Source of the DNA: Acidihalobacter prosperus
GTDB lineage: Bacteria > Pseudomonadota > Gammaproteobacteria > DSM-5130 > Acidihalobacteraceae
Assembly: GCF_000754095.2 (NCBI RefSeq)
Contig: NZ_JQSG02000003.1
Span: 299,397 to 363,396, forward strand
Reading direction: 5' to 3'
DNA: 64,000 nucleotides
Positions 1-64,000 of this stretch are shown piece by piece. Each line of letters begins with the position of its first letter. Positions within the stretch are counted from its first letter, which is position 1. The notes beneath the pieces are model-generated. The model ran no database searches, was not told the DNA's origin, and was given only the letters and a program-made list of their open reading frames with translations. The translations under genes were made by a program, and so were the position numbers.

Positions 1-395
1 ATGCGCACGCGACCCGCGAGGCCCGCCTGCTGCACCTGATGCTCCAGATTCACGATGTGCGACGCGATCACGGGGCACATGCTCGAACACAGCGGGAATA
101 GGAATGAAACCACCTGTACCTTGCCGTCGAAATCGCTGGAGGCCACCTTGTCGCCATTCTGGTTGACGAAGCCGGTGAAGCGGGGTGCCTTGAAGATGAC
201 GTCAGGCACGTTGCTGGCCAAGGGGGCGTCCTGCGGGTGGGCGGGCGGTTTCGCCGGCCCCAGAGTGAGCAGAAGCGAAAGCCCCAGCATGACGACGATG
301 CCGAAGACCGTGCCGCTCGTCAGTCCCAGCAGATGAGCCCTTCCGAGGCCCACGATGGGCGCACGGGTCGGTTTGTCCGATACCCATTCCGACAC
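1..395 (-). CDS. Sco1/SenC-family copper chaperone (3' end beyond window)
   Basis: The product is a membrane-anchored thioredoxin-fold protein. A GTG start at 393-395 follows an AGGAGG ribosome site. About 20 N-terminal residues precede a single hydrophobic anchor (roughly residues 22-45). The Sco-type metal/redox site reads LCSSMCP, i.e. CxxxCP, near residue 105. Sco proteins deliver copper to the CuA centre of cytochrome oxidase or act as periplasmic thiol reductants. The conserved distal histidine lies past the window edge, so copper binding cannot be confirmed. A perfect inverted repeat about 100 bp upstream may be its operator. Confidence 0.8.
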   Translation of the reverse strand, partial: MSEWVSDKPTRAPIVGLGRAHLLGLTSGTVFGIVVMLGLSLLLTLGPAKPPAHPQDAPLASNVPDVIFKAPRFTGFVNQNGDKVASSDFDGKVQVVSFLFPLCSSMCPVIASHIVNLEHQVQQAGLAGRVR

Positions 396-498
396 GCTGT
401 TTCCTCCTGTAGTGGTCGTGGCGGGCCGTGCCCGCAAATCCCCTAAGCACCAGGGATCAGGCCATCTTTGGGGCCTTCGAGTTCACTATAAAGTGGGT

Positions 499-521
499 TT
501 TGTCACCGATACAGTGACAAA
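499..521. promoter_or_regulatory. 8-bp inverted repeat, possible operator
   Basis: TTTGTCAC and GTGACAAA are perfect arms separated by 7 bases. The element sits about 104 bp upstream of the Sco-like gene and downstream of the 612-1175 gene, in a 216-bp gap. There is no U-tract, so it resembles a dimeric regulator site rather than a terminator. The regulator is not identified. A second small hairpin (CGATGCC/GGCATCG, 584-600) lies just after the 612-1175 stop. Confidence 0.4.
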
Positions 522-611
522 GTGTCGCACGAATGATCCGCCGCGTCGCGCGACCCGCGGCGGACCTGCCGGCGGAACCCCGCCGATGCCACGGGCATCG
601 ACGGGGAGCGC

Positions 612-1175
612 TCACCAGTTCCCGGAAAACATGGCGGCGATGATCCAGGTGGCGTTATCGGCCACCAGGAAACCAGCAATGATGGCGGAACCGAGTGCCA
701 GCCCGCTCAGGGTCTGGTAAGCCGAGGCGGTTTCCAGCGGCAGCTGTTCATGCACGTAACGCCGGTCCGCGCTGCGCAGAATGTTGGGCACCCTTCGCCG
801 GCCCGGCATGGGCTCGGCCACGCCGCGTGCCAGGGCGCGCAAGTACAGTGTCAGCGCCAACGCGATCTCGACCGCCCCCAGCAGAACGGCCACATCGGCC
901 ATCATCCACTTGAGCAGCATGCCGGTGGACAGCAGGTAGCCCTTGGCCTGCATATGAATGGTGTGGTCCTGACTTTCCCAGCCGATCTGCGGCCCTGTGG
1001 GAGCGGCCGGCATGGCGCGTAGTCCCTCGAGACTGGCGGTTGCGAACAGTGCCGACAACACCAGCGCGACGGCGAGAAACATCAGCCAAAAGTTCCTGAT
1101 CCTGCGTAACGCGCGCAGGCACGTGGGGTCTGGGCTGCCGAGCGACCCCGGCAGAGTCTGTTCCTGAACGATCAT
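612..1175 (-). CDS. Hypothetical three-helix membrane protein, 187 aa
   Basis: I do not recognise this family. The ATG at 1175 follows a GGGAGAG ribosome site. The protein has a short cytoplasmic N-terminus, a helix at about residues 28-50, a second hydrophobic block (MADVAVLLGAVEIALALTLYL) at about 90-110, a basic loop (MPGRRRVPNILRSADRRY), and a C-terminal helix region from about 150 to the end. It lies between the urease operon and the Sco-like gene, both on the same strand. A role in respiratory membrane biology is only a guess from the Sco neighbour. The gap 1176-1363 holds no gene. Confidence 0.65.
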   Translation of the reverse strand: MIVQEQTLPGSLGSPDPTCLRALRRIRNFWLMFLAVALVLSALFATASLEGLRAMPAAPTGPQIGWESQDHTIHMQAKGYLLSTGMLLKWMMADVAVLLGAVEIALALTLYLRALARGVAEPMPGRRRVPNILRSADRRYVHEQLPLETASAYQTLSGLALGSAIIAGFLVADNATWIIAAMFSGNW

Positions 1176-1363
1176 TCGATTCTCTCCCTGATGGCGTACA
1201 GCATTGCTTGTTGTGTGCCGTCCGGGAGGGCGGTTGGTTGGCTCCACAAACGGCAATCGAGTATATGCTCGCGCGGGCCCACTGCGCCATCTCTGCGACA
1301 TGCCCGGAAGGCGAAGCCAGGCAAGGCGATACGGGCACCCCCTTGTCTGCGCCCGAGGGATGT

Positions 1364-3066
<1,703 letters not shown>

Positions 3067-3070
<4 letters not shown>

Positions 3071-3378
3071 GCGTCCAGTGCTCCCATGATACGTGCGTTG
3101 AATCCGTAGACCGTGCGTGCGCCGGCCAGCGCGACCAGCTCGACCTCGCGTGTCTGCCCGGGCTCGAAGCGCACGGCGGTGCCGGCCGGGATGTTCAGCC
3201 GGAAGCCGCGCGCGGCCTCGCGGTCGAAGTCCAGCGCGCCGTTGGTCTCGTGGAAGTGATAGTGCGAGCCGACCTGGATGGGCCGGTCGCCGGTGTTGGC
3301 CACGCGCAGGCTGCGCGTCTCGCGGCCGGCGTTGATCTCGATCACGCCCTCGGCGGGCAGCAGTTCTCCGGGAATCAT
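3067..3378 (-). CDS. ureB: Urease subunit beta
   Basis: This 103-residue protein has the typical beta-subunit pattern: [16 protein letters not shown] at the N-terminus, the central [11 protein letters not shown] motif, and [17 protein letters not shown] followed by YGFNARIMG. It is a separate chain, as in most proteobacteria, and not fused to UreA. It starts 7 bp after the cyanase stop and overlaps ureC by 4 bp. The structural order ureA-ureB is interrupted here by cynS, which is unusual. Confidence 0.98.
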
Positions 3379-3385
3379 CGCGGCG

Positions 3386-3829
3386 TCACCACTTGCGGTA
3401 GGGCAGGAACTTGCCGTTGTAGGTGATCTTCACGCGGTCGCCCTTGGGGTCGGAGACACGCTCGATGTCGAGTTCGAAATCGATGGCGCTCATGATGCCG
3501 TCGCCGAATTCCTCGTGGATCAGCGCCTTGATCGTGCTGCCGTAGACCTGGGTGATTTCGTGCAGGCGGTAGATCAGCGGGTCGGTGGGCACGTCGCTGT
3601 CCAGCGAACCCTTGAGCGGGCATTCCGTCAAGGCCGCGACAAAGGACGGGTCCAGCCCGAGCAGGGCAACCGCGGCGGTGGCCTCGTCCTCGCTCATCGA
3701 CTGCTGGCCGAGCAGCGCGGAGGTGGTCCACACCGGATGGCGTCCCACCGCCTTGGCCAGGGCGGTCCAGGTCAGGCCCTTGGCGCGCTTGGCCTCGAGC
3801 ACGGCCTCGGTGACTTCTTCTCGATACAT
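3386..3829 (-). CDS. cynS: Cyanate hydratase (cyanase) inside the urease operon
   Basis: Cyanase converts cyanate and bicarbonate to ammonia and CO2. The ATG at 3829 is chosen because an AGGAGG site lies six bases upstream; this gives 147 aa against 156 in E. coli. The catalytic triad is present: R88 and E91 in LIYRLHEIT and S114 in GIMSAIDFE, all offset by exactly 8 from E. coli R96, E99 and S122. An N-terminal helical domain precedes the C-terminal catalytic domain. The gene lies 28 bp after ureA and 7 bp before ureB, on the same strand, so it must be co-transcribed with urease. Both enzymes release ammonia, and cyanate arises spontaneously from urea. Confidence 0.97.
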
Positions 3830-3857
3830 GCGGTACCTCCTGGCTAGCATTGCCCCG

Positions 3858-4160
3858 TCAGGGGATCGGGTGGTGCACGGTGACCAGCTTGGTCCCGTCG
3901 GGGAAGGTCGCCTCGACCTGTACCTCGGGGATCATCTCCGGGATGCCTTCCATCACGTCGTCGCGGCCGAGCAGGGTCGTGCCGTAGTCCATCAGCTCGG
4001 CTACGGTACGGCCGTCGCGGGCGCCTTCGAGAATCGCCGCGCTGATGTAGGCCACGGCCTCCGGGTAGTTGAGCTTGAGACCGCGCGCCTTGCGCCGCTC
4101 GGCCAGCAGTGCAGCGGTGAACAGCAGCAGCTTGTCCTTCTCCTTGGGCAGCAAATCCAC
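3858..4160 (-). CDS. ureA: Urease subunit gamma
   Basis: With a GTG start at 4158-4160, preceded by GAGGAG, the product is exactly 100 aa, the standard UreA length, beginning [12 protein letters not shown]. The hallmark segment [20 protein letters not shown] and the C-terminal [19 protein letters not shown] are intact. An upstream in-frame extension to 4283 is possible but has no homology to UreA and overlaps ureD, so it is rejected. It lies 41 bp after ureD and 28 bp before cynS. Confidence 0.97.
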
Positions 4161-4201
4161 GTGCAACTCCTCAGGTCGTTGATACTCGTTATTCCACTCT
4201 T

Positions 4202-5056
4202 TCAGGTACGCCAGATGCGCGGCGGACACGCCGGGCGACCGAAAACGCGTGGGCGCAACCAGGCCCATAAAGCCTCGAACCACGCGCGCGCGTGCCCCGC
4301 CTCGGCGCCGAGGTAGCGCGCGACCAGCAGGCGCTCGACCCGCGTCACACCGCCGCGGCCCGTCGCCGGCTCACCAAGCCCCGCGTCATATAGCGCATCC
4401 AGCGTGCAGGGGATCGGGGCTGCGCACACCAGCGTTGCGCTGACCACCTGCCCCTGCAAGCCCCAGATCGCATCCAGCAGCGGATCGCCGGGATCGAGCG
4501 CAAGGCGCTCGACCAATATCGGGTGCCCCTCGACGACGACCTCGAGACGCTGACGCCAATGGCCCTCGCCGAAACCGGTACCCGCCGCCGGACGGCCTAG
4601 ACACACGATCTCCCAGCCGAAGTAGCGGGCGTCGCTCGCCAGCTCGACACGAGTGTCGAGTTCGGCGCGCGCGCCCTCGAACAGGATGGTTTCCTGCGGC
4701 AGCCATTCCAGCGCGGCTCCCGGTGCCACGCGCAGCCGCTGTGCGACGTGCGCAACACGCTGCGGATTGGAGTAGAACTTGCCCGCCGAGGGCGTGGTCA
4801 TCAGCGCGTGCGAATCCGCTTCCGCCTCGGCTTCCAGGCACAGGCTGTCGCCGCCGACCACGCCCGCAGGCGGGTGCAGCAGGTAGACATGGCAGACGGC
4901 GCCCTCCGGGTAGAACGGCCGTTGGATCAGCAGCGGGCCGATGTGCCGCCGCTGCCGCACATAGCTGCGACCCTGCCGTGCACCGAAGACCAGCGACAAC
5001 GACGCCTGCCAGCCATCGCCGGCATCAGCGGCGACCGCTGCCGCGGAGACCGTCAT
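4202..5056 (-). CDS. ureD: Urease accessory protein UreD
   Basis: UreD (284 aa) is the scaffold that, with UreF and UreG, inserts nickel into apo-urease. Recognisable features are the central signature [12 protein letters not shown], the TTPSAGKFY segment after it, [14 protein letters not shown] and the C-terminal [18 protein letters not shown]. It is the first gene of the operon. The leader of about 65 nt is preceded by a consensus sigma-54 promoter and an NtrC-type palindrome. It is the only accessory gene present in this operon. Confidence 0.96.
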
Positions 5057-5133
5057 GCCGCGCCCTTCCGGCCCCGTTTCGTTTGCATCACAATCCGGCT
5101 CCTTTGCGATATTGGGCAGCCCCTGGCCTCTGC

Positions 5134-5149
5134 AGCAAGGCTCGTGCCA
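5134..5149 (-). promoter_or_regulatory. Sigma-54 promoter of the urease-cyanase operon
   Basis: On the minus strand the sequence TGGCACGAGCCTTGCT matches the -24/-12 consensus TGGCACG-N4-TTGCW at every fixed position, including the invariant GG and GC ten bases apart. Transcription should start about 12 bp beyond the GC, near 5122, leaving a leader of about 65 nt before ureD. An NtrC-like palindrome lies about 50 bp upstream. Confidence 0.85.
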
Positions 5150-5192
5150 TATCGCAAGGTACCGACCCCGGCCGGCCCTCGGTCACCCGCCA

Positions 5193-5209
5193 TGCACGAA
5201 AACGGTGCA
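5193..5209. promoter_or_regulatory. NtrC-type enhancer site upstream of ureD
   Basis: TGCACGAAAACGGTGCA is a 17-bp inverted repeat (TGCAC-N7-GTGCA), close to the enteric NtrC consensus TGCACC-N5-GGTGCA. It lies about 44 bp upstream of the -24 element. Activation of urease by NtrC under nitrogen limitation is the inferred role. Confidence 0.65.
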
Positions 5210-5245
5210 TGCAGCGCGCGCGCAGCACAAAGGCTGCGCCCACGT

Positions 5246-5491
5246 CTACAGCGGGCGCTCGTTGGCCGGTGGCATTTGCAGATGGAACCCCTGGCCCCGC
5301 AAATTGCCCAGCACCTGCACGGCGTCCGCCTGCGCCAGTCGGCGCTCGGGCGTCAGTTCGAACTCAAGCGCGAAGTCGGCAGCGCCGAAAAGCCGCATCA
5401 GCGCGTCGGGCACCTCGGAGAAGTCGTCTTGACGCGGCAGATAGAGGTAGGCGTCCGCACGGCGGCGACTGCGATAGACATAACATTTCAT
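5246..5491 (-). CDS. YcgL-domain protein
   Basis: This 81-residue protein shows the YcgL pattern: MKCYVYRSRRRADAYLYL at the start, DDFSEVPDALMRLFG, and the closing GFHLQMPP. The family is common in gammaproteobacteria and has a small alpha/beta fold; its function is not established. The start overlaps the stop of the upstream membrane-protein gene by 4 bp (ATGA), so the two are co-translated. The 189-bp gap after it carries the urease promoter region. Confidence 0.88.
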   Translation of the reverse strand: MKCYVYRSRRRADAYLYLPRQDDFSEVPDALMRLFGAADFALEFELTPERRLAQADAVQVLGNLRGQGFHLQMPPANERPL

Positions 5492-6390
5492 GGCGTGGCA
5501 ATGCTCGTGTTGGCGGGCAAACCGCTTGCATTGGCCCCAACGGACGGGCTCGGCGTGTCGTGAGCGGGCACTGTGACCGGCACGGCCGTTTGGGGCAAGC
5601 CGGTGGCGTTGCCGGGCAGCGCACCAGGCCCTGCGACCGGAACACCGCTCGTACCCGGTTCGCCGACGGGCAGCGCGCCAGCGGCTTCGGGAGCGTGCGG
5701 CGCAATGACGCTGCCCGCGGGGGCATAAACCGCCACCGACGCCAGACGGGTCCATGCCAGGGCATACCCGACGCTGCCGGTGGACTGATCGGCGTCGACA
5801 GTGATGCCGTCGCCGCTGACCGCCGCAAGTACGCCCTCGATGGCACCGCCATCGAGCACCTGTACCCGCACCTTGCGGCCGGTATACCGCGCCAGCACGT
5901 CGAACGCGGCGGGCTGATAACGATACGCCGGCGCCGCCGTGACGTGCCGCTCGTGCTTGGCCTTGGAGGCAGCCTCCGCCTGTGCCTGCTTGCGCGCAGC
6001 CGCTTCCTCCTGGCGAAGTGCGGCCACTTCGGCCTCATTGGGCACCGGTATGTCGCGGTCGACGGTAAACGGTAACTCGATACGGCCGTTCCAGCCGTAC
6101 ACCGCCAACACGGGACCCGCCGACGAGTGCCGCAGATAGTCCGCCACCGGCGCCGCCGCACCGCCATACAGCGATACGATCATCGTCAGCAGGGCGGCGG
6201 CGATGGCGTAGAGGCCGAACTGGGTCTGCTGCCAGCGGGTGATCGCGTACCACAGCAGCAGCGGCGGCAACAGCAGCACGCCCAGCCCCCACAGCAGTGT
6301 TTCGCGAAAGGCGCAGCGCACGAGGGCGAGACCACCTAAGGTCAGCAGCGCCAGGGATGCCACGAACAACCAGACCATCGACTGCGTCAT
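5488..6390 (-). CDS. Hypothetical membrane protein with coiled segment and Pro/Ala-rich tail, 300 aa
   Basis: No family is recognised with certainty. Three hydrophobic helices occupy about residues 1-80 (MVWLFVASLALLTLGGLALV and following segments). A periplasmic or cytoplasmic part then contains an Ala/Lys/Glu-rich stretch (about 125-150) predicted to be helical or coiled. Residues about 165-230 look like a small beta domain (VRVQVLDGGAIEGVLAAVSGDGITVDA, reminiscent of SH3-like or Sm-like folds). The tail is low-complexity Pro/Ala/Gly. It is coupled to the ycgL-type gene by a 4-bp overlap and starts 21 bp after speA ends. Confidence 0.75.
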   Translation of the reverse strand: MTQSMVWLFVASLALLTLGGLALVRCAFRETLLWGLGVLLLPPLLLWYAITRWQQTQFGLYAIAAALLTMIVSLYGGAAAPVADYLRHSSAGPVLAVYGWNGRIELPFTVDRDIPVPNEAEVAALRQEEAAARKQAQAEAASKAKHERHVTAAPAYRYQPAAFDVLARYTGRKVRVQVLDGGAIEGVLAAVSGDGITVDADQSTGSVGYALAWTRLASVAVYAPAGSVIAPHAPEAAGALPVGEPGTSGVPVAGPGALPGNATGLPQTAVPVTVPAHDTPSPSVGANASGLPANTSIATP

Positions 6391-6411
6391 GCGCCTCCCG
6401 GACGGTATCCG

Positions 6412-8289
6412 TCAGTCTTCCAGATAGGTGTATCCGTTCAAACCGGTTTCCAGCTCGGCCAGTATGCGCGAAGCCTCCGCCGTCTCCAGACCCGCCGCCT
6501 GTACCTTGCGGCGATAGGCGGCGAGCAATTCTTCGGGGTCGAAATGCACGTAGCTTAGCAATTCCGCAATCGCATCGCCCGCCTCCACCGGCGCCAGGCG
6601 GCAGCCCCCCGCCGGGTCGAGATCGACGTTGATCGCGTCGGTGTCGCCGAACAGATTGTGCAGGTCGCCGAGAATTTCCTGGTACGCGCCGACCAGAAAG
6701 ATGCCCAGCAGATAGCGCTGGCCGCGCCGCCAGGGGTGCAGCGGCAGGCTGGATTCGAGGTCGGCGCCGACCACGTAGCGCTCGACGTGCCCGTCGGAGT
6801 CGCAGGTCAGATCCTGCAGCACGCCACGACGGGTCGGTCGTTCTTCCAGCCGGTGCAGCGGCATGATCGGAAAGATCTGGTCGATGGCCCACACGTCGGG
6901 AATCGACTGGAACACCGAGAAGTTGCAGAACACCTTGTCGGCCAGCCGCTCGCGCAGATCCTCCAGCATGTCGCGCTCGACCTTGGACTGGCCATCCAGC
7001 CCCGCCGACAGGCGACGGCAGATGATCACGTACAGCTCCTCGGCGCGCGCGCGCTGGGCGAGGTCGAGCACGCCGTGCGTGTACATGCCGTGCGCCTCGC
7101 TCAGCCAGTAGGCCGCATCGTGGTAGATCTCGCTCGCCGGATGCGCGCCCGCCGCCTCCGCAAGACGCCACAGATCCTGCAGGATCACCGGCTCGTCCTC
7201 GCCCGGCGGCGCCCCCAGCCCGGGTTCGCCGGGCGACTCCACGTCGATCACCTCGGTGATCAGGACGGCATGATGCGCGGTCATCGCACGCCCGGCCTCG
7301 GTGAAGATGTCCGGCGGCGGCATACCCTCGTCGCGACAGACCTCGTGCAGGGTGCGCACGATGTTGGCGGCGTACTCGTGCACGCTGTAGTTCATGGAGC
7401 AGTAGTTGCGCGAACGGGAGCCTTCGTAGTCGATGCCCAGCCCGCCGCCGACGTCGGCGATGCACAACGGCGCGCCCAGGCGGCGCAGCTCGGCATAGTA
7501 GCGCGCGGCCTCGCGCACGCCGCGCTGGATGTCGCGGATGTTGGCGAGCTGCGAACCCATGTGGAAGTGCAGCAGTTCCAGGCAGTCGAGCATGCCCTGT
7601 TCGCGCAGCCGCTCGATCACGCGCAGCGCCTGCGCGGCGGACAGTCCGAACTTGCCCTTCTCGCCGCCGGTGTTCTGCCAGTTGCCGCTGCCCACCGAGG
7701 ACAGTCTCACGCGCAGGCCGAGCAGCGGGCGCACGCCGAGATCCTGCGCGGCCTCCAGCACGAGATCGAGTTCGGAAGGTTTTTCGATCACGATGTACGG
7801 GCGGTGGCCGAGCCGGCGGCCGAGCAGCGCGAGGCGCATGTACTCTCGGTCCTTGTAGCCGTTGCACACGATCACCCCGCCCGCCCGCGCGCGCGCCAGC
7901 ACGGCCATCAGCTCCGGCTTGCTGCCGGCCTCGAGCCCCACGCGCTCGCCGCCGTGGCCGAGAATCTCGTCGACCACGCTGCGCTGCTGGTTGACCTTGA
8001 TCGGGTAGACCGCCGTATAGCGGCCCGGATAGCCGAACTGCTCGCGGGCGCTGTCGAAGGCGCCGCACAGGGTGTCCACGCGGTCGCGCAGGATGTGGTT
8101 GAAGCGCACCAGCATCGGCAGACGCATTCCCTCGCCGAGCAAGGTGTCCGCCAGCGCGGCGAGGTCGACCGTCTCGCCGTTGCGTCCGTGCGCATGCACG
8201 TGTCCGTCCGCCGCCACGTCGAAGTACCCCCCGCTCCAGGTCGCCGTGTTGTATAGCCGGCGCGCAGCGTCGATCGACCAATCCGTCAT
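6412..8289 (-). CDS. speA: Biosynthetic arginine decarboxylase
   Basis: SpeA decarboxylates arginine to agmatine for polyamine synthesis. The 625-residue chain has the fold-III PLP enzyme layout: K98 in YPIKVNQQ is the expected PLP lysine, LLHFHMGSQ and VGGGLGIDYEG are the phosphate-binding and barrel motifs, and the C-terminal part carries CNFSVFQSIPDVWAIDQIFP. E. coli SpeA is 658 aa, so this is full length. It is divergent from speE across 67 bp, so the two polyamine genes may share control. Agmatinase (speB) is not in this window. Confidence 0.97.
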   Translation of the reverse strand: MTDWSIDAARRLYNTATWSGGYFDVAADGHVHAHGRNGETVDLAALADTLLGEGMRLPMLVRFNHILRDRVDTLCGAFDSAREQFGYPGRYTAVYPIKVNQQRSVVDEILGHGGERVGLEAGSKPELMAVLARARAGGVIVCNGYKDREYMRLALLGRRLGHRPYIVIEKPSELDLVLEAAQDLGVRPLLGLRVRLSSVGSGNWQNTGGEKGKFGLSAAQALRVIERLREQGMLDCLELLHFHMGSQLANIRDIQRGVREAARYYAELRRLGAPLCIADVGGGLGIDYEGSRSRNYCSMNYSVHEYAANIVRTLHEVCRDEGMPPPDIFTEAGRAMTAHHAVLITEVIDVESPGEPGLGAPPGEDEPVILQDLWRLAEAAGAHPASEIYHDAAYWLSEAHGMYTHGVLDLAQRARAEELYVIICRRLSAGLDGQSKVERDMLEDLRERLADKVFCNFSVFQSIPDVWAIDQIFPIMPLHRLEERPTRRGVLQDLTCDSDGHVERYVVGADLESSLPLHPWRRGQRYLLGIFLVGAYQEILGDLHNLFGDTDAINVDLDPAGGCRLAPVEAGDAIAELLSYVHFDPEELLAAYRRKVQAAGLETAEASRILAELETGLNGYTYLED

Positions 8290-8317
8290 GCCCTGACCCC
8301 TGACCCAAGTGAGTCCG

Positions 8318-8323
8318 TATAAT
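8318..8323 (+). promoter_or_regulatory. -10 box upstream of speE
   Basis: A perfect TATAAT sits in the 67-bp gap between divergent speA and speE. The upstream -35 region is poor (CTGACC with a 19-bp spacer at best), so it may need an activator. Transcription would begin near 8330, about 27 bp before the speE start. Confidence 0.5.
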
Positions 8324-8356
8324 AGCGCCTCGCATCCGCTTCAAGGAGACTGGCGC

Positions 8357-9214
8357 ATGGCGCTCGACGAGAACTGGTACACGGAGATCCACACGGACGC
8401 GGGCAGCGCGTTTTCGCTCAAGGTCCGGCGCAAGCTTCACGACGAGCAGTCGGAATATCAGCGCATCGAGGTCTTTGAAACCGAGGGCTACGGCCGGCTA
8501 ATGACCATCGACGGCCTCGTCATGCTCAGCGACCGCGACAATTTCATCTATCACGAGATGATGACCCATCCCGCCCTGTTCAGCCATCCGCGCCCGCGGC
8601 GGGTGGTGATCGTCGGCGGCGGCGACTGCGGCACCCTGCGCGAGGTGCTCAAGCACCCCGAGGTCGAGTCGGCGGTGCAGGTCGAAATCGACGAACGCGT
8701 GACCCGCGTGTCCGAGCAGTTCTTCCCGGCACTGTGCGGATCCAACGGCGACCCGCGCGCGGAATTCTTCTTCGGCGACGGCATTCGCTGGATGAAGGAG
8801 GCCGAACCCGGCTCCATCGACGTCATCATCATCGACAGCACCGACCCGGTCGGCCCCGCCAAGGGGTTGTTCTCGGAACCCTTCTACCGCGACTGCCTGC
8901 GCGCGCTCGGCGAGGACGGCCTGCTCGCGCAGCAGAGCGAATCGCCGCTCTACCACAGCACCAGCATCATCCGGCCCATGCACGACGAAATGCGCAAGAG
9001 CGGCTTCCTCGACACCCTGACCCTGTTCTACCCGCAACCGGTATACCCCTCGGGCTGGTGGTCGACCACGCTGGCGGCGAAATCCGCGCCGGTCGCCTTC
9101 CTGCGCGAGGAACAATGCGAGCAGAAGTGCTTCGAAACGCACTACTACAACGACGCCATCCACCGCGCGGCAATGGCGGTGCCGGAATTCGTCCGGCGGG
9201 AACTGCTCGGATAG
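8357..9214 (+). CDS. speE: Spermidine synthase
   Basis: SpeE transfers an aminopropyl group from decarboxylated SAM to putrescine. The ATG at 8357 follows AAGGAG; an upstream in-frame start at 8309 is rejected because it precedes the -10 box. The 285-residue protein contains the nucleotide motif VGGGDCGTLREVLKH, the catalytic segment DSTDPVGPAKGLF and LAQQSESPLYH. The C-terminal half is the Rossmann-type methyltransferase fold. Length is normal for proteobacterial SpeE. Confidence 0.96.
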   Translation: MALDENWYTEIHTDAGSAFSLKVRRKLHDEQSEYQRIEVFETEGYGRLMTIDGLVMLSDRDNFIYHEMMTHPALFSHPRPRRVVIVGGGDCGTLREVLKHPEVESAVQVEIDERVTRVSEQFFPALCGSNGDPRAEFFFGDGIRWMKEAEPGSIDVIIIDSTDPVGPAKGLFSEPFYRDCLRALGEDGLLAQQSESPLYHSTSIIRPMHDEMRKSGFLDTLTLFYPQPVYPSGWWSTTLAAKSAPVAFLREEQCEQKCFETHYYNDAIHRAAMAVPEFVRRELLG

Positions 9215-9227
9215 CCCAGTGCCGCCC

Positions 9228-9575
9228 TTAGGCCGCGCAGCCGTTGCGTGGCCGCGTGGTCATCGGCTGCAGCCGCGCGGCGTCCTCCGCGAAGGGCGCC
9301 TGCGCATGCAGCGAACCGGCGCTCACCGCCAGAATCTCGCGCGCCCAGCCGGGCAGATCGTCGTGCAGGCGGTAGAAGACCCACAGTCCGTCGCGGCGGT
9401 CGGCCACCACGCCGGCCTCGCGCAGACTGGCCAGATGGCGCGAGATCTTCGGCTGCACCATGTCCAGCGCCTCGGTCAGTTCGCACACGCAGAGCTCACC
9501 GGCACGCTGCATCAGCACCAGGCAGCGCAGACGTGTCTGGTCGGAAAGGGCTCGAAAAAAACGCTCAGGAGTCAT
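9228..9575 (-). CDS. arsR: ArsR-family arsenite-responsive repressor
   Basis: This 115-residue winged-helix repressor has the ELCVCEL metal-sensing motif (C29 and C31) at the recognition-domain helix, as in E. coli ArsR, followed by [18 protein letters not shown] and the wing [12 protein letters not shown]. The ATG at 9575 is preferred over an upstream in-frame start because [17 protein letters not shown] is where ArsR proteins begin; the ribosome site is weak. It is divergent from arsB, with a candidate operator overlapping the arsB -35 box. Confidence 0.93.
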
Positions 9576-9588
9576 CTCGGCAACACAT

Positions 9589-9623
9589 CCGTTATTTGAT
9601 ATATACGGGAAAACGATTATACT
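9589..9623 (+). promoter_or_regulatory. arsB promoter with overlapping ArsR-type operator
   Basis: TTGATA (9596-9601) and TATACT (9618-9623) form a good sigma-70 promoter with a 16-bp spacer. A 20-bp interrupted palindrome (CCGT...ACGG, 9589-9608) covers the -35 element, where a repressor dimer would block polymerase. The regulator is inferred to be the divergent ArsR. Confidence 0.6.
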
Positions 9624-9656
9624 CGCGGCCGGTTCAAACATCCGGTGCCAGTCGTC

Positions 9657-10970
9657 ATGTTAGCGCTCGCGATCTTTCTGATCACCCTCGTCTTCGTCAT
9701 CTGGCAGCCACGCGGGCTCGGCATCGGCTGGAGCGCCGCGGGCGGCGCACTGCTGGCACTGGCCACCGGCGTGATCACGCTGCACGACATCCCGATCGTC
9801 TGGCATATCGTGTGGGACGCGACCTTCACCTTCGTCGGCCTGATCATCATCTCGCTGACCCTGGACGAGGCCGGCTTCTTCCACTGGGCGGCGCTGCATG
9901 TCGCCCGCTGGGGCGGCGGCAGCGGCAAGCGGCTGTTCCCGCTCGTCATTCTGCTCGGCGCGCTGATCGCGGCCTTCTTCGCCAACGACGGCGCCGCCCT
10001 GCTGCTCACCCCGATCGTGCTCGCCATCCTGCTGCGGCTGGGGTTCAACCCGGCCGGCGCGCTGGCCTTCGTGATCGGCACCGGTTTCGTGGCCGATACC
10101 ACCAGCCTGCCGCTGATCATCTCGAATCTGGTCAACATCGTCAGCGCCAATTACTTCGCCATCCCCTTCGACCATTACGCGCGGGTGATGATACCCGTGG
10201 ACCTCGCCGCGCTCGCGGCGACGCTGGTCGTGTTGTGGCTGTATTTCCGCCGCGACCTGCCGGCGCGCTACGCCCTCGAGGGCCTGGAAGCCCCCGCCCA
10301 CGCGATCCGCGATCCGCTGGTGTTCCGCGCCAGCTTCCCGCTGCTCGCGGTGCTGCTCGCGGCCTATTTCGTGACCGCGCAGTTCGGCGTTCACGTCTCC
10401 GTGGTCACCGGCGCGGGCGCGCTGATCCTGCTCGGGCTTGCCGGACGCTGGCACCAGGGCGGGCGCGGCGGCGTGATTCCCGTGCGCAAGGTGGTCAAGG
10501 AAGCCCCCTGGCAGATCGTGATCTTCAGCTTGGGCATGTATCTCGTGGTCTACGGCCTGCGCAACGCCGGACTCACCGCCTATCTGGCCCAGGCGCTCGA
10601 ATGGCTCGGCGGGCACGGGCCGACCGTGGCGGCGCTCGGCACCGGCTTCCTCAGCGCCGTACTGTCCTCGGTGATGAACAACATGCCGAGCGTGCTGGTC
10701 GGCGCGCTCGCCATCGACCAGAGCCATGGGATCAGCGCCGCCGCGCGCGAAGCCATGATCTACGCCAACGTGATCGGCTGCGACCTGGGTCCCAAGTTCA
10801 CCCCCATCGGCAGCCTCGCCACCCTGCTCTGGCTGCACGTGCTCGCGCGCAAGGGCGAGACCATCACCTGGGGTCAGTACATGAAGGTCGGGCTGGTCAT
10901 CACCCCGCCGGTCCTGCTCGTCACCCTGCTCGCGCTGGCGGCCTGGCTGCCGCTGGCCGGCCATTCCTGA
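9657..10970 (+). CDS. arsB: Arsenite efflux permease ArsB
   Basis: ArsB expels arsenite through the inner membrane using the proton gradient. The ATG at 9657 gives [20 protein letters not shown], closely matching the E. coli N-terminus; a GTG four codons upstream is the alternative. The 437-residue protein has about 12 hydrophobic helices, and conserved motifs [16 protein letters not shown] and [16 protein letters not shown]. Its stop lies 14 bp before arsC. Confidence 0.96.
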
Positions 10971-10984
10971 ACGGAGTTCCCGCA

Positions 10985-11407
<423 letters not shown>

Positions 11408-11411
11408 ATAC

Positions 11412-11987
11412 TCAGTCCGCGAGCTGGTGCTCGATCCGGCGGTCGGGCACCAGCCACATCAGCGCGACCAGCACGTAAACCGCCTGCGCCGCCCAGTGGA
11501 TCAGGTAGGCCAGCGGGATCACCGCGGCGTACAACAGAATCGACAGCAGGCCCTTGAAGTCGCCGCCGATCGCGCGGGCAACCCTGGACTCGCGTCCCTC
11601 GTGCGCGATGATGCTGCGCACCAGGATGCTGTAGGCGATCGCCGCCATCAGCAGCACGCCGCCGTACAGCGCCGTCGGCGCCGCCGCAAAGTGGTTCTCG
11701 CCCATCCAGCCGGTCACGAAGGGAAACAGCGAGAGCCAGAACAGCAGGTGCAGGTTCGCCCACAGGACCCCGCCGCCGATGCGCTCGGTCGCGTGCAGCA
11801 GGTGGTGATGGTTGTTCCAGTAGATGCCGATATAGACAAAGCTGAGTACATAGCTCAGCAGTACCGGCAGCAACGGTCTCAGGGCCTCGATCTGCTCGCC
11901 GTGCGGCACCTTCATTTCCAGCACCATGATGGTGATGATGATCGCCATCACGCCATCGCTGAACGCTTCCATCCGGCTCGTGCGCAT
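11412..11987 (-). CDS. TMEM175-like (DUF1211) potassium channel
   Basis: Bacterial TMEM175 proteins are six-helix potassium channels. The diagnostic first helix reads RMEAFSDGVMAIIITIMVLEM, followed by helices at about residues 45-60, 75-95, 105-125, 145-165 and 170-185. A His-rich loop, WNNHHHLLHAT, is typical of the family. Total length is 191 aa, right for one repeat. The ATG at 11987 is chosen because it begins MRTSRMEAFSDG; the next ATG at 11972 is possible. It converges with arsC, 4 bp apart. Confidence 0.85.
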   Translation of the reverse strand: MRTSRMEAFSDGVMAIIITIMVLEMKVPHGEQIEALRPLLPVLLSYVLSFVYIGIYWNNHHHLLHATERIGGGVLWANLHLLFWLSLFPFVTGWMGENHFAAAPTALYGGVLLMAAIAYSILVRSIIAHEGRESRVARAIGGDFKGLLSILLYAAVIPLAYLIHWAAQAVYVLVALMWLVPDRRIEHQLAD

Positions 11988-12043
11988 GCTCCGTGACTCG
12001 ATTCCCGCGCAGTATGCCGCCGCTGCGCACAAAGGGGCAGAGA

Positions 12044-12838
12044 TCAGGATTTCAGCCGGTCCAGCCGCAGCCTTTCGCGTTCGTCGAACAGTCGGCGCGA
12101 GCCGAACCAGACGCCGCCGAGCGCGGCAAAACCGGTGTTGGCGGCGATCAGGAACATGATCAGGATCTGATAGCGCACCGCCTCGGTCGGCGGCGCGCCC
12201 GCCAGGATCTGGCCGGTCATCATGCCGGGCAGGCTGACCACGCCGGCGGCGGCCATCGAGTTGATGATCGGAATCAGGCCGGCGCGCGCCGATTCGCGGC
12301 GAATGTCGCTCATCGCCACGTCCCAGCGCTGGCCGAGCATCAGCCGCGCCTCGATCGCCGCGCGCTGGCGCCAGGCGGTCTGCGTCAGCCGGTCGAGGCC
12401 GATGGCGGCGCCGGTCATCGAGTTGCCGATCAGCATGCCGAGCAGCGGAATGGCGTATTGCGGGGCGTACCACGGCTCGGGCCGCAGAATCACCAGCAGG
12501 GTCAGCAGGATGATCGACAGCGACGGCACCGTCAGCGCGAGCGCGCCCACGCCGTAGCCCCAGCCGCCACGGAAACGACGCTGCTGCCGGGCCATCACCT
12601 CGCGCCCGGCGACCAGCAGCATGAAGGCGGCGAGCAGGCCGATCCACAGCGGGCTCGCGTAGGCGAACAGGGTCTTGAGCACCAGCCCGACCAGCCAGAG
12701 CTGCAGCGTGGTGCGCACCGCAGCGATCAGCAGCGTCTTCGACAGCCCCAGGCTGAGGGCGAGGCTGAGGCCGGCCAGCGCCAGAATCAGCAGTGCGGCC
12801 AATCCCAGCTCGAAGGGCGTCAGTTCGATCAGGTGCAT
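12044..12838 (-). CDS. fetB: FetB/YbbM-type iron export permease
   Basis: This 264-residue permease with about six helices matches the UPF0014/FetB family, the membrane part of an ABC exporter that lowers iron stress in E. coli. Characteristic segments are RTTLQLWLVGLVLK, PLLGMLIGNSMTGAAIGLDRL, SLPGMMTGQILAGAPP and QILIMFLIAANTG. It overlaps the ATPase gene fetA by 10 bp, confirming a two-gene unit. Confidence 0.93.
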   Translation of the reverse strand: MHLIELTPFELGLAALLILALAGLSLALSLGLSKTLLIAAVRTTLQLWLVGLVLKTLFAYASPLWIGLLAAFMLLVAGREVMARQQRRFRGGWGYGVGALALTVPSLSIILLTLLVILRPEPWYAPQYAIPLLGMLIGNSMTGAAIGLDRLTQTAWRQRAAIEARLMLGQRWDVAMSDIRRESARAGLIPIINSMAAAGVVSLPGMMTGQILAGAPPTEAVRYQILIMFLIAANTGFAALGGVWFGSRRLFDERERLRLDRLKS

Positions 12839-13470
12839 GCGTTCGCCTCCAACCGGCCGGCCCGCATGACCAGTTCGCGATCGCCGATGCGGGCGGCCTG
12901 TTCCGCGTCGTGGGTGACCCACAGCGCCGCGGCCGCGCGACTGACCAGGTAATCGCGCACCACCGACTCGACGCGCGCACGATTGCCGGCATCGAGATTT
13001 GCGGTCGGCTCGTCGAGCAGCAGCACCCGCGGCTGCAACTGCAGCAGACGCGCCAGCGCCAGACGCTGGCGCTCGCCGCTGGATGCCCGGGCCACCTCCC
13101 AGCTCATCACCGAGGCGCTGAAACCCAGCGCGGACAGCACGTCCTCCGAGGTCGTCAGGAGATGCTCGCCCACGGTTTCCGCCCACCACGCCGGTTCGGC
13201 AGGCAGCAGCGCGACGGCGCGACGCCAGTCGCGCGGGACATACGTCTCCCGCGCACGACCTTCCAGCAGTACCGTGCCCGTGGCCGGGTCCAGATCGCAG
13301 ATCGCGCGCAGCAGCAGCGACTTGCCGCTACCGGACGACCCGGTCAGCACCACGCACTCACCGGGCGCCAACGTCAGCGCGCAAGGCCCGATCACCGGCG
13401 TGCGCAGGCCGTCCACGCTCAAGCGTGCGGCTGGCGCGCCATCGATGTCGTTTGCGGCGGAGATATTCAT
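12829..13470 (-). CDS. fetA: FetA/YbbL-type ABC ATPase
   Basis: The 213-residue ATPase partner of FetB shows Walker A LTGSSGSGKSLLL, a divergent signature ASSGERQRLALAR, Walker B RVLLLDEPTANLD and an H-loop histidine in LWVTHDAEQA. It starts at the ATG at 13470 (MNISAAND). It ends inside fetB by 10 bp. Iron or a related metal is the expected substrate by family; the sequence alone does not fix it. Confidence 0.93.
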   Translation of the reverse strand: MNISAANDIDGAPAARLSVDGLRTPVIGPCALTLAPGECVVLTGSSGSGKSLLLRAICDLDPATGTVLLEGRARETYVPRDWRRAVALLPAEPAWWAETVGEHLLTTSEDVLSALGFSASVMSWEVARASSGERQRLALARLLQLQPRVLLLDEPTANLDAGNRARVESVVRDYLVSRAAAALWVTHDAEQAARIGDRELVMRAGRLEANACT

Positions 13471-13520
13471 GGGGCGGGGATTATGCGGGGATCGCGCCGG
13501 CGATACGAGCGCGGCGGCAC

Positions 13521-13550
13521 AAAAGGAACGGGCGCCGAAGCGCCCGTTCC
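13521..13550 (-). terminator. Rho-independent terminator after amtB
   Basis: An 11-bp perfect stem (GGAACGGGCGC with its complement) and a TTCG loop are followed on the minus strand by TTTTGT. It lies 24 bp beyond the amtB stop and separates glnK-amtB from fetAB. Confidence 0.9.
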
Positions 13551-13573
13551 GTCTTGCACGATCGGATCGACCG

Positions 13574-14887
13574 TTACTCGTAGACCTGCTCGCCGTGCGA
13601 AGAGACGTCGAGGCCCTGGACCTCGTCTTCCTCCGACACACGGATGCCCATGATCACATCCAGCACCTTGATGATGATGAAGGTCATGATCGCGTCGTAG
13701 ACAATGGTGAACATCACGCCCTTGAGCTGGATCAGGAACTGCGCCGCGATGCTGCCGTGCGCCGCCTCGTTCAGGCCCGCGCCGCCGAAGATCGCGGCCG
13801 AGAAGATGCCCGTCAGCAGCGCGCCCACGATACCGCCGATGGCGTGCACGCCGAAGGCGTCCAGCGAATCGTCGTAGCCGAGCATGTTCTTCAGGTAGAC
13901 CGCCGCCCAGAAGCAGAGCACGCCGGCGGCGATGCCGATCACGAAAGCACCGGTCGGGCCCACGAAACCGGAAGCCGGGGTGATCGCGACCAGTCCGGCC
14001 ACCGCGCCCGAACTCATACCCAGCAGGGTGGGTTTGCCGCGCGCGGCCCATTCGGCGAACATCCACGCCAGCGCGGCGATGCCGGTGGCGATCTGGGTCA
14101 CGGCCATGGCCATGCCGGCGGTGCCATCGGCGGCCAGCTCGGAACCCGCGTTGAAGCCGAACCAGCCGACCCACAGCAACGCGGCACCGGCCATCGTGAA
14201 CACCACGTTCACCGGCGGCATCGGCTCCTTGCCGTAGCCCTTGCGCTTGCCGAGCACCAGCGCCGCGACCAGACCAGCCACGCCGGCGTTGATGTGCACC
14301 ACGGTACCGCCGGCGAAGTCCTGTACGCCGTCGCTACCCAGGAAGCCGCCGCCCCAAACCATGTGCGCGATCGGGGAGTAGACCAGCAGCGACCACAGGC
14401 CCATGAACCACAGCATCGCGGAGAATTTCATGCGCTCGACGACCGAACCGATGATCAGCGCCGGCGTGATGATGGCGAAGGTCATCTGGAAGGTCATGAA
14501 CACGGTCTCGGGAATCGAGCCGCTCATGCTGTTGTAGCCCATGCCATGCAGGAACAGGGCGCTGAGATTGCCGACGAACATGCCGTCGCCCTTGAAGGCC
14601 AGCGAGTAGCCGGCGATCGCCCATACCGCCGTGATCAGGCAGGTAACGGCAAAGGTCTTGGCCGCCACCGAGATCAGATTCTTCTTGCGTACCATGCCGC
14701 CGTAGAACAGCGCCACGCCAGGAATGGTCATCAGCAGGACGAGCGCGGTGGATGTAAGCATCCACGCCGTGTTGCCCGAATCGATCTTCGGCGGCGCATC
14801 AGCGGCCATTGCCAGCCCTGGCATCAGCCACATCCCCACCAGGCCGAGCAGCCCTCCGATCGCTCCCAATGTATGCTTTGGTTTCAT
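13574..14887 (-). CDS. amtB: Ammonium transporter AmtB
   Basis: AmtB conducts ammonium/ammonia across the inner membrane and is plugged by GlnK. The ATG at 14887 follows AGGAAA by six bases. The 437-residue precursor starts with a cleavable signal (ending AMAADA), then has about 11 helices. The twin pore histidines are seen in VVHINAGVAGLVAALV and AFGVHAIGGIVGALL. It follows glnK by 34 bp on the same transcript, the usual glnK-amtB unit. Confidence 0.97.
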   Translation of the reverse strand: MKPKHTLGAIGGLLGLVGMWLMPGLAMAADAPPKIDSGNTAWMLTSTALVLLMTIPGVALFYGGMVRKKNLISVAAKTFAVTCLITAVWAIAGYSLAFKGDGMFVGNLSALFLHGMGYNSMSGSIPETVFMTFQMTFAIITPALIIGSVVERMKFSAMLWFMGLWSLLVYSPIAHMVWGGGFLGSDGVQDFAGGTVVHINAGVAGLVAALVLGKRKGYGKEPMPPVNVVFTMAGAALLWVGWFGFNAGSELAADGTAGMAMAVTQIATGIAALAWMFAEWAARGKPTLLGMSSGAVAGLVAITPASGFVGPTGAFVIGIAAGVLCFWAAVYLKNMLGYDDSLDAFGVHAIGGIVGALLTGIFSAAIFGGAGLNEAAHGSIAAQFLIQLKGVMFTIVYDAIMTFIIIKVLDVIMGIRVSEEDEVQGLDVSSHGEQVYE

Positions 14888-14921
14888 TGACAGTTTCCTC
14901 ATCTTGGTTCGTCGTCGTTTT

Positions 14922-15383
<462 letters not shown>

Positions 15384-15425
15384 TTAAAATAAAAAAAACC
15401 TTGTCGAGCCGAGTCGTCACCTCTT

Positions 15426-15446
15426 GACGCACCATTATGGTGCGTC
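15426..15446. promoter_or_regulatory. NtrC-type enhancer site of glnK-amtB
   Basis: A perfect 21-bp palindrome with 10-bp arms has the core GCACCA-TTA-TGGTGC, the NtrC half-site pair with consensus spacing. It is centred 83 bp upstream of the -24 box. It is the best enhancer in the window and serves as reference for the weaker ones. Confidence 0.85.
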
Positions 15447-15509
15447 TTTGCTACGTCGTTAGCCGTATGGCCACCCGCTTGTCCAGGCACAAGCACAATG
15501 GACCCGCAT

Positions 15510-15539
15510 AAAAAAATTCCGGGCGCCAAGCGCCCGGAA
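15510..15539 (-). terminator. Rho-independent terminator after the 15573-16706 porin
   Basis: A 10-bp stem (TTCCGGGCGC with its complement) and a CAA loop are followed on the minus strand by TTTTTTT. It lies 33 bp after the porin stop and isolates the porin from the glnK control region. Confidence 0.92.
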
Positions 15540-15572
15540 GCTCGTCGCGGACAAAGTGGGTTACGCGGGCAA

Positions 15573-16706
15573 TCAGAAGGTGTAGGTACCGCCAATCGCG
15601 AACTGGCTGGCCGCCTTCGTGCCCGGGGACGTGACCGGGTTCGCGGCCGCATCCAGCACGTCGCTGTCGAGCCCGCTTTCCACCGCCTTCTTGTCCGCGT
15701 ATTGATACTCGGCATAGAAGGCCACGTCGCTGATCGGGGCATAGGCCAGGCTGAGCGTGGTGATCGTGCCTCTCGCCCGCGGCAGCGCGCCGTTGCTCGC
15801 CTGCGTGGTCGTGGAAATGTTGCCCATTACCGTCCACTTCGGTGTGAACCCGTAGCTTGCGGTCGCCAGATAGGTATAGATCTCATGCGTATTCTGGGCC
15901 GCGGTCATCAGCATCGACGTCGGCTTGTAGCCGAAGCCGCCCAAGCTGACGCTCAACGCCCCTGCGCTGTAGGTGCCACGCAAACCGACCTTGTTTTTGA
16001 GCAGCACGCCGGCGTATTCATTGATGGGTGTCAGCCAGACCGACTGCGAAGGCGAGGCACTATAGGCCGTGGCGCCATTACCGTACTTCGAGAAGGACTC
16101 GAAACCGGCGCCCAGCGTGTAGTCGCCAAACGTATAGGTACCGGAAAACGAATAATTGTTGGTCGACTTGCTGGCACTCGTGGCGCCCTTGCCGATGTTG
16201 AAGCCTTCGACGGACAGCGTCAGGCCACCCATCATGGGCGAGACATAGGACACTGCCTTATCCTGCTCGAAGGCGTTCACCGTGGTGGGATACATCCACC
16301 AGAACGGGGTGAAGGGCAGCACCACATCGTTGAAGTAAGTGGATTCGAGCCGGCCGGCCTTCAGCGTGCCCCAGGGGCCGGTGGCGCCCAGATACGCCCA
16401 GTAGGTCGAAGGCGTGCCGATCGCCGTGGTCGGATCGACGAACAGATCGTAGTTGTAGATGAACTTGGTACCCCCGGCCTCGCCCAGGTCGCCCTTCACG
16501 CCGACCTGACTGATATTGTTCTGAATGCCGTAGGTGGCCTTCTCACCATTGACCGTTGCCGTGTTGTACGTGCCGACAACACCCACCATCCCGTAAATCG
16601 TCGCACTCGGCGTCGCGTTCGCACGGGTAGCCACCCCCACCATGGCCGCTCCCATTCCCAGGGCAATCATCAACGTCGTTGGCTGAAACCGTTTCTTCAG
16701 GCGCAT
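15573..16706 (-). CDS. Outer-membrane porin, nitrogen-regulated (paralogue 1)
   Basis: The 377-residue precursor has a signal peptide ending ATRANA, then alternating amphipathic strands and a C-terminal phenylalanine (GGTYTF) needed for outer-membrane insertion. Shared motifs with the porin at 34697-35803 (PFWWMY/PFWWFY, FSKYGNG, TPINEYAG, YKPTSM) mark them as paralogues. The ATG at 16706 follows GGAG by eight bases; a GTG three codons upstream is less likely. It has its own sigma-54 promoter and NtrC site, so it likely admits nitrogenous solutes when nitrogen is scarce. Substrate unknown. Confidence 0.88.
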   Translation of the reverse strand: MRLKKRFQPTTLMIALGMGAAMVGVATRANATPSATIYGMVGVVGTYNTATVNGEKATYGIQNNISQVGVKGDLGEAGGTKFIYNYDLFVDPTTAIGTPSTYWAYLGATGPWGTLKAGRLESTYFNDVVLPFTPFWWMYPTTVNAFEQDKAVSYVSPMMGGLTLSVEGFNIGKGATSASKSTNNYSFSGTYTFGDYTLGAGFESFSKYGNGATAYSASPSQSVWLTPINEYAGVLLKNKVGLRGTYSAGALSVSLGGFGYKPTSMLMTAAQNTHEIYTYLATASYGFTPKWTVMGNISTTTQASNGALPRARGTITTLSLAYAPISDVAFYAEYQYADKKAVESGLDSDVLDAAANPVTSPGTKAASQFAIGGTYTF

Positions 16707-16787
16707 ACTTTTCACTCCAGATGGCTGACAGGGATGTTGCGAAAAAGAAACATTGTGAGCTGTCTCTTACATACGCCCCAGCGCATC

Positions 16788-16803
16788 TGCAGTTAGCGTG
16801 CCA
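16788..16803 (-). promoter_or_regulatory. Sigma-54 promoter of porin paralogue 1
   Basis: On the minus strand TGGCACGCTAACTGCA matches TGGCACG-N4-TTGCA with one change (C for T). It lies 82 bp before the porin ATG. The rest of the 376-bp gap to the next gene is AT-rich around 16895-16990 and contains the enhancer site. Confidence 0.82.
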
Positions 16804-16907
16804 GCACGACCATGCCGGTGACAGCTACGTGACAGGAGGGCTTCCGCCAGCCCCACCGATTCCCCGTCACCCAGTTCGCACCACCAGAGATCATGAATTA
16901 ATCACTA

Positions 16908-16922
16908 GCACCATTTTGGTGC
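16908..16922. promoter_or_regulatory. NtrC-type enhancer site of porin paralogue 1
   Basis: GCACCATTTTGGTGC is a perfect 6-bp inverted repeat with a 3-bp centre, identical in its half-sites to the glnK enhancer. It lies about 105 bp upstream of the -24 element, in AT-rich DNA. Confidence 0.8.
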
Positions 16923-17082
16923 GAGTATTGATTATTTTTACCTATTAATTATCTCTAATCACATTATGTGATTGATTAATTCAATAACCCCAGTCGAGTC
17001 ACCTCGTCGATCGCAGCTGCGCCACCCTATCCATGTATGCGATCCCCACACATCATAGGTGTTGCTTATCAGCAACACTCGC

Positions 17083-18045
17083 TCAATGATTCCACCTTGT
17101 ATCCGCCGGGTAAGGGCTCCGCATCATGTCGCGGTACCGATCCAGGTCCAGCGGCACGTCTCCCGCCTTGATCATCTCGAACATGCGCAGCACGATTTCA
17201 TAGGCGAGTTGCTGGGCATAGAGCGAACTCCGATGAAAGTACGTGTCGAACTTCGTCGGCACCTGCAATGCGTTGTCGGACATGACGTTCAATTCGACGA
17301 AAGGCACCTTGTTGATAAGCGAGGCCAGCGCGGTGCCGTAACCGCCTGACTCGTCCGCCTCATGAAAGATTCGGTCACTCTCCCGGATCGCCTTGGGATT
17401 GCGCAACCACATGGCTGAAGACCCTTGAGTACCATAATCCATGATGTAGGCCATGCTTGGCTTGTCGTTCTGATTCATCCAAGCCGGTGTCTCGGGCTTC
17501 ATGGACATCGCGGCGCGATAGGCTAGGTCAGACAGCGGCACACTGGGATACAGATACATCATCGCACCGCTGCCGGCGGCGTTCGATTCGGTGTCGTGGA
17601 ATTCACCGGGGATAATCCTGCCTGAACGCGTGGTGATGTAATTGCCGAAATCGACGACCCTCCGGGCGATCAGCACGTCGCCGATGCGCAACCGCTTGAG
17701 GTGCGAGCCGGAGGTTCCCGCATAAATCATTGCGCGCAAGGAAAAGGCATCCATCATTTTCTGCGCCACCAGCGCGCGCGTCGCATCCCCATCCACCGGC
17801 TGCACGCAGGCGACCACCGGAATACCGCTGAGTGTGCCCGTATGAAACGTGAAGCCACCGATCACCTGTGTCCGCGCATCTTCCAGATGAGACAGCAGCA
17901 CCGAATAATTCTTTGGCGCCAGCGGCATCAGGATGCCGTAGTACGTCACCTTGGACGCGGCACTCGCGCTGCCGAAAAGGATCATCAGCAGCGAACCTGT
18001 CGCCAGGCATCGCAGTCCGTCACGAAGCCATGAATTTGCTCGCAT
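17083..18045 (-). CDS. Secreted nucleoside phosphorylase/nucleosidase-family protein
   Basis: The 320-residue protein has a signal peptide (MRANSWLRDGLRCLATGSLL to about residue 30) and a PNP/UDP-phosphorylase-type domain. Matching segments are GTLSGIPVVACVQPVDGDA, MIYAGTSGSHLKRLRIGDVL, and FVELNVMSDNAL, the last corresponding to the ribose/base-binding loop with its aspartate. Enzymes of this family are normally cytoplasmic; this one appears periplasmic. GGAGG precedes the ATG. It lies downstream of the TonB receptor gene, separated by a large hairpin, suggesting capture and cleavage of nucleosides. Exact activity is not determined. Confidence 0.75.
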   Translation of the reverse strand: MRANSWLRDGLRCLATGSLLMILFGSASAASKVTYYGILMPLAPKNYSVLLSHLEDARTQVIGGFTFHTGTLSGIPVVACVQPVDGDATRALVAQKMMDAFSLRAMIYAGTSGSHLKRLRIGDVLIARRVVDFGNYITTRSGRIIPGEFHDTESNAAGSGAMMYLYPSVPLSDLAYRAAMSMKPETPAWMNQNDKPSMAYIMDYGTQGSSAMWLRNPKAIRESDRIFHEADESGGYGTALASLINKVPFVELNVMSDNALQVPTKFDTYFHRSSLYAQQLAYEIVLRMFEMIKAGDVPLDLDRYRDMMRSPYPADTRWNH

Positions 18046-18226
18046 TACATGCCCTCCTTGAAATACAAGTACTCGCGGCCGCCGACTGAACAGCCAGGAC
18101 ACCTGCCTTACCGGCACCGAACCACCGGCCGACTGGAGCGCCACATTGATCGGTATCTCGTGCCAATGACGTGCTCGAAAACTGGTGAAGCCATGGCTCG
18201 CTTCGCTTTAAATTGCATCGCGCTCG

Positions 18227-18262
18227 CCCCTGTGGCGCATGCTCGCGCATGCGCCACAGGGG
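18227..18262. repeat. Perfect 16-bp inverted repeat (strong hairpin)
   Basis: Two perfect 16-bp arms (CCCCTGTGGCGCATGC and complement) enclose TCGC. It lies 35 bp after the TonB-receptor stop and 182 bp before the nucleosidase-like start. There is no U-tract on either strand, so it may be an mRNA-stabilising hairpin, a weak terminator, or a member of a dispersed palindromic repeat. Confidence 0.8.
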
Positions 18263-18296
18263 TATGAGCAGCGCTGCGCGCGCGTGGAATCACGCC

Positions 18297-20630
18297 TCAG
18301 AACGAGGCCGTCAGCGTAACGCCCGCAAAGCGCGGCGGGCCGACCTGCACCAGCTCGTAGTTGCTGGAACCACCAGCCGTACCTTGGATGTAGGCGTAGG
18401 AGTAGTACTTCTTGTCCAGGAGGTTTTCGATGTAAGCGGCCACCTTGATCTTCTTCACCACGCCACTGCGCAGCTTCCAGGTGTAGGTGCCCTTGAGGTC
18501 CACCGTCTCATAGGCAGGCAGCTGCGTGGTACTGGTCGCACCGGTGTTGTACGCAATGTACTGAGCACCGACGAAATGCCCGCTGATTTCGCCGAACCAG
18601 GCGCCTTCGGCGTAATCCAGGCCCAGGTTGGCGGTGTACGTCGGCACATCCGGACGCGGCATGCCCGCACTTACCGTGCCGTTCGCACCGGTAAAGTTAT
18701 TGGTGTACTTGGCATCTGTATAGCCATAGTTACCCATCAGCGTAAGGTGGTGGAACAAAGGCTTCTCTGCAGCGATGGTGAAACCCTTGTAGTCGGCACG
18801 TCCGGCGTTGTACTCCGTGGTGATGCCGGTGGTGTTGTCGTAGTACTCGCTGAAGATATCCTCGAACTTGCGGTCGAACACCGAGAGCGAGGCCTTGCCG
18901 TAGGCGCCGCTGTAGCGAACGCCGGCGTCGATGCTGTTTACGTACTCGGGCTTGACCACCACCGGATACGGAACCGGGGTATAGCCGATGACGCTGTAGA
19001 ACGCGCTCTCGTCCGGAGCCTTGTAGGTGCGGCCGTAGTTGGCGTAAAGCTCCACCGTCTTGACCGGGCTGACCGTAACCCCCAGCGAGGGTTCGACGAA
19101 TCCGTAGGTTTTGCTCGCCGAGCCGCTATAGGCGTAGTAGTACCCCTGGATGTCGGTCACGCTCGGCTGGGTGTGGACATACTTCACGCCGGGGTAGATG
19201 TGCACCTTGCCCTTGAGCAGCGAGATGTTGTCCTGAATATAGCCTTCGGCGTAATCGAGGCCGTCGTGCTCCAGCCAGGCATTGTTGTAGCCGCCGATGA
19301 TCGGTACCGGATCGGCACCGTACCACGCCGTGGTCGTCAGGTTCTTCGCGGAGAACATCATGCCGCCGATGGTGACCGTGTTCGAAGGCAGCAGGAAGGT
19401 CAGATGACCCTTGCCGCCGACGTTGTAGTAATGGTCGACGTAACGCTGGTACTGCGTGCCCGCGGCCGGCGAACCAAACAATGCCGTCGCCTCGGCAGCA
19501 TTGTAGGTATTGAAGTTGGAACCGTACCCGCTGAGCGCAAAGGCGCTCTGCGTGTGCATCGGTAGGGCATAACCCATATAGCTGTTGTTGATGTTTGGGT
19601 CGACGTGCTCGGTGCGGTCGTTGCTGCTGTCGTTGTAGAAGAATTTGAAGCCGCCGGCCATGTACGGATTCAGATACGATTCCAGCGAGATGATCATGTG
19701 CGTGGCATGGGTCTGGTTACGATTCCAAAACGCGTCGCGAGGGTATTGGAAATCGCGCCCGTAGGCCTCCACGAGCGCGATCGGCACGGTCACTGGCGTC
19801 TGCGCCTTCTCGTCGTTATGAGTCAGAATGAACGCCAGCTTGGAAAGCCCCTGATTGAACGGCTGGGTCACGTTGAGGTAGTAGGCATTCAGCTTGGCGA
19901 AAACGTTCTTCTGGAAGCTGTCGGTCTTGGTATGGGTGTAGCTGGCGATCGCCTTTAGACCATCGAGTGCCGCGATCGCGCCGGTATCGCCGGTGACGCC
20001 ATAGCTGCTCGAGTAGCCGGTGGTCGCGTAATTACCCGTACCGACCATCAGATCGACACCGGCCTTGTCGGATGGCTGCTTGGGCACGAAATTGACCGTC
20101 CCCCCTAGGGAATCCAGCGAATTTTCGCGTGGCGTGTTGGCGCCACTGTAGACCTCCACGCTGCCGATCTGGCCCATGGTCAAAGGCGTCAGCGCATGAT
20201 CGGACCCCGCACCGTATACGCCTCCGCGCACGGTATTGATGATCGGCACGCCATCGAACGTGGTACCGATTTCGCTGCTACCGAAACCGTTCAAGGAAAA
20301 AGCAGAATTCGTCGAAACAAGATTTGCCGGCCCTGAACTCACCACGTTGAAACCTGGCACATTCCTGAGCAGCGTCAACATATTGGTGGTTGGACTGGTA
20401 TGCTCGACCTTGGTCTTGCTGACAGTGGCCACCGCCTTTTCTGGCGGCACGGTCTTGACCACCTTTTTAACCTGGACGGGGGTCGACATGTCTGGATCGG
20501 TGGGTCCGGCGTCGGCATGCGAAAGCATTGGCGTGAATAGACAGATACCTGCAGCCCCCGCGCCTAGCGCCCTCGCTATCGAGTGCCTCAAATCGAGTGT
20601 ATTGGTTTTATCGTTCATCCCACGCTTCAT
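18297..20630 (-). CDS. TonB-dependent outer-membrane receptor
   Basis: The 777-residue protein has a signal peptide ending MLSHADA, an N-terminal extension rich in Val/Lys, a plug domain (NMLTLLRNVPGFNVVSSGP; GGVYGAGSDHALTPLTMGQI; GANTPRENSLDSLGGTVNF) and a 22-strand-type barrel. The C-terminus, RFAGVTLTASF, ends in Phe as expected. IENLLDKKYYSYAYI is the usual penultimate strand motif. The ATG at 20630 (MKRGMNDK) follows GAGAGAG; 20618 is an alternative. Siderophore-specific features are not evident. The neighbouring nucleosidase-like gene and possible sigma-54 promoter suggest a nitrogen-containing substrate, which is inference. Confidence 0.9.
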   Translation of the reverse strand: MKRGMNDKTNTLDLRHSIARALGAGAAGICLFTPMLSHADAGPTDPDMSTPVQVKKVVKTVPPEKAVATVSKTKVEHTSPTTNMLTLLRNVPGFNVVSSGPANLVSTNSAFSLNGFGSSEIGTTFDGVPIINTVRGGVYGAGSDHALTPLTMGQIGSVEVYSGANTPRENSLDSLGGTVNFVPKQPSDKAGVDLMVGTGNYATTGYSSSYGVTGDTGAIAALDGLKAIASYTHTKTDSFQKNVFAKLNAYYLNVTQPFNQGLSKLAFILTHNDEKAQTPVTVPIALVEAYGRDFQYPRDAFWNRNQTHATHMIISLESYLNPYMAGGFKFFYNDSSNDRTEHVDPNINNSYMGYALPMHTQSAFALSGYGSNFNTYNAAEATALFGSPAAGTQYQRYVDHYYNVGGKGHLTFLLPSNTVTIGGMMFSAKNLTTTAWYGADPVPIIGGYNNAWLEHDGLDYAEGYIQDNISLLKGKVHIYPGVKYVHTQPSVTDIQGYYYAYSGSASKTYGFVEPSLGVTVSPVKTVELYANYGRTYKAPDESAFYSVIGYTPVPYPVVVKPEYVNSIDAGVRYSGAYGKASLSVFDRKFEDIFSEYYDNTTGITTEYNAGRADYKGFTIAAEKPLFHHLTLMGNYGYTDAKYTNNFTGANGTVSAGMPRPDVPTYTANLGLDYAEGAWFGEISGHFVGAQYIAYNTGATSTTQLPAYETVDLKGTYTWKLRSGVVKKIKVAAYIENLLDKKYYSYAYIQGTAGGSSNYELVQVGPPRFAGVTLTASF

Positions 20631-20751
20631 CTCTCTCACCCCATGGTTTCGACGGAAATCCGTTACCCGGCGTGCGTGCGTAGCCAATCCATCGATGCCA
20701 GGACACGCCAAGCGTCGATGCCGCATCGCCTCAATTTTTTGCATCCATCTT

Positions 20752-20767
20752 TGCATGCATCATGCCA
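20752..20767 (-). promoter_or_regulatory. Possible sigma-54 promoter of the TonB receptor
   Basis: On the minus strand TGGCATGATGCATGCA keeps the invariant GG and GC at the right spacing with two departures from consensus. It lies 122 bp before the receptor start. I find no NtrC palindrome in the 335-bp gap 20631-20966, which otherwise holds only a 12-bp perfect palindrome (AATTGCGCAATT, 20805-20816). Confidence 0.45.
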
Positions 20768-20966
20768 TTCATTAGGCATATCGATTACTGTTTAAATATC
20801 AATGAATTGCGCAATTAAACGTCTCTATAAAAAAACCGGCATCCAATCCTTCGCGCATTAAATGTGCGCACTCCAGCACCAAAACCGATCATGGAGAGCG
20901 ATTCGCCATGGCCCGCGGATGCGGCTAAACTTGGCGGGAGCCGAATGACGCAAGAGGTCCACCGCC

Positions 20967-21263
20967 ATGTTCGAAAAACCAGCCTTCGATGACTTCGCCT
21001 CGAAACTGGGCAAGGCCATACCCGAATCCGTGCGCGCCGCGCAGGAGGATGTCGGCAAGACCGTACGCGCCGGCATGCAGGGCGCCATGCAACGGCTCGA
21101 TCTGGTTAGCCGGGAGGAATTTGAGGTGCAGACTGCGGTCCTCGCCCGGACCCGCGAGAAACTGGAGCAAATGGAAATGCGGGTGCGCATGCTGGAGGAA
21201 CAGCTAGGCATCGCCAAATCGACATCGTCGGCTGACGCATCGCCGAACGAATCCGGGAACTAG
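20967..21263 (+). CDS. ubiK: Ubiquinone biosynthesis accessory factor UbiK
   Basis: This 98-residue protein matches the BMFP/YqiC family: an amphipathic N-terminal part (DDFASKLGKAIPESVRAAQED) and a C-terminal coiled coil (REEFEVQTAVLARTREKLEQM...VRMLEEQL). UbiK forms a trimer that assists aerobic ubiquinone assembly with UbiJ. It precedes comM by 37 bp, a common gammaproteobacterial order. Confidence 0.92.
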   Translation: MFEKPAFDDFASKLGKAIPESVRAAQEDVGKTVRAGMQGAMQRLDLVSREEFEVQTAVLARTREKLEQMEMRVRMLEEQLGIAKSTSSADASPNESGN

Positions 21264-21300
21264 AATCCTGCCCCCCGTTCCTTGTACCTGAGCCCGCGCG

Positions 21301-22818
21301 ATGTCGCTCGCCCGGGTCTACACGCGTGCCCAGCTGGGCATTGACGCTCCTGAAGTCTGCGTCGAGGTTCACCTCGCCAATGGACTGCCCGCATTGTCCA
21401 TCGTCGGACTGCCGGAAGCCGCCGTACGCGAGAGCAAGGACCGGGTGCGCGCAGCCATTCTGAACAGCCATTTCGAATTCCCGGCGCGACGCATCACCGT
21501 CAATCTGGCGCCGGCGGACCTGCCCAAGGAAGGTGGCCGCTTCGACCTCCCGATCGCGCTCGGTATCCTGGCCGCATCGGGGCAAATTCCGGCCGAGGCA
21601 CTCGACGACATCGAGTTCATCGGCGAACTCGCGCTCAGCGGCGAATTGCGTACCGTGCGCGGGGCGCTTCCGGCAGCCCTGGCTGCCCGGTCGGCGGAAC
21701 GATCATTGCTCGTTCCCGCAGCCTGCATGGCCGAAGCGAGCCTGGTCGAGTCGTTACCGCTGTATGCCACAGACCACCTGCTGCAGGTTTGCGCCCACCT
21801 ATCCGGACAGACACGCCTGAAGCAACAGGAAACGAGTCCGCAGGCGATACCGCAGAATTGGGACGTGGATCTATCGGATATCAGGGGGCAACACCAAGCC
21901 AGGCGGGCACTGGAGGTGGCCGCCGCCGGCGGCCACAATCTGCTGATGATCGGCCCACCTGGCACGGGCAAAACCATGCTGGCTACCCGCCTGCCCACCA
22001 TCCTGCCGGCGATGACGCCCGAAGAAGCACTGGAAGCCGCCATCGTCGCCTCGATCAGCGAACAGGGCTTCGAACCCTTGCACTGGGGCCGTCGTCCGGT
22101 ACGCAGTCCACATCATACGGCCTCGGGCGTGGCGCTCGCCGGGGGCGGTTCGCAACCGCGGCCAGGCGAAATATCGCTCGCACACCACGGCATCCTGTTT
22201 CTTGACGAATTGACCGAATTCGATCGGCGCGATCTCGACGTATTGCGCGAACCGATGGAAACCGGGCACATCACCATCTCGCGGGCCGCACGGCAGGCCC
22301 AGTTTCCCGCACGGTTCCAGCTGATCGCGGCCATGAACCCCTGCCCACAGGGACGGTCCTGCGACCTCGGCCCCGGCTGCGAATGCAGCCCGGAGCGCCA
22401 ACGCCGCTATCGCGCGCGGTTGTCCGCACCACTGCTCGATCGCATCGATCTGCAGGTGGAAGTACCCCAACTCCCGCGCGAGGCTCTCCGCCAGGAAGCA
22501 CCTCGCGGCGAATCCAGCCGCGTGGTCCGAGCCCGCGTGATTACGGCCAGGCAGCGTCAGATCCAGCGTCAGGGCTGCTCGAATGCCCAGCTCGATACGC
22601 GCGGCATCGAGCGGTACTGTACGCTCGCACCGAGTGAGCGAGATCTACTGGAACAGGCGATGACCCGTTTTCGCCTCTCCGCGCGCGCCTACCACCGGAT
22701 TCTCAAGGTCGCACGCACGGCGGCCGACCTTGAGGGAACCGGCAACATCGCCGGTCATCATCTGGCTGAAGCGCTGGGCTACCGCGCGATGGATCGATGG
22801 GACGGCCAGCGGATCTGA
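21301..22818 (+). CDS. comM: ComM/YifB AAA+ Mg-chelatase-like helicase
   Basis: The 505-residue protein has the N-terminal Lon-S5-like domain (IVGLPEAAVRESKDRVRAAI), Walker A MIGPPGTGKTMLATRLP, Walker B HGILFLDELTEF, a cysteine cluster (NPCPQGRSCDLGPGCECSP) likely binding zinc, and a C-terminal helical domain ending HHLAEALGYRAMDR. ComM promotes branch migration during natural transformation in Vibrio, so this suggests but does not prove competence. Length is normal. Confidence 0.95.
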   Translation: MSLARVYTRAQLGIDAPEVCVEVHLANGLPALSIVGLPEAAVRESKDRVRAAILNSHFEFPARRITVNLAPADLPKEGGRFDLPIALGILAASGQIPAEALDDIEFIGELALSGELRTVRGALPAALAARSAERSLLVPAACMAEASLVESLPLYATDHLLQVCAHLSGQTRLKQQETSPQAIPQNWDVDLSDIRGQHQARRALEVAAAGGHNLLMIGPPGTGKTMLATRLPTILPAMTPEEALEAAIVASISEQGFEPLHWGRRPVRSPHHTASGVALAGGGSQPRPGEISLAHHGILFLDELTEFDRRDLDVLREPMETGHITISRAARQAQFPARFQLIAAMNPCPQGRSCDLGPGCECSPERQRRYRARLSAPLLDRIDLQVEVPQLPREALRQEAPRGESSRVVRARVITARQRQIQRQGCSNAQLDTRGIERYCTLAPSERDLLEQAMTRFRLSARAYHRILKVARTAADLEGTGNIAGHHLAEALGYRAMDRWDGQRI

Positions 22819-22831
22819 CGGCGCCAGCTGA

Positions 22832-23380
22832 TTACGATGCGGGCATGCCTGCCGCCGACTTTGCCGCTGCAGGCATGCCGATCGTCGACCACCCCTTGGG
22901 CGACTTGAAGCCGGACTCGTCCACCATGTAGGCAATGGCCCGTTTGAGATCGTCGTTGCTCAGCCGCGGATCGCCGCCGCGGGCAGGCATGTTCTTGAAG
23001 CCTTCCTCGGCATGCTTGAGCAGTACCGCATACCCCTGGGCGACACGTGCGGCCCACAGCTCATGGCTGCCGATCTTGGGTGCCCCGAGCACACCGCTGC
23101 CGTGGCATTGGGCACAGACGGCGCCGACGATCTGCTTGCCGGAGAGGATGGGGCGAGGCTTGGTCACGTCCTCGGATCGCACCGCGCCCACGGGTTTTAT
23201 ACGCGCATCCGCGGCGGCGGCCGCCTCGACCGTCACGGCGGATGCGACAGGCTCGCCTACCGCTGCGATATGCGCCAGCAAGCGACTGATGAGAAAAACG
23301 CCGACCAGTAACAGCAGCCCCATGGACACGACCATGAGTATGCGCGAAGTACCGTCCATTCGCGGTGTGTGATCTGCCAT
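22832..23380 (-). CDS. Membrane-anchored cytochrome c5-like protein
   Basis: A 182-residue protein with one N-terminal anchor (about residues 13-35) and one c-type haem site CAQCH near residue 90. The fold resembles cytochrome c5: IVGAVCAQCHGSGVLGAPKIG, then FKNMPARGGDPRLSNDDLKRAIAYMV, whose Met is the likely axial ligand. The ATG at 23380 follows an AGGGGGG site. It converges with comM 13 bp apart. It probably shuttles electrons to a terminal oxidase. Confidence 0.9.
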   Translation of the reverse strand: MADHTPRMDGTSRILMVVSMGLLLLVGVFLISRLLAHIAAVGEPVASAVTVEAAAAADARIKPVGAVRSEDVTKPRPILSGKQIVGAVCAQCHGSGVLGAPKIGSHELWAARVAQGYAVLLKHAEEGFKNMPARGGDPRLSNDDLKRAIAYMVDESGFKSPKGWSTIGMPAAAKSAAGMPAS

Positions 23381-23520
23381 ACCCCCCCCTGATGGCGACG
23401 TCATGGCATCGCCGTTGGTGTTTGTTTATCGTGTTTCGCTAGACATCTTTAGCACAAGCCGACCGCGCGCGGCGATGCCGAGTATCCGATACGCTGCCAG
23501 CGGGCGCGGCGACACAAGGT

Positions 23521-24300
23521 TCAGTGCTGGAGTATCTGGCTCAGGAACAGGCGCGTGCGCTCGTTACGAGGGTTATTGAAAAACTCGGTGGGCTCGTTTT
23601 CCTCGACGATCTGTCCCGCATCCATGAATATCACGCGGTCGGCCACCTGCTTGGCGAAACCCATCTCGTGCGTAACGCACACCATCGTCATACCGTCTTC
23701 CGCCAGGCCGGTCATGACCTCCAGCACCTCCTTGATCATTTCCGGATCCAGCGCCGAGGTCGGTTCGTCGAACAGCATGATCTTGGGATTCATGCACAGG
23801 CTGCGCGCGATGGCCACGCGCTGCTGCTGACCACCGGAAAGCTGCCCGGGAAACTTGTGCGCCTGATTGGCGATCTGGACCCGCTCAAGATATTTCATCG
23901 CCTGCTCCTCGGCCAGCTTGCGCGGCATCTTGCGCACCCAGATCGGGGCGAGGCAGCAATTGTCGAGTACCGACAAGTGCGGGAAGAGATTGAAGTGCTG
24001 GAAGACCATGCCCACTTCCTTGCGGATCAGTTCGATCTTCTTCACGTCTTCGGTCAGTTCGACGCCTTCCACGAGTATCCTGCCGCGCTGGTGTTCCTCC
24101 AGGCGATTGATGCAGCGGATCATCGTCGATTTGCCCGAACCGGATGGCCCGCACACCACGATGCGCTCGCCCTTGCGTACCGACAGGTTGATGTCCTTGA
24201 GTACGTGAAACTCGCCGTACCATTTGTGCATGCCGACGATCTCGATCATCAAATCGGCATTGCCCGCGGCACGTTCGGTCAGCGTGGGTGCCTCCGTCAT
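23521..24300 (-). CDS. aapP: General L-amino acid ABC transporter ATPase
   Basis: The ATPase of an Aap/Bzt-type importer. Walker A is [15 protein letters not shown]-loop [13 protein letters not shown], signature [15 protein letters not shown] and Walker [15 protein letters not shown]. The ATG at 24300 is chosen because GAGGGA precedes it by six bases; in-frame ATGs at 24306 and 24318 have poorer sites. This gives 259 aa. It is the last gene of aapJQMP and follows aapM by 61 bp. Confidence 0.94.
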
Positions 24301-24361
24301 GTTCATTCCCTCGGTCATATTTCATGACGACCCGGCATCGCCAGGGTCGGTCCGCAAATAA

Positions 24362-25459
24362 TCAACGCTTGTGCCCCGTATCGAAGCGGCGTTCCAGATG
24401 CATGCTGTAGCGCGACATGCCGAAGCAGAACAGCCAGTACAGCGCTCCGGCGAACACAAAGCCCTCCAGCGCAAAACCCAGCCACTTCGGATCGGTGAAC
24501 GCCGACTGCACAATGCCAAGCAGATCGAAGAGGCCGATGATCGACACCAGCGTGGTGTCCTTGAACAGCTCGATGAAGGTCGTGACCAAGCCTGGAATCA
24601 CGAGCTTGAGCGCCTGTGGCAGTATGACCAATGCCATCAGCTTCCAGTAGTTCAGCCCCAGCGACTCGGCCGCCTCCTGCTGTCCGCGTGGGATCGCCTG
24701 CAAACCACCGCGCACAACCTCGGCGATATAGGCGGACTGGAACAGGGCGATACCGATCAGGGCGCGCATCAGCTTGTCCACGTCCGCCCCCTCCGGCATG
24801 AACAGCGGCAGCATCACCGAGGCCATGAACAAGACCGTAATCAAGGGCACGCCGCGCCACAACTCGATGAATGCGACGCACAGGGCGCGCACGATGGGCA
24901 TCTTCGATCGACGGCCAAGCGCCAGCAGGATACCGAAGGGCAAGGCCGCCACGATGCCGACGGAGGACAGGATCAGTGTCAGCATCAAACCGCCCCACTG
25001 CGTGGTTCTCACCACCGGCAGGCCAGCGACGCCGCCGTGAAACAGGGCGAACGCCAGGAACGGATAGATCAACAACACGAACACGCCGACCCATCGCTTC
25101 GCCGGCAGACGCGGCAACATCAGCCAGATCAGCGCAGCCACCAGCAACAGCGCTCCCAGATTCACTCGCCACCACTGATCCGGCGGGTAGAAGCCATAGA
25201 TGAACTGCCCGAATCGCGCCTCGATGAATACCCAGCAGGCGCCGCCCGCGGTGCAGGCGCTACGGTCGCTTCCCACCCACGAAGCCTTGATGAAGGCCCA
25301 TTCGATGACGGGCGGGACACTCAGATAAAGCAGATAGAGCGCCACCACCGTCAACAGAGAATTGAGCGGCGAGGAAAACAGATTGCGGCGGAACCACCCG
25401 AGTACGCCTACTTGGGAGACCGGCGGCGGTAGATCCGGGTGCGGCTGATATTCCTTCAT
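24362..25459 (-). CDS. aapM: General L-amino acid ABC transporter permease AapM
   Basis: A 365-residue permease with an extended N-terminal region typical of AapM/BztC (FRRNLFSSPLNSLLTVVALY) and a cysteine-containing loop (DRSACTAGGACWVFIEARF). The histidine-permease-family core includes IELWRGVPLITVLFMASVMLP and the EAA loop AEVVRGGLQAIPRGQQEAAESLGL. GAGGAA precedes the ATG. It follows aapQ by 19 bp. Confidence 0.95.
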   Translation of the reverse strand: MKEYQPHPDLPPPVSQVGVLGWFRRNLFSSPLNSLLTVVALYLLYLSVPPVIEWAFIKASWVGSDRSACTAGGACWVFIEARFGQFIYGFYPPDQWWRVNLGALLLVAALIWLMLPRLPAKRWVGVFVLLIYPFLAFALFHGGVAGLPVVRTTQWGGLMLTLILSSVGIVAALPFGILLALGRRSKMPIVRALCVAFIELWRGVPLITVLFMASVMLPLFMPEGADVDKLMRALIGIALFQSAYIAEVVRGGLQAIPRGQQEAAESLGLNYWKLMALVILPQALKLVIPGLVTTFIELFKDTTLVSIIGLFDLLGIVQSAFTDPKWLGFALEGFVFAGALYWLFCFGMSRYSMHLERRFDTGHKR

Positions 25460-25478
25460 ATCGATTCCTCGGCAGCGC

Positions 25479-26669
25479 TCAGCGCTCGATAAGCGCCACG
25501 CGCTGGTTGTACCAGTTCATGAACAACGAAATCAGCAGGCTCAGGGTCAGATAAACGCCCATGGTCATACCGATGATCACCACTGCCTGACCGGTCTGAT
25601 TGAGCGTCGTGCCGGCAAAAACGTTGACCAGGTCCGGGTAGCCGATAGCGGTGGCCAGCGAGGAATTCTTGACCAGATTGAGATATTGACTGGTCAGCGG
25701 CGGCACGATCACGCGCAATGCCTGCGGCAGAACCACCAGACGCGTCGTGTTGCCTGGGTTCAATCCCAGCGAATACGCCGCCTCGGTCTGCCCGTGGCTG
25801 ACCGCCAGGATCCCCGAACGGACGATTTCGGCGATCGACGATGCGGTGTAGATGGTGAGCGCGACCAATAGCGCCGTCAGTTCGGGGATCATGGTGATCC
25901 CACCGGTGAAATTGAAACCGTGCAGACTCGGCAGCGACCAGGTCAGAGGCATACCCAGGAACAGGAACACCACGGCAGGCAGCCCAAGCAGCAATCCGGC
26001 TGAGACATAGATCGTGTGGAATGGCTGCCCTGTACGCAGTTGCCGCCGGTGCGCCCAACGCCGCAGCCAGATCACCAGCGCCACCGCGATCGCCAACGCC
26101 AGCACTACCCAGCCGAAGCCCTGACCGGGAACCGGTTCCGGCAAATACACGCCACGGATATTGAGAAAGGCCCACTCGCCGATCGAAAGGCTCTGACGCG
26201 GCGAGGGCAGTGCCTGCAGCACCGCGAAGTACCAGAACAGTACCTGCAGCAACAGGGGAATGTTGCGGAAGGTCTCGATATAGATCGCCGCCAGACGGGC
26301 GATCAGCCAGTTTTTCGACAGGCGCGCGATGCCGATGATCAGCCCCAGCAAGGTCGCCAGCACGATCCCCAGCGCGGACACGAGCAACGTGTTGACCAGC
26401 CCGACCAGAAAGGTGCGCCCGTACGTTGAAGCTGGCGTATAGGGGATCAGACTCTGGATAATGCCGAAACCGGCCTCGCGATCCAGAAAGCCGAAACCAG
26501 TGGTGATGCCGCGCTGTTCGAGGTTGCTGACCGTGTTGTGGAAAATGTAGCCGAGCAGCGCGAATACCGCGGCCAGCACCAACGCCTGGAATATGAGCGC
26601 GCGCACGCGCGGATTGCTCATCCAGTTCGGTCGTGCCGGCGCGAGAGGATCCTTGGAGGGAGAGGACAT
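25479..26669 (-). CDS. aapQ: General L-amino acid ABC transporter permease AapQ
   Basis: This 396-residue permease begins with the family-typical segment FHNTVSNLEQRGITTGFGFL followed by VNTLLVSALGIVLATLLG and YIETFRNIPLLLQVLFWYF. The ATPase-contact EAA loop reads AEIVRSGILAVSHGQTEAAYSLGL. AapQ and AapM form the heteromeric channel. It is separated from aapJ by 66 bp that include a strong hairpin, which commonly lowers permease expression relative to the binding protein. Confidence 0.95.
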   Translation of the reverse strand: MSSPSKDPLAPARPNWMSNPRVRALIFQALVLAAVFALLGYIFHNTVSNLEQRGITTGFGFLDREAGFGIIQSLIPYTPASTYGRTFLVGLVNTLLVSALGIVLATLLGLIIGIARLSKNWLIARLAAIYIETFRNIPLLLQVLFWYFAVLQALPSPRQSLSIGEWAFLNIRGVYLPEPVPGQGFGWVVLALAIAVALVIWLRRWAHRRQLRTGQPFHTIYVSAGLLLGLPAVVFLFLGMPLTWSLPSLHGFNFTGGITMIPELTALLVALTIYTASSIAEIVRSGILAVSHGQTEAAYSLGLNPGNTTRLVVLPQALRVIVPPLTSQYLNLVKNSSLATAIGYPDLVNVFAGTTLNQTGQAVVIIGMTMGVYLTLSLLISLFMNWYNQRVALIER

Positions 26670-26688
26670 CGATCAATCCCGTATCGAC

Positions 26689-26712
26689 GTGCCGGGGAAT
26701 GCTCCCCGGCAC
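26689..26712 (-). terminator. Intercistronic hairpin between aapJ and aapQ
   Basis: Ten-base perfect arms (GTGCCGGGGA with complement) enclose ATGC. No run of T follows, so it more likely stabilises the aapJ message or attenuates read-through into aapQMP than ends transcription. Confidence 0.7.
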
Positions 26713-26735
26713 GGTTGTTCGTCCGACGCCGGGCG

Positions 26736-27761
26736 TCAGCGGATCGGCGGTGCGTACTGGATGCCGCCCTCGTTCCAGAGCGCATTCAGGCCGCGACGGA
26801 TCTTCAGCGGCGAATCCTTGCCGACGTTGCGATCGAAGGATTCGCTGTAATTGCCCACCTGCTTGACGATGTCGTAGGCCCATTCGTCGGAGACGCCCAT
26901 CAGCTTGCCCATGCCACCATTGACGCCGAGGAAGCGCTGAATCGACGGGTTCTTGCTGTCGGTCTTAAGTGTGTCGACATTCTTCGACGTGATGCCGAGA
27001 TTCTCCGCGTCAAGCATCGCGAACAGACTCCACTTCACCAGGTTGAACCACTCGTCGTCGCCCTGTCGCACCGACGGCCCCAGTGGTTCCTTGGAAATGA
27101 TTTCAGGCAGCACCTCGGCACCGGCGGGATTCGCCAGCAGGATACGCAGCGCATAAAGCTGCGACTGGTCCGAGGTCAGCACGTCGCAACGCCCCGCGTC
27201 GAATGCCTTGACCGTGGCATCCGAGGTATCGAAGGTCACCGGCTTGAACTGCATGTGCTGGCTGCGGAAGTAATCGGCGAGGTTGAGCTCGGTCGTCGTG
27301 CCGGCCTGCACGCAGACGGTTGCGCCATTGAGATCCTTCGCGCTCTTCACACCCAGGGATTTCTTCACCATGAAACCCTGGCCGTCGTAGTAATTCACAC
27401 CGGCAAAGTTGATGCCCAGCGAGGTGTCGCGCGTCAGCGTCCAGGTGGTATTGCGCGACAGGATGTCGATCTCGCCGGATTGCAGCGCGGTAAAGCGCTC
27501 CTTCGCGGTCAGCGGGGTGTAGCGCACCTTGCTCGCATCACCGAACATGGCCGCAGCCACCGCGCGGCACACGTCCACGTCCATGCCCTTCCATTGCCCC
27601 TTGTCATCGGCATTTGAAAAGCCCGGCAGGCCGGTGCTCACACCGCACTGCACATAGCCCTTTTTCTTGACCGCATCGAAGGTCGCGCCGGCATGTGCCG
27701 CGCCTGCGGCCATGGCGAACGAAAAGGCGGTACCCACCGCCATCCAGCGTAATGTGTTCAT
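26736..27761 (-). CDS. aapJ: General L-amino acid ABC transporter binding protein AapJ
   Basis: The 341-residue periplasmic protein has a signal peptide ending GAAHA and the family-3 solute-binding fold: VKKKGYVQCGVSTGLPGFS, GMDVDVCRAVAAAMFGD, LSRNTTWTLTRDTSLGINFA and QSQLYALRILLANP. AapJ proteins bind a wide range of L-amino acids. GAGGG precedes the ATG. Its leader has a sigma-54-like promoter and an NtrC-like inverted repeat, linking amino-acid uptake to nitrogen status. Confidence 0.96.
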   Translation of the reverse strand: MNTLRWMAVGTAFSFAMAAGAAHAGATFDAVKKKGYVQCGVSTGLPGFSNADDKGQWKGMDVDVCRAVAAAMFGDASKVRYTPLTAKERFTALQSGEIDILSRNTTWTLTRDTSLGINFAGVNYYDGQGFMVKKSLGVKSAKDLNGATVCVQAGTTTELNLADYFRSQHMQFKPVTFDTSDATVKAFDAGRCDVLTSDQSQLYALRILLANPAGAEVLPEIISKEPLGPSVRQGDDEWFNLVKWSLFAMLDAENLGITSKNVDTLKTDSKNPSIQRFLGVNGGMGKLMGVSDEWAYDIVKQVGNYSESFDRNVGKDSPLKIRRGLNALWNEGGIQYAPPIR

Positions 27762-27903
27762 GATTAGCCCTCGTTATTGAGTTTGTATTGCTTGTCACGC
27801 CTGGCCCCCCGGCCATGGCGTTCCCCCCAGCCCCGACGCGCATGAACGGCCGGGGCGGATCGCCTACGGTGCCTATCCCCCGATAGGCGCGACGCCTTCC
27901 AAC

Positions 27904-27919
27904 TGCAGAAATCGGGCCA
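27904..27919 (-). promoter_or_regulatory. Sigma-54 promoter of aapJQMP
   Basis: On the minus strand TGGCCCGATTTCTGCA retains the GG/GC pair at ten-base spacing and differs from consensus at two positions. It lies 143 bp upstream of aapJ and about 105 bp downstream of an NtrC-like repeat. Confidence 0.65.
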
Positions 27920-28021
27920 ATCTTCAAATGGCGCCGATCGGATGAAACTGTTTCACATGCTTTACACAGCATAGCCGCCATCGGGATGAACGGCCAGCAT
28001 TAACGGTACCAACGGCCATGC

Positions 28022-28040
28022 GCGCACTTTTTTGGTGCGC
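28022..28040. promoter_or_regulatory. NtrC-like inverted repeat upstream of aapJ
   Basis: GCGCAC and GTGCGC are 6-bp arms separated by TTTTTTG. The 15-bp core GCAC-N7-GTGC has the same spacing as the glnK enhancer and a full right half-site TGGTGC. It sits next to the terminator of the 28105-29376 gene. Confidence 0.6.
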
Positions 28041-28057
28041 CTCGGACCGACAGGCAC

Positions 28058-28094
28058 AAAAAAGGCACCCCTCCGGCCATGACGGAGAGGTGCC
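28058..28094 (-). terminator. Rho-independent terminator of the branched-chain-type ABC operon
   Basis: A 12-bp stem with one mismatch (GGCACCTCTCCG pairing with CGGAGGGGTGCC) is followed on the minus strand by TTTTTT. It lies 11 bp after the stop of the 28105-29376 gene. Confidence 0.9.
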
Positions 28095-28104
28095 CGAGCT
28101 GGGT

Positions 28105-29376
28105 TTACTTCAGACCCAACTGCTTGGTGATCTTTGCGATCTTCTCGGCGCTGAGCGTCTGCTTGTTGACGATCTGGCCGCCCTCGACCTGCCAGACCAC
28201 CTCAGGCCCCTGCACGTCACCCTGCGGGTCAAAATGCAGATCGCCGGAGGCGCCGACATAACGGATCTTCTTGCCCTCCGCCAGCAGCATGCGCGCCTTC
28301 TTGAAACCGGCAACGCCGGCCTCGACGGGCGTACCCTTCGGGTCGCTGGTCACGCCGCGGATATGATCCTTGATGCAACTGCCGGTCTTGCACTTGCCCG
28401 CCTCCATCGCCAGAGCGATGCTGGCCACGGCGTCGTAGGCATTGGTGTCATAGGGCTGCGTGAAACCGGTACCGTAGGCCGCCTTGAATGCCTTTTCGAC
28501 GATCGGCAGGCTCGGCGTCTTCATGCTGCCGGGCACCGTGCCCCAGACGTGGCCATCGAGGTACTTGGCACCGATGCTGGTGACGAACTGAGGCGCGTTG
28601 AGGGCGTCGGGGAACAGATATTTCTGCGCGCCACCGTTGCTGATCCACTCACGCAGGATGGTCGCGCCCTCGTTCGGGTAGGCCACCAGGAACAAGGCCT
28701 GCGGGTGACCTTCCAGCGCCTTGGCCACCTCGGAGCGGTAGGAAGGCTGCTCGGGGTTGTACACCACCATCGAGGTCACCTTGCCGCCGTAGGCGCTGAA
28801 GGCTTCCTTGAAGCGGTCCGCCAGACCCTGACCGTAGGGATTGTTCAGGTAGATCACGGCCACCTTCTTGAGATGCGCCTTTTCCTTGGCCACATAGGCC
28901 ATGGCCACGCCCTGCAGCGCGTCGGAAGGACAGGTACGGAACCAGTAGCCGCCGGTCTTGCCGTCCTTGGCCAGCTGGGTGAACGCCGGCGAAGTCGAAC
29001 CCGCGGAAATCTGCACCACGCCGGCTGGCGCGGTGGCGGAGGTCAGGATCGCCATCGACACGCCGCTTGAATAGGCGCCGACCATGGCCGGGACATGGTT
29101 GATGTCGATCAACTTCTTGGCCGCGTCGACACCGACCGAAGGACGCGTCTGCGAATCGTAGACCACCGCCTTGAGCTTGCAGCCGTTGACGCCGCCGGCC
29201 TTGTTGAAGTCCTCGACCGCCAGCTGCACGGCCTTGACGTTTTCCTGCCCGGTCGCGCTCAGCGAGCCGGTCAGGGGCAGCACGGCGCCGATCGGAATCG
29301 TGCAGTCCTCGGCAGCATGGCCGACCAACGGCAAAGCAGCCAGCAGGGCGGTCGCCAGGTAAGTTTTGTAGCGCAT
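28105..29376 (-). CDS. Branched-chain/amide-type ABC binding protein (second in operon)
   Basis: A 423-residue periplasmic binding protein of the Leu/Ile/Val family (Peripla_BP_6). It has a signal peptide ending VGHAAE, the motif GAVLPLTGSLSATGQENVKA, ASGSTSP-type ligand loop ISAGSTSPAFTQLA, and YLNNPYGQGLADRFKEAF. It is close in sequence to the protein at 29627-30901 and less so to 54315-55595. GAGGAG precedes the ATG. The 250-bp gap before it has no clear promoter, so it may be read from the upstream operon. Ligand unknown; amino acids, urea or amides are all possible. Confidence 0.9.
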   Translation of the reverse strand: MRYKTYLATALLAALPLVGHAAEDCTIPIGAVLPLTGSLSATGQENVKAVQLAVEDFNKAGGVNGCKLKAVVYDSQTRPSVGVDAAKKLIDINHVPAMVGAYSSGVSMAILTSATAPAGVVQISAGSTSPAFTQLAKDGKTGGYWFRTCPSDALQGVAMAYVAKEKAHLKKVAVIYLNNPYGQGLADRFKEAFSAYGGKVTSMVVYNPEQPSYRSEVAKALEGHPQALFLVAYPNEGATILREWISNGGAQKYLFPDALNAPQFVTSIGAKYLDGHVWGTVPGSMKTPSLPIVEKAFKAAYGTGFTQPYDTNAYDAVASIALAMEAGKCKTGSCIKDHIRGVTSDPKGTPVEAGVAGFKKARMLLAEGKKIRYVGASGDLHFDPQGDVQGPEVVWQVEGGQIVNKQTLSAEKIAKITKQLGLK

Positions 29377-29626
29377 TCGTGTATCTCCTCGTCAATGAGA
29401 AAAGCGAAACAGCCGAGTTATGCGGGGAGCTCTCCCCGACGTTGATGCTCGACCCCTCCTGGCGCGCATCTCCACTCGGTCTTTCCCGTCTGAGACGGGT
29501 ACCGCGGTGTTTCCCGACACGTATCCGCGTCCCTGTGACGTCCCCTTCGGGGGATCTCGCGGCGCCCGGGCCTTGCACCCGGACGCCGCCCACAGTTTCT
29601 GCAACTACCTTAACCCACGCCGGGTT

Positions 29627-30901
29627 TTACTTGGCGTATTTCTTCAGCACCTTGTTGATCGCGTCGACCTTGATCATGCCGGTTTCCGCCACCTTGCCGT
29701 CCTTGACCGACCACACCACCATCGGCGCCGTGACGTCGCCGTACTGGTCGAAGGTGAGGGGACCGGAAGTACCGACATAGTGGATCTTCTTGCCTTCCTT
29801 GAGCAGCATGCTGGCCTTCTTGAAGCCGTCGACACCGGCATAGATCGTAGTGCCGCCGGAGCCGGTCACCTTGCGGATGTTGTCGCGGATCATCGGAGCC
29901 TTGTCGCTCTTGGCGGACTCCATCGCCAGCGCCGCGATCATCACCGCGTCATAGGCGTTGGTCATATAGGCCTGTGTCGGATAGCTGCCATGCGCCTTCT
30001 TGAAGTTCTCCTTGAAGGTTGCCAGCGAAGGCGTCTTCTCGGAACCCGCGGCGGTGCCGTATACGGTCTTCAGGTACTTGGCGCCGACGTCGTCGACGAA
30101 CTTCTGCGACTCAAGGCCGTCAGGCAGCAGGAAGGTCATCGGACCGCCGGCGGAGATCCACTCACGCGCCACCGTGGTGCCGTCGCCCGGATAGCCGACC
30201 AGGAACAGCGCCTGCGGCTTGCCACCCATGGCCTGATTGACCTCGGAGCGATAGGAAGGCTGCTTGTCGTTGTAAGGCACTTCGGCCGTGACCTTGCCAC
30301 CCATCTTCTTGAAATATTCCGCAAACTTGCCGGCAAGACCGGTGCCGTAGGGATTGTTGATGTACATCACGGCCACGCGCTTGAGGCCGTTCTTGTGCGC
30401 CAGCATTGCCATGGCGGTACCCTGCAGCGCATCCGAAGGCACCGTGCGGAACCAGTAGCCGCCGGTACGGCCTTCCTTGGCCAGCTGGGTAAAGGTCGGC
30501 GAGGTCGAGGCGGGCGAAATCTGCACCACGTGCGCCGAGCTGGTGACCGAGGTCAGGATGGCCATGCTGACGCCGCTGGACAGCGCGCCGATGATGACCG
30601 GCACATGATTGATGTCGACCAGCTTCTTGGCGGCATCGACACCGACGGCAGGATTCGTCTGATCGTCATACAGCGCCAGCTTGAGCGTGCAGCCATTGAC
30701 GCCACCCGCGGCGTTGATGTCGCTGACCGCCAGCTGGGCGCCCTCGCCGATCTGCTGACCCAGCGCGCCCAGCGAACCAGTCAGCGCCATCACACCGCCG
30801 ATCGTGGTCGTGCAGGCTGCCTGCGCATTGAATGCGGCCATCGACAGCGCACCGGCCGCCATGCCCGTGACGATCGACTTCGTCAGTTTTTTGGAAAGCA
30901 T
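29627..30901 (-). CDS. Branched-chain/amide-type ABC binding protein (first in operon)
   Basis: A 424-residue Peripla_BP_6 protein with a signal peptide ending FNAQA. Family motifs are GGVMALTGSLGALGQQIGEG, ISPASTSPTFTQLAKEG and YINNPYGTGLAGKFAEYF. The ATG at 30901 is preferred because AGGGG lies eight bases before it; codons further upstream overlap that site. It follows livM-type gene by 154 bp with a GC-rich hairpin between. The two adjacent binding proteins probably share one membrane complex and broaden its ligand range. Confidence 0.9.
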   Translation of the reverse strand: MLSKKLTKSIVTGMAAGALSMAAFNAQAACTTTIGGVMALTGSLGALGQQIGEGAQLAVSDINAAGGVNGCTLKLALYDDQTNPAVGVDAAKKLVDINHVPVIIGALSSGVSMAILTSVTSSAHVVQISPASTSPTFTQLAKEGRTGGYWFRTVPSDALQGTAMAMLAHKNGLKRVAVMYINNPYGTGLAGKFAEYFKKMGGKVTAEVPYNDKQPSYRSEVNQAMGGKPQALFLVGYPGDGTTVAREWISAGGPMTFLLPDGLESQKFVDDVGAKYLKTVYGTAAGSEKTPSLATFKENFKKAHGSYPTQAYMTNAYDAVMIAALAMESAKSDKAPMIRDNIRKVTGSGGTTIYAGVDGFKKASMLLKEGKKIHYVGTSGPLTFDQYGDVTAPMVVWSVKDGKVAETGMIKVDAINKVLKKYAK

Positions 30902-31020
30902 GTCATTACCCCTCATCAAGGTCCATTAGAAGGACACGTCGTTAACAGCAATTGAATCGTTTAGCCCTGTATCCCCCAACCAGCTTTACGGTTATTGTGC
31001 TTATACGATCCGCTTACGGG

Positions 31021-31049
31021 GCCGGCGCGCGCCCGGGGCGCGCGCCGGC
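31021..31049 (-). terminator. GC-rich hairpin after the LivM-type permease
   Basis: Thirteen-base perfect arms (GCCGGCGCGCGCC and complement) enclose CGG, seven bases after the permease stop. No T-run follows, so partial termination or transcript protection is more likely than full termination. It separates the permease/ATPase part from the two binding-protein genes. Confidence 0.65.
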
Positions 31050-31055
31050 TCGACC

Positions 31056-32009
31056 TCAGGGCGCCTGCTTGGCGCCCGGTATGATCGCCCGTCGGTTCCC
31101 CATGATCCCCTTGGGCTTGAAGATCAGCGTCACCATCAGTACCAGTCCGATCAGGATGATCTGGAAGGCGCCGCCCTTGACCTGCAGGCTGGCGGGCAGG
31201 ATCGACTGCACCAGCGTGCCGCTGCCGCTCCACAGCATCCACACCAGCAAGGCGCCCAGTATCGCGCCGCGATTGTTGCCGCTGCCGCCGATGATCAGCA
31301 TGGCCCAGATCTGGAAGGTCAGCACCGGCTGGAAGTCCTGCGGGCTGATGTACTTGATGAAGCAGGCGTAGAACGCGCCGCCGAGACCCATGATCATCGA
31401 GCCGATCACGAAGGACTGCAGGCGGTAGCTGAACGCGTTCTTGCCGACCGAGCTGGCCGCCGTCTCGTCCTCGCGAATCGCCATCAATACCCGCCCCCAG
31501 GGCGAATGCACCATGCGCTCCAGGGCGATATACACCACCAGCAGCACGATCAGCACCATCGCCAGGAAGAACAGGTTGTAATCGAAGTTCGATTCGAAGG
31601 TATTCGCCAACGGCTGCGGGATGTTGTAGAGCCCCTGCGTGCCGCCGGTCAGCCACTGCATGTTCATGGCCACCAGCTGGATGCTGAAGGCGATGCCGAT
31701 GGTCGCGATCGCGAGATAGTCATCGCGCAGCCGCAGCGTCGGGAAGCCGATGATCAGTGCCGCGATACCGGTGACGATCATCGCGGCGATCATGCTCAGC
31801 GGTATCGGCACGTCGAAGCCGCCGAGGTGATTCGTCGTCGGTGAGCTCGCCAGAATCGCGTAGGTGTACGCGCCCACCGCGAAGAAGCCGGCCACACCGA
31901 TATTGAACAGTCCGGTATAGCCCCACTGCAGGTTCAGACCCAGCGACACGATCCCGTAGATCGCCGCGAGAATCAGGAAAAAGACGAGATAGGAAATCAC
32001 GCCGCTCAT
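31056..32009 (-). CDS. Branched-chain-type ABC permease (LivM-like)
   Basis: A 317-residue permease with 8-10 helices. LivM motifs include LGLNLQWGYTGLFNIGVAGFFAVGAYTYA and RLRDDYLAIATIGIAFSIQ (split here into shorter blocks: WGYTGLFNIGVAGFFA, RLRDDYLAIATIG), IREDETAASSVGKN and LIIGGSGNNRGAILGA. The start overlaps the livH-type stop by 4 bp. It pairs with the LivH-type permease below. Confidence 0.93.
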   Translation of the reverse strand: MSGVISYLVFFLILAAIYGIVSLGLNLQWGYTGLFNIGVAGFFAVGAYTYAILASSPTTNHLGGFDVPIPLSMIAAMIVTGIAALIIGFPTLRLRDDYLAIATIGIAFSIQLVAMNMQWLTGGTQGLYNIPQPLANTFESNFDYNLFFLAMVLIVLLVVYIALERMVHSPWGRVLMAIREDETAASSVGKNAFSYRLQSFVIGSMIMGLGGAFYACFIKYISPQDFQPVLTFQIWAMLIIGGSGNNRGAILGALLVWMLWSGSGTLVQSILPASLQVKGGAFQIILIGLVLMVTLIFKPKGIMGNRRAIIPGAKQAP

Positions 32010-32905
32010 TTCTTTTCTCCCAGAATACCGGTCGGGCGCACGAGCAGGACCACGATCATGATCACGAAGGCCACCGCCGGCTTGTATGCGGGCGAGATGA
32101 ACATGACCGACACGTCCTGTGCGATGCCGATGACGAGACCGCCCAGCACCGCGCCGTAGACGCTGCCGATGCCGCCGAGAATCGCCGCCGCAAACAGCGG
32201 CAGCACGAGGTTGAAGCCCATCTCGGGCAGTATCTGCACGGTCAGACCGAAAAACATGCCACCGACGGCCGCCAGCGAGGCACCGACCACCCAGGTCCAG
32301 CGCATCACGCCCTGCACGTTGATCCCCGTGACCTGCGCCAGCGCGAGATTGTCGGCGGTGGCGCGCATCGCCTTGCCCAGCTTGGTCCGCGTGAGGAACA
32401 GGTGCAGCGCCACCACCAGCACCACGGCCAGCGCCACCACGAAGATCTGATCGGGCGTCATGCGCACCCCCGGCAGGATTTCGCGCGTGATCTGGATGCT
32501 GTTGTTGTAGTAGCGCGGCTCGGGTCCGAAGAACACCACGATGAAGTTGCGCAGCAGCAGCGAAGCGCCGAAGGAGGCGAACACCAGTGCCACCTGGATG
32601 TTGCTGCGCCGCAGTGGCCGGAACACCAGCCAGTCGACCAGCAGTGCGAGTCCGCTGGTCAGCACCGCGGCGCCCACCAGGGCGACTATGAAAGGCCAGC
32701 CGAAGGACAGCGGCCCGAAGGTTCCCCCCTGCACTCCGGCAAAGGCCATCACGAACACCAGACCGAAGTAGGCGCCCCAGGAAAGCAGGGAACCGTGCGC
32801 GAAGTTGGCGAAGTTGAGGATGTTGTAGGTCAGGGTCAGGCCGATCGCGCCGAGCGCGATGGTCGAACCGAGGACGATGCCGTCCGCAAGATACTGGCCG
32901 ATCAT
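32006..32905 (-). CDS. Branched-chain-type ABC permease (LivH-like)
   Basis: A 299-residue permease with LivH features: LADGIVLGSTIALGAIGLTL, YNILNFANFAHGSLL, MRATADNLALAQVTGIN and GGIGSVYGAVLGGLVIG. It overlaps the LivF-type ATPase by 4 bp upstream and the LivM-type permease by 4 bp downstream, so all are translationally coupled. A GGGGGG site precedes the ATG. Confidence 0.93.
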   Translation of the reverse strand: MIGQYLADGIVLGSTIALGAIGLTLTYNILNFANFAHGSLLSWGAYFGLVFVMAFAGVQGGTFGPLSFGWPFIVALVGAAVLTSGLALLVDWLVFRPLRRSNIQVALVFASFGASLLLRNFIVVFFGPEPRYYNNSIQITREILPGVRMTPDQIFVVALAVVLVVALHLFLTRTKLGKAMRATADNLALAQVTGINVQGVMRWTWVVGASLAAVGGMFFGLTVQILPEMGFNLVLPLFAAAILGGIGSVYGAVLGGLVIGIAQDVSVMFISPAYKPAVAFVIMIVVLLVRPTGILGEKK

Positions 32906-33630
32906 AGCAATCCCCCCTTGGAGCCGAGGTACAGCTCGCCGATCTCGGGGTTGCGCAGCAGCGCATCCGCCTTGTCCATGATTTGCTCCTTGCCTTCCGC
33001 CAGGACGTAACCCCGATCCGAAATCATCAGGCCGGCCTTGGCATTCTGTTCCACCATCAGGATGGTGACGCCGGTATCGCGCACCTCCTGGACATTCTTG
33101 AAGACCATGCCCACCAGCTTCGGCGAAAGCCCCGCGGAGGGCTCATCCAGCATCAGCAGCTTGGGACTGACCATCAGCGCGCGCCCGAACGCGACCATCT
33201 GCCGCTGACCGCCGGACAGCTTGCCCGCCGGATGATGGCGCAGTCGCGCAAGATCCGGGAACAGCTCGTAGGTTTCTTCAAGGCGCTGCTCCAGACCTTC
33301 CTTGCGCGTGTAGGCGCCCATCTCGAGATTTTCCTGCACGCTCAGGCGCGCAAAGACATTGTTGGTCTGCGGCACGTAGGCCAGGCCCTGCTGCACCATG
33401 GTGTGAGGTGCCAGCGCGGTGATGTCGCGGTCTTCCAGGGTGACCTTGCCCGAGAACACGGGCACCAGCCCGGCAATGGATTTGATCAGCGTCGACTTGC
33501 CGGCCCCGTTGGGGCCCAGCACCGTGACGATCTCGCCCGGCATGACCTCGATGGTCGCGCCACGCAGGATCGGCACGCCCGGCGTATAGCCGGCGACGAG
33601 GTTGTCGACCTTGAGCATCGGTTCACTCAT
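32902..33630 (-). CDS. Branched-chain-type ABC ATPase (LivF-like)
   Basis: The 242-residue ATPase shows Walker A TVLGPNGAGKSTLIKS, the LivF hallmark GLAYVPQTNNVFARLSVQEN, signature LSGGQRQMVAFGRAL and Walker B LLMLDEPSAGLSP. The ATG at 33630 follows GGGAGG. It overlaps the LivG-type gene by 8 bp. Confidence 0.94.
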   Translation of the reverse strand: MSEPMLKVDNLVAGYTPGVPILRGATIEVMPGEIVTVLGPNGAGKSTLIKSIAGLVPVFSGKVTLEDRDITALAPHTMVQQGLAYVPQTNNVFARLSVQENLEMGAYTRKEGLEQRLEETYELFPDLARLRHHPAGKLSGGQRQMVAFGRALMVSPKLLMLDEPSAGLSPKLVGMVFKNVQEVRDTGVTILMVEQNAKAGLMISDRGYVLAEGKEQIMDKADALLRNPEIGELYLGSKGGLL

Positions 33631-34384
33631 CGGGGCTACCTCCCAGATAGGCATCGAGCACACGCGGGTCGGTGCGCACCGTTTCCGCGTTGCCTTCCAT
33701 CAGCAGGCGGCCATTGGCCATCACCAGGATGGGATCGCACAGGTTCATGACCATATCCATGTTGTGTTCGATCAGCAGGAAGGTGATGCCCTTCTCGTGC
33801 AGCTCGCGGATGCGGTCGATGATTTCGGCAAGCAGCGACGGATTCACGCCCGCACCCGGCTCGTCGAGCAGGATCAGTTGCGGGTCGGCCATCAACGCGC
33901 GGCCGATCTCGACCAGCTTCTGTTGACCGCCGGACAGGTTCTTCGCCTGCTCGTGAGTCACGCGTTCGAGATTGAGGAACTTGAGCGTTTCGCGCGCCTT
34001 GTCGTGGATGTCCTGCTCCTGCTGACGCACGCGTCCACGGCGGAACCAGTTGTTCCAGAACCGCTCGCCGTACTGGCGCGCGGGGACCACCATGAGGTTT
34101 TCAAGCACGCTCATGTCCGGAAAGGGTCTTGGAATCTGGAAGGTACGCACCAAACCCTTGTGGAAGATGCGGTGGGGCGAGAGGCCGCCGATGGCCTCTC
34201 CGTTGAAGGCGATGCTGCCCCGGGTCGGCTTGTAGACGCCGGCGATCGTATTGAAGAGGGTGGTCTTGCCCGCCCCGTTCGGACCGATCAATCCGGTGAT
34301 GGTGTTTTTGCGTAGGGTGAAGGAGACACTGTCGATGGCCTGCAGGCCGCCGAAATCCTTCCCCAGGTCGGTGACCTCTAGCAT
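33623..34384 (-). CDS. Branched-chain-type ABC ATPase (LivG-like)
   Basis: The 253-residue ATPase has Walker A LIGPNGAGKTTLFNTIAG, the LivG hallmark VRTFQIPRPFPDMSVLENL, signature LSGGQQKLVEIGRAL and Walker B LILLDEPGAGVNP. It is the first gene of the operon. The 259-bp region 34385-34643 upstream contains no gene and no sigma-54 site that I can find, so its promoter is unassigned. Confidence 0.94.
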   Translation of the reverse strand: MLEVTDLGKDFGGLQAIDSVSFTLRKNTITGLIGPNGAGKTTLFNTIAGVYKPTRGSIAFNGEAIGGLSPHRIFHKGLVRTFQIPRPFPDMSVLENLMVVPARQYGERFWNNWFRRGRVRQQEQDIHDKARETLKFLNLERVTHEQAKNLSGGQQKLVEIGRALMADPQLILLDEPGAGVNPSLLAEIIDRIRELHEKGITFLLIEHNMDMVMNLCDPILVMANGRLLMEGNAETVRTDPRVLDAYLGGSPDE

Positions 34385-34643
34385 TTCGTGTCCTCGTGTG
34401 CGGGGCAGCGCCATGCCGCCGAACGGGTCGCTCGGACACGCCGAATCAAGTTGATATTCATGGCTATTTGAAGATGGCTGCTCGGTAGTACGTCAATTGA
34501 ACATCCCGGGTCATGCCCATGGCACAATCCGGGGCCAGGTGGCCATACGAGCCGCGTCCGGAAATCCGCGGACCGGATCGGGAAGCCGTCGGCGGAGGCT
34601 CCAGTACCCCGCCAGGGCGCCTTTATACACCAACCCCAGAAAC

Positions 34644-34671
34644 AAAACCGGGCGCCCCTGGGGGCACCCGG
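34644..34671 (-). terminator. Rho-independent terminator after porin paralogue 2
   Basis: An 11-bp stem (CCGGGTGCCCC with GGGGCGCCCGG, one wobble pair) is followed by TTTTG on the minus strand. It lies 26 bp after the porin stop. Confidence 0.85.
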
Positions 34672-34696
34672 CATTTTCGCATCGGAACCGAACGGC

Positions 34697-35803
34697 TTAG
34701 AAGCTGTAGTAGCCGCCGACCGCGAACTGACCGTTGGCGCGGGTACCGGAGTTGACCCCGTCCAGACCGCTCACGGCAGCATCCTTGCTGTAGTACTGGT
34801 ACTCGGCGAACAGCGCCACCGCGTCCACCGGCGCGTAGGCCACGCTGAAGGTCGTGAAGGTACCCTTCTTCGGGTTGCTGCCGCTCTGACTGGTCGAGGA
34901 GAACTCGCCCATCAGGGTCCACTTGGGCGCGACCATGTAGCTCGCCCAAAGGTTGACGGTATTGATGGCGTTGTCGTTCTGCGCCGTCGTGGTCGTACCG
35001 TTGTAGATCATGCTGGTGGGCTTGTAGGAGAACAGACCCAGATTCACGGACAGCGGGCCTTCGTTGTAGCTGCCGCGGGCCGCAACCTTGCTCTTCAGGC
35101 GCTCACCGGCGTACTCGTTGATCGGCGTGCCCCACACGGTGGTGGAGGAGGAGGCGCTGTACTCATTCACGCCATCGCCGTACTTCGAGAAGCCGACGTA
35201 GCCGGCTGCGAAGCTGAACGGGCCGGTGGTGTAGGTGCCGGTCAGGGTGAAGTTGGTCTCGTCCTTGGAGCCGCTGGCCGACCCCTTGCTCATGTTGGAC
35301 AGCGAGACCGACATGTTGAAGCCGCCCATCGTCGGGGTGGTGTAGACGATCGCCTTGTCCATCTGCTTGATATCGACGTTGGTCGTGTAGAACCACCAGA
35401 AGGGGTTAAACACGGACACGATGTCGGTGTAGAAAGGCGTGAACGGGCGACCGGCCATGAAGGTGCCCCAATCGCCCTTGGCGCCCAGGAAGGCCGTGTA
35501 GGTGGTCGGCGAGGAACCGCTGCCGGACTTCACCGGGTTCACGTTCATCATGTACTCGTAGATGAAGGTGGTGTCGCCGGACTTGCCGAGATCGCCCTTG
35601 ATGCCGATGCGGCTACCGTCGCTGGAGATGTCGTAGGCGGAACTGTCGCCGGGATTGGCGGTCGGAGAGTTGTAGTAGCCGGCGATGCCCAGGCCACCGA
35701 AAATCGTGGCGGTCGGCGCCGCATGGGCCGCGCCCGCGAATGCCAGACCCATGGCGGCGGCCAGCGCGGCTGCCTTCGGCTTAAACACGTTCTTCACATT
35801 CAT
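34697..35803 (-). CDS. Outer-membrane porin, nitrogen-regulated (paralogue 2)
   Basis: The 368-residue precursor has a signal peptide ending AGAAHA, repeating amphipathic beta strands and a terminal Phe (VGGYYSF). It shares PFWWFY, FSKYGDG, TPINEYAG and YKPTSM with the 15573-16706 porin. The ATG at 35803 lies about ten bases after GGGGGA. Upstream are a sigma-54 promoter and a 17-bp NtrC-type palindrome. It adjoins the branched-chain-type ABC operon and may supply its substrates; specificity is not known. Confidence 0.88.
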   Translation of the reverse strand: MNVKNVFKPKAAALAAAMGLAFAGAAHAAPTATIFGGLGIAGYYNSPTANPGDSSAYDISSDGSRIGIKGDLGKSGDTTFIYEYMMNVNPVKSGSGSSPTTYTAFLGAKGDWGTFMAGRPFTPFYTDIVSVFNPFWWFYTTNVDIKQMDKAIVYTTPTMGGFNMSVSLSNMSKGSASGSKDETNFTLTGTYTTGPFSFAAGYVGFSKYGDGVNEYSASSSTTVWGTPINEYAGERLKSKVAARGSYNEGPLSVNLGLFSYKPTSMIYNGTTTTAQNDNAINTVNLWASYMVAPKWTLMGEFSSTSQSGSNPKKGTFTTFSVAYAPVDAVALFAEYQYYSKDAAVSGLDGVNSGTRANGQFAVGGYYSF

Positions 35804-35907
35804 CACGTAGGATTCCCCCTAGCAAGTTACTAACAGTTGACAACAAAACGCTCTTTACAAGCCATTCGCAGATATCGAATGCGCGTCGAGCGCATGGCCG
35901 ATGGAAA

Positions 35908-35923
35908 AGCACAACTCGTGCCA
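35908..35923 (-). promoter_or_regulatory. Sigma-54 promoter of porin paralogue 2
   Basis: On the minus strand TGGCACGAGTTGTGCT matches TGGCACG-N4-TTGCW with one change (G for T). It lies 105 bp upstream of the porin ATG. Confidence 0.8.
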
Positions 35924-35986
35924 TGTCGCCCAAAACAGCAAAATCAGTCGTTCGAATACGCTTTCAATGCCCATTGAAGCAAGTTA

Positions 35987-36003
35987 TGCACTGCAACAGT
36001 GCA
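35987..36003. promoter_or_regulatory. NtrC-type enhancer site of porin paralogue 2
   Basis: TGCACTGCAACAGTGCA is a 17-bp inverted repeat with 6-bp arms and the TGCAC-N7-GTGCA layout. It lies about 64 bp upstream of the -24 element. Confidence 0.68.
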
Positions 36004-36058
36004 CAAAAGACCCGCTCTCGCACCATTTCGATGACTGCGCGGCGCGATTTTGATACCC

Positions 36059-36081
36059 AATGGTTGTCCGATGCAACCATT
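36059..36081. promoter_or_regulatory. 8-bp inverted repeat between porin 2 and marC
   Basis: AATGGTTG and CAACCATT are perfect arms with a 7-bp spacer. The element lies in the 439-bp divergent gap, about 160 bp upstream of marC and 255 bp upstream of the porin. It does not fit the NtrC pattern and may be the site of another dimeric regulator. Confidence 0.4.
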
Positions 36082-36242
36082 TTAGGCCCAAAACCGAGTT
36101 TCAGACGGGTCATTGTGGTGCGCATGGCACAACCGATGCCCCACAGTGTGGCCTTTTTGCCTCAATCACCCCTGCGGTTTGCAAAGCGCTCTAAACCCGG
36201 CGTATGTTCGCGCGGAATCAACCGGCCAAGGCGAACACCCCC

Positions 36243-36881
36243 ATGTCACCCGACCATCTCACCGACGCATTGCGCGCGCTCATCGCTCTGCTCGCGATCG
36301 TCAATCCGGTCGGCGCGGTACCGATTTTCGTCGCAGTCACCAGCGACCAGACCGCAATCGACCGTCTGCGCACCTCGCGGATCACGGCCATAGCGGTCGG
36401 CATCACGTTACTGGCCGCCGCGCTGGCTGGCCAGTCGATACTGCAACTCTTCGGCATCGATCTCGACGCCTTCCGGGTGGGCGGCGGCCTGCTGATCCTG
36501 TTGATGGCCATACACATGCTCCAGGGCAGCCCCAACCGCGCGCGCAACACCCCGGAGGAGACGCAGGAGGGTGTCGCCAAGGACGACGTCGCCGTCGTGC
36601 CGCTGGCCATTCCGCTGCTGGCCGGCCCCGGCAGCATCTCCACCGTCATCATCACCGCGCAGAACGCACAAGGCTGGTTCGGCTATCTCGCTCTGCTGCT
36701 CAACATTTTCGTCGTCGCCGGCGTCGTCTACGCAACCCTGCGCGCCGCAGTACCGTTGTCCGCCCGCCTGGGCGAAACCGGCATCCGCATCGCCACCCGC
36801 GTCCTCGGACTGCTGTTGGCGGCCATCGCGGTGCAATTCATGGCACTCGGCATCCGCGCCCTGCTGCCCGGCCTCGCCTGA
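36243..36881 (+). CDS. MarC-family integral membrane protein
   Basis: The 212-residue protein has six predicted helices and the MarC signatures LIALLAIVNPVGAVPIFVAV near the N-terminus and VVPLAIPLLAGPGSISTVII in the second half. The family's physiological role is unsettled despite the multiple-antibiotic-resistance name. The ATG at 36243 is chosen by alignment; the ribosome site AAGGCG is weak, and an in-frame ATG at 36204 is possible. It runs toward the tRNA gene. Confidence 0.85.
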   Translation: MSPDHLTDALRALIALLAIVNPVGAVPIFVAVTSDQTAIDRLRTSRITAIAVGITLLAAALAGQSILQLFGIDLDAFRVGGGLLILLMAIHMLQGSPNRARNTPEETQEGVAKDDVAVVPLAIPLLAGPGSISTVIITAQNAQGWFGYLALLLNIFVVAGVVYATLRAAVPLSARLGETGIRIATRVLGLLLAAIAVQFMALGIRALLPGLA

Positions 36882-36896
36882 CGCGGACGGCGGCGA

Positions 36897-36925
36897 TGGA
36901 CGCACCTGCGGCAACGCAGTATGCT
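36897..36925 (+). promoter_or_regulatory. Candidate promoter of tRNA-Arg
   Basis: TGGACG and TATGCT are spaced by 17 bp and end ten bases before the tRNA. Each hexamer matches four of six consensus positions, a typical stable-RNA promoter layout. Confidence 0.45.
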
Positions 36926-36934
36926 TTCCCCCCC

Positions 36935-37011
<77 letters not shown>

Positions 37012-37129
37012 TTTTCCTTCCCTTGCTTTCAACGCCTGTGCATTCCGATCCCATGCCGGAGCGGGCTATGCTCGTGCATGACGCACGTCTCGGCGCGACA
37101 CCGGGACCGACAATAAAGGGGAGCCCGCC

Positions 37130-38902
37130 ATGCACACCGTCACCCGACTGATCGCGGTCTGTCTCGCGCTGCTGGTCGCGTCCCTGCCGGCCCGGGCCGC
37201 CGACAATACCGCGCCCGGCATCCCCGCGCAGGCGCTGGATTTCGGCAGCAACGTCTCCCCGCTCTCGAGCCTCGCAGGCCTGCGCCCGGTCGAAGCAAGG
37301 CATGCGATGGTGGTGACCGCGCAGCACCTAGCCACTCGGGTCGGCGTGCACATCCTGCGCGAAGGCGGCAACGCGATCGACGCGGCGGTGGCCATCGGCT
37401 ACGCACTCGCGGTGGTGCATCCCTGCTGCGGCAACATCGGCGGCGGCGGATTCATGGTGATCCATCTCGCCGATGGGCAGAACCGATTCCTCGATTTCCG
37501 CGAGAAGGCGCCGCACAAGGCCTATCCGAAGCTGTTCCAGAACGCTCAGGGTGAGGTCGTGCCAGGCCTGAGCACGCACAGCTATCTCGCCGTCGGCGTA
37601 CCCGGCACGGTCATGGGCCTCGACACGGCGCTGGCCCGCTACGGCACGATGCCGCTCAAGACCGTCATGGCCCCGGCCATCGCACTGGCGCGCAAGGGCT
37701 ACGTCCTCGAAGCCGGCGACGCGCACATCCTAGACGGTCGCGCCGACGATTTCCGCAGGCATCCCAACGTCGCCGCCATCTTCCTCAACCATGGTCGCCC
37801 CTGGCGCGCGGGCGAACGCCTGCGCCAGCCGCAGCTCGCGCGCACCCTCGAGCACATCGCCGAGGGCGGCACCCGCGCCTTCTACAGAGGATCGATCGCG
37901 CGCGCCGTGGTCGCCGCCAGCGAACGGCACCACGGCATCCTCACGCTCAAGGACTTCGCCGACTACAGCGTCGTCTGGGACCAGCCGGTCGAGTGCGGCT
38001 ACCGCGGCTACACCATCGTCTCCGATCCGCCGCCCAGCTCGGGCGGCACCACGATCTGCGAGATCCTGCAGATCGTCGAACCCTATCCGCTCGCCGACTG
38101 GGGTTACGCCTCGGTCAAGAGCCTGCACTACCTCATCGAGGCCGAGCGCCACGCCTTCGCCGACCGCAACACCTATCTCGGCGACCCCGCCTTCGTGCAC
38201 AACCCCATCCGCGCGCTGCTCTCGCCCGCGCACGCCGCCAGGATACGCGCGCAGATCCGCCCCGACGCCGCCACGCCGTCGAGCGAGGTCAAGGGCAGCC
38301 TGGGGCCGGCGGAGGGTACCAATACCACGCAGTTTTCCGTGGTCGACGCGCACGGCAACGCGGTCAGCGTGACCTACACGATCAACTACCTGTTCGGGCT
38401 CGGGCAGATCGCCGGCGATACCGGTTTTTTCCTCAACAACGAAATGGACGATTTCACCGCCAAGCCCGGCGTGCCCAACAGCTTCGGCCTGATTCAGGGC
38501 CGCGTGAACCAGATCGAACCGGGCAAGCGTCCCTTGAGTTCCATGTCCCCCACCATCGTGCTGCGCCAGGGGCGGCTGTTCATGGTCACCGGCAGTCCCG
38601 GCGGCTCGACCATCATCTCCACCACCCTCGAAACCATCCTCAACGTGATCGACTTCGGCATGAACATGCAGCAGGCCGTCGACGCCCCACGCTTCCACGA
38701 ACAGTGGCAGCCGTCCACCGTCATGATCGAACCCGGCCTGCTCACCCCCGCCACCCGGCAGGCGCTCGAAAAAATGGGCTACCGCTTTACCTACGGCAAC
38801 GCCTGGGGCGCCGCGATGGCCATTCTCGCGAACCCGAAAACGGGGCTGTACGAAGGCGCCGCCGACCGGCGCAGGCCCGCCGCACTGGCCGCCGGATACT
38901 GA
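37130..38902 (+). CDS. ggt: Gamma-glutamyltransferase
   Basis: A periplasmic N-terminal-nucleophile hydrolase that cleaves glutathione and other gamma-glutamyl compounds. The 590-residue precursor has a signal peptide ending ARAA. The chain is self-cleaved before T399 in GTNTTQFSVVD. The substrate-binding NPRTPL-type motif and PLSSMSPTIVL, TGSPGGSTIISTTL are intact. AGGGGAG precedes the ATG. It can release cysteinyl-glycine and glutamate and so fits the nitrogen-scavenging setting, although no sigma-54 promoter is evident in front of it. Confidence 0.95.
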   Translation: MHTVTRLIAVCLALLVASLPARAADNTAPGIPAQALDFGSNVSPLSSLAGLRPVEARHAMVVTAQHLATRVGVHILREGGNAIDAAVAIGYALAVVHPCCGNIGGGGFMVIHLADGQNRFLDFREKAPHKAYPKLFQNAQGEVVPGLSTHSYLAVGVPGTVMGLDTALARYGTMPLKTVMAPAIALARKGYVLEAGDAHILDGRADDFRRHPNVAAIFLNHGRPWRAGERLRQPQLARTLEHIAEGGTRAFYRGSIARAVVAASERHHGILTLKDFADYSVVWDQPVECGYRGYTIVSDPPPSSGGTTICEILQIVEPYPLADWGYASVKSLHYLIEAERHAFADRNTYLGDPAFVHNPIRALLSPAHAARIRAQIRPDAATPSSEVKGSLGPAEGTNTTQFSVVDAHGNAVSVTYTINYLFGLGQIAGDTGFFLNNEMDDFTAKPGVPNSFGLIQGRVNQIEPGKRPLSSMSPTIVLRQGRLFMVTGSPGGSTIISTTLETILNVIDFGMNMQQAVDAPRFHEQWQPSTVMIEPGLLTPATRQALEKMGYRFTYGNAWGAAMAILANPKTGLYEGAADRRRPAALAAGY

Positions 38903-39042
38903 TCCTTATGTCAATCCTGGCATTCGATGCCCGCCGTCGTACGGAACGGCGCCACAAGCACCATCCACCGGCCCGCCCGCCAGGTCCTACGCACGGGTGC
39001 TCGCGAGCGCCGGCCCTGCCCATCGCCAGGAATCACATAACC

Positions 39043-39799
39043 ATGAAACAAAACGTCTATGACGACCCTCGATTCTTCGCCGGATACAAGGCGTTGCGGG
39101 ACGGCGATACCGGACTCAACGGCGCGCTCGAGGAACCCGCCGTACTCGACCTGCTGCCCGACATGCGCGGGTGCCGCGCGCTCGACCTCGGTTGCGGCTT
39201 CGGCGATTTCTGTCGACTGGCACGCAGCCGTGGCGCGGCGTCCGTACAAGGTGTCGATATTTCGCAGCGGATGCTCCAGGTGGCACGGGAGCGCACCGTT
39301 GGCATTGGCGTCGATTACGTGCATGCCGCGATCGAGGACTTCGAAATCCCACCCGCTTGCCACGACCTTGTGGTCAGCCGCCTGGCGCTGCACTACGTGC
39401 GCGACTATGCCGCTATCGTGCGAGCGGTGCACGACGGGCTGAGACCTGGGGGACGATTCATCATGACGGTCGAGCACCCCCTGTGCACCGCGCTCGGCCG
39501 AGGCTGGCACCGCAACGCACACGGCGAAGACGACTTCTGGCCAATCGACGAATATGGACTCGAAGGCGAACGTCATCGCCACTGGTTCGTGGATGATGTG
39601 CTCAAGTACCATCGCACCGTCGAGACCTATGTGAACGGGTTGCTCGACGCCGGCCTCACTCTGACCCGTCTGCTGGAGCCACAGGCGCCCCCCCGCACTG
39701 ATCGCCACACGACCGGACCTACTGTCAACGACAAGACGCCCACCCTTCCTGGTGCTTGCCGCCAGCAGACCGATGCATTCAGCATCGGCTGCAGGTTAG
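39043..39799 (+). pseudogene. SAM-dependent methyltransferase with a frameshift in a C7 tract
   Basis: The first 215 codons encode a class I methyltransferase: SAM motif RALDLGCGFGDFCRLA, VQGVDISQRML, LVVSRLALHYVRDYAAI and LRPGGRFIMTVEHP. At a run of seven C (39688-39694) the frame leaves the family pattern and would run on to 40242 across the antisense of the next gene. Removing one C restores ALIATRPDLLS and RRPPFLVLAA, the expected family C-terminus, and a stop at 39797-39799. It is either a true frameshift, a phase-variable tract or a sequencing error. Confidence 0.8.
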
Positions 39800-39819
39800 G
39801 TTCACCAAGGGCTCCGTCG

Positions 39820-40203
39820 CTACGAGTGGACGAACTGGGACACGTACACCGCCCCTTCCTTGTCGTCCTGCCGCAGCCCCGTCCGCCATCCCGTGATGGC
39901 GCCGACGCAATGCCGCCATTCGCCGGTCACGCTATCCCAGTAATGCAGCGTGGCATGGGTGCCGATGCGCAGCCCGGTCTCGGTGACCAGGGTGAACACG
40001 TGACCATCCAGGGTGCCCAGGTGAGCGCGGATCGTGGGGGCCGCAGGCAGCTCAGGGTGGATGCCGCCCCAGCTCATGGCGAACGTGCCGCGTTTCTCGG
40101 TCTCGGAATCCATCAGATTACCCAGGATTTCGTCGATCTTGCGCTGCTGGTCAGCCGTCAGCTTCACGGGCCCGGGTTTTTGCCTGTCGTCTGGATCGTT
40201 CAT
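39820..40203 (-). CDS. Hypothetical soluble protein, 127 aa
   Basis: I do not recognise this family. The sequence has a Lys/Asp-rich N-terminus (MNDPDDRQKPGPVKLTADQQ), a short helix, then a beta-rich part (TLVTETGLRIGTHATLHYWD; WRHCVGAITGWRTGL). No signal peptide or transmembrane segment is seen. AGGGG lies before the ATG. It is bounded by the methyltransferase remnant and sppA. Confidence 0.65.
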   Translation of the reverse strand: MNDPDDRQKPGPVKLTADQQRKIDEILGNLMDSETEKRGTFAMSWGGIHPELPAAPTIRAHLGTLDGHVFTLVTETGLRIGTHATLHYWDSVTGEWRHCVGAITGWRTGLRQDDKEGAVYVSQFVHS

Positions 40204-40332
40204 GAGGATGCCCCTATGGGAGGTTCCTATCGCCTCCTATAGCACAATCGCGGCGGCGCGAAAGACGGATCGGCAATCGTTGCACGCCCCGGTCGCGTGG
40301 GACGCCAGACGCGCGCGAACCCGCCGCAGCGG

Positions 40333-42180
40333 TCAGTGCATCCACGTCACCGGGGCATAGGCGAAGTAGCCGTAGGGCCGGGCGCTGCGCAGCAACTGCG
40401 TGGTATCGCGCAGTTCGCGGGCGGGCAGGCCGAGCAGCCGGGCCATATCCGCAAGACCGCGCATCCCGTGGCCGCCGCCGAGCGCCGCGCGGGTCATCAG
40501 CCCCATGGACTGCCCCAGCCCGGCGAAACCCCGTTTCTGTCCCGCACGCGGAAGGTAGTCGACGCGGTAACCGTCCGGCTTGAGGTGCGCGAGCCGCGCA
40601 GCGTCGGCGATGGCGTTGGCGATGCCGCCGAGGTGGTCGACCAGCTTGAGCCGCAACGCGTCCTTGCCGCTCCACGCGCGGCCCTGGGCGACGGCATCGA
40701 CCTGATCGAAGCCGAGCTTGCGCCCCTCGGCGACCTGCGAAACGAAGCGCTTGTACAGGTAGTTCACGTGGCTCTGCAGAGCCGAGGCCGTTTCCGGCCT
40801 GAGCGGCATCATCGGCGATTCGGAACCCACCGTCGGCGTGGTGCCGATGCCGCCGACGTCGATGCCGAGCTTGCCCAGCGCGGCGGAAACGTTCGGCACC
40901 AGGGCAAACACGCCGATGTCGGCGGTCAGCGTGGTGGGTTCGGCATACAGTGTCTGCGCCGCGCTGGAGATCATGTAGGCGCCGGATGCCGCCAGCGTGC
41001 CCATGGACACCACCACCGGTTTGCCCGCGGCGCGCAGTCGCAGCACAGCGGCACGGATGTCCTCGGAGGCGTCGACGCTGCCGCCGGGGGAATCGACCTG
41101 CAGCACCACGGCCCGCACGGCGGCATCGTGCAGCAAACGGTCGAGCTGGCGCACGGTGGGGCCGGAGGCGACGGCGCCGGGAATGGCGTTGTCGCCGCCG
41201 ACGATCATGCCGTCGAGCGGCACCACGGCAACCGCGGCGGACTGCGCGGCGTGCGGGCGCGTGGCGGCATCGTAGTCGAGATAGTCGATCTGCGCTTGAG
41301 CCAAGGGCTGCCCGGCCGCCTTGGCCACGGCCTTCTCGAAGCGCTGCCAGCCGGCGATCACGTTGACCAGGCCCTGCCGCCGCGCCAGTTCGGCCGTGTT
41401 GCCCCCGGCGGCATCGACGAGCTGCGGCAGGCGGCTGGCGTAGCCCTCGATCTGCGCCGGCTCGAGACCGCGCGCGGCGGCGACGCGGGTGGCGTAGCTG
41501 TTCCACCAGGTCCGCAGCCAAGCGGCGTTTTCCTCGCGCGCATCGGGCGACATGCCGGTCCGCGTGAACGGCTCCACGGCGGACTTGTACTTGCCCTTGC
41601 GGAAGGCATACATGGTCACGCCGATGCGGTCGAGCAGGGTCTTGAAATAGGGTTGATAGGCGCCATAGCCGACGATCATGACCGTGCCCAGCGGGTTCAT
41701 GTAGACATGATTCGCCTCGGCCGCGAGCAGATAGGCGCCCTGCGAATAGCTGCCGGCGTAGGCATAGATCGGCTTGCCGGCCTTGCGGAAACGCGCCAGC
41801 GCATCGGCCACGGTTTCGAGCTGGGTGATGCTGCCGCCGTCGAAGCGGTTCAGGTTGAGCGTCATCAGCTTGATGCGTGGATCGCGCGCGGCGCGATCGA
41901 TGGCGTCGGTAAGGCTGCGGATCAGCACCTCGTTGTCGGGGCGGTCGAGCAGGTCGTCGATCGCGCGCTGCCAGTCACTTTCGCTGTAGCTGTACACGAG
42001 GTGTCCCTCTGGCGCGACCGTCAGCACCGCCCCCTGCGGCACGCCGGGGCCTTCCGACGAATGAAACACCGCGAACAGGATGGCTGCCAGGACGGCCAGG
42101 GTGATCAGATTGAGCAGACCACGCCGGATACCGTGCAGCAACCGGTCGACCCAGCGCAGTAGTTTCATCAGCTTGCCCAT
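40333..42180 (-). CDS. sppA: Signal peptide peptidase SppA, 67-kDa type
   Basis: SppA degrades cleaved signal peptides in the inner membrane. With the ATG at 42180 (after GGGAG) it is 615 aa, against 618 in E. coli. One N-terminal anchor lies at about residues 21-40. The two-domain tandem fold splits the Ser/Lys dyad: K199 in GKYKSAVEPF and S399 in GTLAASGAYM, both offset by ten from E. coli K209 and S409. It is therefore expected to be active. Confidence 0.96.
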   Translation of the reverse strand: MGKLMKLLRWVDRLLHGIRRGLLNLITLAVLAAILFAVFHSSEGPGVPQGAVLTVAPEGHLVYSYSESDWQRAIDDLLDRPDNEVLIRSLTDAIDRAARDPRIKLMTLNLNRFDGGSITQLETVADALARFRKAGKPIYAYAGSYSQGAYLLAAEANHVYMNPLGTVMIVGYGAYQPYFKTLLDRIGVTMYAFRKGKYKSAVEPFTRTGMSPDAREENAAWLRTWWNSYATRVAAARGLEPAQIEGYASRLPQLVDAAGGNTAELARRQGLVNVIAGWQRFEKAVAKAAGQPLAQAQIDYLDYDAATRPHAAQSAAVAVVPLDGMIVGGDNAIPGAVASGPTVRQLDRLLHDAAVRAVVLQVDSPGGSVDASEDIRAAVLRLRAAGKPVVVSMGTLAASGAYMISSAAQTLYAEPTTLTADIGVFALVPNVSAALGKLGIDVGGIGTTPTVGSESPMMPLRPETASALQSHVNYLYKRFVSQVAEGRKLGFDQVDAVAQGRAWSGKDALRLKLVDHLGGIANAIADAARLAHLKPDGYRVDYLPRAGQKRGFAGLGQSMGLMTRAALGGGHGMRGLADMARLLGLPARELRDTTQLLRSARPYGYFAYAPVTWMH

Positions 42181-42336
42181 GCCGCCGCTCCCTGTTGTTG
42201 GACGTATCCTTCCCGATGGATGCCGAGACAAACCCGGCCGAAGGTGAGATTGCTGGAGCCCGGACGGGAGTTCAACACCCGTCGCGCACCGTCTCCCGTA
42301 TGACCGCGAAAAACGCGCAAAGTTGATCGAGGCGGC

Positions 42337-43290
42337 TTATTGGCCACTGCCCAGCGCCCGCGTGAAAAAACCGGTCACGCGGGCCAGATAGGTTTTCGGC
42401 GCAACCGTGTACGCACCCACGTGTTTCGCCCCCGGCACGATCCACAGGCTGGCTGCCGGATCTCGACGCAGCGCGCGGTACAACGCCTGGCTGTTGCTCA
42501 TCGGCACGATGCGATCGGCACTGCCGGCGATCAGCAGCACGGGGCGATGGCGCAGGGCGGCAACGTCGCGTAGCGGGTCCACCTTACTCACATCGAGGCC
42601 GTTGATCAGGCGCAGTTCGAAAAAGATCTCCGGCGTGAACGGCCAGTTGGGCAGATTCGTCCATTCGGGCATGTGCGTGCTCAGGTAGCGGTACAGGTCG
42701 GCGAAGGCACTGTCGGCCACCACCGCGCGCACGGCGCGGTCCTTCGCCACCACCTCCAGCGCCGTGGCCGCGCCCATCGAATAGCCGATCACGCCGATGC
42801 GGCGATAGCCGAGCCGGCGCGCGTAATCGATCGCCCCGCGCAGGTCGCGCTGCTCGTACAGCCCAACCGTCACCTCGCTGCCCTGCGAGCGCCCCTCGGC
42901 ACGGAAATCGAACATCAGCACGGCGAAACCCGCCCGATGCAGTGCCGCGGCCACCGGCAACGCGGGTGCATCCGAGGCGCGGTTCTGGTGGTAGCCGTGA
43001 GCCTCGATCACGAGTCCGCCGCCCGGCCGCGCAGCGGGAATCAGCCAGCCGGAAAGGCGCACGCCGTCGACCGCCGAGGGAAATGCGATGTCGCGGTAGG
43101 CGAGTCCCTGTCTGGACGGGGTCTCCGCGATCGGAATGCGGCTGGGATGGATCAGCTTCCAAGCCACGTCGTAGGCGACGCCGCCGGTGATCATGAAGAA
43201 GGCGAAGACGAGCGCCGCCAGCCCCGCCAGGACGTAGCGGCCCCACGCCCTGGCGGGGCTGGTGGCCTGAGGCGGTGCGGCGTTCGGCAT
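42337..43290 (-). CDS. Membrane-anchored alpha/beta hydrolase
   Basis: The 317-residue protein has one N-terminal helix (about residues 18-42) and an alpha/beta-hydrolase domain. The nucleophile elbow is IGYSMGAATA, the oxyanion region VIEAHGYHQNR, the acid LLIAGSADRIVP, and the histidine is in VPGAKHVGAYT. It resembles the BEM46/YqkD-type group of membrane-linked hydrolases with unknown substrate. No operon partner is evident; sppA is on the same strand 156 bp downstream. Confidence 0.85.
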   Translation of the reverse strand: MPNAAPPQATSPARAWGRYVLAGLAALVFAFFMITGGVAYDVAWKLIHPSRIPIAETPSRQGLAYRDIAFPSAVDGVRLSGWLIPAARPGGGLVIEAHGYHQNRASDAPALPVAAALHRAGFAVLMFDFRAEGRSQGSEVTVGLYEQRDLRGAIDYARRLGYRRIGVIGYSMGAATALEVVAKDRAVRAVVADSAFADLYRYLSTHMPEWTNLPNWPFTPEIFFELRLINGLDVSKVDPLRDVAALRHRPVLLIAGSADRIVPMSNSQALYRALRRDPAASLWIVPGAKHVGAYTVAPKTYLARVTGFFTRALGSGQ

Positions 43291-43474
43291 AGCGGCTCCT
43301 GCAGGGACGTGCGACTATCGGCCGCATCCCGGGACACCCCGCGGCGGCGCGCGTCAGTATACGTTGCGGAGAGGCGAGCGACCTCGGCAGACGCGGCACG
43401 ACGCCCGCAAGCCCGGGCATTGACATCACGCCGCCGAGTGTTAAGTTTCGCTGATTCCACAGGAGGGATAGACG

Positions 43475-44719
43475 ATGCTTATACATAAATCAATAAATAA
43501 GGCCATCCTGACCGTCGCCTGCGTGCTCGGCCTCGCCGCCGGCGGCGCCAGCGCCGCGGCCTCGCCCCACGAAATCAAGATCGGCACGCTCTATGCCGGC
43601 TCCGGCCCCTTCGCCAGCTCCTCGCAGCCGCAGTACGCCGGCCTCAAGTACTGGGTCGACGAAATGAACGCGCAGGGCGGCGTATACGTGAAGGCCTACC
43701 GTAAGCGCATCCCGGTTAAATTGATCGCCTACGACGACCAGAGCCAGACCGGCCTCGCCGGCACGCTCTACAACCAGCTGCTCACCCGCGACCGCGTCAA
43801 CCTGCTGGTCGCCGACTTCGGTTCGGTGCTGACCTCGGTGGCGGTGCCGCTGGCGCGCATCCACCGCACGCTGCTGTTCGACGTCACCGGCACCTCGGCC
43901 AAATTCTTCACGCCCGGCAACCCGTACATCGTGCTGACCAGTCTGCCGACCTCCGGCGTCTGGCCGACGACCCTTGCCGAGGACCTGATCCACAACCATC
44001 CGGGCCGCGTGGCGGTGCTCTACTCGACCAACGACTTCGACGAGTCGCAGGCCGCGACCCTGAAGCGGAAACTCGAAGCGGCCGGGCAAAAACCGGTGTT
44101 CTACCGCGGCGCACCGAGCAACACCAGCAGCTACGGCGTCCTGCTGCACGCCATCGCGGCGACAAGGCCCGACAGCGTGATCGAGCTGGGCTACCCGAAC
44201 AACGACATCGCCTTCCTGCAGGATATCAAGGCGAGCGGCATGCACTTCAAGCGCGTGTTCACCATCTTCCCCGGCCAGCTGCTGTCGCTGATGGAAAAGA
44301 ACGTCGGCGCCGACAGCCTGGCCTGGACCTACACCTACCCCACGCCGCCGCTGCTGCGCTACAACAAGGTCAACTACGGCCCCGGCATCGACGCCTTCTC
44401 CAAGGCCTACGCCAAGGCCACCGGCCATGAGGTCAACTTCCTCGCCGTCGCCGGCTATAACGCAGGCCTGGTGATCCAGAAGACGCTGGACGAGGCCGGC
44501 AGCCTCAAGCAGACCGAGCTGCGCCACGCCATCGCCGGCTTCTCCGGCAATCTCGACACCCTCGACGGCCACTTCCGGATCAACGAGATGGGCGCGCAGA
44601 TCGGCGAGACGCTGCCGGTCGGCCAGCTGCAGCCGCGCGACGGCAAGATCGAGGTCAAGGTCGTATACCCGCACGACCTCGCCACCGGCAAGGCCGTCTA
44701 CCCAGCGCCGAACGCCTGA
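43475..44719 (+). CDS. Branched-chain-type ABC binding protein A (tandem pair)
   Basis: A 414-residue Peripla_BP_6 protein with a signal peptide ending GGASA. The mature part starts IKIGTLYAGSGPFASSSQPQ. Shared blocks with the next gene (GGVYVKAY, YNQLLTRDRV, DFGSVLTSVA, TGTSAKFFT) show a tandem duplication with clear divergence. GGAGG precedes the ATG. It is the first gene of an operon including two permeases and two ATPases. The ligand is unknown. Confidence 0.9.
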   Translation: MLIHKSINKAILTVACVLGLAAGGASAAASPHEIKIGTLYAGSGPFASSSQPQYAGLKYWVDEMNAQGGVYVKAYRKRIPVKLIAYDDQSQTGLAGTLYNQLLTRDRVNLLVADFGSVLTSVAVPLARIHRTLLFDVTGTSAKFFTPGNPYIVLTSLPTSGVWPTTLAEDLIHNHPGRVAVLYSTNDFDESQAATLKRKLEAAGQKPVFYRGAPSNTSSYGVLLHAIAATRPDSVIELGYPNNDIAFLQDIKASGMHFKRVFTIFPGQLLSLMEKNVGADSLAWTYTYPTPPLLRYNKVNYGPGIDAFSKAYAKATGHEVNFLAVAGYNAGLVIQKTLDEAGSLKQTELRHAIAGFSGNLDTLDGHFRINEMGAQIGETLPVGQLQPRDGKIEVKVVYPHDLATGKAVYPAPNA

Positions 44720-44757
44720 GCGAACGCCTTTCGCCACCCGCACCCGGAGAAAACGTC

Positions 44758-46002
44758 ATGCAAAGGTTTCTGCGATCCACCGCGCTTGCCGCGGCCCTGA
44801 CCCTCGGCGCCGCCGGCGCCGCCCAGGCCACGCCGTCCGTCCTCGAAGTGGGCACGCTCTACGCCAGCAGCGGCAACTTCGCCAGCTCCTCGCTGCCCGA
44901 GTACAAGGGACTCGCATTCTGGGCCGAACAGGTCAACGCCCACGGCGGCGTGTACGTGAAGGCCTACGGCAAGCGCGTGCCGGTCAAGCTGGTAGCCTAC
45001 GACGACCAGAGCAGCACCGGCACCGCCGGCGCGCTCTACAACCAGCTGCTCACCCGCGACCGCGTGCCGGTGCTGGTATCCGACTTCGGCTCGGTGCTGA
45101 CCTCGGTGGCTGCGCCGCTGGCCGAGGAACATCATGTCCTGCTGCTCGACCCGACCGGCACCTCGGCCAAGTTCTTCACCGGCAGCTATCCGAATCTGGT
45201 GCTCACCGGCCTGCCTGGCTCGGCGATCTGGCCGGAGGTGCTGGGGCGCTTCCTGATCGCCAAGGGCGTCAAGCGCGTGGCGGTGGTCTACGGCGCCAAC
45301 GACTTCACCGGCTCGCAGCGCGACACCCTGGTGCACGTGCTCGAGGCGGGCGGCGTGAAGCTGGTCTACGACCACTCGGTGCCGACCAACACCAGCAGCT
45401 ACGCGATGATCCTGCACCAGGCCAAGGCGCAGGGCGCGCAGGCCATGGTCGAGCTGGGCTACGACAACAACGACATCGCCTTCCTGCAGGATCTCGCCTC
45501 AAGCGGCCTGCACTTCCAGCTTGCCTTCGCGATCAATCCCGGCCTGCGGGTCGCCCTGTTCCGAAAATCCGTAGGCGACAAGGCGCTGGACTACACCTAC
45601 AGCTACGTCACCCCGCCGGCGCTGGAATACGACAAGGTCAACTACGGCCTCGGCCTGAAGGACTTCGACCGGCGCTTCGCGGCCTGGAATCGCACGCACG
45701 GCAACGTGCCCATGGGGCTGTCGGTGGTCGCCGGCTACAACACCGGGCTGGTGATCGAAAAGGCGGTGGCGCACTCACCCAGCCTCAAGGCCGCCGATCT
45801 GCGCCTGACCATCCAGGGCTTCTCCGGCAAGCTGTTCACCGTCGACGGGTCGTTCAAGATCAACGCCCATGGCGAACAGATCGGCGAGTCGATTCCACTG
45901 GGGCAGTTCATCCCCCAGGCAGGCAAGGCGGCACTCAAGATCGTGTATCCGAAGAAGCTCGCGCAGACCGCGGCCCGCTATCCGGCGCCGGCCACTCCCT
46001 GA
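44758..46002 (+). CDS. Branched-chain-type ABC binding protein B (tandem pair)
   Basis: A 414-residue paralogue of the preceding protein and of identical length, 38 bp downstream. The signal peptide ends AAQA. Differences cluster in the ligand-facing loops (LPGSAIWPEVLGRFLI against LPTSGVWPTTLAEDLI), suggesting altered specificity with the same membrane complex. A terminator-like hairpin follows the gene, so the permeases downstream are probably expressed at lower level. Confidence 0.9.
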   Translation: MQRFLRSTALAAALTLGAAGAAQATPSVLEVGTLYASSGNFASSSLPEYKGLAFWAEQVNAHGGVYVKAYGKRVPVKLVAYDDQSSTGTAGALYNQLLTRDRVPVLVSDFGSVLTSVAAPLAEEHHVLLLDPTGTSAKFFTGSYPNLVLTGLPGSAIWPEVLGRFLIAKGVKRVAVVYGANDFTGSQRDTLVHVLEAGGVKLVYDHSVPTNTSSYAMILHQAKAQGAQAMVELGYDNNDIAFLQDLASSGLHFQLAFAINPGLRVALFRKSVGDKALDYTYSYVTPPALEYDKVNYGLGLKDFDRRFAAWNRTHGNVPMGLSVVAGYNTGLVIEKAVAHSPSLKAADLRLTIQGFSGKLFTVDGSFKINAHGEQIGESIPLGQFIPQAGKAALKIVYPKKLAQTAARYPAPATP

Positions 46003-46008
46003 GGTCCG

Positions 46009-46035
46009 CGGGCGCTTGGCAGGCGCCCGTATTTT
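46009..46035 (+). terminator. Terminator-like hairpin after the tandem binding proteins
   Basis: Seven-base arms CGGGCGC/GCGCCCG with a 7-base loop are followed by TATTTT. A second perfect hairpin (CCGGCCCGC arms, 46051-46073) lies just beyond. Partial termination before the permease genes is likely. Confidence 0.7.
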
Positions 46036-46133
46036 GCTAACATCCGCCGACCGGCCCGCCCCTCGCGGGCCGGCACCGCTTTCCGGCCGCAGCCCGCAGC
46101 GGCCGGACCGGTCCCCGCCGAGGAGAACAACAC

Positions 46134-47015
46134 GTGGGTCTGCTTGAATACGCGCTGCTGGCTGGGCTGCTTTACGGCCTGTATTTTGCCCTCGTGGCCG
46201 CCGGCCTGAACCTGATCTTCGGCGTCATGCGCATCATCAACCTCGCGCATGGCGACTTCCTCATGCTCGGCGCCTACGGCGCGTTCTATCTCTACCACCT
46301 GATGGGCTGGAGTCCGCTGTGGGCGGTGCCGCTGACATTCGCCGCCTTCCTCGCGCTCGGCCTGCCGCTGTACTACCTGCTGGTGCCCCGACTGCAGCGT
46401 TCCGGTGACCCCGAGATGCGCTCCTTCATCCTGTTTTTCGGGCTGTCGCAGATTATCGAGGCGCTCGCCGTGTTCGCCTTCGGCAACGACCAGCGCTCGA
46501 TCCCCGCCAGGGTCTTCGGCAATCATCCGGTGCACCTGCTCGGACAGGTCTACCCGCTCGCCTGGATCCTCAGCGCCGTCTTCGGCCTGCTCGGCATCGT
46601 CGCGCTCTACGCCTATCTGTACGGCTCGCCGCTCGGCCGAGCCACGCGCGCGATCATGGCCAACCCCGACGAGGCCGCGATCACCGGCATCGCGGTACAG
46701 CGCATATCGGCGCTGACCTTCGGCATCGGCATCGCGCTGGCCGCGCTGGCCGGCATCTTCAGCCCGTTCATGGTCGGCGCGATCCAGCCCGATCTCGGCG
46801 TGGGCATCACGCTGATCTCCTTCGCCATCGTCGTCATCGGCTCGCTCGGCCATCCGCTCGGCACGCTGGTGGGCGGCCTCGTCTACGGAATCTCGCTCAT
46901 GCTGATGCAGACCTATCTGCCCTCGTGGTCGCAGATGCTGCCCTTCGTGCTGCTCATCGCGATCCTGCTGGTCCGCCCCGGCGGCCTGCTCGGCAAGGGG
47001 GTGCGCCGTGCTTAG
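46134..47015 (+). CDS. Branched-chain-type ABC permease (LivH-like)
   Basis: A 293-residue permease that starts with GTG at 46134 after GAGGAG. LivH motifs are LLYGLYFALVAAGLNLIFGV (block), MRIINLAHGDFLML, RAIMANPDEAAITGIA and VVIGSLGHPLGTLVGGL. It overlaps the LivM-type gene by 8 bp. Confidence 0.93.
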   Translation: MGLLEYALLAGLLYGLYFALVAAGLNLIFGVMRIINLAHGDFLMLGAYGAFYLYHLMGWSPLWAVPLTFAAFLALGLPLYYLLVPRLQRSGDPEMRSFILFFGLSQIIEALAVFAFGNDQRSIPARVFGNHPVHLLGQVYPLAWILSAVFGLLGIVALYAYLYGSPLGRATRAIMANPDEAAITGIAVQRISALTFGIGIALAALAGIFSPFMVGAIQPDLGVGITLISFAIVVIGSLGHPLGTLVGGLVYGISLMLMQTYLPSWSQMLPFVLLIAILLVRPGGLLGKGVRRA

Positions 47016-47931
47016 GCGCTGGCTGCCCTCGCTCGCGATCCTCGCGTTCACCGGCCTCGGCTTCGCGCTGGCACCGCTCGCCTACAGCAACCAGTTCCTG
47101 CTGTTCAACATGATGATGTACATGGCGCTGGCGCAGGGGCTGAACATCATCTACGGCTACACCGGCTATCTGCCCTTCGGCTACGTCGGCTTCTTCGGCG
47201 CCGGCGCCTACGGCGCGGCCATCATCATCACCTTCTGGCACTGGCCAGCGCTGCTTGCGGTGCTCGGCGGCGGGCTGGTGGCGGTGATCTTCGGGCTGCT
47301 GCTGACACCGCTGTTCCGGCTTTCCGGCGCGTATTTCTCGATCGCCAATCTGGCCGCCGCCGAAGCGCTGTACTACCTCGTGGCCAATCCGCACATGACC
47401 ACGCTCACCCAGGGGCCCTATGGCATCAACCTGCCCCAGGCCTACGCGCCCGACCTGGCCTACGCCACCATGCTCGCGATCCTGCTGTTCGCCGTCGGCG
47501 CCGCCGCCTACCTGCGCCGCTCGCGCTTCGGGCTCGCGCTCGCGGCCATCCGCGAGGATGCCGTCAGCGCCGGCATGGCGGGCATCGACGTGGTGCGCGC
47601 GCGGGCCGTCGCCTGGCTGCTGTCGGCCTTCATCGCCGGTCTCGCGGGCGCCGCCTACGGCTGGTACATCTCCGTGTTCTATCCCGACACCGTATTCGCG
47701 CTCTCGATCACCGTGTTCACCATCGTGTTCGTGCTGTTCGGCGGCCAGGGCACGGTGCTCGGACCGCTGATCGGCACCCTGCTGCTCTACGGCGCGTACA
47801 ACGTGATCGGCATTTCCAATCCACAGTACTTCCAGCTCGCCTACGGCATCCTGATCGTGGTGCTGGTGCTGTTCCTGCCGGCGGGTCTTGCCTCGCTGCT
47901 GCGCCGCAGGAGAACCGCCCATGAGCGCTGA
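47008..47931 (+). CDS. Branched-chain-type ABC permease (LivM-like)
   Basis: A 307-residue permease starting with GTG at 47008 inside the previous gene, with AAGGGGG just before it. Motifs include QGLNIIYGYTGYLPFGYVGF, AIREDAVSAGMAGIDVVRAR and LFGGQGTVLGPLIGTLLLYG. It overlaps the following ATPase gene by 11 bp, so the whole unit is tightly coupled. Confidence 0.92.
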   Translation: MLRRWLPSLAILAFTGLGFALAPLAYSNQFLLFNMMMYMALAQGLNIIYGYTGYLPFGYVGFFGAGAYGAAIIITFWHWPALLAVLGGGLVAVIFGLLLTPLFRLSGAYFSIANLAAAEALYYLVANPHMTTLTQGPYGINLPQAYAPDLAYATMLAILLFAVGAAAYLRRSRFGLALAAIREDAVSAGMAGIDVVRARAVAWLLSAFIAGLAGAAYGWYISVFYPDTVFALSITVFTIVFVLFGGQGTVLGPLIGTLLLYGAYNVIGISNPQYFQLAYGILIVVLVLFLPAGLASLLRRRRTAHER

Positions 47932-48634
47932 ACCGCTGCTCGAGGTCGCCGGGGTGCACAAGGCCTTCGGCGGCCTCAAGGCCCTCAACGGCATCTCCTT
48001 CATGCTCGCCCCCGGCGAGGTGCTGGGTCTTGCCGGCCCCAACGGCTCCGGCAAGACCTCGACCATCAACGCCATCACCGGCCTGTTCCGGCCCGACGCC
48101 GGCGACATCCGCCTGATGGGCAAATCCATCACGCGGCTGCCGATGCACCGCCGTGCGCGCCTCGGCATCAACCGGACCTTCCAGGTACCCAAGCCCTTCG
48201 CCGGCCTGAGCGTGCGCGAAAACATCGAGGTCGCCGCGCATTTCGGCGGCGGCGACAGCACCGACCTCGACGCCCTGCTGGGCCGCCTCGACCTCGCGGC
48301 CGCCGCCGACCGTCCCGCCGCCACGCTCAACAGCGGCCAGCAGAAACGCCTCGACCTCGCCCGCGCGCTGGCCACCACGCCCCGCGTGCTGCTGGTCGAC
48401 GAAATCGGCGCCGGCCTCAACCCCGAGGAACTGCGCGCCATGGCCGCGCTGCTGCGCGAGCTCGCGGCCGAAGGGCTGGGGCTTGTGGTGGTCGAACACC
48501 TGATGGACTTCCTCGGCGAAGTCACCGACCGGGTGGTGGTGATGAACGCCGGCGCCGAAATCTTCGGCGGCACACTGCGCGAGGCCGCCGACGACCCGCA
48601 GGTGGTCGAGATCTTCCTCGGGAGGGGCGCATGA
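47921..48634 (+). CDS. Branched-chain-type ABC ATPase (LivG-like)
   Basis: The ATG at 47921 follows AGGAG and gives 237 aa. Walker A is LAGPNGSGKTSTINAITG, the LivG hallmark INRTFQVPKPFAGLSVREN, Walker B VLLVDEIGAGLNPEE and the H-loop VVVEHLMDFL. The signature reads LNSGQQKRLDLARAL, an S for the usual first G of LSGGQ. Walker B has EIG in place of EPG. Confidence 0.92.
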   Translation: MSAEPLLEVAGVHKAFGGLKALNGISFMLAPGEVLGLAGPNGSGKTSTINAITGLFRPDAGDIRLMGKSITRLPMHRRARLGINRTFQVPKPFAGLSVRENIEVAAHFGGGDSTDLDALLGRLDLAAAADRPAATLNSGQQKRLDLARALATTPRVLLVDEIGAGLNPEELRAMAALLRELAAEGLGLVVVEHLMDFLGEVTDRVVVMNAGAEIFGGTLREAADDPQVVEIFLGRGA

Positions 48635-49350
48635 ACCCGCTGCTCGAAATGCACGACATCGACGCCGGCCACGACCGTCTGCAGGTCCTCTGGCAGGTCG
48701 GGCTGCACATCGACGAGGGCGAGACGGTGGTACTGCTCGGCGCCAACGGCGCGGGCAAGACCACGCTGCTGCGCACCCTGGTCGGCCTGCACCCGCCGTG
48801 GGCCGGCTCGATCCGCTTCGCCGGCGAGGACATTGCCCGCATGCCCAGCGCACGCCGCATCCGTGCCGGCATCGCCTACATGTCCGAACTCGGCGTTTTC
48901 CCCGACCTCAGCATCGCCGACAACCTGGCGCTCGGCGGCTATTTCCTGCCCGCCGCCGAGCGCCGCGCACAGCAACAGGCCATGTTCGCACGCTTCCCCG
49001 ACCTCGCCCGCCGCCCGCGCGCCGCCGCCGGCTCGCTCAGCGGCGGCCAGCGCAAGATGCTCGGCGTCGCCAAGGCGCTGATGGGTCGCCCCAGGCTGCT
49101 GGTCATGGACGAACCTTCGGCCGGACTTTCGCCCAAATTCGTGGATGAAGTCATCGGCATCCTGCGACAGGCGGGTGGCGACGGCCTGGCCATGCTCATC
49201 GCCGAACAGAACGTACGCTTTCTCGACCTCGCCGACCGCGGCGTCGTGCTCGACGGCGGCCGCGTGGCCGCCGCCGGCCCGGTTGCGGCCCTGCGCGAGG
49301 ACGACGCCGTCCGCCGCGCCTATTTCGGCATGCTCGCAGCCTCTCAATGA
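48631..49350 (+). CDS. Branched-chain-type ABC ATPase (LivF-like)
   Basis: A 239-residue ATPase that overlaps the LivG-type gene by 4 bp. Walker A is LLGANGAGKTTLLRTLVG, signature LSGGQRKMLGVAKAL, Walker B LLVMDEPSAGLSPKF and H-loop IAEQNVRFL. IAYMSELGVFPDLSIADNLA replaces the usual YVPQ switch segment. Confidence 0.93.
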   Translation: MNPLLEMHDIDAGHDRLQVLWQVGLHIDEGETVVLLGANGAGKTTLLRTLVGLHPPWAGSIRFAGEDIARMPSARRIRAGIAYMSELGVFPDLSIADNLALGGYFLPAAERRAQQQAMFARFPDLARRPRAAAGSLSGGQRKMLGVAKALMGRPRLLVMDEPSAGLSPKFVDEVIGILRQAGGDGLAMLIAEQNVRFLDLADRGVVLDGGRVAAAGPVAALREDDAVRRAYFGMLAASQ

Positions 49351-49380
49351 CGCCCGGCCGCCCACACACCGGAGACAGAC

Positions 49381-49866
49381 ATGATCGAAATCGTCGAAGC
49401 CGACTTCGCCTCGCCCGAACAGGCCGAGACCCTCGTCACCCTGCTCGCGCGCTACGCCGAAGACCCCATGGGCGGCGGCGAACCGCTGCCCGAACGCACC
49501 CGCGCCGAACTGGTCCCGACCCTGCGCGAACGCCCCGGCAGCCACGCGCTCATCGCGTACGTCGACGGCCAGCCCGCCGGCCTGCTGATCGCCTTCGAGG
49601 GCTTCTCCACCTTCCAGTGCCGCCCGCTGCTCAACATCCACGACGTCATGGTCGACGCGCCCTACCGAGGCCGCGGACTCTCCACCCGCCTGCTCGCCGG
49701 CGCCGAAACCATCGCCCGCCGGCTCGGCTGCTGCAAGCTCACGCTGGAAGTGCTGGAAGGCAACGAACCTGCCAAGGCCAGCTACCGCAAATTCGGCTTC
49801 GCCGGCTATCAGCTCGATCCGAGCATGGGACGCGCGCAGTTCTGGGAAAAGAAGTTGCCGTGTTGA
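49381..49866 (+). CDS. GNAT-family N-acetyltransferase
   Basis: A 161-residue acetyltransferase with the acetyl-CoA loop APYRGRGLSTRLLAGAETIA and the C-terminal KLTLEVLEGNEPAKASYRKFGFAGYQ. It begins 30 bp after the LivF-type gene with GGAG before the ATG, so it is likely the last gene of that operon. It may acetylate an amine taken up by the transporter; the substrate is unknown. Confidence 0.88.
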   Translation: MIEIVEADFASPEQAETLVTLLARYAEDPMGGGEPLPERTRAELVPTLRERPGSHALIAYVDGQPAGLLIAFEGFSTFQCRPLLNIHDVMVDAPYRGRGLSTRLLAGAETIARRLGCCKLTLEVLEGNEPAKASYRKFGFAGYQLDPSMGRAQFWEKKLPC

Positions 49867-49993
49867 ACGCGCAGTCGGTCACCACCTACGCGCCCCGCAT
49901 CGGCCTTACATGAACGCGCCGGCTTACCCTCAGAGCGGATCTGACGGCACAAGACCTCCAGACATGGAAAAAGGTGACGCGGCAGCCTGACGT

Positions 49994-51097
49994 TCAAAGC
50001 TGAGGGTCGTACCAGAATTGCACCTTGAACCACCCTCCGAGCAGCGTCACGTCACCCTCATCGAACATCGGCAATCGCGCGACGTCATCGGCGCGGACCG
50101 CAAAAACACGATAGGCGTCATCACCCACATTGATAAAGGTGAGCCTAACGCCCTGTTTCTCCAGATGCCGCCCGGCGACCGTGATTTTTTCCCGAATGTA
50201 GCCGCCGCGCTCGATTTTGCTGAAATCGAGACCGCTCTCCCATTCTTTCAAAAACCCTGGGTCCAGCGCCATCTTACCCATACCAATCATGCGATCGGAA
50301 ACCCAGTCTTCGAATTCACCAGGCTCATCCTCACCAGCCCAATCCAACAATAGACAACAACCTGTTTTTTCCGAAAAACACAGCAATAGTTCAAGGTCGG
50401 AAGACAAGGCGCTGACATCATGAACCATCTCGTCCCGGCCCATGCCGCAGGACACCCCTGTTTCCGATTTCGCGAACGCTGCAGGATTCTCTCTCATGTC
50501 GGCTCGATAACAAGAAAATTCCGCATACTTATTTTCCAGGAGAATCTCTGCGAGCCTTAAAAATTTTTCCTCCGTTACCGGATATGAGGTGCCTGTCGCC
50601 ACCTCACCCGCTGCAGATGCGTGAGCATCTTCCGTTTCTGGCGCAAGCCGGACAGCCTGCATGACGTTTAACAGCATCTTCCTGAGATTGCGCCTCAATG
50701 ACCACCAAAGCCACAGTTTCTTGACCCTGAAAAACAAGAAGACCGCCACCACCACCATGATCACGAAATTGATTGACGACTGCACAGCCATCAACTGCAT
50801 GAACGACATCAGCATCAATGTGGACAGAATCGCTGTATTCAACAGAATACGACCACCATTCAAGCCATAAAAAAACCGCGACAGGTCACTCAATCTACCC
50901 AGGGAGAATTCTTTCTCTCCAGCCCAGTCATAGAGCGAAACCGGTCTTGAATATATTTGGCCGCCACGGCTTAACGACATATAAACGACCGTCACATCAG
51001 CATTGTCGTTCACAGGGATTGGTTCGCCGATATATTCCAGAGGCACATATTCACCCACCCCCGTCACAAGCGTATATTGACGTTTTTTGCCTTTCAT
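49994..51097 (-). CDS. Hypothetical membrane protein, 367 aa
   Basis: No family recognised. The ATG at 51097 is chosen because it overlaps the upstream stop by 4 bp; an in-frame ATG at 51118 is an alternative. Residues about 1-90 are soluble, two hydrophobic helices lie at about 95-140 (ILLNTAILSTLMLMSFMQLM; FVIMVVVAVFLFFRV), then a basic segment and a long acidic soluble domain (about 165-367). Base composition is visibly less GC-rich than the flanking operons, with many A/T-ending codons, which suggests acquisition from elsewhere. Confidence 0.7.
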   Translation of the reverse strand: MKGKKRQYTLVTGVGEYVPLEYIGEPIPVNDNADVTVVYMSLSRGGQIYSRPVSLYDWAGEKEFSLGRLSDLSRFFYGLNGGRILLNTAILSTLMLMSFMQLMAVQSSINFVIMVVVAVFLFFRVKKLWLWWSLRRNLRKMLLNVMQAVRLAPETEDAHASAAGEVATGTSYPVTEEKFLRLAEILLENKYAEFSCYRADMRENPAAFAKSETGVSCGMGRDEMVHDVSALSSDLELLLCFSEKTGCCLLLDWAGEDEPGEFEDWVSDRMIGMGKMALDPGFLKEWESGLDFSKIERGGYIREKITVAGRHLEKQGVRLTFINVGDDAYRVFAVRADDVARLPMFDEGDVTLLGGWFKVQFWYDPQL

Positions 51098-51411
51098 CGG
51101 CACGAAGATGCTTCGCATACGAGACAGAAAGCCCTCCCGCTTAACCCAGCCATACCGCGAATCATCGGATGTCCCGTGATTTTTTTAATCATGCCTCGAA
51201 TGCATTTTACTTCGAACGCAGGGGTTTTGATCGTGTATTGTTTCATTCGCGCATCCAGCAAGAAGTTGACTGAAATATTACGGCCACCTATCCGCCTATT
51301 TGCCACCATCCGATCCAGATAAAAACTTTCAGAAAATCCAAGCACCTTTTCTTTTTTCACCAGATGCCTAACCACGCCAGCCGCGATCATCTGACACCCA
51401 TCGTCAATCAT
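51094..51411 (-). CDS. Hypothetical small protein, 105 aa
   Basis: A short coding frame coupled to the next gene by a 4-bp overlap (ATGA), with the same lower-GC composition. The product is basic (VRHLVKKEKVLGFSESFYLD; VNFLLDARMKQYTIKTP) with four cysteines. No family is recognised, and the ribosome site before 51411 is poor; a start at the ATG six codons later is possible. The 238-bp gap to 51650 shows no further gene. Confidence 0.45.
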   Translation of the reverse strand: MIDDGCQMIAAGVVRHLVKKEKVLGFSESFYLDRMVANRRIGGRNISVNFLLDARMKQYTIKTPAFEVKCIRGMIKKITGHPMIRGMAGLSGRAFCLVCEASSCR

Positions 51412-51649
51412 CGCTGCGTGTCACGCTCCAGACTGACACCCAATATCGAGCGAACCACCAGCCACATGCCTATGAATTGCCGATTGGTCCGCGCGGAAGC
51501 TTAGCATCGGCGCATGACACCAGCATTCTTTATTTACCTGCTCATGAGACAGCGGGCATACGCCAAACAATGCTGTAGCGGTCCGACACGACCTCGTATA
51601 TGCTCCGCTAGCATCGTCCAGATAGCGCCACTTACCGGAGCGAACGCGG

Positions 51650-52720
51650 ATGACAACATGCCCTCGCAACCCTCTGTTTCTAGCGTTTTTCCTGGCCTCG
51701 TCCACCCTGGCCACAATACCTGCCGCAAAGGCGCAAAGCGAATTATCTGACCGATTCGAATGCATGATCGCGCAGATGTCGTTCATGCCGATCGTCGATG
51801 ATCTCGGGACCGCCGCAAAAACCGATAACACCACAACAGTCGGCCAAAAGGTGTATGGCAACGCAGCCAGTCCATCCGCCTACTGGATCGCGCAGAGTTC
51901 CAGCGCCGTCGCTACCCTTGTAAGCGAGACCTCAGATCCAGTACTAAAACGCGAGCTCCAGCAGCTCGGAGACGTAATAGACAAACAGAAAGGCCATGCC
52001 CGCTTCGTCAGCAGCCCCGTACTCGCCCATAATCTGACCCAGGTCTACAACTGGCTGCAGACCCATTGCCCAACGACGAACAAGACCAGCCCCACCGCGC
52101 AACCCTCTGCCATGAGTGGCGCCGACATGGGTCCAGGACTAACCTCGGTCACACCAGCTGTGCGACCGGGCCCCATAGCCAAGCCCATTCCTGTAACGCG
52201 CGAGGCATCCGACGCCCCTGGCATGCCCCTGTTTTCCGAGATCAATCCCGCCAATGCTGCCATTCTGCTCTCGGCAAAAGGTATCCAGCTGGTCAGCACG
52301 CCCACCCCGGCCGATATCCAGGTGATATTCGATCCGAACGGCCCATACGGCGCGCTACTTTTCAAGGAAATGCAGGCCGCATATCCGTTCCTGCCCGTGC
52401 GCTGGGTTCCCGTGGGCGTATTCGGCAACAACAGCATCGAGAAGACCGCAACGCTGCTGGCCTCAACCGACCCGATCTCCGCGCTCGAAACTGATCTACA
52501 GCAATTCAACAACCACGCAGCCAACGGCGGCGGACTCATCGTCAACCCACAGGCACCACCTCTGCCCGCGGAAACACAGCGTCTAGGCAAAGCCATGCTT
52601 GTATGGGGCGGATTCACACCGATGGTTGTCTTTCGCGATTCTCAAGGTCGCTGGCTGAGAACCGGTGGAGCGAGTCTCGTAGTTATCAAGAGCGTCCTGG
52701 CACGCGCCGCAAGCCAATAA
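51650..52720 (+). CDS. DsbG/DsbC-like thioredoxin-fold protein lacking the catalytic cysteines
   Basis: A 356-residue secreted protein. The signal peptide ends IPAAKA, an N-terminal domain (to about residue 185) has two cysteines (C38 and C140), and the C-terminal part matches the DsbC/DsbG catalytic domain: VIFDPNGPYGALLFKEMQ, VRWVPVGVFGNNSIEKTATL, STDPISALE and the cis-proline region GGFTPMVVFRDSQGRW. The active site that normally reads CPYC is GPYG (231-234), so disulfide exchange is impossible. It may be a chaperone. GGAG precedes the ATG. Confidence 0.8.
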   Translation: MTTCPRNPLFLAFFLASSTLATIPAAKAQSELSDRFECMIAQMSFMPIVDDLGTAAKTDNTTTVGQKVYGNAASPSAYWIAQSSSAVATLVSETSDPVLKRELQQLGDVIDKQKGHARFVSSPVLAHNLTQVYNWLQTHCPTTNKTSPTAQPSAMSGADMGPGLTSVTPAVRPGPIAKPIPVTREASDAPGMPLFSEINPANAAILLSAKGIQLVSTPTPADIQVIFDPNGPYGALLFKEMQAAYPFLPVRWVPVGVFGNNSIEKTATLLASTDPISALETDLQQFNNHAANGGGLIVNPQAPPLPAETQRLGKAMLVWGGFTPMVVFRDSQGRWLRTGGASLVVIKSVLARAASQ

Positions 52721-52736
52721 CTCAGAAATCGACACC

Positions 52737-53333
52737 ATGTCGCCATTTTACAAATCGCTTCCGCTACTTATCTGCGCGATCGCATCCTTGACGTCGCTTT
52801 CCGCCAAAGCCGACGGTAAACAATTCATCGCTCCCGGCTTGTGGCGCATCGCGTCTCATATCTACGGGCCGCTGGGCGCAGTGCATGTCCTGACGCAGGA
52901 TGAGTGTTGGGACAAAAATGGGCGTTCCTCCCAGGGCACCTACCTACTCATGCCTTCGCCATCGGCCTCCCAGGTCAACCTGACCTACAAGATATCCACC
53001 AGCGGACTGACATCCACCGTGCATACCCACGCGGAATTTCCTGGACCACATCTGCGTGGCGCACTGGACACCCTCATGATTTTCTCGGCGATAGGCGACG
53101 CCATGCACACTGCGACCATGAAGGGCACCGCCTCGGTAACCTACGAAGGTAAAAACGCCATTCTTGACGTGCATGCCACGCAAACTGGCTACTTGATTTC
53201 AAGCACATGCCCGCTCATGCTCCCGCCCAGCAAAATGGAAACCCTGAAACCCAGCCATTTGCCCGCACTTGACGCGCTGCAGAAACTCGCCAAACAGCTT
53301 CAGGCCGAAGACCCTCACCCAAATTCGCCCTGA
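52737..53333 (+). CDS. Secreted DUF3617-like protein
   Basis: A 198-residue protein with a signal peptide ending LSAKA. The mature start FIAPGLWRIASHIYG resembles the PGLW motif of DUF3617 proteins, followed by beta-rich repeats (VNLTYKISTSGLTSTVHTHA; ATMKGTASVTYEGK) and two cysteines (ECWDK, TCPLM). It follows the DsbG-like gene by 16 bp, so the two are probably co-expressed; a periplasmic partnership is inferred. Family assignment is tentative. Confidence 0.6.
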   Translation: MSPFYKSLPLLICAIASLTSLSAKADGKQFIAPGLWRIASHIYGPLGAVHVLTQDECWDKNGRSSQGTYLLMPSPSASQVNLTYKISTSGLTSTVHTHAEFPGPHLRGALDTLMIFSAIGDAMHTATMKGTASVTYEGKNAILDVHATQTGYLISSTCPLMLPPSKMETLKPSHLPALDALQKLAKQLQAEDPHPNSP

Positions 53334-54259
53334 TCTGCCATCTCGGCACGTCGTTGTGAGCACCATGAAATCGCCAAAGACGCCACCCATCGGCGCGGCT
53401 GCTGCCAAGCGCGCGCTGTCGAAGAAGCTACCGTATTGAGTGAGCGCCGGGCATCACGCCCGACACCTAAACCGTTTCTGCCTGGTTAACGACCGTCGGC
53501 ATGATTTCACACACCTTCAGTGACGGAGTCCTTTCATGGCTTCGGGGCAGGCGCGCGAGCAATTCCGTTCGGCGCATTCTGCGCCTTGGCCCACTGGGGT
53601 TCGTGCAATTGTCGCTGACGCCGATTTTTTCTTTTGACGAACAAAAGTCACCAAATAAATTTGCCCCGCACAGCCGCATCCCGAGAAGCAAGGCGACGAG
53701 GGGATAGAAAACCGTGGAGCGCGTGCAAACTCGTAGCGGAAAATCTTTTGATTTGAGTTCCCGTTACGCCTTGCCTCGCCCGTGCGCGCCGACGCGAGGT
53801 CGAGCGGCAGGACGTCGCCCGAGCTGGCTTCGCACGAACGGCGAGTGCCTGCCATGCCCTAGTCGACGTGTGCGGGCAAAGTTCCTCTGCAGGAACAAGG
53901 CGTTTCGGGCGCATTTCTTTGCCCGATTCCTTTGGGCTGGCAAAGACAAAATCGTTAGGGACGATTTTGCGCGTTCGCCCGGCGGGAGGCGAGACGCAGG
54001 GATGCGTCGAACAAACCGGGTCGGCGCATCGCCAGCGAGATCGAACACGAAAAGACCGATTCGCACTCGAAACCACGCGCTGAAGCCTGGCGTTTTTTGG
54101 GATATTTTTCTTTATTTGATAAATAAATTTATGCGCATGACCACGACAATAATAAAATGATGCCACGCAGGACCCGGCATCAAAATCATGCGCCGCCTAT
54201 CAACCGATTCATATTCATAGCCGACCCGGTACCCGCAATTCACCACGGTCATACCAGGC
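53334..54259. other. Gene-poor region of about 0.9 kb
   Basis: No convincing gene is present. Overlapping open frames on both strands (for example 53714-54160 plus, 53764-54066 minus) give Arg/Ala/Ser-rich products with no recognisable family. A 24-codon frame at 53365-53439 is basic and unsupported. A 9-bp inverted repeat (CAAAATCGT/ACGATTTTG, 53947-53969) is visible. AT-rich DNA from about 54100 to 54180 contrasts with the GC-rich middle. It could be a decayed gene or a dispersed repeat. Confidence 0.6.
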
Positions 54260-54293
54260 AAAAAAACGCCGGACGGCTCGGAGCCGCCCGGCG
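54260..54293 (-). terminator. Rho-independent terminator of the 54315-55595 gene
   Basis: A long stem (CGCCGGGCGGCTC against GAGCCGTCCGGCG, one mismatch) is followed on the minus strand by seven T. It lies 22 bp after the stop. Confidence 0.92.
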
Positions 54294-54314
54294 CTTTCGC
54301 CCATCTCCCCGATC

Positions 54315-55595
54315 TTAAAGCTTGTGATGCTTGACGATGCTGTCGACTTCGTCGACGCCGAGGGTCTTGTAATAGTCTAGCTTGCCACCCTTGACCCTGC
54401 CGATCACCACCGGATTACTGACATCGCCGTACTGATCGATGCTCAGCGCGCCGGTTACGCCGACGTAGTGGATCTTCTTGCCCTGGGCGATGGCCGCGAG
54501 CGCGGCCTTGAAGCCGGCCGGCGTCGGGTGCACGATCAGCCCGCCGGGCGCGGTGATCTCGCGCGCGGCGGCGAAGATCTTGTGCGCGTCCTGGGTGCCC
54601 GCCTGATCCATGGCGAGCAGGGTGATCGCCATGGCGTCATACGAGTTGGTGTCGTAGGGGATGTGCGGAGTGCGCTTGTAGGCCATCTCGAAGTTCTTGC
54701 GATACAACTCGTACCACGGCGTTTTCACCGCGGCGTCCTTGACGGTCCAGCCGCCGTCGAGCAGCTTGCCGCCTGATTTTTCCACGAAATTCTCCGTGGC
54801 CACCGAGTCGGCGAGCAGCACGTGCTGCGGGCCACCGGCCTGCAGCCAGTCGCGCAGGATGGCCTGGCCGCCCTTGGGGTGCGCAAGCAGGACCAGCGCC
54901 TGCGGCTTGTCGCGCAAGGCGTCGGTGACGATGGACTGGTAGTCCGGCTGGTCGCTGTTGTAGGGGATCAGCCGGGCCTTGCCGCCCATGGCTTCGAAGG
55001 CCTTGATGGTTTCCTTGGCGTAGGTCACGCCGAAGGCGTTGTTCACGTAGACGATGGAGACGTGCTTCCAGCCGGCCATGTGGCGCGCCACGTAGGCCAC
55101 CACCGGTCCCTCGCCGCCGACGGACATGACGCCGCGGTAGAACAGGCCCTTGGTGTAGCCCTTCTTGGCCAGTTCGGTGAATGAGGTCGAGGCCGCACTC
55201 GGGGACACCAGCAAGACCTTGGAGGGCGCGGTCACGCTGCGCAGCTCGGCGATGGTGGTGCCGCTCGAATTCGAACCGAAAATCACGCGCACGCCGCGCA
55301 GATCGATCAGCGATTTGGCCTGGTTGACCGCGACGGAGGGCTCGGTTTCGGTATCGGCAACGATCGGCTTGATCGTGCAGCCGCCGACACCGCCGGCGGC
55401 ATTGACGTCCTTCACCGCGAGCTGCGCCGAACGCAGATTGTCCTGTCCGATCTCGGCCATCGAGCCGGTCAGGGCGAGCAATACGCCGATGTTCACGGAG
55501 CAGGCCGCGTGGCTCGCGCCGGCGGCCAACACCAGGGCGAGGCCGCCGACGGCAGCGATGCGACGCGCCAGACGTCCCTGTGGATGTTTCTTCAT
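54315..55595 (-). CDS. Orphan branched-chain-type ABC binding protein, nitrogen-regulated
   Basis: A 426-residue Peripla_BP_6 protein with a signal peptide ending GASHA and family motifs NIGVLLALTGSMAEIGQDNL, SPSAASTSFTELAKKG and YVNNAFGVTYAKETIKAF. The ATG at 55595 follows GGGAGGA. It resembles the two binding proteins at 28105-30901 and has no permease next to it, so it may feed that transporter. It has a sigma-54 promoter and an NtrC-like site of its own and its own terminator. Confidence 0.9.
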   Translation of the reverse strand: MKKHPQGRLARRIAAVGGLALVLAAGASHAACSVNIGVLLALTGSMAEIGQDNLRSAQLAVKDVNAAGGVGGCTIKPIVADTETEPSVAVNQAKSLIDLRGVRVIFGSNSSGTTIAELRSVTAPSKVLLVSPSAASTSFTELAKKGYTKGLFYRGVMSVGGEGPVVAYVARHMAGWKHVSIVYVNNAFGVTYAKETIKAFEAMGGKARLIPYNSDQPDYQSIVTDALRDKPQALVLLAHPKGGQAILRDWLQAGGPQHVLLADSVATENFVEKSGGKLLDGGWTVKDAAVKTPWYELYRKNFEMAYKRTPHIPYDTNSYDAMAITLLAMDQAGTQDAHKIFAAAREITAPGGLIVHPTPAGFKAALAAIAQGKKIHYVGVTGALSIDQYGDVSNPVVIGRVKGGKLDYYKTLGVDEVDSIVKHHKL

Positions 55596-55655
55596 GCGTT
55601 GTTCCTCCCGATTGAACGGCGCGAAACCGGGCGCCGATAGTCCAGCGCATGACAA

Positions 55656-55671
55656 AGCAATCCGCGGGCCA
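55656..55671 (-). promoter_or_regulatory. Sigma-54 promoter of the orphan binding protein
   Basis: On the minus strand TGGCCCGCGGATTGCT has one departure (C for A) from TGGCACG-N4-TTGCW. It lies 61 bp before the ATG. Confidence 0.75.
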
Positions 55672-55723
55672 ACCCCGCGCACGGCGCCGCGGCGTCATAA
55701 CCGTCCGGTATGACGCCGGCCGC

Positions 55724-55738
55724 GCCCAGATTTGGTGC
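55724..55738. promoter_or_regulatory. NtrC-like site upstream of the orphan binding protein
   Basis: GCCCAGATTTGGTGC has a complete right half-site (TGGTGC) and a left half with one mismatch in GCAC. The spacing equals that of the glnK enhancer. It lies about 53 bp upstream of the -24 element. Confidence 0.45.
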
Positions 55739-55904
55739 GCATCGACGGCACGCGCCCGTCCGCGACGCACGCCGCGTCATCGGTCTACCGATATAAGCCA
55801 AACGAAATAAGTTTTTCTGGCGCGGCAATTAGTCACTGTCGAGGGCGTCGTGATTTTGAGAATTTAATCGCCCCATTAACCCCTGCCAGGAGAATCCGTG
55901 CATC

Positions 55905-57089
55905 ATGCCGAGTACGCTACCCCGCCATCGCCACTTCCGCTCGCGGCCCGCCCGCGTCCTTCACGCACTCGCCGCGCCGCTCGCCCTTGGCGTGCTATGC
56001 GCCGCCGGCCCGGCACAGGCCGATAACGGCTTCGGGCATCTTTCTTCCAGCTCCGTGCTCGTCGGCACCTATCAACACACGCCCGGCACGCGTGACGCCT
56101 ATAACGCCCAGCTCGACCTGCTCGGCCATTACGATGCCGGCCCCGGCGAGCTGCAGTACGAGCTCAAGGCCGGCAGCACGCCGCTCTCCGACGGCGTCAC
56201 CGCCCGCTACCCCGAGGCCAACGCGCTGGCCGGCGAGACGCTCAGCCCCGGCGGACACGGCCGGCTGGCGATCACCCAGCTCTATTACGCCATCGGCGTC
56301 GGCGGCGGCGAGCTCGATGCGGGCCTGATCTTCCCAGCCAACTACATCGACACCAATCCGGTGGCCGACGACGAGTACCACCAGTTCATGGGGCTGAGTT
56401 TCGTCAACGACCTGACCATCCAGATGCCGGTCTACGTGCTCGGCGGTACCTACAGCCACCCGCTGAACCGCACGTTCGGCATGCTCGCCATGCTCGCCAG
56501 CACGCGCGACCTGTACGGGCATAACTACCCCAATCTGCTCGACGGCGGCGCGAGCGACCGCGGCAGCTTCGGCGACCTGGAACTCGACTGGCAGCAGGGC
56601 GGCCTGCAAGGCAATCTCGGCGCCTGGGTCAACACGGCTCACGACGTCACCACGCCGCCGCTGGCCACCAACGCGATCCCGGCGCCGACCCAGACCTTCA
56701 CCCGTCATCACGCCTGGGGCGTGTACGGCAACTTCGGCGGCCGCGTACCCGACACCGGGGTGCAGTGGAACCTGCGCGCCGGCTGGGCCAACCCGAAGGC
56801 CTCGCTGGCCAGCAATTTCGTGTCGATCCAAGCCGACGACACCTTCGCCACGCCGCTGCTGCCGGGCGGCCGCAAGCTGACCGTCGCCGCCGGCGTGTCG
56901 CGCACCGGCGCCTCGCCGGATGCCATCGGACCGACCGCGCCGCTGATCCAGGCCGAAGCCTATGTGCGCACGCGCCTGGTGCAGTCGCTTTACGTCAGCC
57001 CGGACGTGCAGTGGATACGGCACACCCAGTTCCTGCCCGATCAGCACGGGCAGTGGATCGAAGGCGTGCGCGTGGGGCTGCAGTTCTGA
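55905..57089 (+). CDS. Outer-membrane beta-barrel (porin-like), 394 aa
   Basis: The precursor has a long positively charged signal region ending GPAQA, then beta strands with aromatic girdles (LQYELKAGSTPLSDG; LAITQLYYAIGVGGGELDAG; VQWNLRAGWANPK) and a terminal Phe (EGVRVGLQF). It is unrelated in motif to the two nitrogen-regulated porins. AGGAGA lies ten bases before the ATG. It heads a three-gene unit with a cupredoxin and a b561-type cytochrome. Confidence 0.75.
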   Translation: MPSTLPRHRHFRSRPARVLHALAAPLALGVLCAAGPAQADNGFGHLSSSSVLVGTYQHTPGTRDAYNAQLDLLGHYDAGPGELQYELKAGSTPLSDGVTARYPEANALAGETLSPGGHGRLAITQLYYAIGVGGGELDAGLIFPANYIDTNPVADDEYHQFMGLSFVNDLTIQMPVYVLGGTYSHPLNRTFGMLAMLASTRDLYGHNYPNLLDGGASDRGSFGDLELDWQQGGLQGNLGAWVNTAHDVTTPPLATNAIPAPTQTFTRHHAWGVYGNFGGRVPDTGVQWNLRAGWANPKASLASNFVSIQADDTFATPLLPGGRKLTVAAGVSRTGASPDAIGPTAPLIQAEAYVRTRLVQSLYVSPDVQWIRHTQFLPDQHGQWIEGVRVGLQF

Positions 57090-57157
57090 ACCACGCCCGT
57101 GCGCACGCCCGAACGCACCCGCCAGCGGCGGGTCAAAACCATCCCGGAGGAAATGCC

Positions 57158-58066
57158 ATGAGCGACACCGCATCACCCGCCCGCCCCGGCGCCGGCCCCT
57201 GGCCGATGATCACGCTGATCGTGATCGTGCTGGCCGCCATCGCCGTCGGCTGGACCTATTTCGCGCTCGCCGGCCGCCAGCCGCAGCTGCCCGGCCAGCC
57301 GTTCTGGACCGGACGCAAGAGCGCCGACTGGGACGGCAACATCCGCTTCGAGCAGACCGGGTTCAGCCAGATGAACGTGCAGCTGGTGCTCGGCAGCACC
57401 CTGCATTTCACCAACCCGACCCATCAGCCGCTCGATCTCGATATCGTCACCTGGCAAGGTCAGAAGGCGGCGACGCTGAAGATCCCCGCCGGCGGCAGCG
57501 CCGACTGGAAGCCTGCGCAGGACGGCATCTACGAGTATTACGACGCGCAAACCACACAGTTCGGCACCTTCCACGTGCCCGGCTCGGGCTCAGCCAAGGT
57601 GCAGCAGGTGGTCGCGGCCAAGGGCGCGCCGCATTTTCCGGCGCCGGCCTACGGCGTGGTGGCGGTGACCGATGCAGCGGGCGGCGGCGTGCCGCTGAGT
57701 GCCAAACCTGAAATGACCGTACCGGGCGGCACCATGACCTACGTGCCCTTCGTGCTGGTAGTCAAGGCCGGGCAGACGATCCACCTGACCGACAACGACG
57801 GCATGGACCACTCGTTCTACCCCGGCAACTATCCGGTGATGTTCGACGACCACGGCCAGATACGCTTCTACCACGACGCCTTCCGCGGCTTCACCATGCA
57901 CAAGAACGGCGGCAAGGCCGAGTTCACCTTCTACCGCCCCGGCCTGCACCACATTCTGTGCACCATTCACTCCTACCCCTGGCGTCACACCTACCGTTCG
58001 CATCATTTCTACGGCGGCTACCCCTACGTGATGGATGCCCTGGTGCTGGTGGAGCCCGCCGCATGA
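57158..58066 (+). CDS. Membrane-anchored two-domain cupredoxin-like protein
   Basis: A 302-residue protein with one N-terminal helix (about 16-38). The first cupredoxin-like domain (about 65-145) lacks ligand cysteine. The second (about 185-302) has the type-1 copper pattern: H218 in DGMDHSFYPG and C268 and H271 in HHILCTIHSYPW. No methionine sits at the usual axial position after H271. GGAGG precedes the ATG. It overlaps the b561-type gene by 4 bp and follows the barrel gene by 68 bp, suggesting an envelope electron-transfer or copper pathway. Confidence 0.78.
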   Translation: MSDTASPARPGAGPWPMITLIVIVLAAIAVGWTYFALAGRQPQLPGQPFWTGRKSADWDGNIRFEQTGFSQMNVQLVLGSTLHFTNPTHQPLDLDIVTWQGQKAATLKIPAGGSADWKPAQDGIYEYYDAQTTQFGTFHVPGSGSAKVQQVVAAKGAPHFPAPAYGVVAVTDAAGGGVPLSAKPEMTVPGGTMTYVPFVLVVKAGQTIHLTDNDGMDHSFYPGNYPVMFDDHGQIRFYHDAFRGFTMHKNGGKAEFTFYRPGLHHILCTIHSYPWRHTYRSHHFYGGYPYVMDALVLVEPAA

Positions 58067-58611
58067 GCGCCGTGCACGAACGACCGGCCGCCTACCGGGC
58101 GCTGCACTGGGCGCTGGCCGCGCTGGCCGTCGCCCAGTGGGGCGACGGCTGGCTGTTCGTGCACGATCAGGCACTGCTCGGCGCCAAACCCTTCGCGCTG
58201 GGCGTGCACGCCAGTCTCGGCGCGCTGACCTTACTGTGTGCATTGATGCTCGGCGCGTGGTGGATCGCTCGGCGCGGCTGGCGCGCCGCGCTGACGCGCG
58301 ATGCCGGCCACTGGATGGGGCCGGTCGCCGTCGCCGTGCACGCGGCGATGCTACTCGCGATCGGCGCCGAAGCGGCGCTGGGGCTGTTTGGGCTGACACT
58401 GGTGGGCACGCCGGTGCGACTGTTCGGGCTGGCCCTGCCGACCGGCTCCGGCGCGCATTACGCCCTGGGGCTCGCGCTGCTCGCCTGGGAGCGCCATGTC
58501 GGCGTGCTGCTCGCGCTGCTGGTCGGCCTGCACGTGACCGCAGCGCTCTACCATCACCTGCGGCTGCACGACGACGTGCTGCGCCGCATGGGGCCGCTGG
58601 GACAGGATTAG
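58063..58611 (+). CDS. Cytochrome b561-family membrane protein
   Basis: A 182-residue four-helix protein with histidines placed as haem ligands: RALHWALAALAVAQW in helix 1, LGVHASLGALTLLCAL in helix 2, VAVHAAMLLAIGAEAALG in helix 3 and VGLHVTAALYHHL in helix 4. The family exchanges electrons between the quinone pool and periplasmic partners. It is translationally coupled to the cupredoxin gene, the likely partner. Its stop overlaps the stop of the convergent phosphodiesterase gene. Confidence 0.88.
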   Translation: MSAVHERPAAYRALHWALAALAVAQWGDGWLFVHDQALLGAKPFALGVHASLGALTLLCALMLGAWWIARRGWRAALTRDAGHWMGPVAVAVHAAMLLAIGAEAALGLFGLTLVGTPVRLFGLALPTGSGAHYALGLALLAWERHVGVLLALLVGLHVTAALYHHLRLHDDVLRRMGPLGQD

Positions 58612-59399
58612 CCGCCGCGCACCGGCACCCGCTCGCTGCGGTCGAGGTAGTCGTGGAAATGCACGGTGACCTGCGCCTCGTCGAGCAGGACCACGGCATA
58701 GGCCGGCGGCTCGTGGCTGAAATAGCGCTCTTCCTCGGCCTCGAAGTCGAGCAGGGTCTGGTGCGCCGTGGCTCGCAGGGTGGTGAACGACACGCCGCGC
58801 CAGCCGCCCGAAATCGGGCGATGCACATGCCCGAAGAAGATATGACGCAGATCGCCCGCCGAACGCAGTGCCGCGCGCGCCTCGCCGGCATTGTCGATGC
58901 CAAGCACGTCGCACGAGGGCAGGCCCACGTCGAAGGGCGGATGGTGCATGAAGGCGTAGACCGGACGCTGGCCTGCGTCGGCCAGCGCCTCGCGCAGCCA
59001 GCGTTGCCGGGCGGCGCAGTAGTGGCCGACGTGGCGGCCGTCGGCCACCGTGTCGAGAAACAGCAGGCGGCCGGCCTCGGTGTCGCGCCAGGACTGCACG
59101 AAACCCTCGGCATCCACCGGCGTTTCCGGGAAGGCCTCGCGGAAACGGCCGCGATGGTCGTGATTGCCGATCACCAGCTGCAGCGGGATCGACAGCGCGG
59201 CCAGCGACTCGCGCAGCGCGTGATACGCCTCGGTTTCGCCGCGATGCACCAGGTCGCCGGTGATCACGCACAGCGCCGCGTCGCGGTGGTGGGCGTTGAT
59301 GTCGGCGATGCAGGCGTCCAGACGGGCGCGCGGGTCGAGCGCGTAGAGCGTCTGCCCCGGCGGCACGAAATGCGTATCGGTGATCTGGATGAGTTTCAT
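58608..59399 (-). CDS. Calcineurin-type phosphodiesterase
   Basis: A 263-residue metallophosphoesterase of the CpdA/GpdQ group. All five metal motifs are present: ITDTHF, ITGDLVHRGE, IGNHDHRG, MHHPPF and FGHVHRP. The ATG at 59399 (MKLIQITDTH) is chosen by family alignment; one at 59423 overlaps the ATPase gene. It is the last gene of an ABC transporter operon, so it probably hydrolyses the phosphodiester imported by that system rather than cyclic AMP; this is inference. Confidence 0.9.
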   Translation of the reverse strand: MKLIQITDTHFVPPGQTLYALDPRARLDACIADINAHHRDAALCVITGDLVHRGETEAYHALRESLAALSIPLQLVIGNHDHRGRFREAFPETPVDAEGFVQSWRDTEAGRLLFLDTVADGRHVGHYCAARQRWLREALADAGQRPVYAFMHHPPFDVGLPSCDVLGIDNAGEARAALRSAGDLRHIFFGHVHRPISGGWRGVSFTTLRATAHQTLLDFEAEEERYFSHEPPAYAVVLLDEAQVTVHFHDYLDRSERVPVRGG

Positions 59400-59415
59400 A
59401 CGCGTTGCGGCGGCG

Positions 59416-60483
59416 TCAGGCATCGAGCACGTGCGGCGCGTCGGGCGCCCAGGACACGCTCACCTCGGCGCCCACCGGGAATTCTCCGGCCAGCGCGCCA
59501 GGCACGTCGGCAAGCAGGGTGATCGCCTCGTGCACCGCCACCTGGACGCGCGTCACCGCGCCGAGGAAGGTGTGCTCCAGCACCTGCCCCGCGAGCCCCG
59601 CCGGCGCATGGGCGCCACCCGCCTGCAGCGACACCGCTTCCGGCCGCACGAACACCGACACCGGATGCCGCACCGGCAGGCCGCAGGCGCGCGCGGCCGG
59701 CATGCGCACGCCGAGAATCTCCACCAGCCCCTTTTCGGGATCGGCCACGGCGGCATCGAAGCGCGTGGCGGTGCCGATGAAGCCGGCGACGAAGGCGTCG
59801 GCAGGATCGCGGTAGATCGCCGCCGGTGTGTCGAACTGCACCAGCCGGCCGCCGTGCATCACCGCCACGCGGTCGGAAATGGACAGCGCCTCCTCTTGGT
59901 CGTGAGTCACGAACAGCGTGGTGACGCCGGTCTCGCGCTGGATGCGGCGGATTTCCTCGCGCAGCTGCACGCGCACTTTGGCGTCCAGCGCCGAAAGCGG
60001 CTCGTCGAGCAGCAGCAAGCTGGGCTGGATGGCGAGCGCGCGCGCCAGCGCCACACGCTGCTGCTGGCCGCCGGAAAGCTGGTGCGGATAGCGGTCGGCG
60101 TGCGCCTCCAGGCCGATCAGCGACAGCAGATCGGCCACGATGGCTTGCTGACGCGATTTCGGCAGCTTGCGCAGGCGCAAGCCGAAGCGGATGTTCTGCG
60201 CCGCGGTGAGATTGGGGAACAGGCTGTAGGCCTGAAACACCATGCCCATGTTGCGGCGCTCGGCCGGCGTGTCGGTCAGGTCCTGGCCGTCGACCCGGAC
60301 ATGTCCCGCGTCCGGCCGCTCGAAGCCGGCGACGATGCGCAGCAAGGTGGTCTTGCCGCAGCCGCTCGGACCGAGCAGCGATACGAATTCGCCCGCCTTG
60401 GCGGCCAGCGTGACCGACTGCAGCACCTGCGTGCCGCCGAACGACTTGCCCACGCCGTCGACGTGCAATCCCCCGGTTTTCAA
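59416..60483 (-). CDS. Fe/polyamine/phosphonate-type ABC ATPase
   Basis: The 355-residue ATPase starts with TTG at 60481-60483 after GGGAGGGG, overlapping the permease stop. Walker A is LLGPSGCGKTTLLRIVAG, signature [15 protein letters not shown], Walker B LLLLDEPLSALDAK and H-loop FVTHDQEEA. A C-terminal TOBE region (about 270-355) is present. The gene order binding protein, permease, permease, ATPase matches 2-aminoethylphosphonate/iron-type importers. Confidence 0.92.
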   Translation of the reverse strand: MKTGGLHVDGVGKSFGGTQVLQSVTLAAKAGEFVSLLGPSGCGKTTLLRIVAGFERPDAGHVRVDGQDLTDTPAERRNMGMVFQAYSLFPNLTAAQNIRFGLRLRKLPKSRQQAIVADLLSLIGLEAHADRYPHQLSGGQQQRVALARALAIQPSLLLLDEPLSALDAKVRVQLREEIRRIQRETGVTTLFVTHDQEEALSISDRVAVMHGGRLVQFDTPAAIYRDPADAFVAGFIGTATRFDAAVADPEKGLVEILGVRMPAARACGLPVRHPVSVFVRPEAVSLQAGGAHAPAGLAGQVLEHTFLGAVTRVQVAVHEAITLLADVPGALAGEFPVGAEVSVSWAPDAPHVLDA

Positions 60484-61265
60484 CGTGCCCCTCCCAGTTG
60501 TACCTGCCCGCGCCGGCCGGTGATCAGAATGCCGGCCATGGCGAGCCATGTCATGACGAAACTCAGCAGGGACAGCGCCGCGGCCTCTGTGCCCGAGGTC
60601 TGCCCCACGTAATTGATGTAGACCGCGAAGGTGTTGAACAGCAACACGTTGGCGAAGGTGAACTCGCCCATCACGATGGCCAGGGTCAGCAGCGTGGCGC
60701 CGACCAGGGTGCCGATCAGATTGGGCAGAATGGCGCGCAGCATCAGCGTCGGCCAGTTCGCGCCCAGGCTCTGCGCCGCCTCGCTCAGGGTGCGGATGTC
60801 CAGGCTGCGCATGCCCACGTCGAGCGCGCGGTAGGTATAGGGCAACGCCAGGATCACGTACGCCACCACCAGGAAATCCGGCGTGCCGACCAGCCACTGC
60901 GGGCCGGTGTATACGCTGGCCAGCCCCTCGACCAATGCGATCGGCGGCACCACGAAGGGCAGCACGGCGAGGAATTCCATCAGCGGGCGCAGGCGCTGCG
61001 CGCGCAGCTGCACCCAGTATACGGTGGGTACGAGCAGCGCCAGGCTGATGAGGATGGTCAGTAGCGCGAGGCGCACGGAAAGGCCCAGCGAGTCCCAGAA
61101 GTCGGACGACTGCAGCAGCGTTTCGTAGGCCGAGAAATCGTAGCGGTCGCCGCCCGCCCATAGGCTGAAGCCGCCGGTGGCCAGCAGCGGCACCATGAAA
61201 TACAGCCCGGCAAGGCCGAGCACCCAGACCCGCCAGCCCGGTAGCAAGCGACGCAGCGCGCTCAT
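60480..61265 (-). CDS. ABC permease 2 of the phosphodiesterase-linked transporter
   Basis: A 261-residue permease with six helices. The EAA-type ATPase contact reads RTLSEAAQSLGANWPTLMLRAI. VLPFVVPPIALVEGLA and LPYTYRALDVGMRSLD are typical of the PotC/AEP-permease group. Four-bp overlaps link it to both neighbours. Confidence 0.9.
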   Translation of the reverse strand: MSALRRLLPGWRVWVLGLAGLYFMVPLLATGGFSLWAGGDRYDFSAYETLLQSSDFWDSLGLSVRLALLTILISLALLVPTVYWVQLRAQRLRPLMEFLAVLPFVVPPIALVEGLASVYTGPQWLVGTPDFLVVAYVILALPYTYRALDVGMRSLDIRTLSEAAQSLGANWPTLMLRAILPNLIGTLVGATLLTLAIVMGEFTFANVLLFNTFAVYINYVGQTSGTEAAALSLLSFVMTWLAMAGILITGRRGQVQLGGAR

Positions 61266-62206
61266 CGCTGCCACCGTGAAATGCGCCGCTGCAACAGCGC
61301 GTAGGCTCCCATCGCCAGCGCCATGACCGCGATCATGCCCAGCGCGAGCGCCTTGCCGAGCTGCGGCGAGGACATCACGTTGCCGGACAGCACGTTGCCG
61401 ATCTCGATCGGCACGAGGGCGATATTGCCGGAAGTCAGGGCATAGGGCGTCGCGTAGGCCGCGAAGGCATTGCCGAAGAGCAGCACCATCGCCGCCAGCG
61501 TGGACGGCATCAGGATCGGCAGACCGACGTAACGCCAGTACTGCCAGGGCGTGGCGCCCAGGTTGCGCGCGGCCTCGCGCCATTCCCGGCGCAGGGCCTG
61601 CACAGCCGGGCTGATGATGATGACCATCAGCGGAATCTGGAAATAGAGATAGGTCACGGCCAGGCCCGAAAACGAAAACAGGCTGAAGCCGGTGGCGTAA
61701 AGGTCGAAGCCCATGCGCTGCAGCCATAGGGTCAGCAGCCCCATGGTGCCGAGGGTCGAGACGAAAGCGAAGGCCAGCGGCACGCCCGCGAAATTGGCCG
61801 CCACGCCGCTGAACGAGGTGACGGCGGTGCGCAGCCAGTGCGGGCTGCGCGGCGAGACAGCGAGATAGGCGATCGCCAGCCCGCAGACGCCGCCGATCAG
61901 CGCCGTCACCAGACTCAGCTCCACGCTGTTGGCAAAGGCGGTGGCGTAGCGTTGCGTCAGCAGCTCGCGCACGTAGCGCAGGGTCAGGCCATGTTCGCCG
62001 CGGAACGCGCCGACCAGCACCTCGGCCGAGGGCAGCAGCAGGAAGGCGACGATATAGACGAAGAACGCCGCCACCAGCAGCCTCTGCAGGGCGCGCGCCA
62101 GGCCGTCGCCCAGCCGCGAGCCCATGGGAGGCGCCAGACCGTCGGTGGGCGAAACGGCGGGCACGACACCCGCGGCCGCCGTTTCGGCCCGATCTGGCGA
62201 TGACAT
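61262..62206 (-). CDS. ABC permease 1 of the phosphodiesterase-linked transporter
   Basis: A 314-residue permease with six helices after a polar N-terminus. The EAA contact loop is REAARNLGATPWQYWRYVGLP. It begins one base into the stop of the binding-protein gene (TGATG) and overlaps the next permease by 4 bp. Confidence 0.9.
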   Translation of the reverse strand: MSSPDRAETAAAGVVPAVSPTDGLAPPMGSRLGDGLARALQRLLVAAFFVYIVAFLLLPSAEVLVGAFRGEHGLTLRYVRELLTQRYATAFANSVELSLVTALIGGVCGLAIAYLAVSPRSPHWLRTAVTSFSGVAANFAGVPLAFAFVSTLGTMGLLTLWLQRMGFDLYATGFSLFSFSGLAVTYLYFQIPLMVIIISPAVQALRREWREAARNLGATPWQYWRYVGLPILMPSTLAAMVLLFGNAFAAYATPYALTSGNIALVPIEIGNVLSGNVMSSPQLGKALALGMIAVMALAMGAYALLQRRISRWQR

Positions 62207-63333
62207 CAGGTGCGGACCATCTTCTGCCACAGCTTGCCCACCGTGTCCTGCGCCTTCTTGGTCTGCTCGGCGTTGGGGAAGCGGACGTTCTTGTAGGGCT
62301 CGCTCGGGGGCAGCTCGGCCATCAGCGACTCGGGGATCACGCCGCGCGCGACCATGTCGTTGAAGCGCGCCGGATGTGCATAGCCCTTGAGGTAGAGCAG
62401 CTGGCCTTCGTCGGAGTAGATGAAGTCCTGCCAGAGGCGCGCGGCGCTGGGATTGGGCGCGAAGCGGCTGACTGCCTGGCAGTAGTAGTTGCCGAACACG
62501 CCGGTCTCGGGAATGCGCACGTCGATGGCGACGCGGCCCTTGAACTTCTTGCGGTAGGCCAGGTTCAGGTAGTCCCAGTCGACCGTGATCGGGGTCTGGC
62601 CGCTCTCCAGGGTGGCCGGACGCGCAGCGATCGGGATGTAGTTGCCACGCTTGGCGAGATCGGCGAAGAACTCGATGCCGGGGGTGATGTCGTCCAGCGA
62701 GCCGCCGTTGCCGAGCGCCGCCGCCCACACCGCGCCGAAGGCCGCACCGGCACGCAGCGGGTTGCCGTTGAGGGCGATCTGGCCCTTGTATTCGGGGCGC
62801 TTGAGATCATCCCAGCTATGCGGCACGTGCTTGACCACGCGGGTGTTGACGCCGAAGGAGATGACGCCGAAATAGTCGCCGTACCAGTGGCCTTCGGGAT
62901 CCTTCATGCCCTCGGGAATGCTGTCCCAGGTGGGCACCTTGTAGGGCACGAACAGGCCTTCCTTCTGCCCGATCAGGGCAAACGAAGGACCGACGTCGAC
63001 CACGTCCGGCGCGCGCGACTGGCCCTTGAGCGTGCGGATCGCCTGCAACTCCTCGGCGGAACTGGCGTTGGGCGACGCGCTGGTCACGCGCAAACCGTAC
63101 TTGTGGTGGAACGCCGGGATGATCTCGCCGTAGTTGGCCCAGTTCGGCGGCAACGCGATCACGTTCAGACGGCCTTCGTGCCTGGCCGCCTTGATCAGCG
63201 CCTCGTCGGTGCCGGCCGCCATCGCGCGCGAACCCAGACCGGGCAGCAGCCCGCCCAGGGCGCCCGCACCCAGCGTGTAGACTCCCATTTTCAGAAATGC
63301 GCGGCGCCCGCGCTGCTGCTCGTTCTGCGACAT
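62206..63333 (-). CDS. Extracellular solute-binding protein with Tat-type signal
   Basis: A 375-residue family-1/8-like binding protein. The N-terminus RGRRAFLKMGVYTLG has the twin-arginine pattern RRxFLK, so export is probably through Tat. The mature part shows SPNASSAEELQAIRTLKGQ, APDVVDVGPSFALIGQ and the C-terminal Ala/Lys-rich helix. The ATG at 63333 follows AAGGGGG. It is the first gene of the ABC-phosphodiesterase operon. The 241-bp gap upstream carries no gene. Confidence 0.9.
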   Translation of the reverse strand: MSQNEQQRGRRAFLKMGVYTLGAGALGGLLPGLGSRAMAAGTDEALIKAARHEGRLNVIALPPNWANYGEIIPAFHHKYGLRVTSASPNASSAEELQAIRTLKGQSRAPDVVDVGPSFALIGQKEGLFVPYKVPTWDSIPEGMKDPEGHWYGDYFGVISFGVNTRVVKHVPHSWDDLKRPEYKGQIALNGNPLRAGAAFGAVWAAALGNGGSLDDITPGIEFFADLAKRGNYIPIAARPATLESGQTPITVDWDYLNLAYRKKFKGRVAIDVRIPETGVFGNYYCQAVSRFAPNPSAARLWQDFIYSDEGQLLYLKGYAHPARFNDMVARGVIPESLMAELPPSEPYKNVRFPNAEQTKKAQDTVGKLWQKMVRT

Positions 63334-63574
63334 GATACAGCCCCCTTGTATGCCCGGTTGGATGTGGAAGAGACCGCGCAGCCTACTCACCGACCATGAC
63401 GATTCGATGAAACATCGATGATGTCCTCGTCACGGCATGGCGACAGCCGTCCTGGACCTGCAGTCCGCGCATTATAAGCAGTATCAATGCCAACGCGACG
63501 GGAAACGACAGGCGGGCTTGCCGCCTCGCCGACACGGCGCGGCGGCTGGTTCCACGGCGGATGCTGCGTGCGTC

Positions 63575-63742
63575 TCAGTGACGCGCGAGCCAGGCTGAGC
63601 CGGCCAGCAGGCACAAGGGCAGTGCATAGCCGGCCAGGGCGGCCCAGGGGCTGTGCAGCAGCGGCCAGGCCACGGCCAGGCTGGCGCCGACCACGGTCAG
63701 GGTGCGCCAGTCGCCGAACAGGGTCTTGAACAGGGCCTTCAT
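63575..63742 (-). CDS. Small two-helix membrane protein, 55 aa
   Basis: A 55-residue frame begins with ATG at 63742 after GGAGG, overlapping the upstream gene by 4 bp. It has a short basic start (MKALFKTLFGDWR) and two hydrophobic helices (TVVGASLAVAWPLL; ALAGYALPLCLLAGSAWL). It has no recognised family and is probably an accessory of the preceding membrane protein. Confidence 0.65.
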   Translation of the reverse strand: MKALFKTLFGDWRTLTVVGASLAVAWPLLHSPWAALAGYALPLCLLAGSAWLARH

Positions 63743-64000
63743 GCGGCACCTCCGATGGCGGCCGGATCGCGGCGCAGCAGGCGGGTGAGCAGCCAGCCGC
63801 CGCCCAGGTAGAAGGCCGCCAGCAGCAGCAGGCTGGCATCGCCCAGCGGCCACGCGTAGCCCAGCGATTCCAGGGTCCAGAAGCTGCCGAAGGCGGTGAT
63901 CATGCCGCCGACCACGAACTTCATGGTGTTCTCGGGCACGCGGCGCAGCGGCCGGTGGATGAACAGGCCGAGCAGCACCACGCCGAGCAGCGCGACCACG
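63739..64000 (-). CDS. COG4280-like membrane protein (5' end beyond window)
   Basis: The last 87 codons of a longer gene. The visible part has three hydrophobic segments (VALLGVVLLGLFIH; MKFVVGGMITAFGSFWTLE; ASLLLLAAFYLGGGWLL) and resembles the C-terminus of predicted membrane proteins of the COG4280/TMEM165-like group. An in-frame GTG at 63999 is not taken as the start because the frame remains open to the edge. Confidence 0.55.
   Translation of the reverse strand, partial: VVALLGVVLLGLFIHRPLRRVPENTMKFVVGGMITAFGSFWTLESLGYAWPLGDASLLLLAAFYLGGGWLLTRLLRRDPAAIGGAA

Follow-up and report, generated by a model that had tools for sequence, protein, structure and literature searches.

In the stretch of 64,000 nucleotides that we analyzed (the window), a gene for a protein of 356 amino acids was read in an unbroken frame from an ATG start. 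It is followed, 16 bases after its stop codon, by a gene for a protein of 198 amino acids, and it is preceded by a divergently oriented gene, the 374-aa product of which has two hydrophobic stretches recognizable by eye. These three genes make up an islet of about 3.5 kb (Table 1). The 356-aa protein carries C4 inside its apparent signal peptide and C38 and C140 in its N-terminal part (codons at 51761 and 52067); the latter two had been pointed out in a preliminary description made from the sequence, and both are present.

Table 1 Features of the locus, with positions in the window
Feature	Position	Strand	Basis or remark
Islet, absent at the corresponding place in the sister species G002	49874..53421		Alignment to G002; GC3
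Divergent gene of the islet, product with a C-terminal DUF6630 domain	49994..51118	-	Pfam
Gene for the 356-aa protein, C-terminal DsbG-type domain with GPYG replacing CxxC	51650..52720	+	Reading frame, codons, profile, model
Apparent Sec signal peptide, residues 1-28	51650..51733	+	By eye from the sequence
N-terminal region, residues ~29-186, containing a Pro/Thr-rich linker as well as C38 and C140; convincing relatives were not found	51734..52207	+	
DsbG-type thioredoxin domain, residues ~187-356	52208..52717	+	
GPYG (residues 231-234) where CxxC is expected	52340..52351	+	DNA GGC CCA TAC GGC
T323-P324, the cis-proline position, in the segment TPMVVF	52616..52621	+	
Gene for the 198-aa protein, apparent signal peptide, probable distant DUF3617 relative	52737..53333	+	Profile-profile comparison
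Possible eroded remnant of a GNAT 3' end, at the islet's right edge	53372..53446	+	Short, weak matches; those upstream of 53422 may be chance

Fold and active-site motif of the C-terminal domain

The protein had been described as DsbG-like, with its CPYC site changed to GPYG and both catalytic cysteines replaced by glycine. Indeed, the codons, read directly, are GGC at both G231 (52340-52342) and G234 (52349-52351) within the context DPNGPYGALL, no CxxC exists anywhere in the 356 residues, and profile and structure comparisons both gave a DsbG-type domain. Thiol-disulfide exchange by DsbC and DsbG depends on their active-site cysteines. Since both of these are lost here, this established chemistry strongly implies that none takes place at the GPYG site, and the 356-aa protein is very probably redox-dead.

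With single-sequence profiles the domain was recognized weakly. The sole family match of the protein was to the NCBIfam DsbG model NF008657 (E 3.8e-5, residues 222-335), and its 23 bits did not reach the curated cut-off of 124 bits; searches with Pfam, PHROGs, PADLOC and the single sequence against the PDB gave nothing at E 1 or better. The addition of relatives made the assignment clear. Two alignments were prepared, A1 with 21 of 37 homologues and A2, which was reduced by hand to 62 of 80 loci. The profile of A2 together with the window protein (63 sequences) matched DsbG (2h0i) among the solved structures at E 2.3e-38. In the AlphaFold model built on A2, block pLDDT values were 84-92 over residues 221-340, with the exception of residues 291-300 (61), and mostly below 60 across residues 31-220. 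Residues 187-354 of this model were superimposed on DsbG (1v57) with a Z score of 17.1 and an rmsd of 2.6 over 151 aligned residues, and P324 is invariant in the window protein and all 62 A2 relatives. As A2 is made up of CxxC proteins, the model means that the sequence fits the fold and says nothing about the behaviour of the protein. Judged from these profiles and the model, the domain is of the DsbG type. For an N-terminal dimerisation domain there was no Pfam match, the DsbG rows align only from about residue 186 of the model, and the N-terminal part was modelled with the low pLDDT values given above. The C38-C140 disulfide put forward in the preliminary description would fall within this low-confidence part.

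Relatives of the protein and divergence of the domain

The preliminary description proposed to check whether homologues conserve the GxxG form. All 45 homologous loci that were fetched and read from the protein-similarity searches have CxxC (36 aligned loci, L058 and L173-L180), and all are distant; the searches listed further matches beyond these 45. Two of the 45 are paralogues in the same genome, with CPYC (C6:769465) and CPFC (C6:1069329). The DsbG-like genes of the two sister species of the genus likewise all encode CxxC proteins, which are ~28-38% like the window protein. A DNA motif scan of 369 genomes of the class with DPNGx[YF]G, which covers the GxxG form alone (SxxS and AxxA fall outside it, as does the sister genome G001 outside the 369), gave 17 places in 17 genomes; all 17 were read, and a Dsb-like frame was found only at that of the window. 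As far as tested, the GxxG form appears to be unique to the window protein, and our searches found no close homologue, and in particular none with CxxC that could be its immediate ancestor. The alignment-based scan of genome contigs used the pattern DPNC[PI][YF]CH and yielded 80 loci; because this pattern demands the cysteines, these loci are uninformative about the frequency of GxxG and served the fold, conservation and tree work only.

With its best relative the domain shares 31% identity across 150 columns, and short segments reached 27-39% identity in BLAST and up to 44% over ~70 residues (L092). Many of the loci L066-L145 are DsbG-like open frames of ~190-240 amino acids in Acidithiobacillus, Thiomonas and related MAGs, a length that would not accommodate a full dimerisation domain. 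An Acidihalobacter MAG belongs to the family as well, and its domain is identical to that of the gene in G003. Two proteins that turned up without the cysteine-demanding pattern, L174 (G688) and L178 (G597), have CPHCA, with Ala for His after the second cysteine, like the window protein.

No orthologue of the full 356-aa protein was detected in 144 genomes of relatives, 369 of the class and 398 of the phylum (overlapping sets), in which the full protein gave matches in 15, 43 and 19 genomes, respectively, its own genome counted. Plasmid searches gave two Halomonas records that matched the domain only, viral contigs searched by alignment gave no match spanning the N-terminal region and the domain, and exact peptide patterns, which reach close relatives only, revealed no orthologue in genome and viral contigs. 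Altogether, no match in any search of genomes, plasmids or genome and viral contigs covered both parts. The N-terminal region had no match at E 0.1 or better among 144 foreign loci. Matches to its residues 138-201 in G414 (E 4.8e-4, two stops inside) and to residues 71-204 in G588 (E 7.0e-4) were taken, without proof, as composition matches. The sister genomes G001 and G002 contain no orthologue of either the Dsb-like gene or its downstream neighbour.

In a tree of 115 domains, built with 114 of 117 homologues (L058 and L123 had no motif match, and one was too short), the end branch of the window protein was much longer than any other, 2.54 vs a median of 0.14. The corresponding values were 2.06 and 0.17 in a second tree of 68 rows, a subset that included both CPHCA proteins. 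In this second tree the CPHCA pair stood separately from the window protein, which was placed beside L014 with weak support, where long branches meet; its position is tentative.

The preliminary description had called the rest of the domain well kept. This applies to the core, where 21 of 33 positions conserved at ≥75% in the 62 relatives are retained, but not to the domain as a whole, as the other 12 are lost and only 11 of the 19 positions conserved at ≥90% are kept. Retained positions include D228-P229-N230, R251-W252, P254-V255, S262, K265, P324, G333 and G340. Lost are C231, C234 and H235, whose 100% conservation among the relatives is biased by the cysteine-demanding pattern, and nine others (G209, L258, A266, A268, A272, E283, N315 and two more). 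The accompanying statement that this is not simple decay holds in the sense that nothing marks the gene as a known one that broke recently: the frame is open and the end branch is the longest of 115. Recent damage to an otherwise ordinary gene is contradicted by the best identity of 31%, by this branch and by the N-terminal half having no detected relatives. That the frame is still open and the fold still recognizable despite such divergence would speak for a function.

The islet and the DUF3617-like neighbour

In G002, the GNAT gene (49381-49866 in the window) is directly followed by sequence that matches the window from 53422. The GC content falls from 0.67-0.71 left of the islet to 0.51-0.59 within it, and GC3 is 0.59-0.67 in the three islet genes (0.65-0.67 in both the Dsb-like and the downstream gene) vs 0.86-0.92 in seven flanking genes, namely four ABC-transporter-type genes and GNAT on the left and a gene for a substrate-binding protein and a porin-like gene on the right. 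The block containing GNAT (49355-49873) is 96.7% identical to G002, compared to 76-80% for the next shared blocks, and probably reflects recent recombination or transfer of a single gene. Together with the GNAT 3'-end matches at the right edge, this identity suggests that GNAT and the islet arrived together by recombination. After the GNAT gene of the sister G001 (L044, G001:C1, 2224-10960), another low-GC insertion takes the place of the islet; its genes, all named by eye, include two that are transposase-like and one for a TIR-like protein. The junction after GNAT looks like a variable spot within the genus. The window, mostly at a GC content of 0.60-0.71, has a second lower-GC stretch (0.55-0.60) at 15001-21000. 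Scans for promoters and terminators found no more in the window than in shuffled sequences.

For the other two genes of the islet, DUF6630 alone exceeded its cut-off, and matches to DUF2244 and TraD stayed far below theirs, the match of the DUF6630-domain protein to NCBIfam SXT_TraD being weak (15 bits vs a cut-off of 366). This protein had no match in plasmids. The 198-aa protein gave nothing in Pfam at E 1 or better and did not reach a gathering score, and a PF12276 search of its own genome found only another gene. Its earlier designation as DUF3617-like is supported by profile-profile comparison: a profile of ten DUF3617 proteins against the 198-aa protein without its signal peptide scored 41.0 (89.8% probability), whereas 100 shuffles reached 20.4 at most, and four other sequences of the window, of which two were proteins and two were parts of the Dsb-like protein, scored 9.8-13.7. 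On this comparison, the protein is probably a distant relative of DUF3617 (PF12276). Its single-sequence model had a pLDDT of 35, and neither the 369 class genomes nor plasmids contained a convincing relative. A match in G038 was dismissed as chance; it contains a stop and runs antisense to a gene that was recognized by eye as CpoB-like. When the DUF3617 profile was run over 162 loci, some of them not Dsb and many only ~3 kb long, the window's own gene was the only hit below E 0.05, and nothing below E 0.9 appeared around the Dsb loci collected later. With no second DUF3617 match in these loci, the pairing has been seen once only.

Proposed role and comparison with known proteins

We propose that the 356-aa protein is exported to the periplasm and that its C-terminal half is a DsbG-type thioredoxin domain from which the redox centre has disappeared (neither cysteine remains, nor does the histidine that comes next in most of the relatives read), whereas the fold is retained, as is the cis-proline groove, which binds substrate in active relatives. 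Such a domain would most likely be a redox-inactive protein- or peptide-binding module, a pseudo-isomerase, which the Pro/Thr-rich linker may join to the lineage-specific N-terminal region. The DUF3617-like protein would most likely be its target or its partner, and the two genes probably arrived jointly with one small islet gained by horizontal transfer. A redox-inactive binding module that serves its DUF3617-like neighbour is the best overall explanation, which we hold tentatively, at slightly less than an even chance; the binding role with this particular partner, taken on its own, is possible to about the same degree. Here, we infer export, the chaperone or adaptor action, co-transcription and the identity of the client. 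For eukaryotic PDI, exchange of the active-site Cys for Ser abolishes all chaperone activity, according to a review (PMC13095759); by analogy, and PDI belongs to another protein family, this would speak against a cysteine-free chaperone. In a further-reaching version, which is unlikely, the protein would be the first representative of a family that derives from DsbG, is redox-dead and has an N-terminal domain of its own; it would serve a single secreted protein of the DUF3617 type, inherited along with it, as a specialised chaperone or adaptor in the periplasm, and would be spread on small islets. If true, this reading would give the uncharacterised DUF3617 fold its first functional partner.

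The main rival, which we regard as rather unlikely, is that the gene is a non-functional or barely functional orphan that was acquired horizontally, is unselected in its host and is drifting. The lack of an orthologue in every search and the extreme end branch are consistent with this, as is the recent event that the identity of the GNAT block, compared to that of the next shared blocks, suggests. However, neither frame nor fold would be expected to survive drift over about 2-2.5 changes per site, and the gene still has 356 open codons, an apparent signal peptide, a confident fold and the cis-proline. Alternatively, the redox chemistry may have been relocated to C38 and C140, so that the protein would still be a thiol-disulfide protein. 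These two cysteines do lie in the exported part, but they are 102 residues apart and outside the thioredoxin fold, where a structural bridge or none would be more plausible, and this makes relocation very improbable. The least probable reading is that of a decoy competing for clients with the CxxC paralogues of the cell, two of which are indeed encoded in the same genome; without cysteines, covalent trapping of a reductant is impossible.

A TraF-like assembly factor, that is, a redox-dead thioredoxin fold from a conjugation or secretion machine that was carried into the islet, was also weighed. The domain is also similar in structure to DsbP, which is known from IncA/C plasmids and related ICEs (4ml1, 4ml6 and 4mly; Z 11.7-12.5), but nothing in the Pfam search matched TraF at E 1 or better, no transfer gene was recognized among the three genes of the islet, where the SXT_TraD score is far under its cut-off, and, according to PMC11315126, redox-inactive TraF is not observed without TrbB. 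We consider this origin distinctly unlikely.

Loss of the cysteines is in itself unsurprising, since thioredoxin folds without CxxC are common: in the survey PMC2757866, only 56.8% of the proteins of this fold class have both cysteines. Redox-dead thioredoxin folds are already known as a kind, for example TraF of the F plasmid, and the combination of a DsbG-type GPYG domain with an orphan N-terminal region is a single instance within what was searched. A limited literature search found no published account of such a protein, and the term DUF3617 was absent from the literature searched. If functional, the protein would offer a natural experiment on the extent to which DsbG acts through binding that needs no redox chemistry, and the DUF3617-like protein would be connected to a partner.

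Among known proteins, DsbG (1v57, 2h0g-i, 5g1k-l) shares the C-terminal thioredoxin domain and the cis-proline with the window protein (Z about 17), whereas the latter lacks CxxC and the following His, scores far under the DsbG family cut-off and has an N-terminal region that does not align with the N-terminal part of DsbG. The best-scoring relatives of the domain come from acidophiles and other Proteobacteria and are short DsbG-like proteins (CPYC, CPFC or CIYC; among L002-L025 and L053-L080s); those that were read carry CxxC, unlike the window protein. With DUF3617 (PF12276), the 198-aa protein has in common the PGLW motif and a Cys ~20 residues further on, and differs in that its middle part is longer and its C-terminus extends into a long tail. 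TraF of F-like plasmids, as described in PMC11315126, has a thioredoxin-like domain without CXXC, as the window protein does, and is accompanied by the redox-active TrbB; in contrast, the window protein has no match to the TraF family and lies in an islet without recognized conjugation genes.
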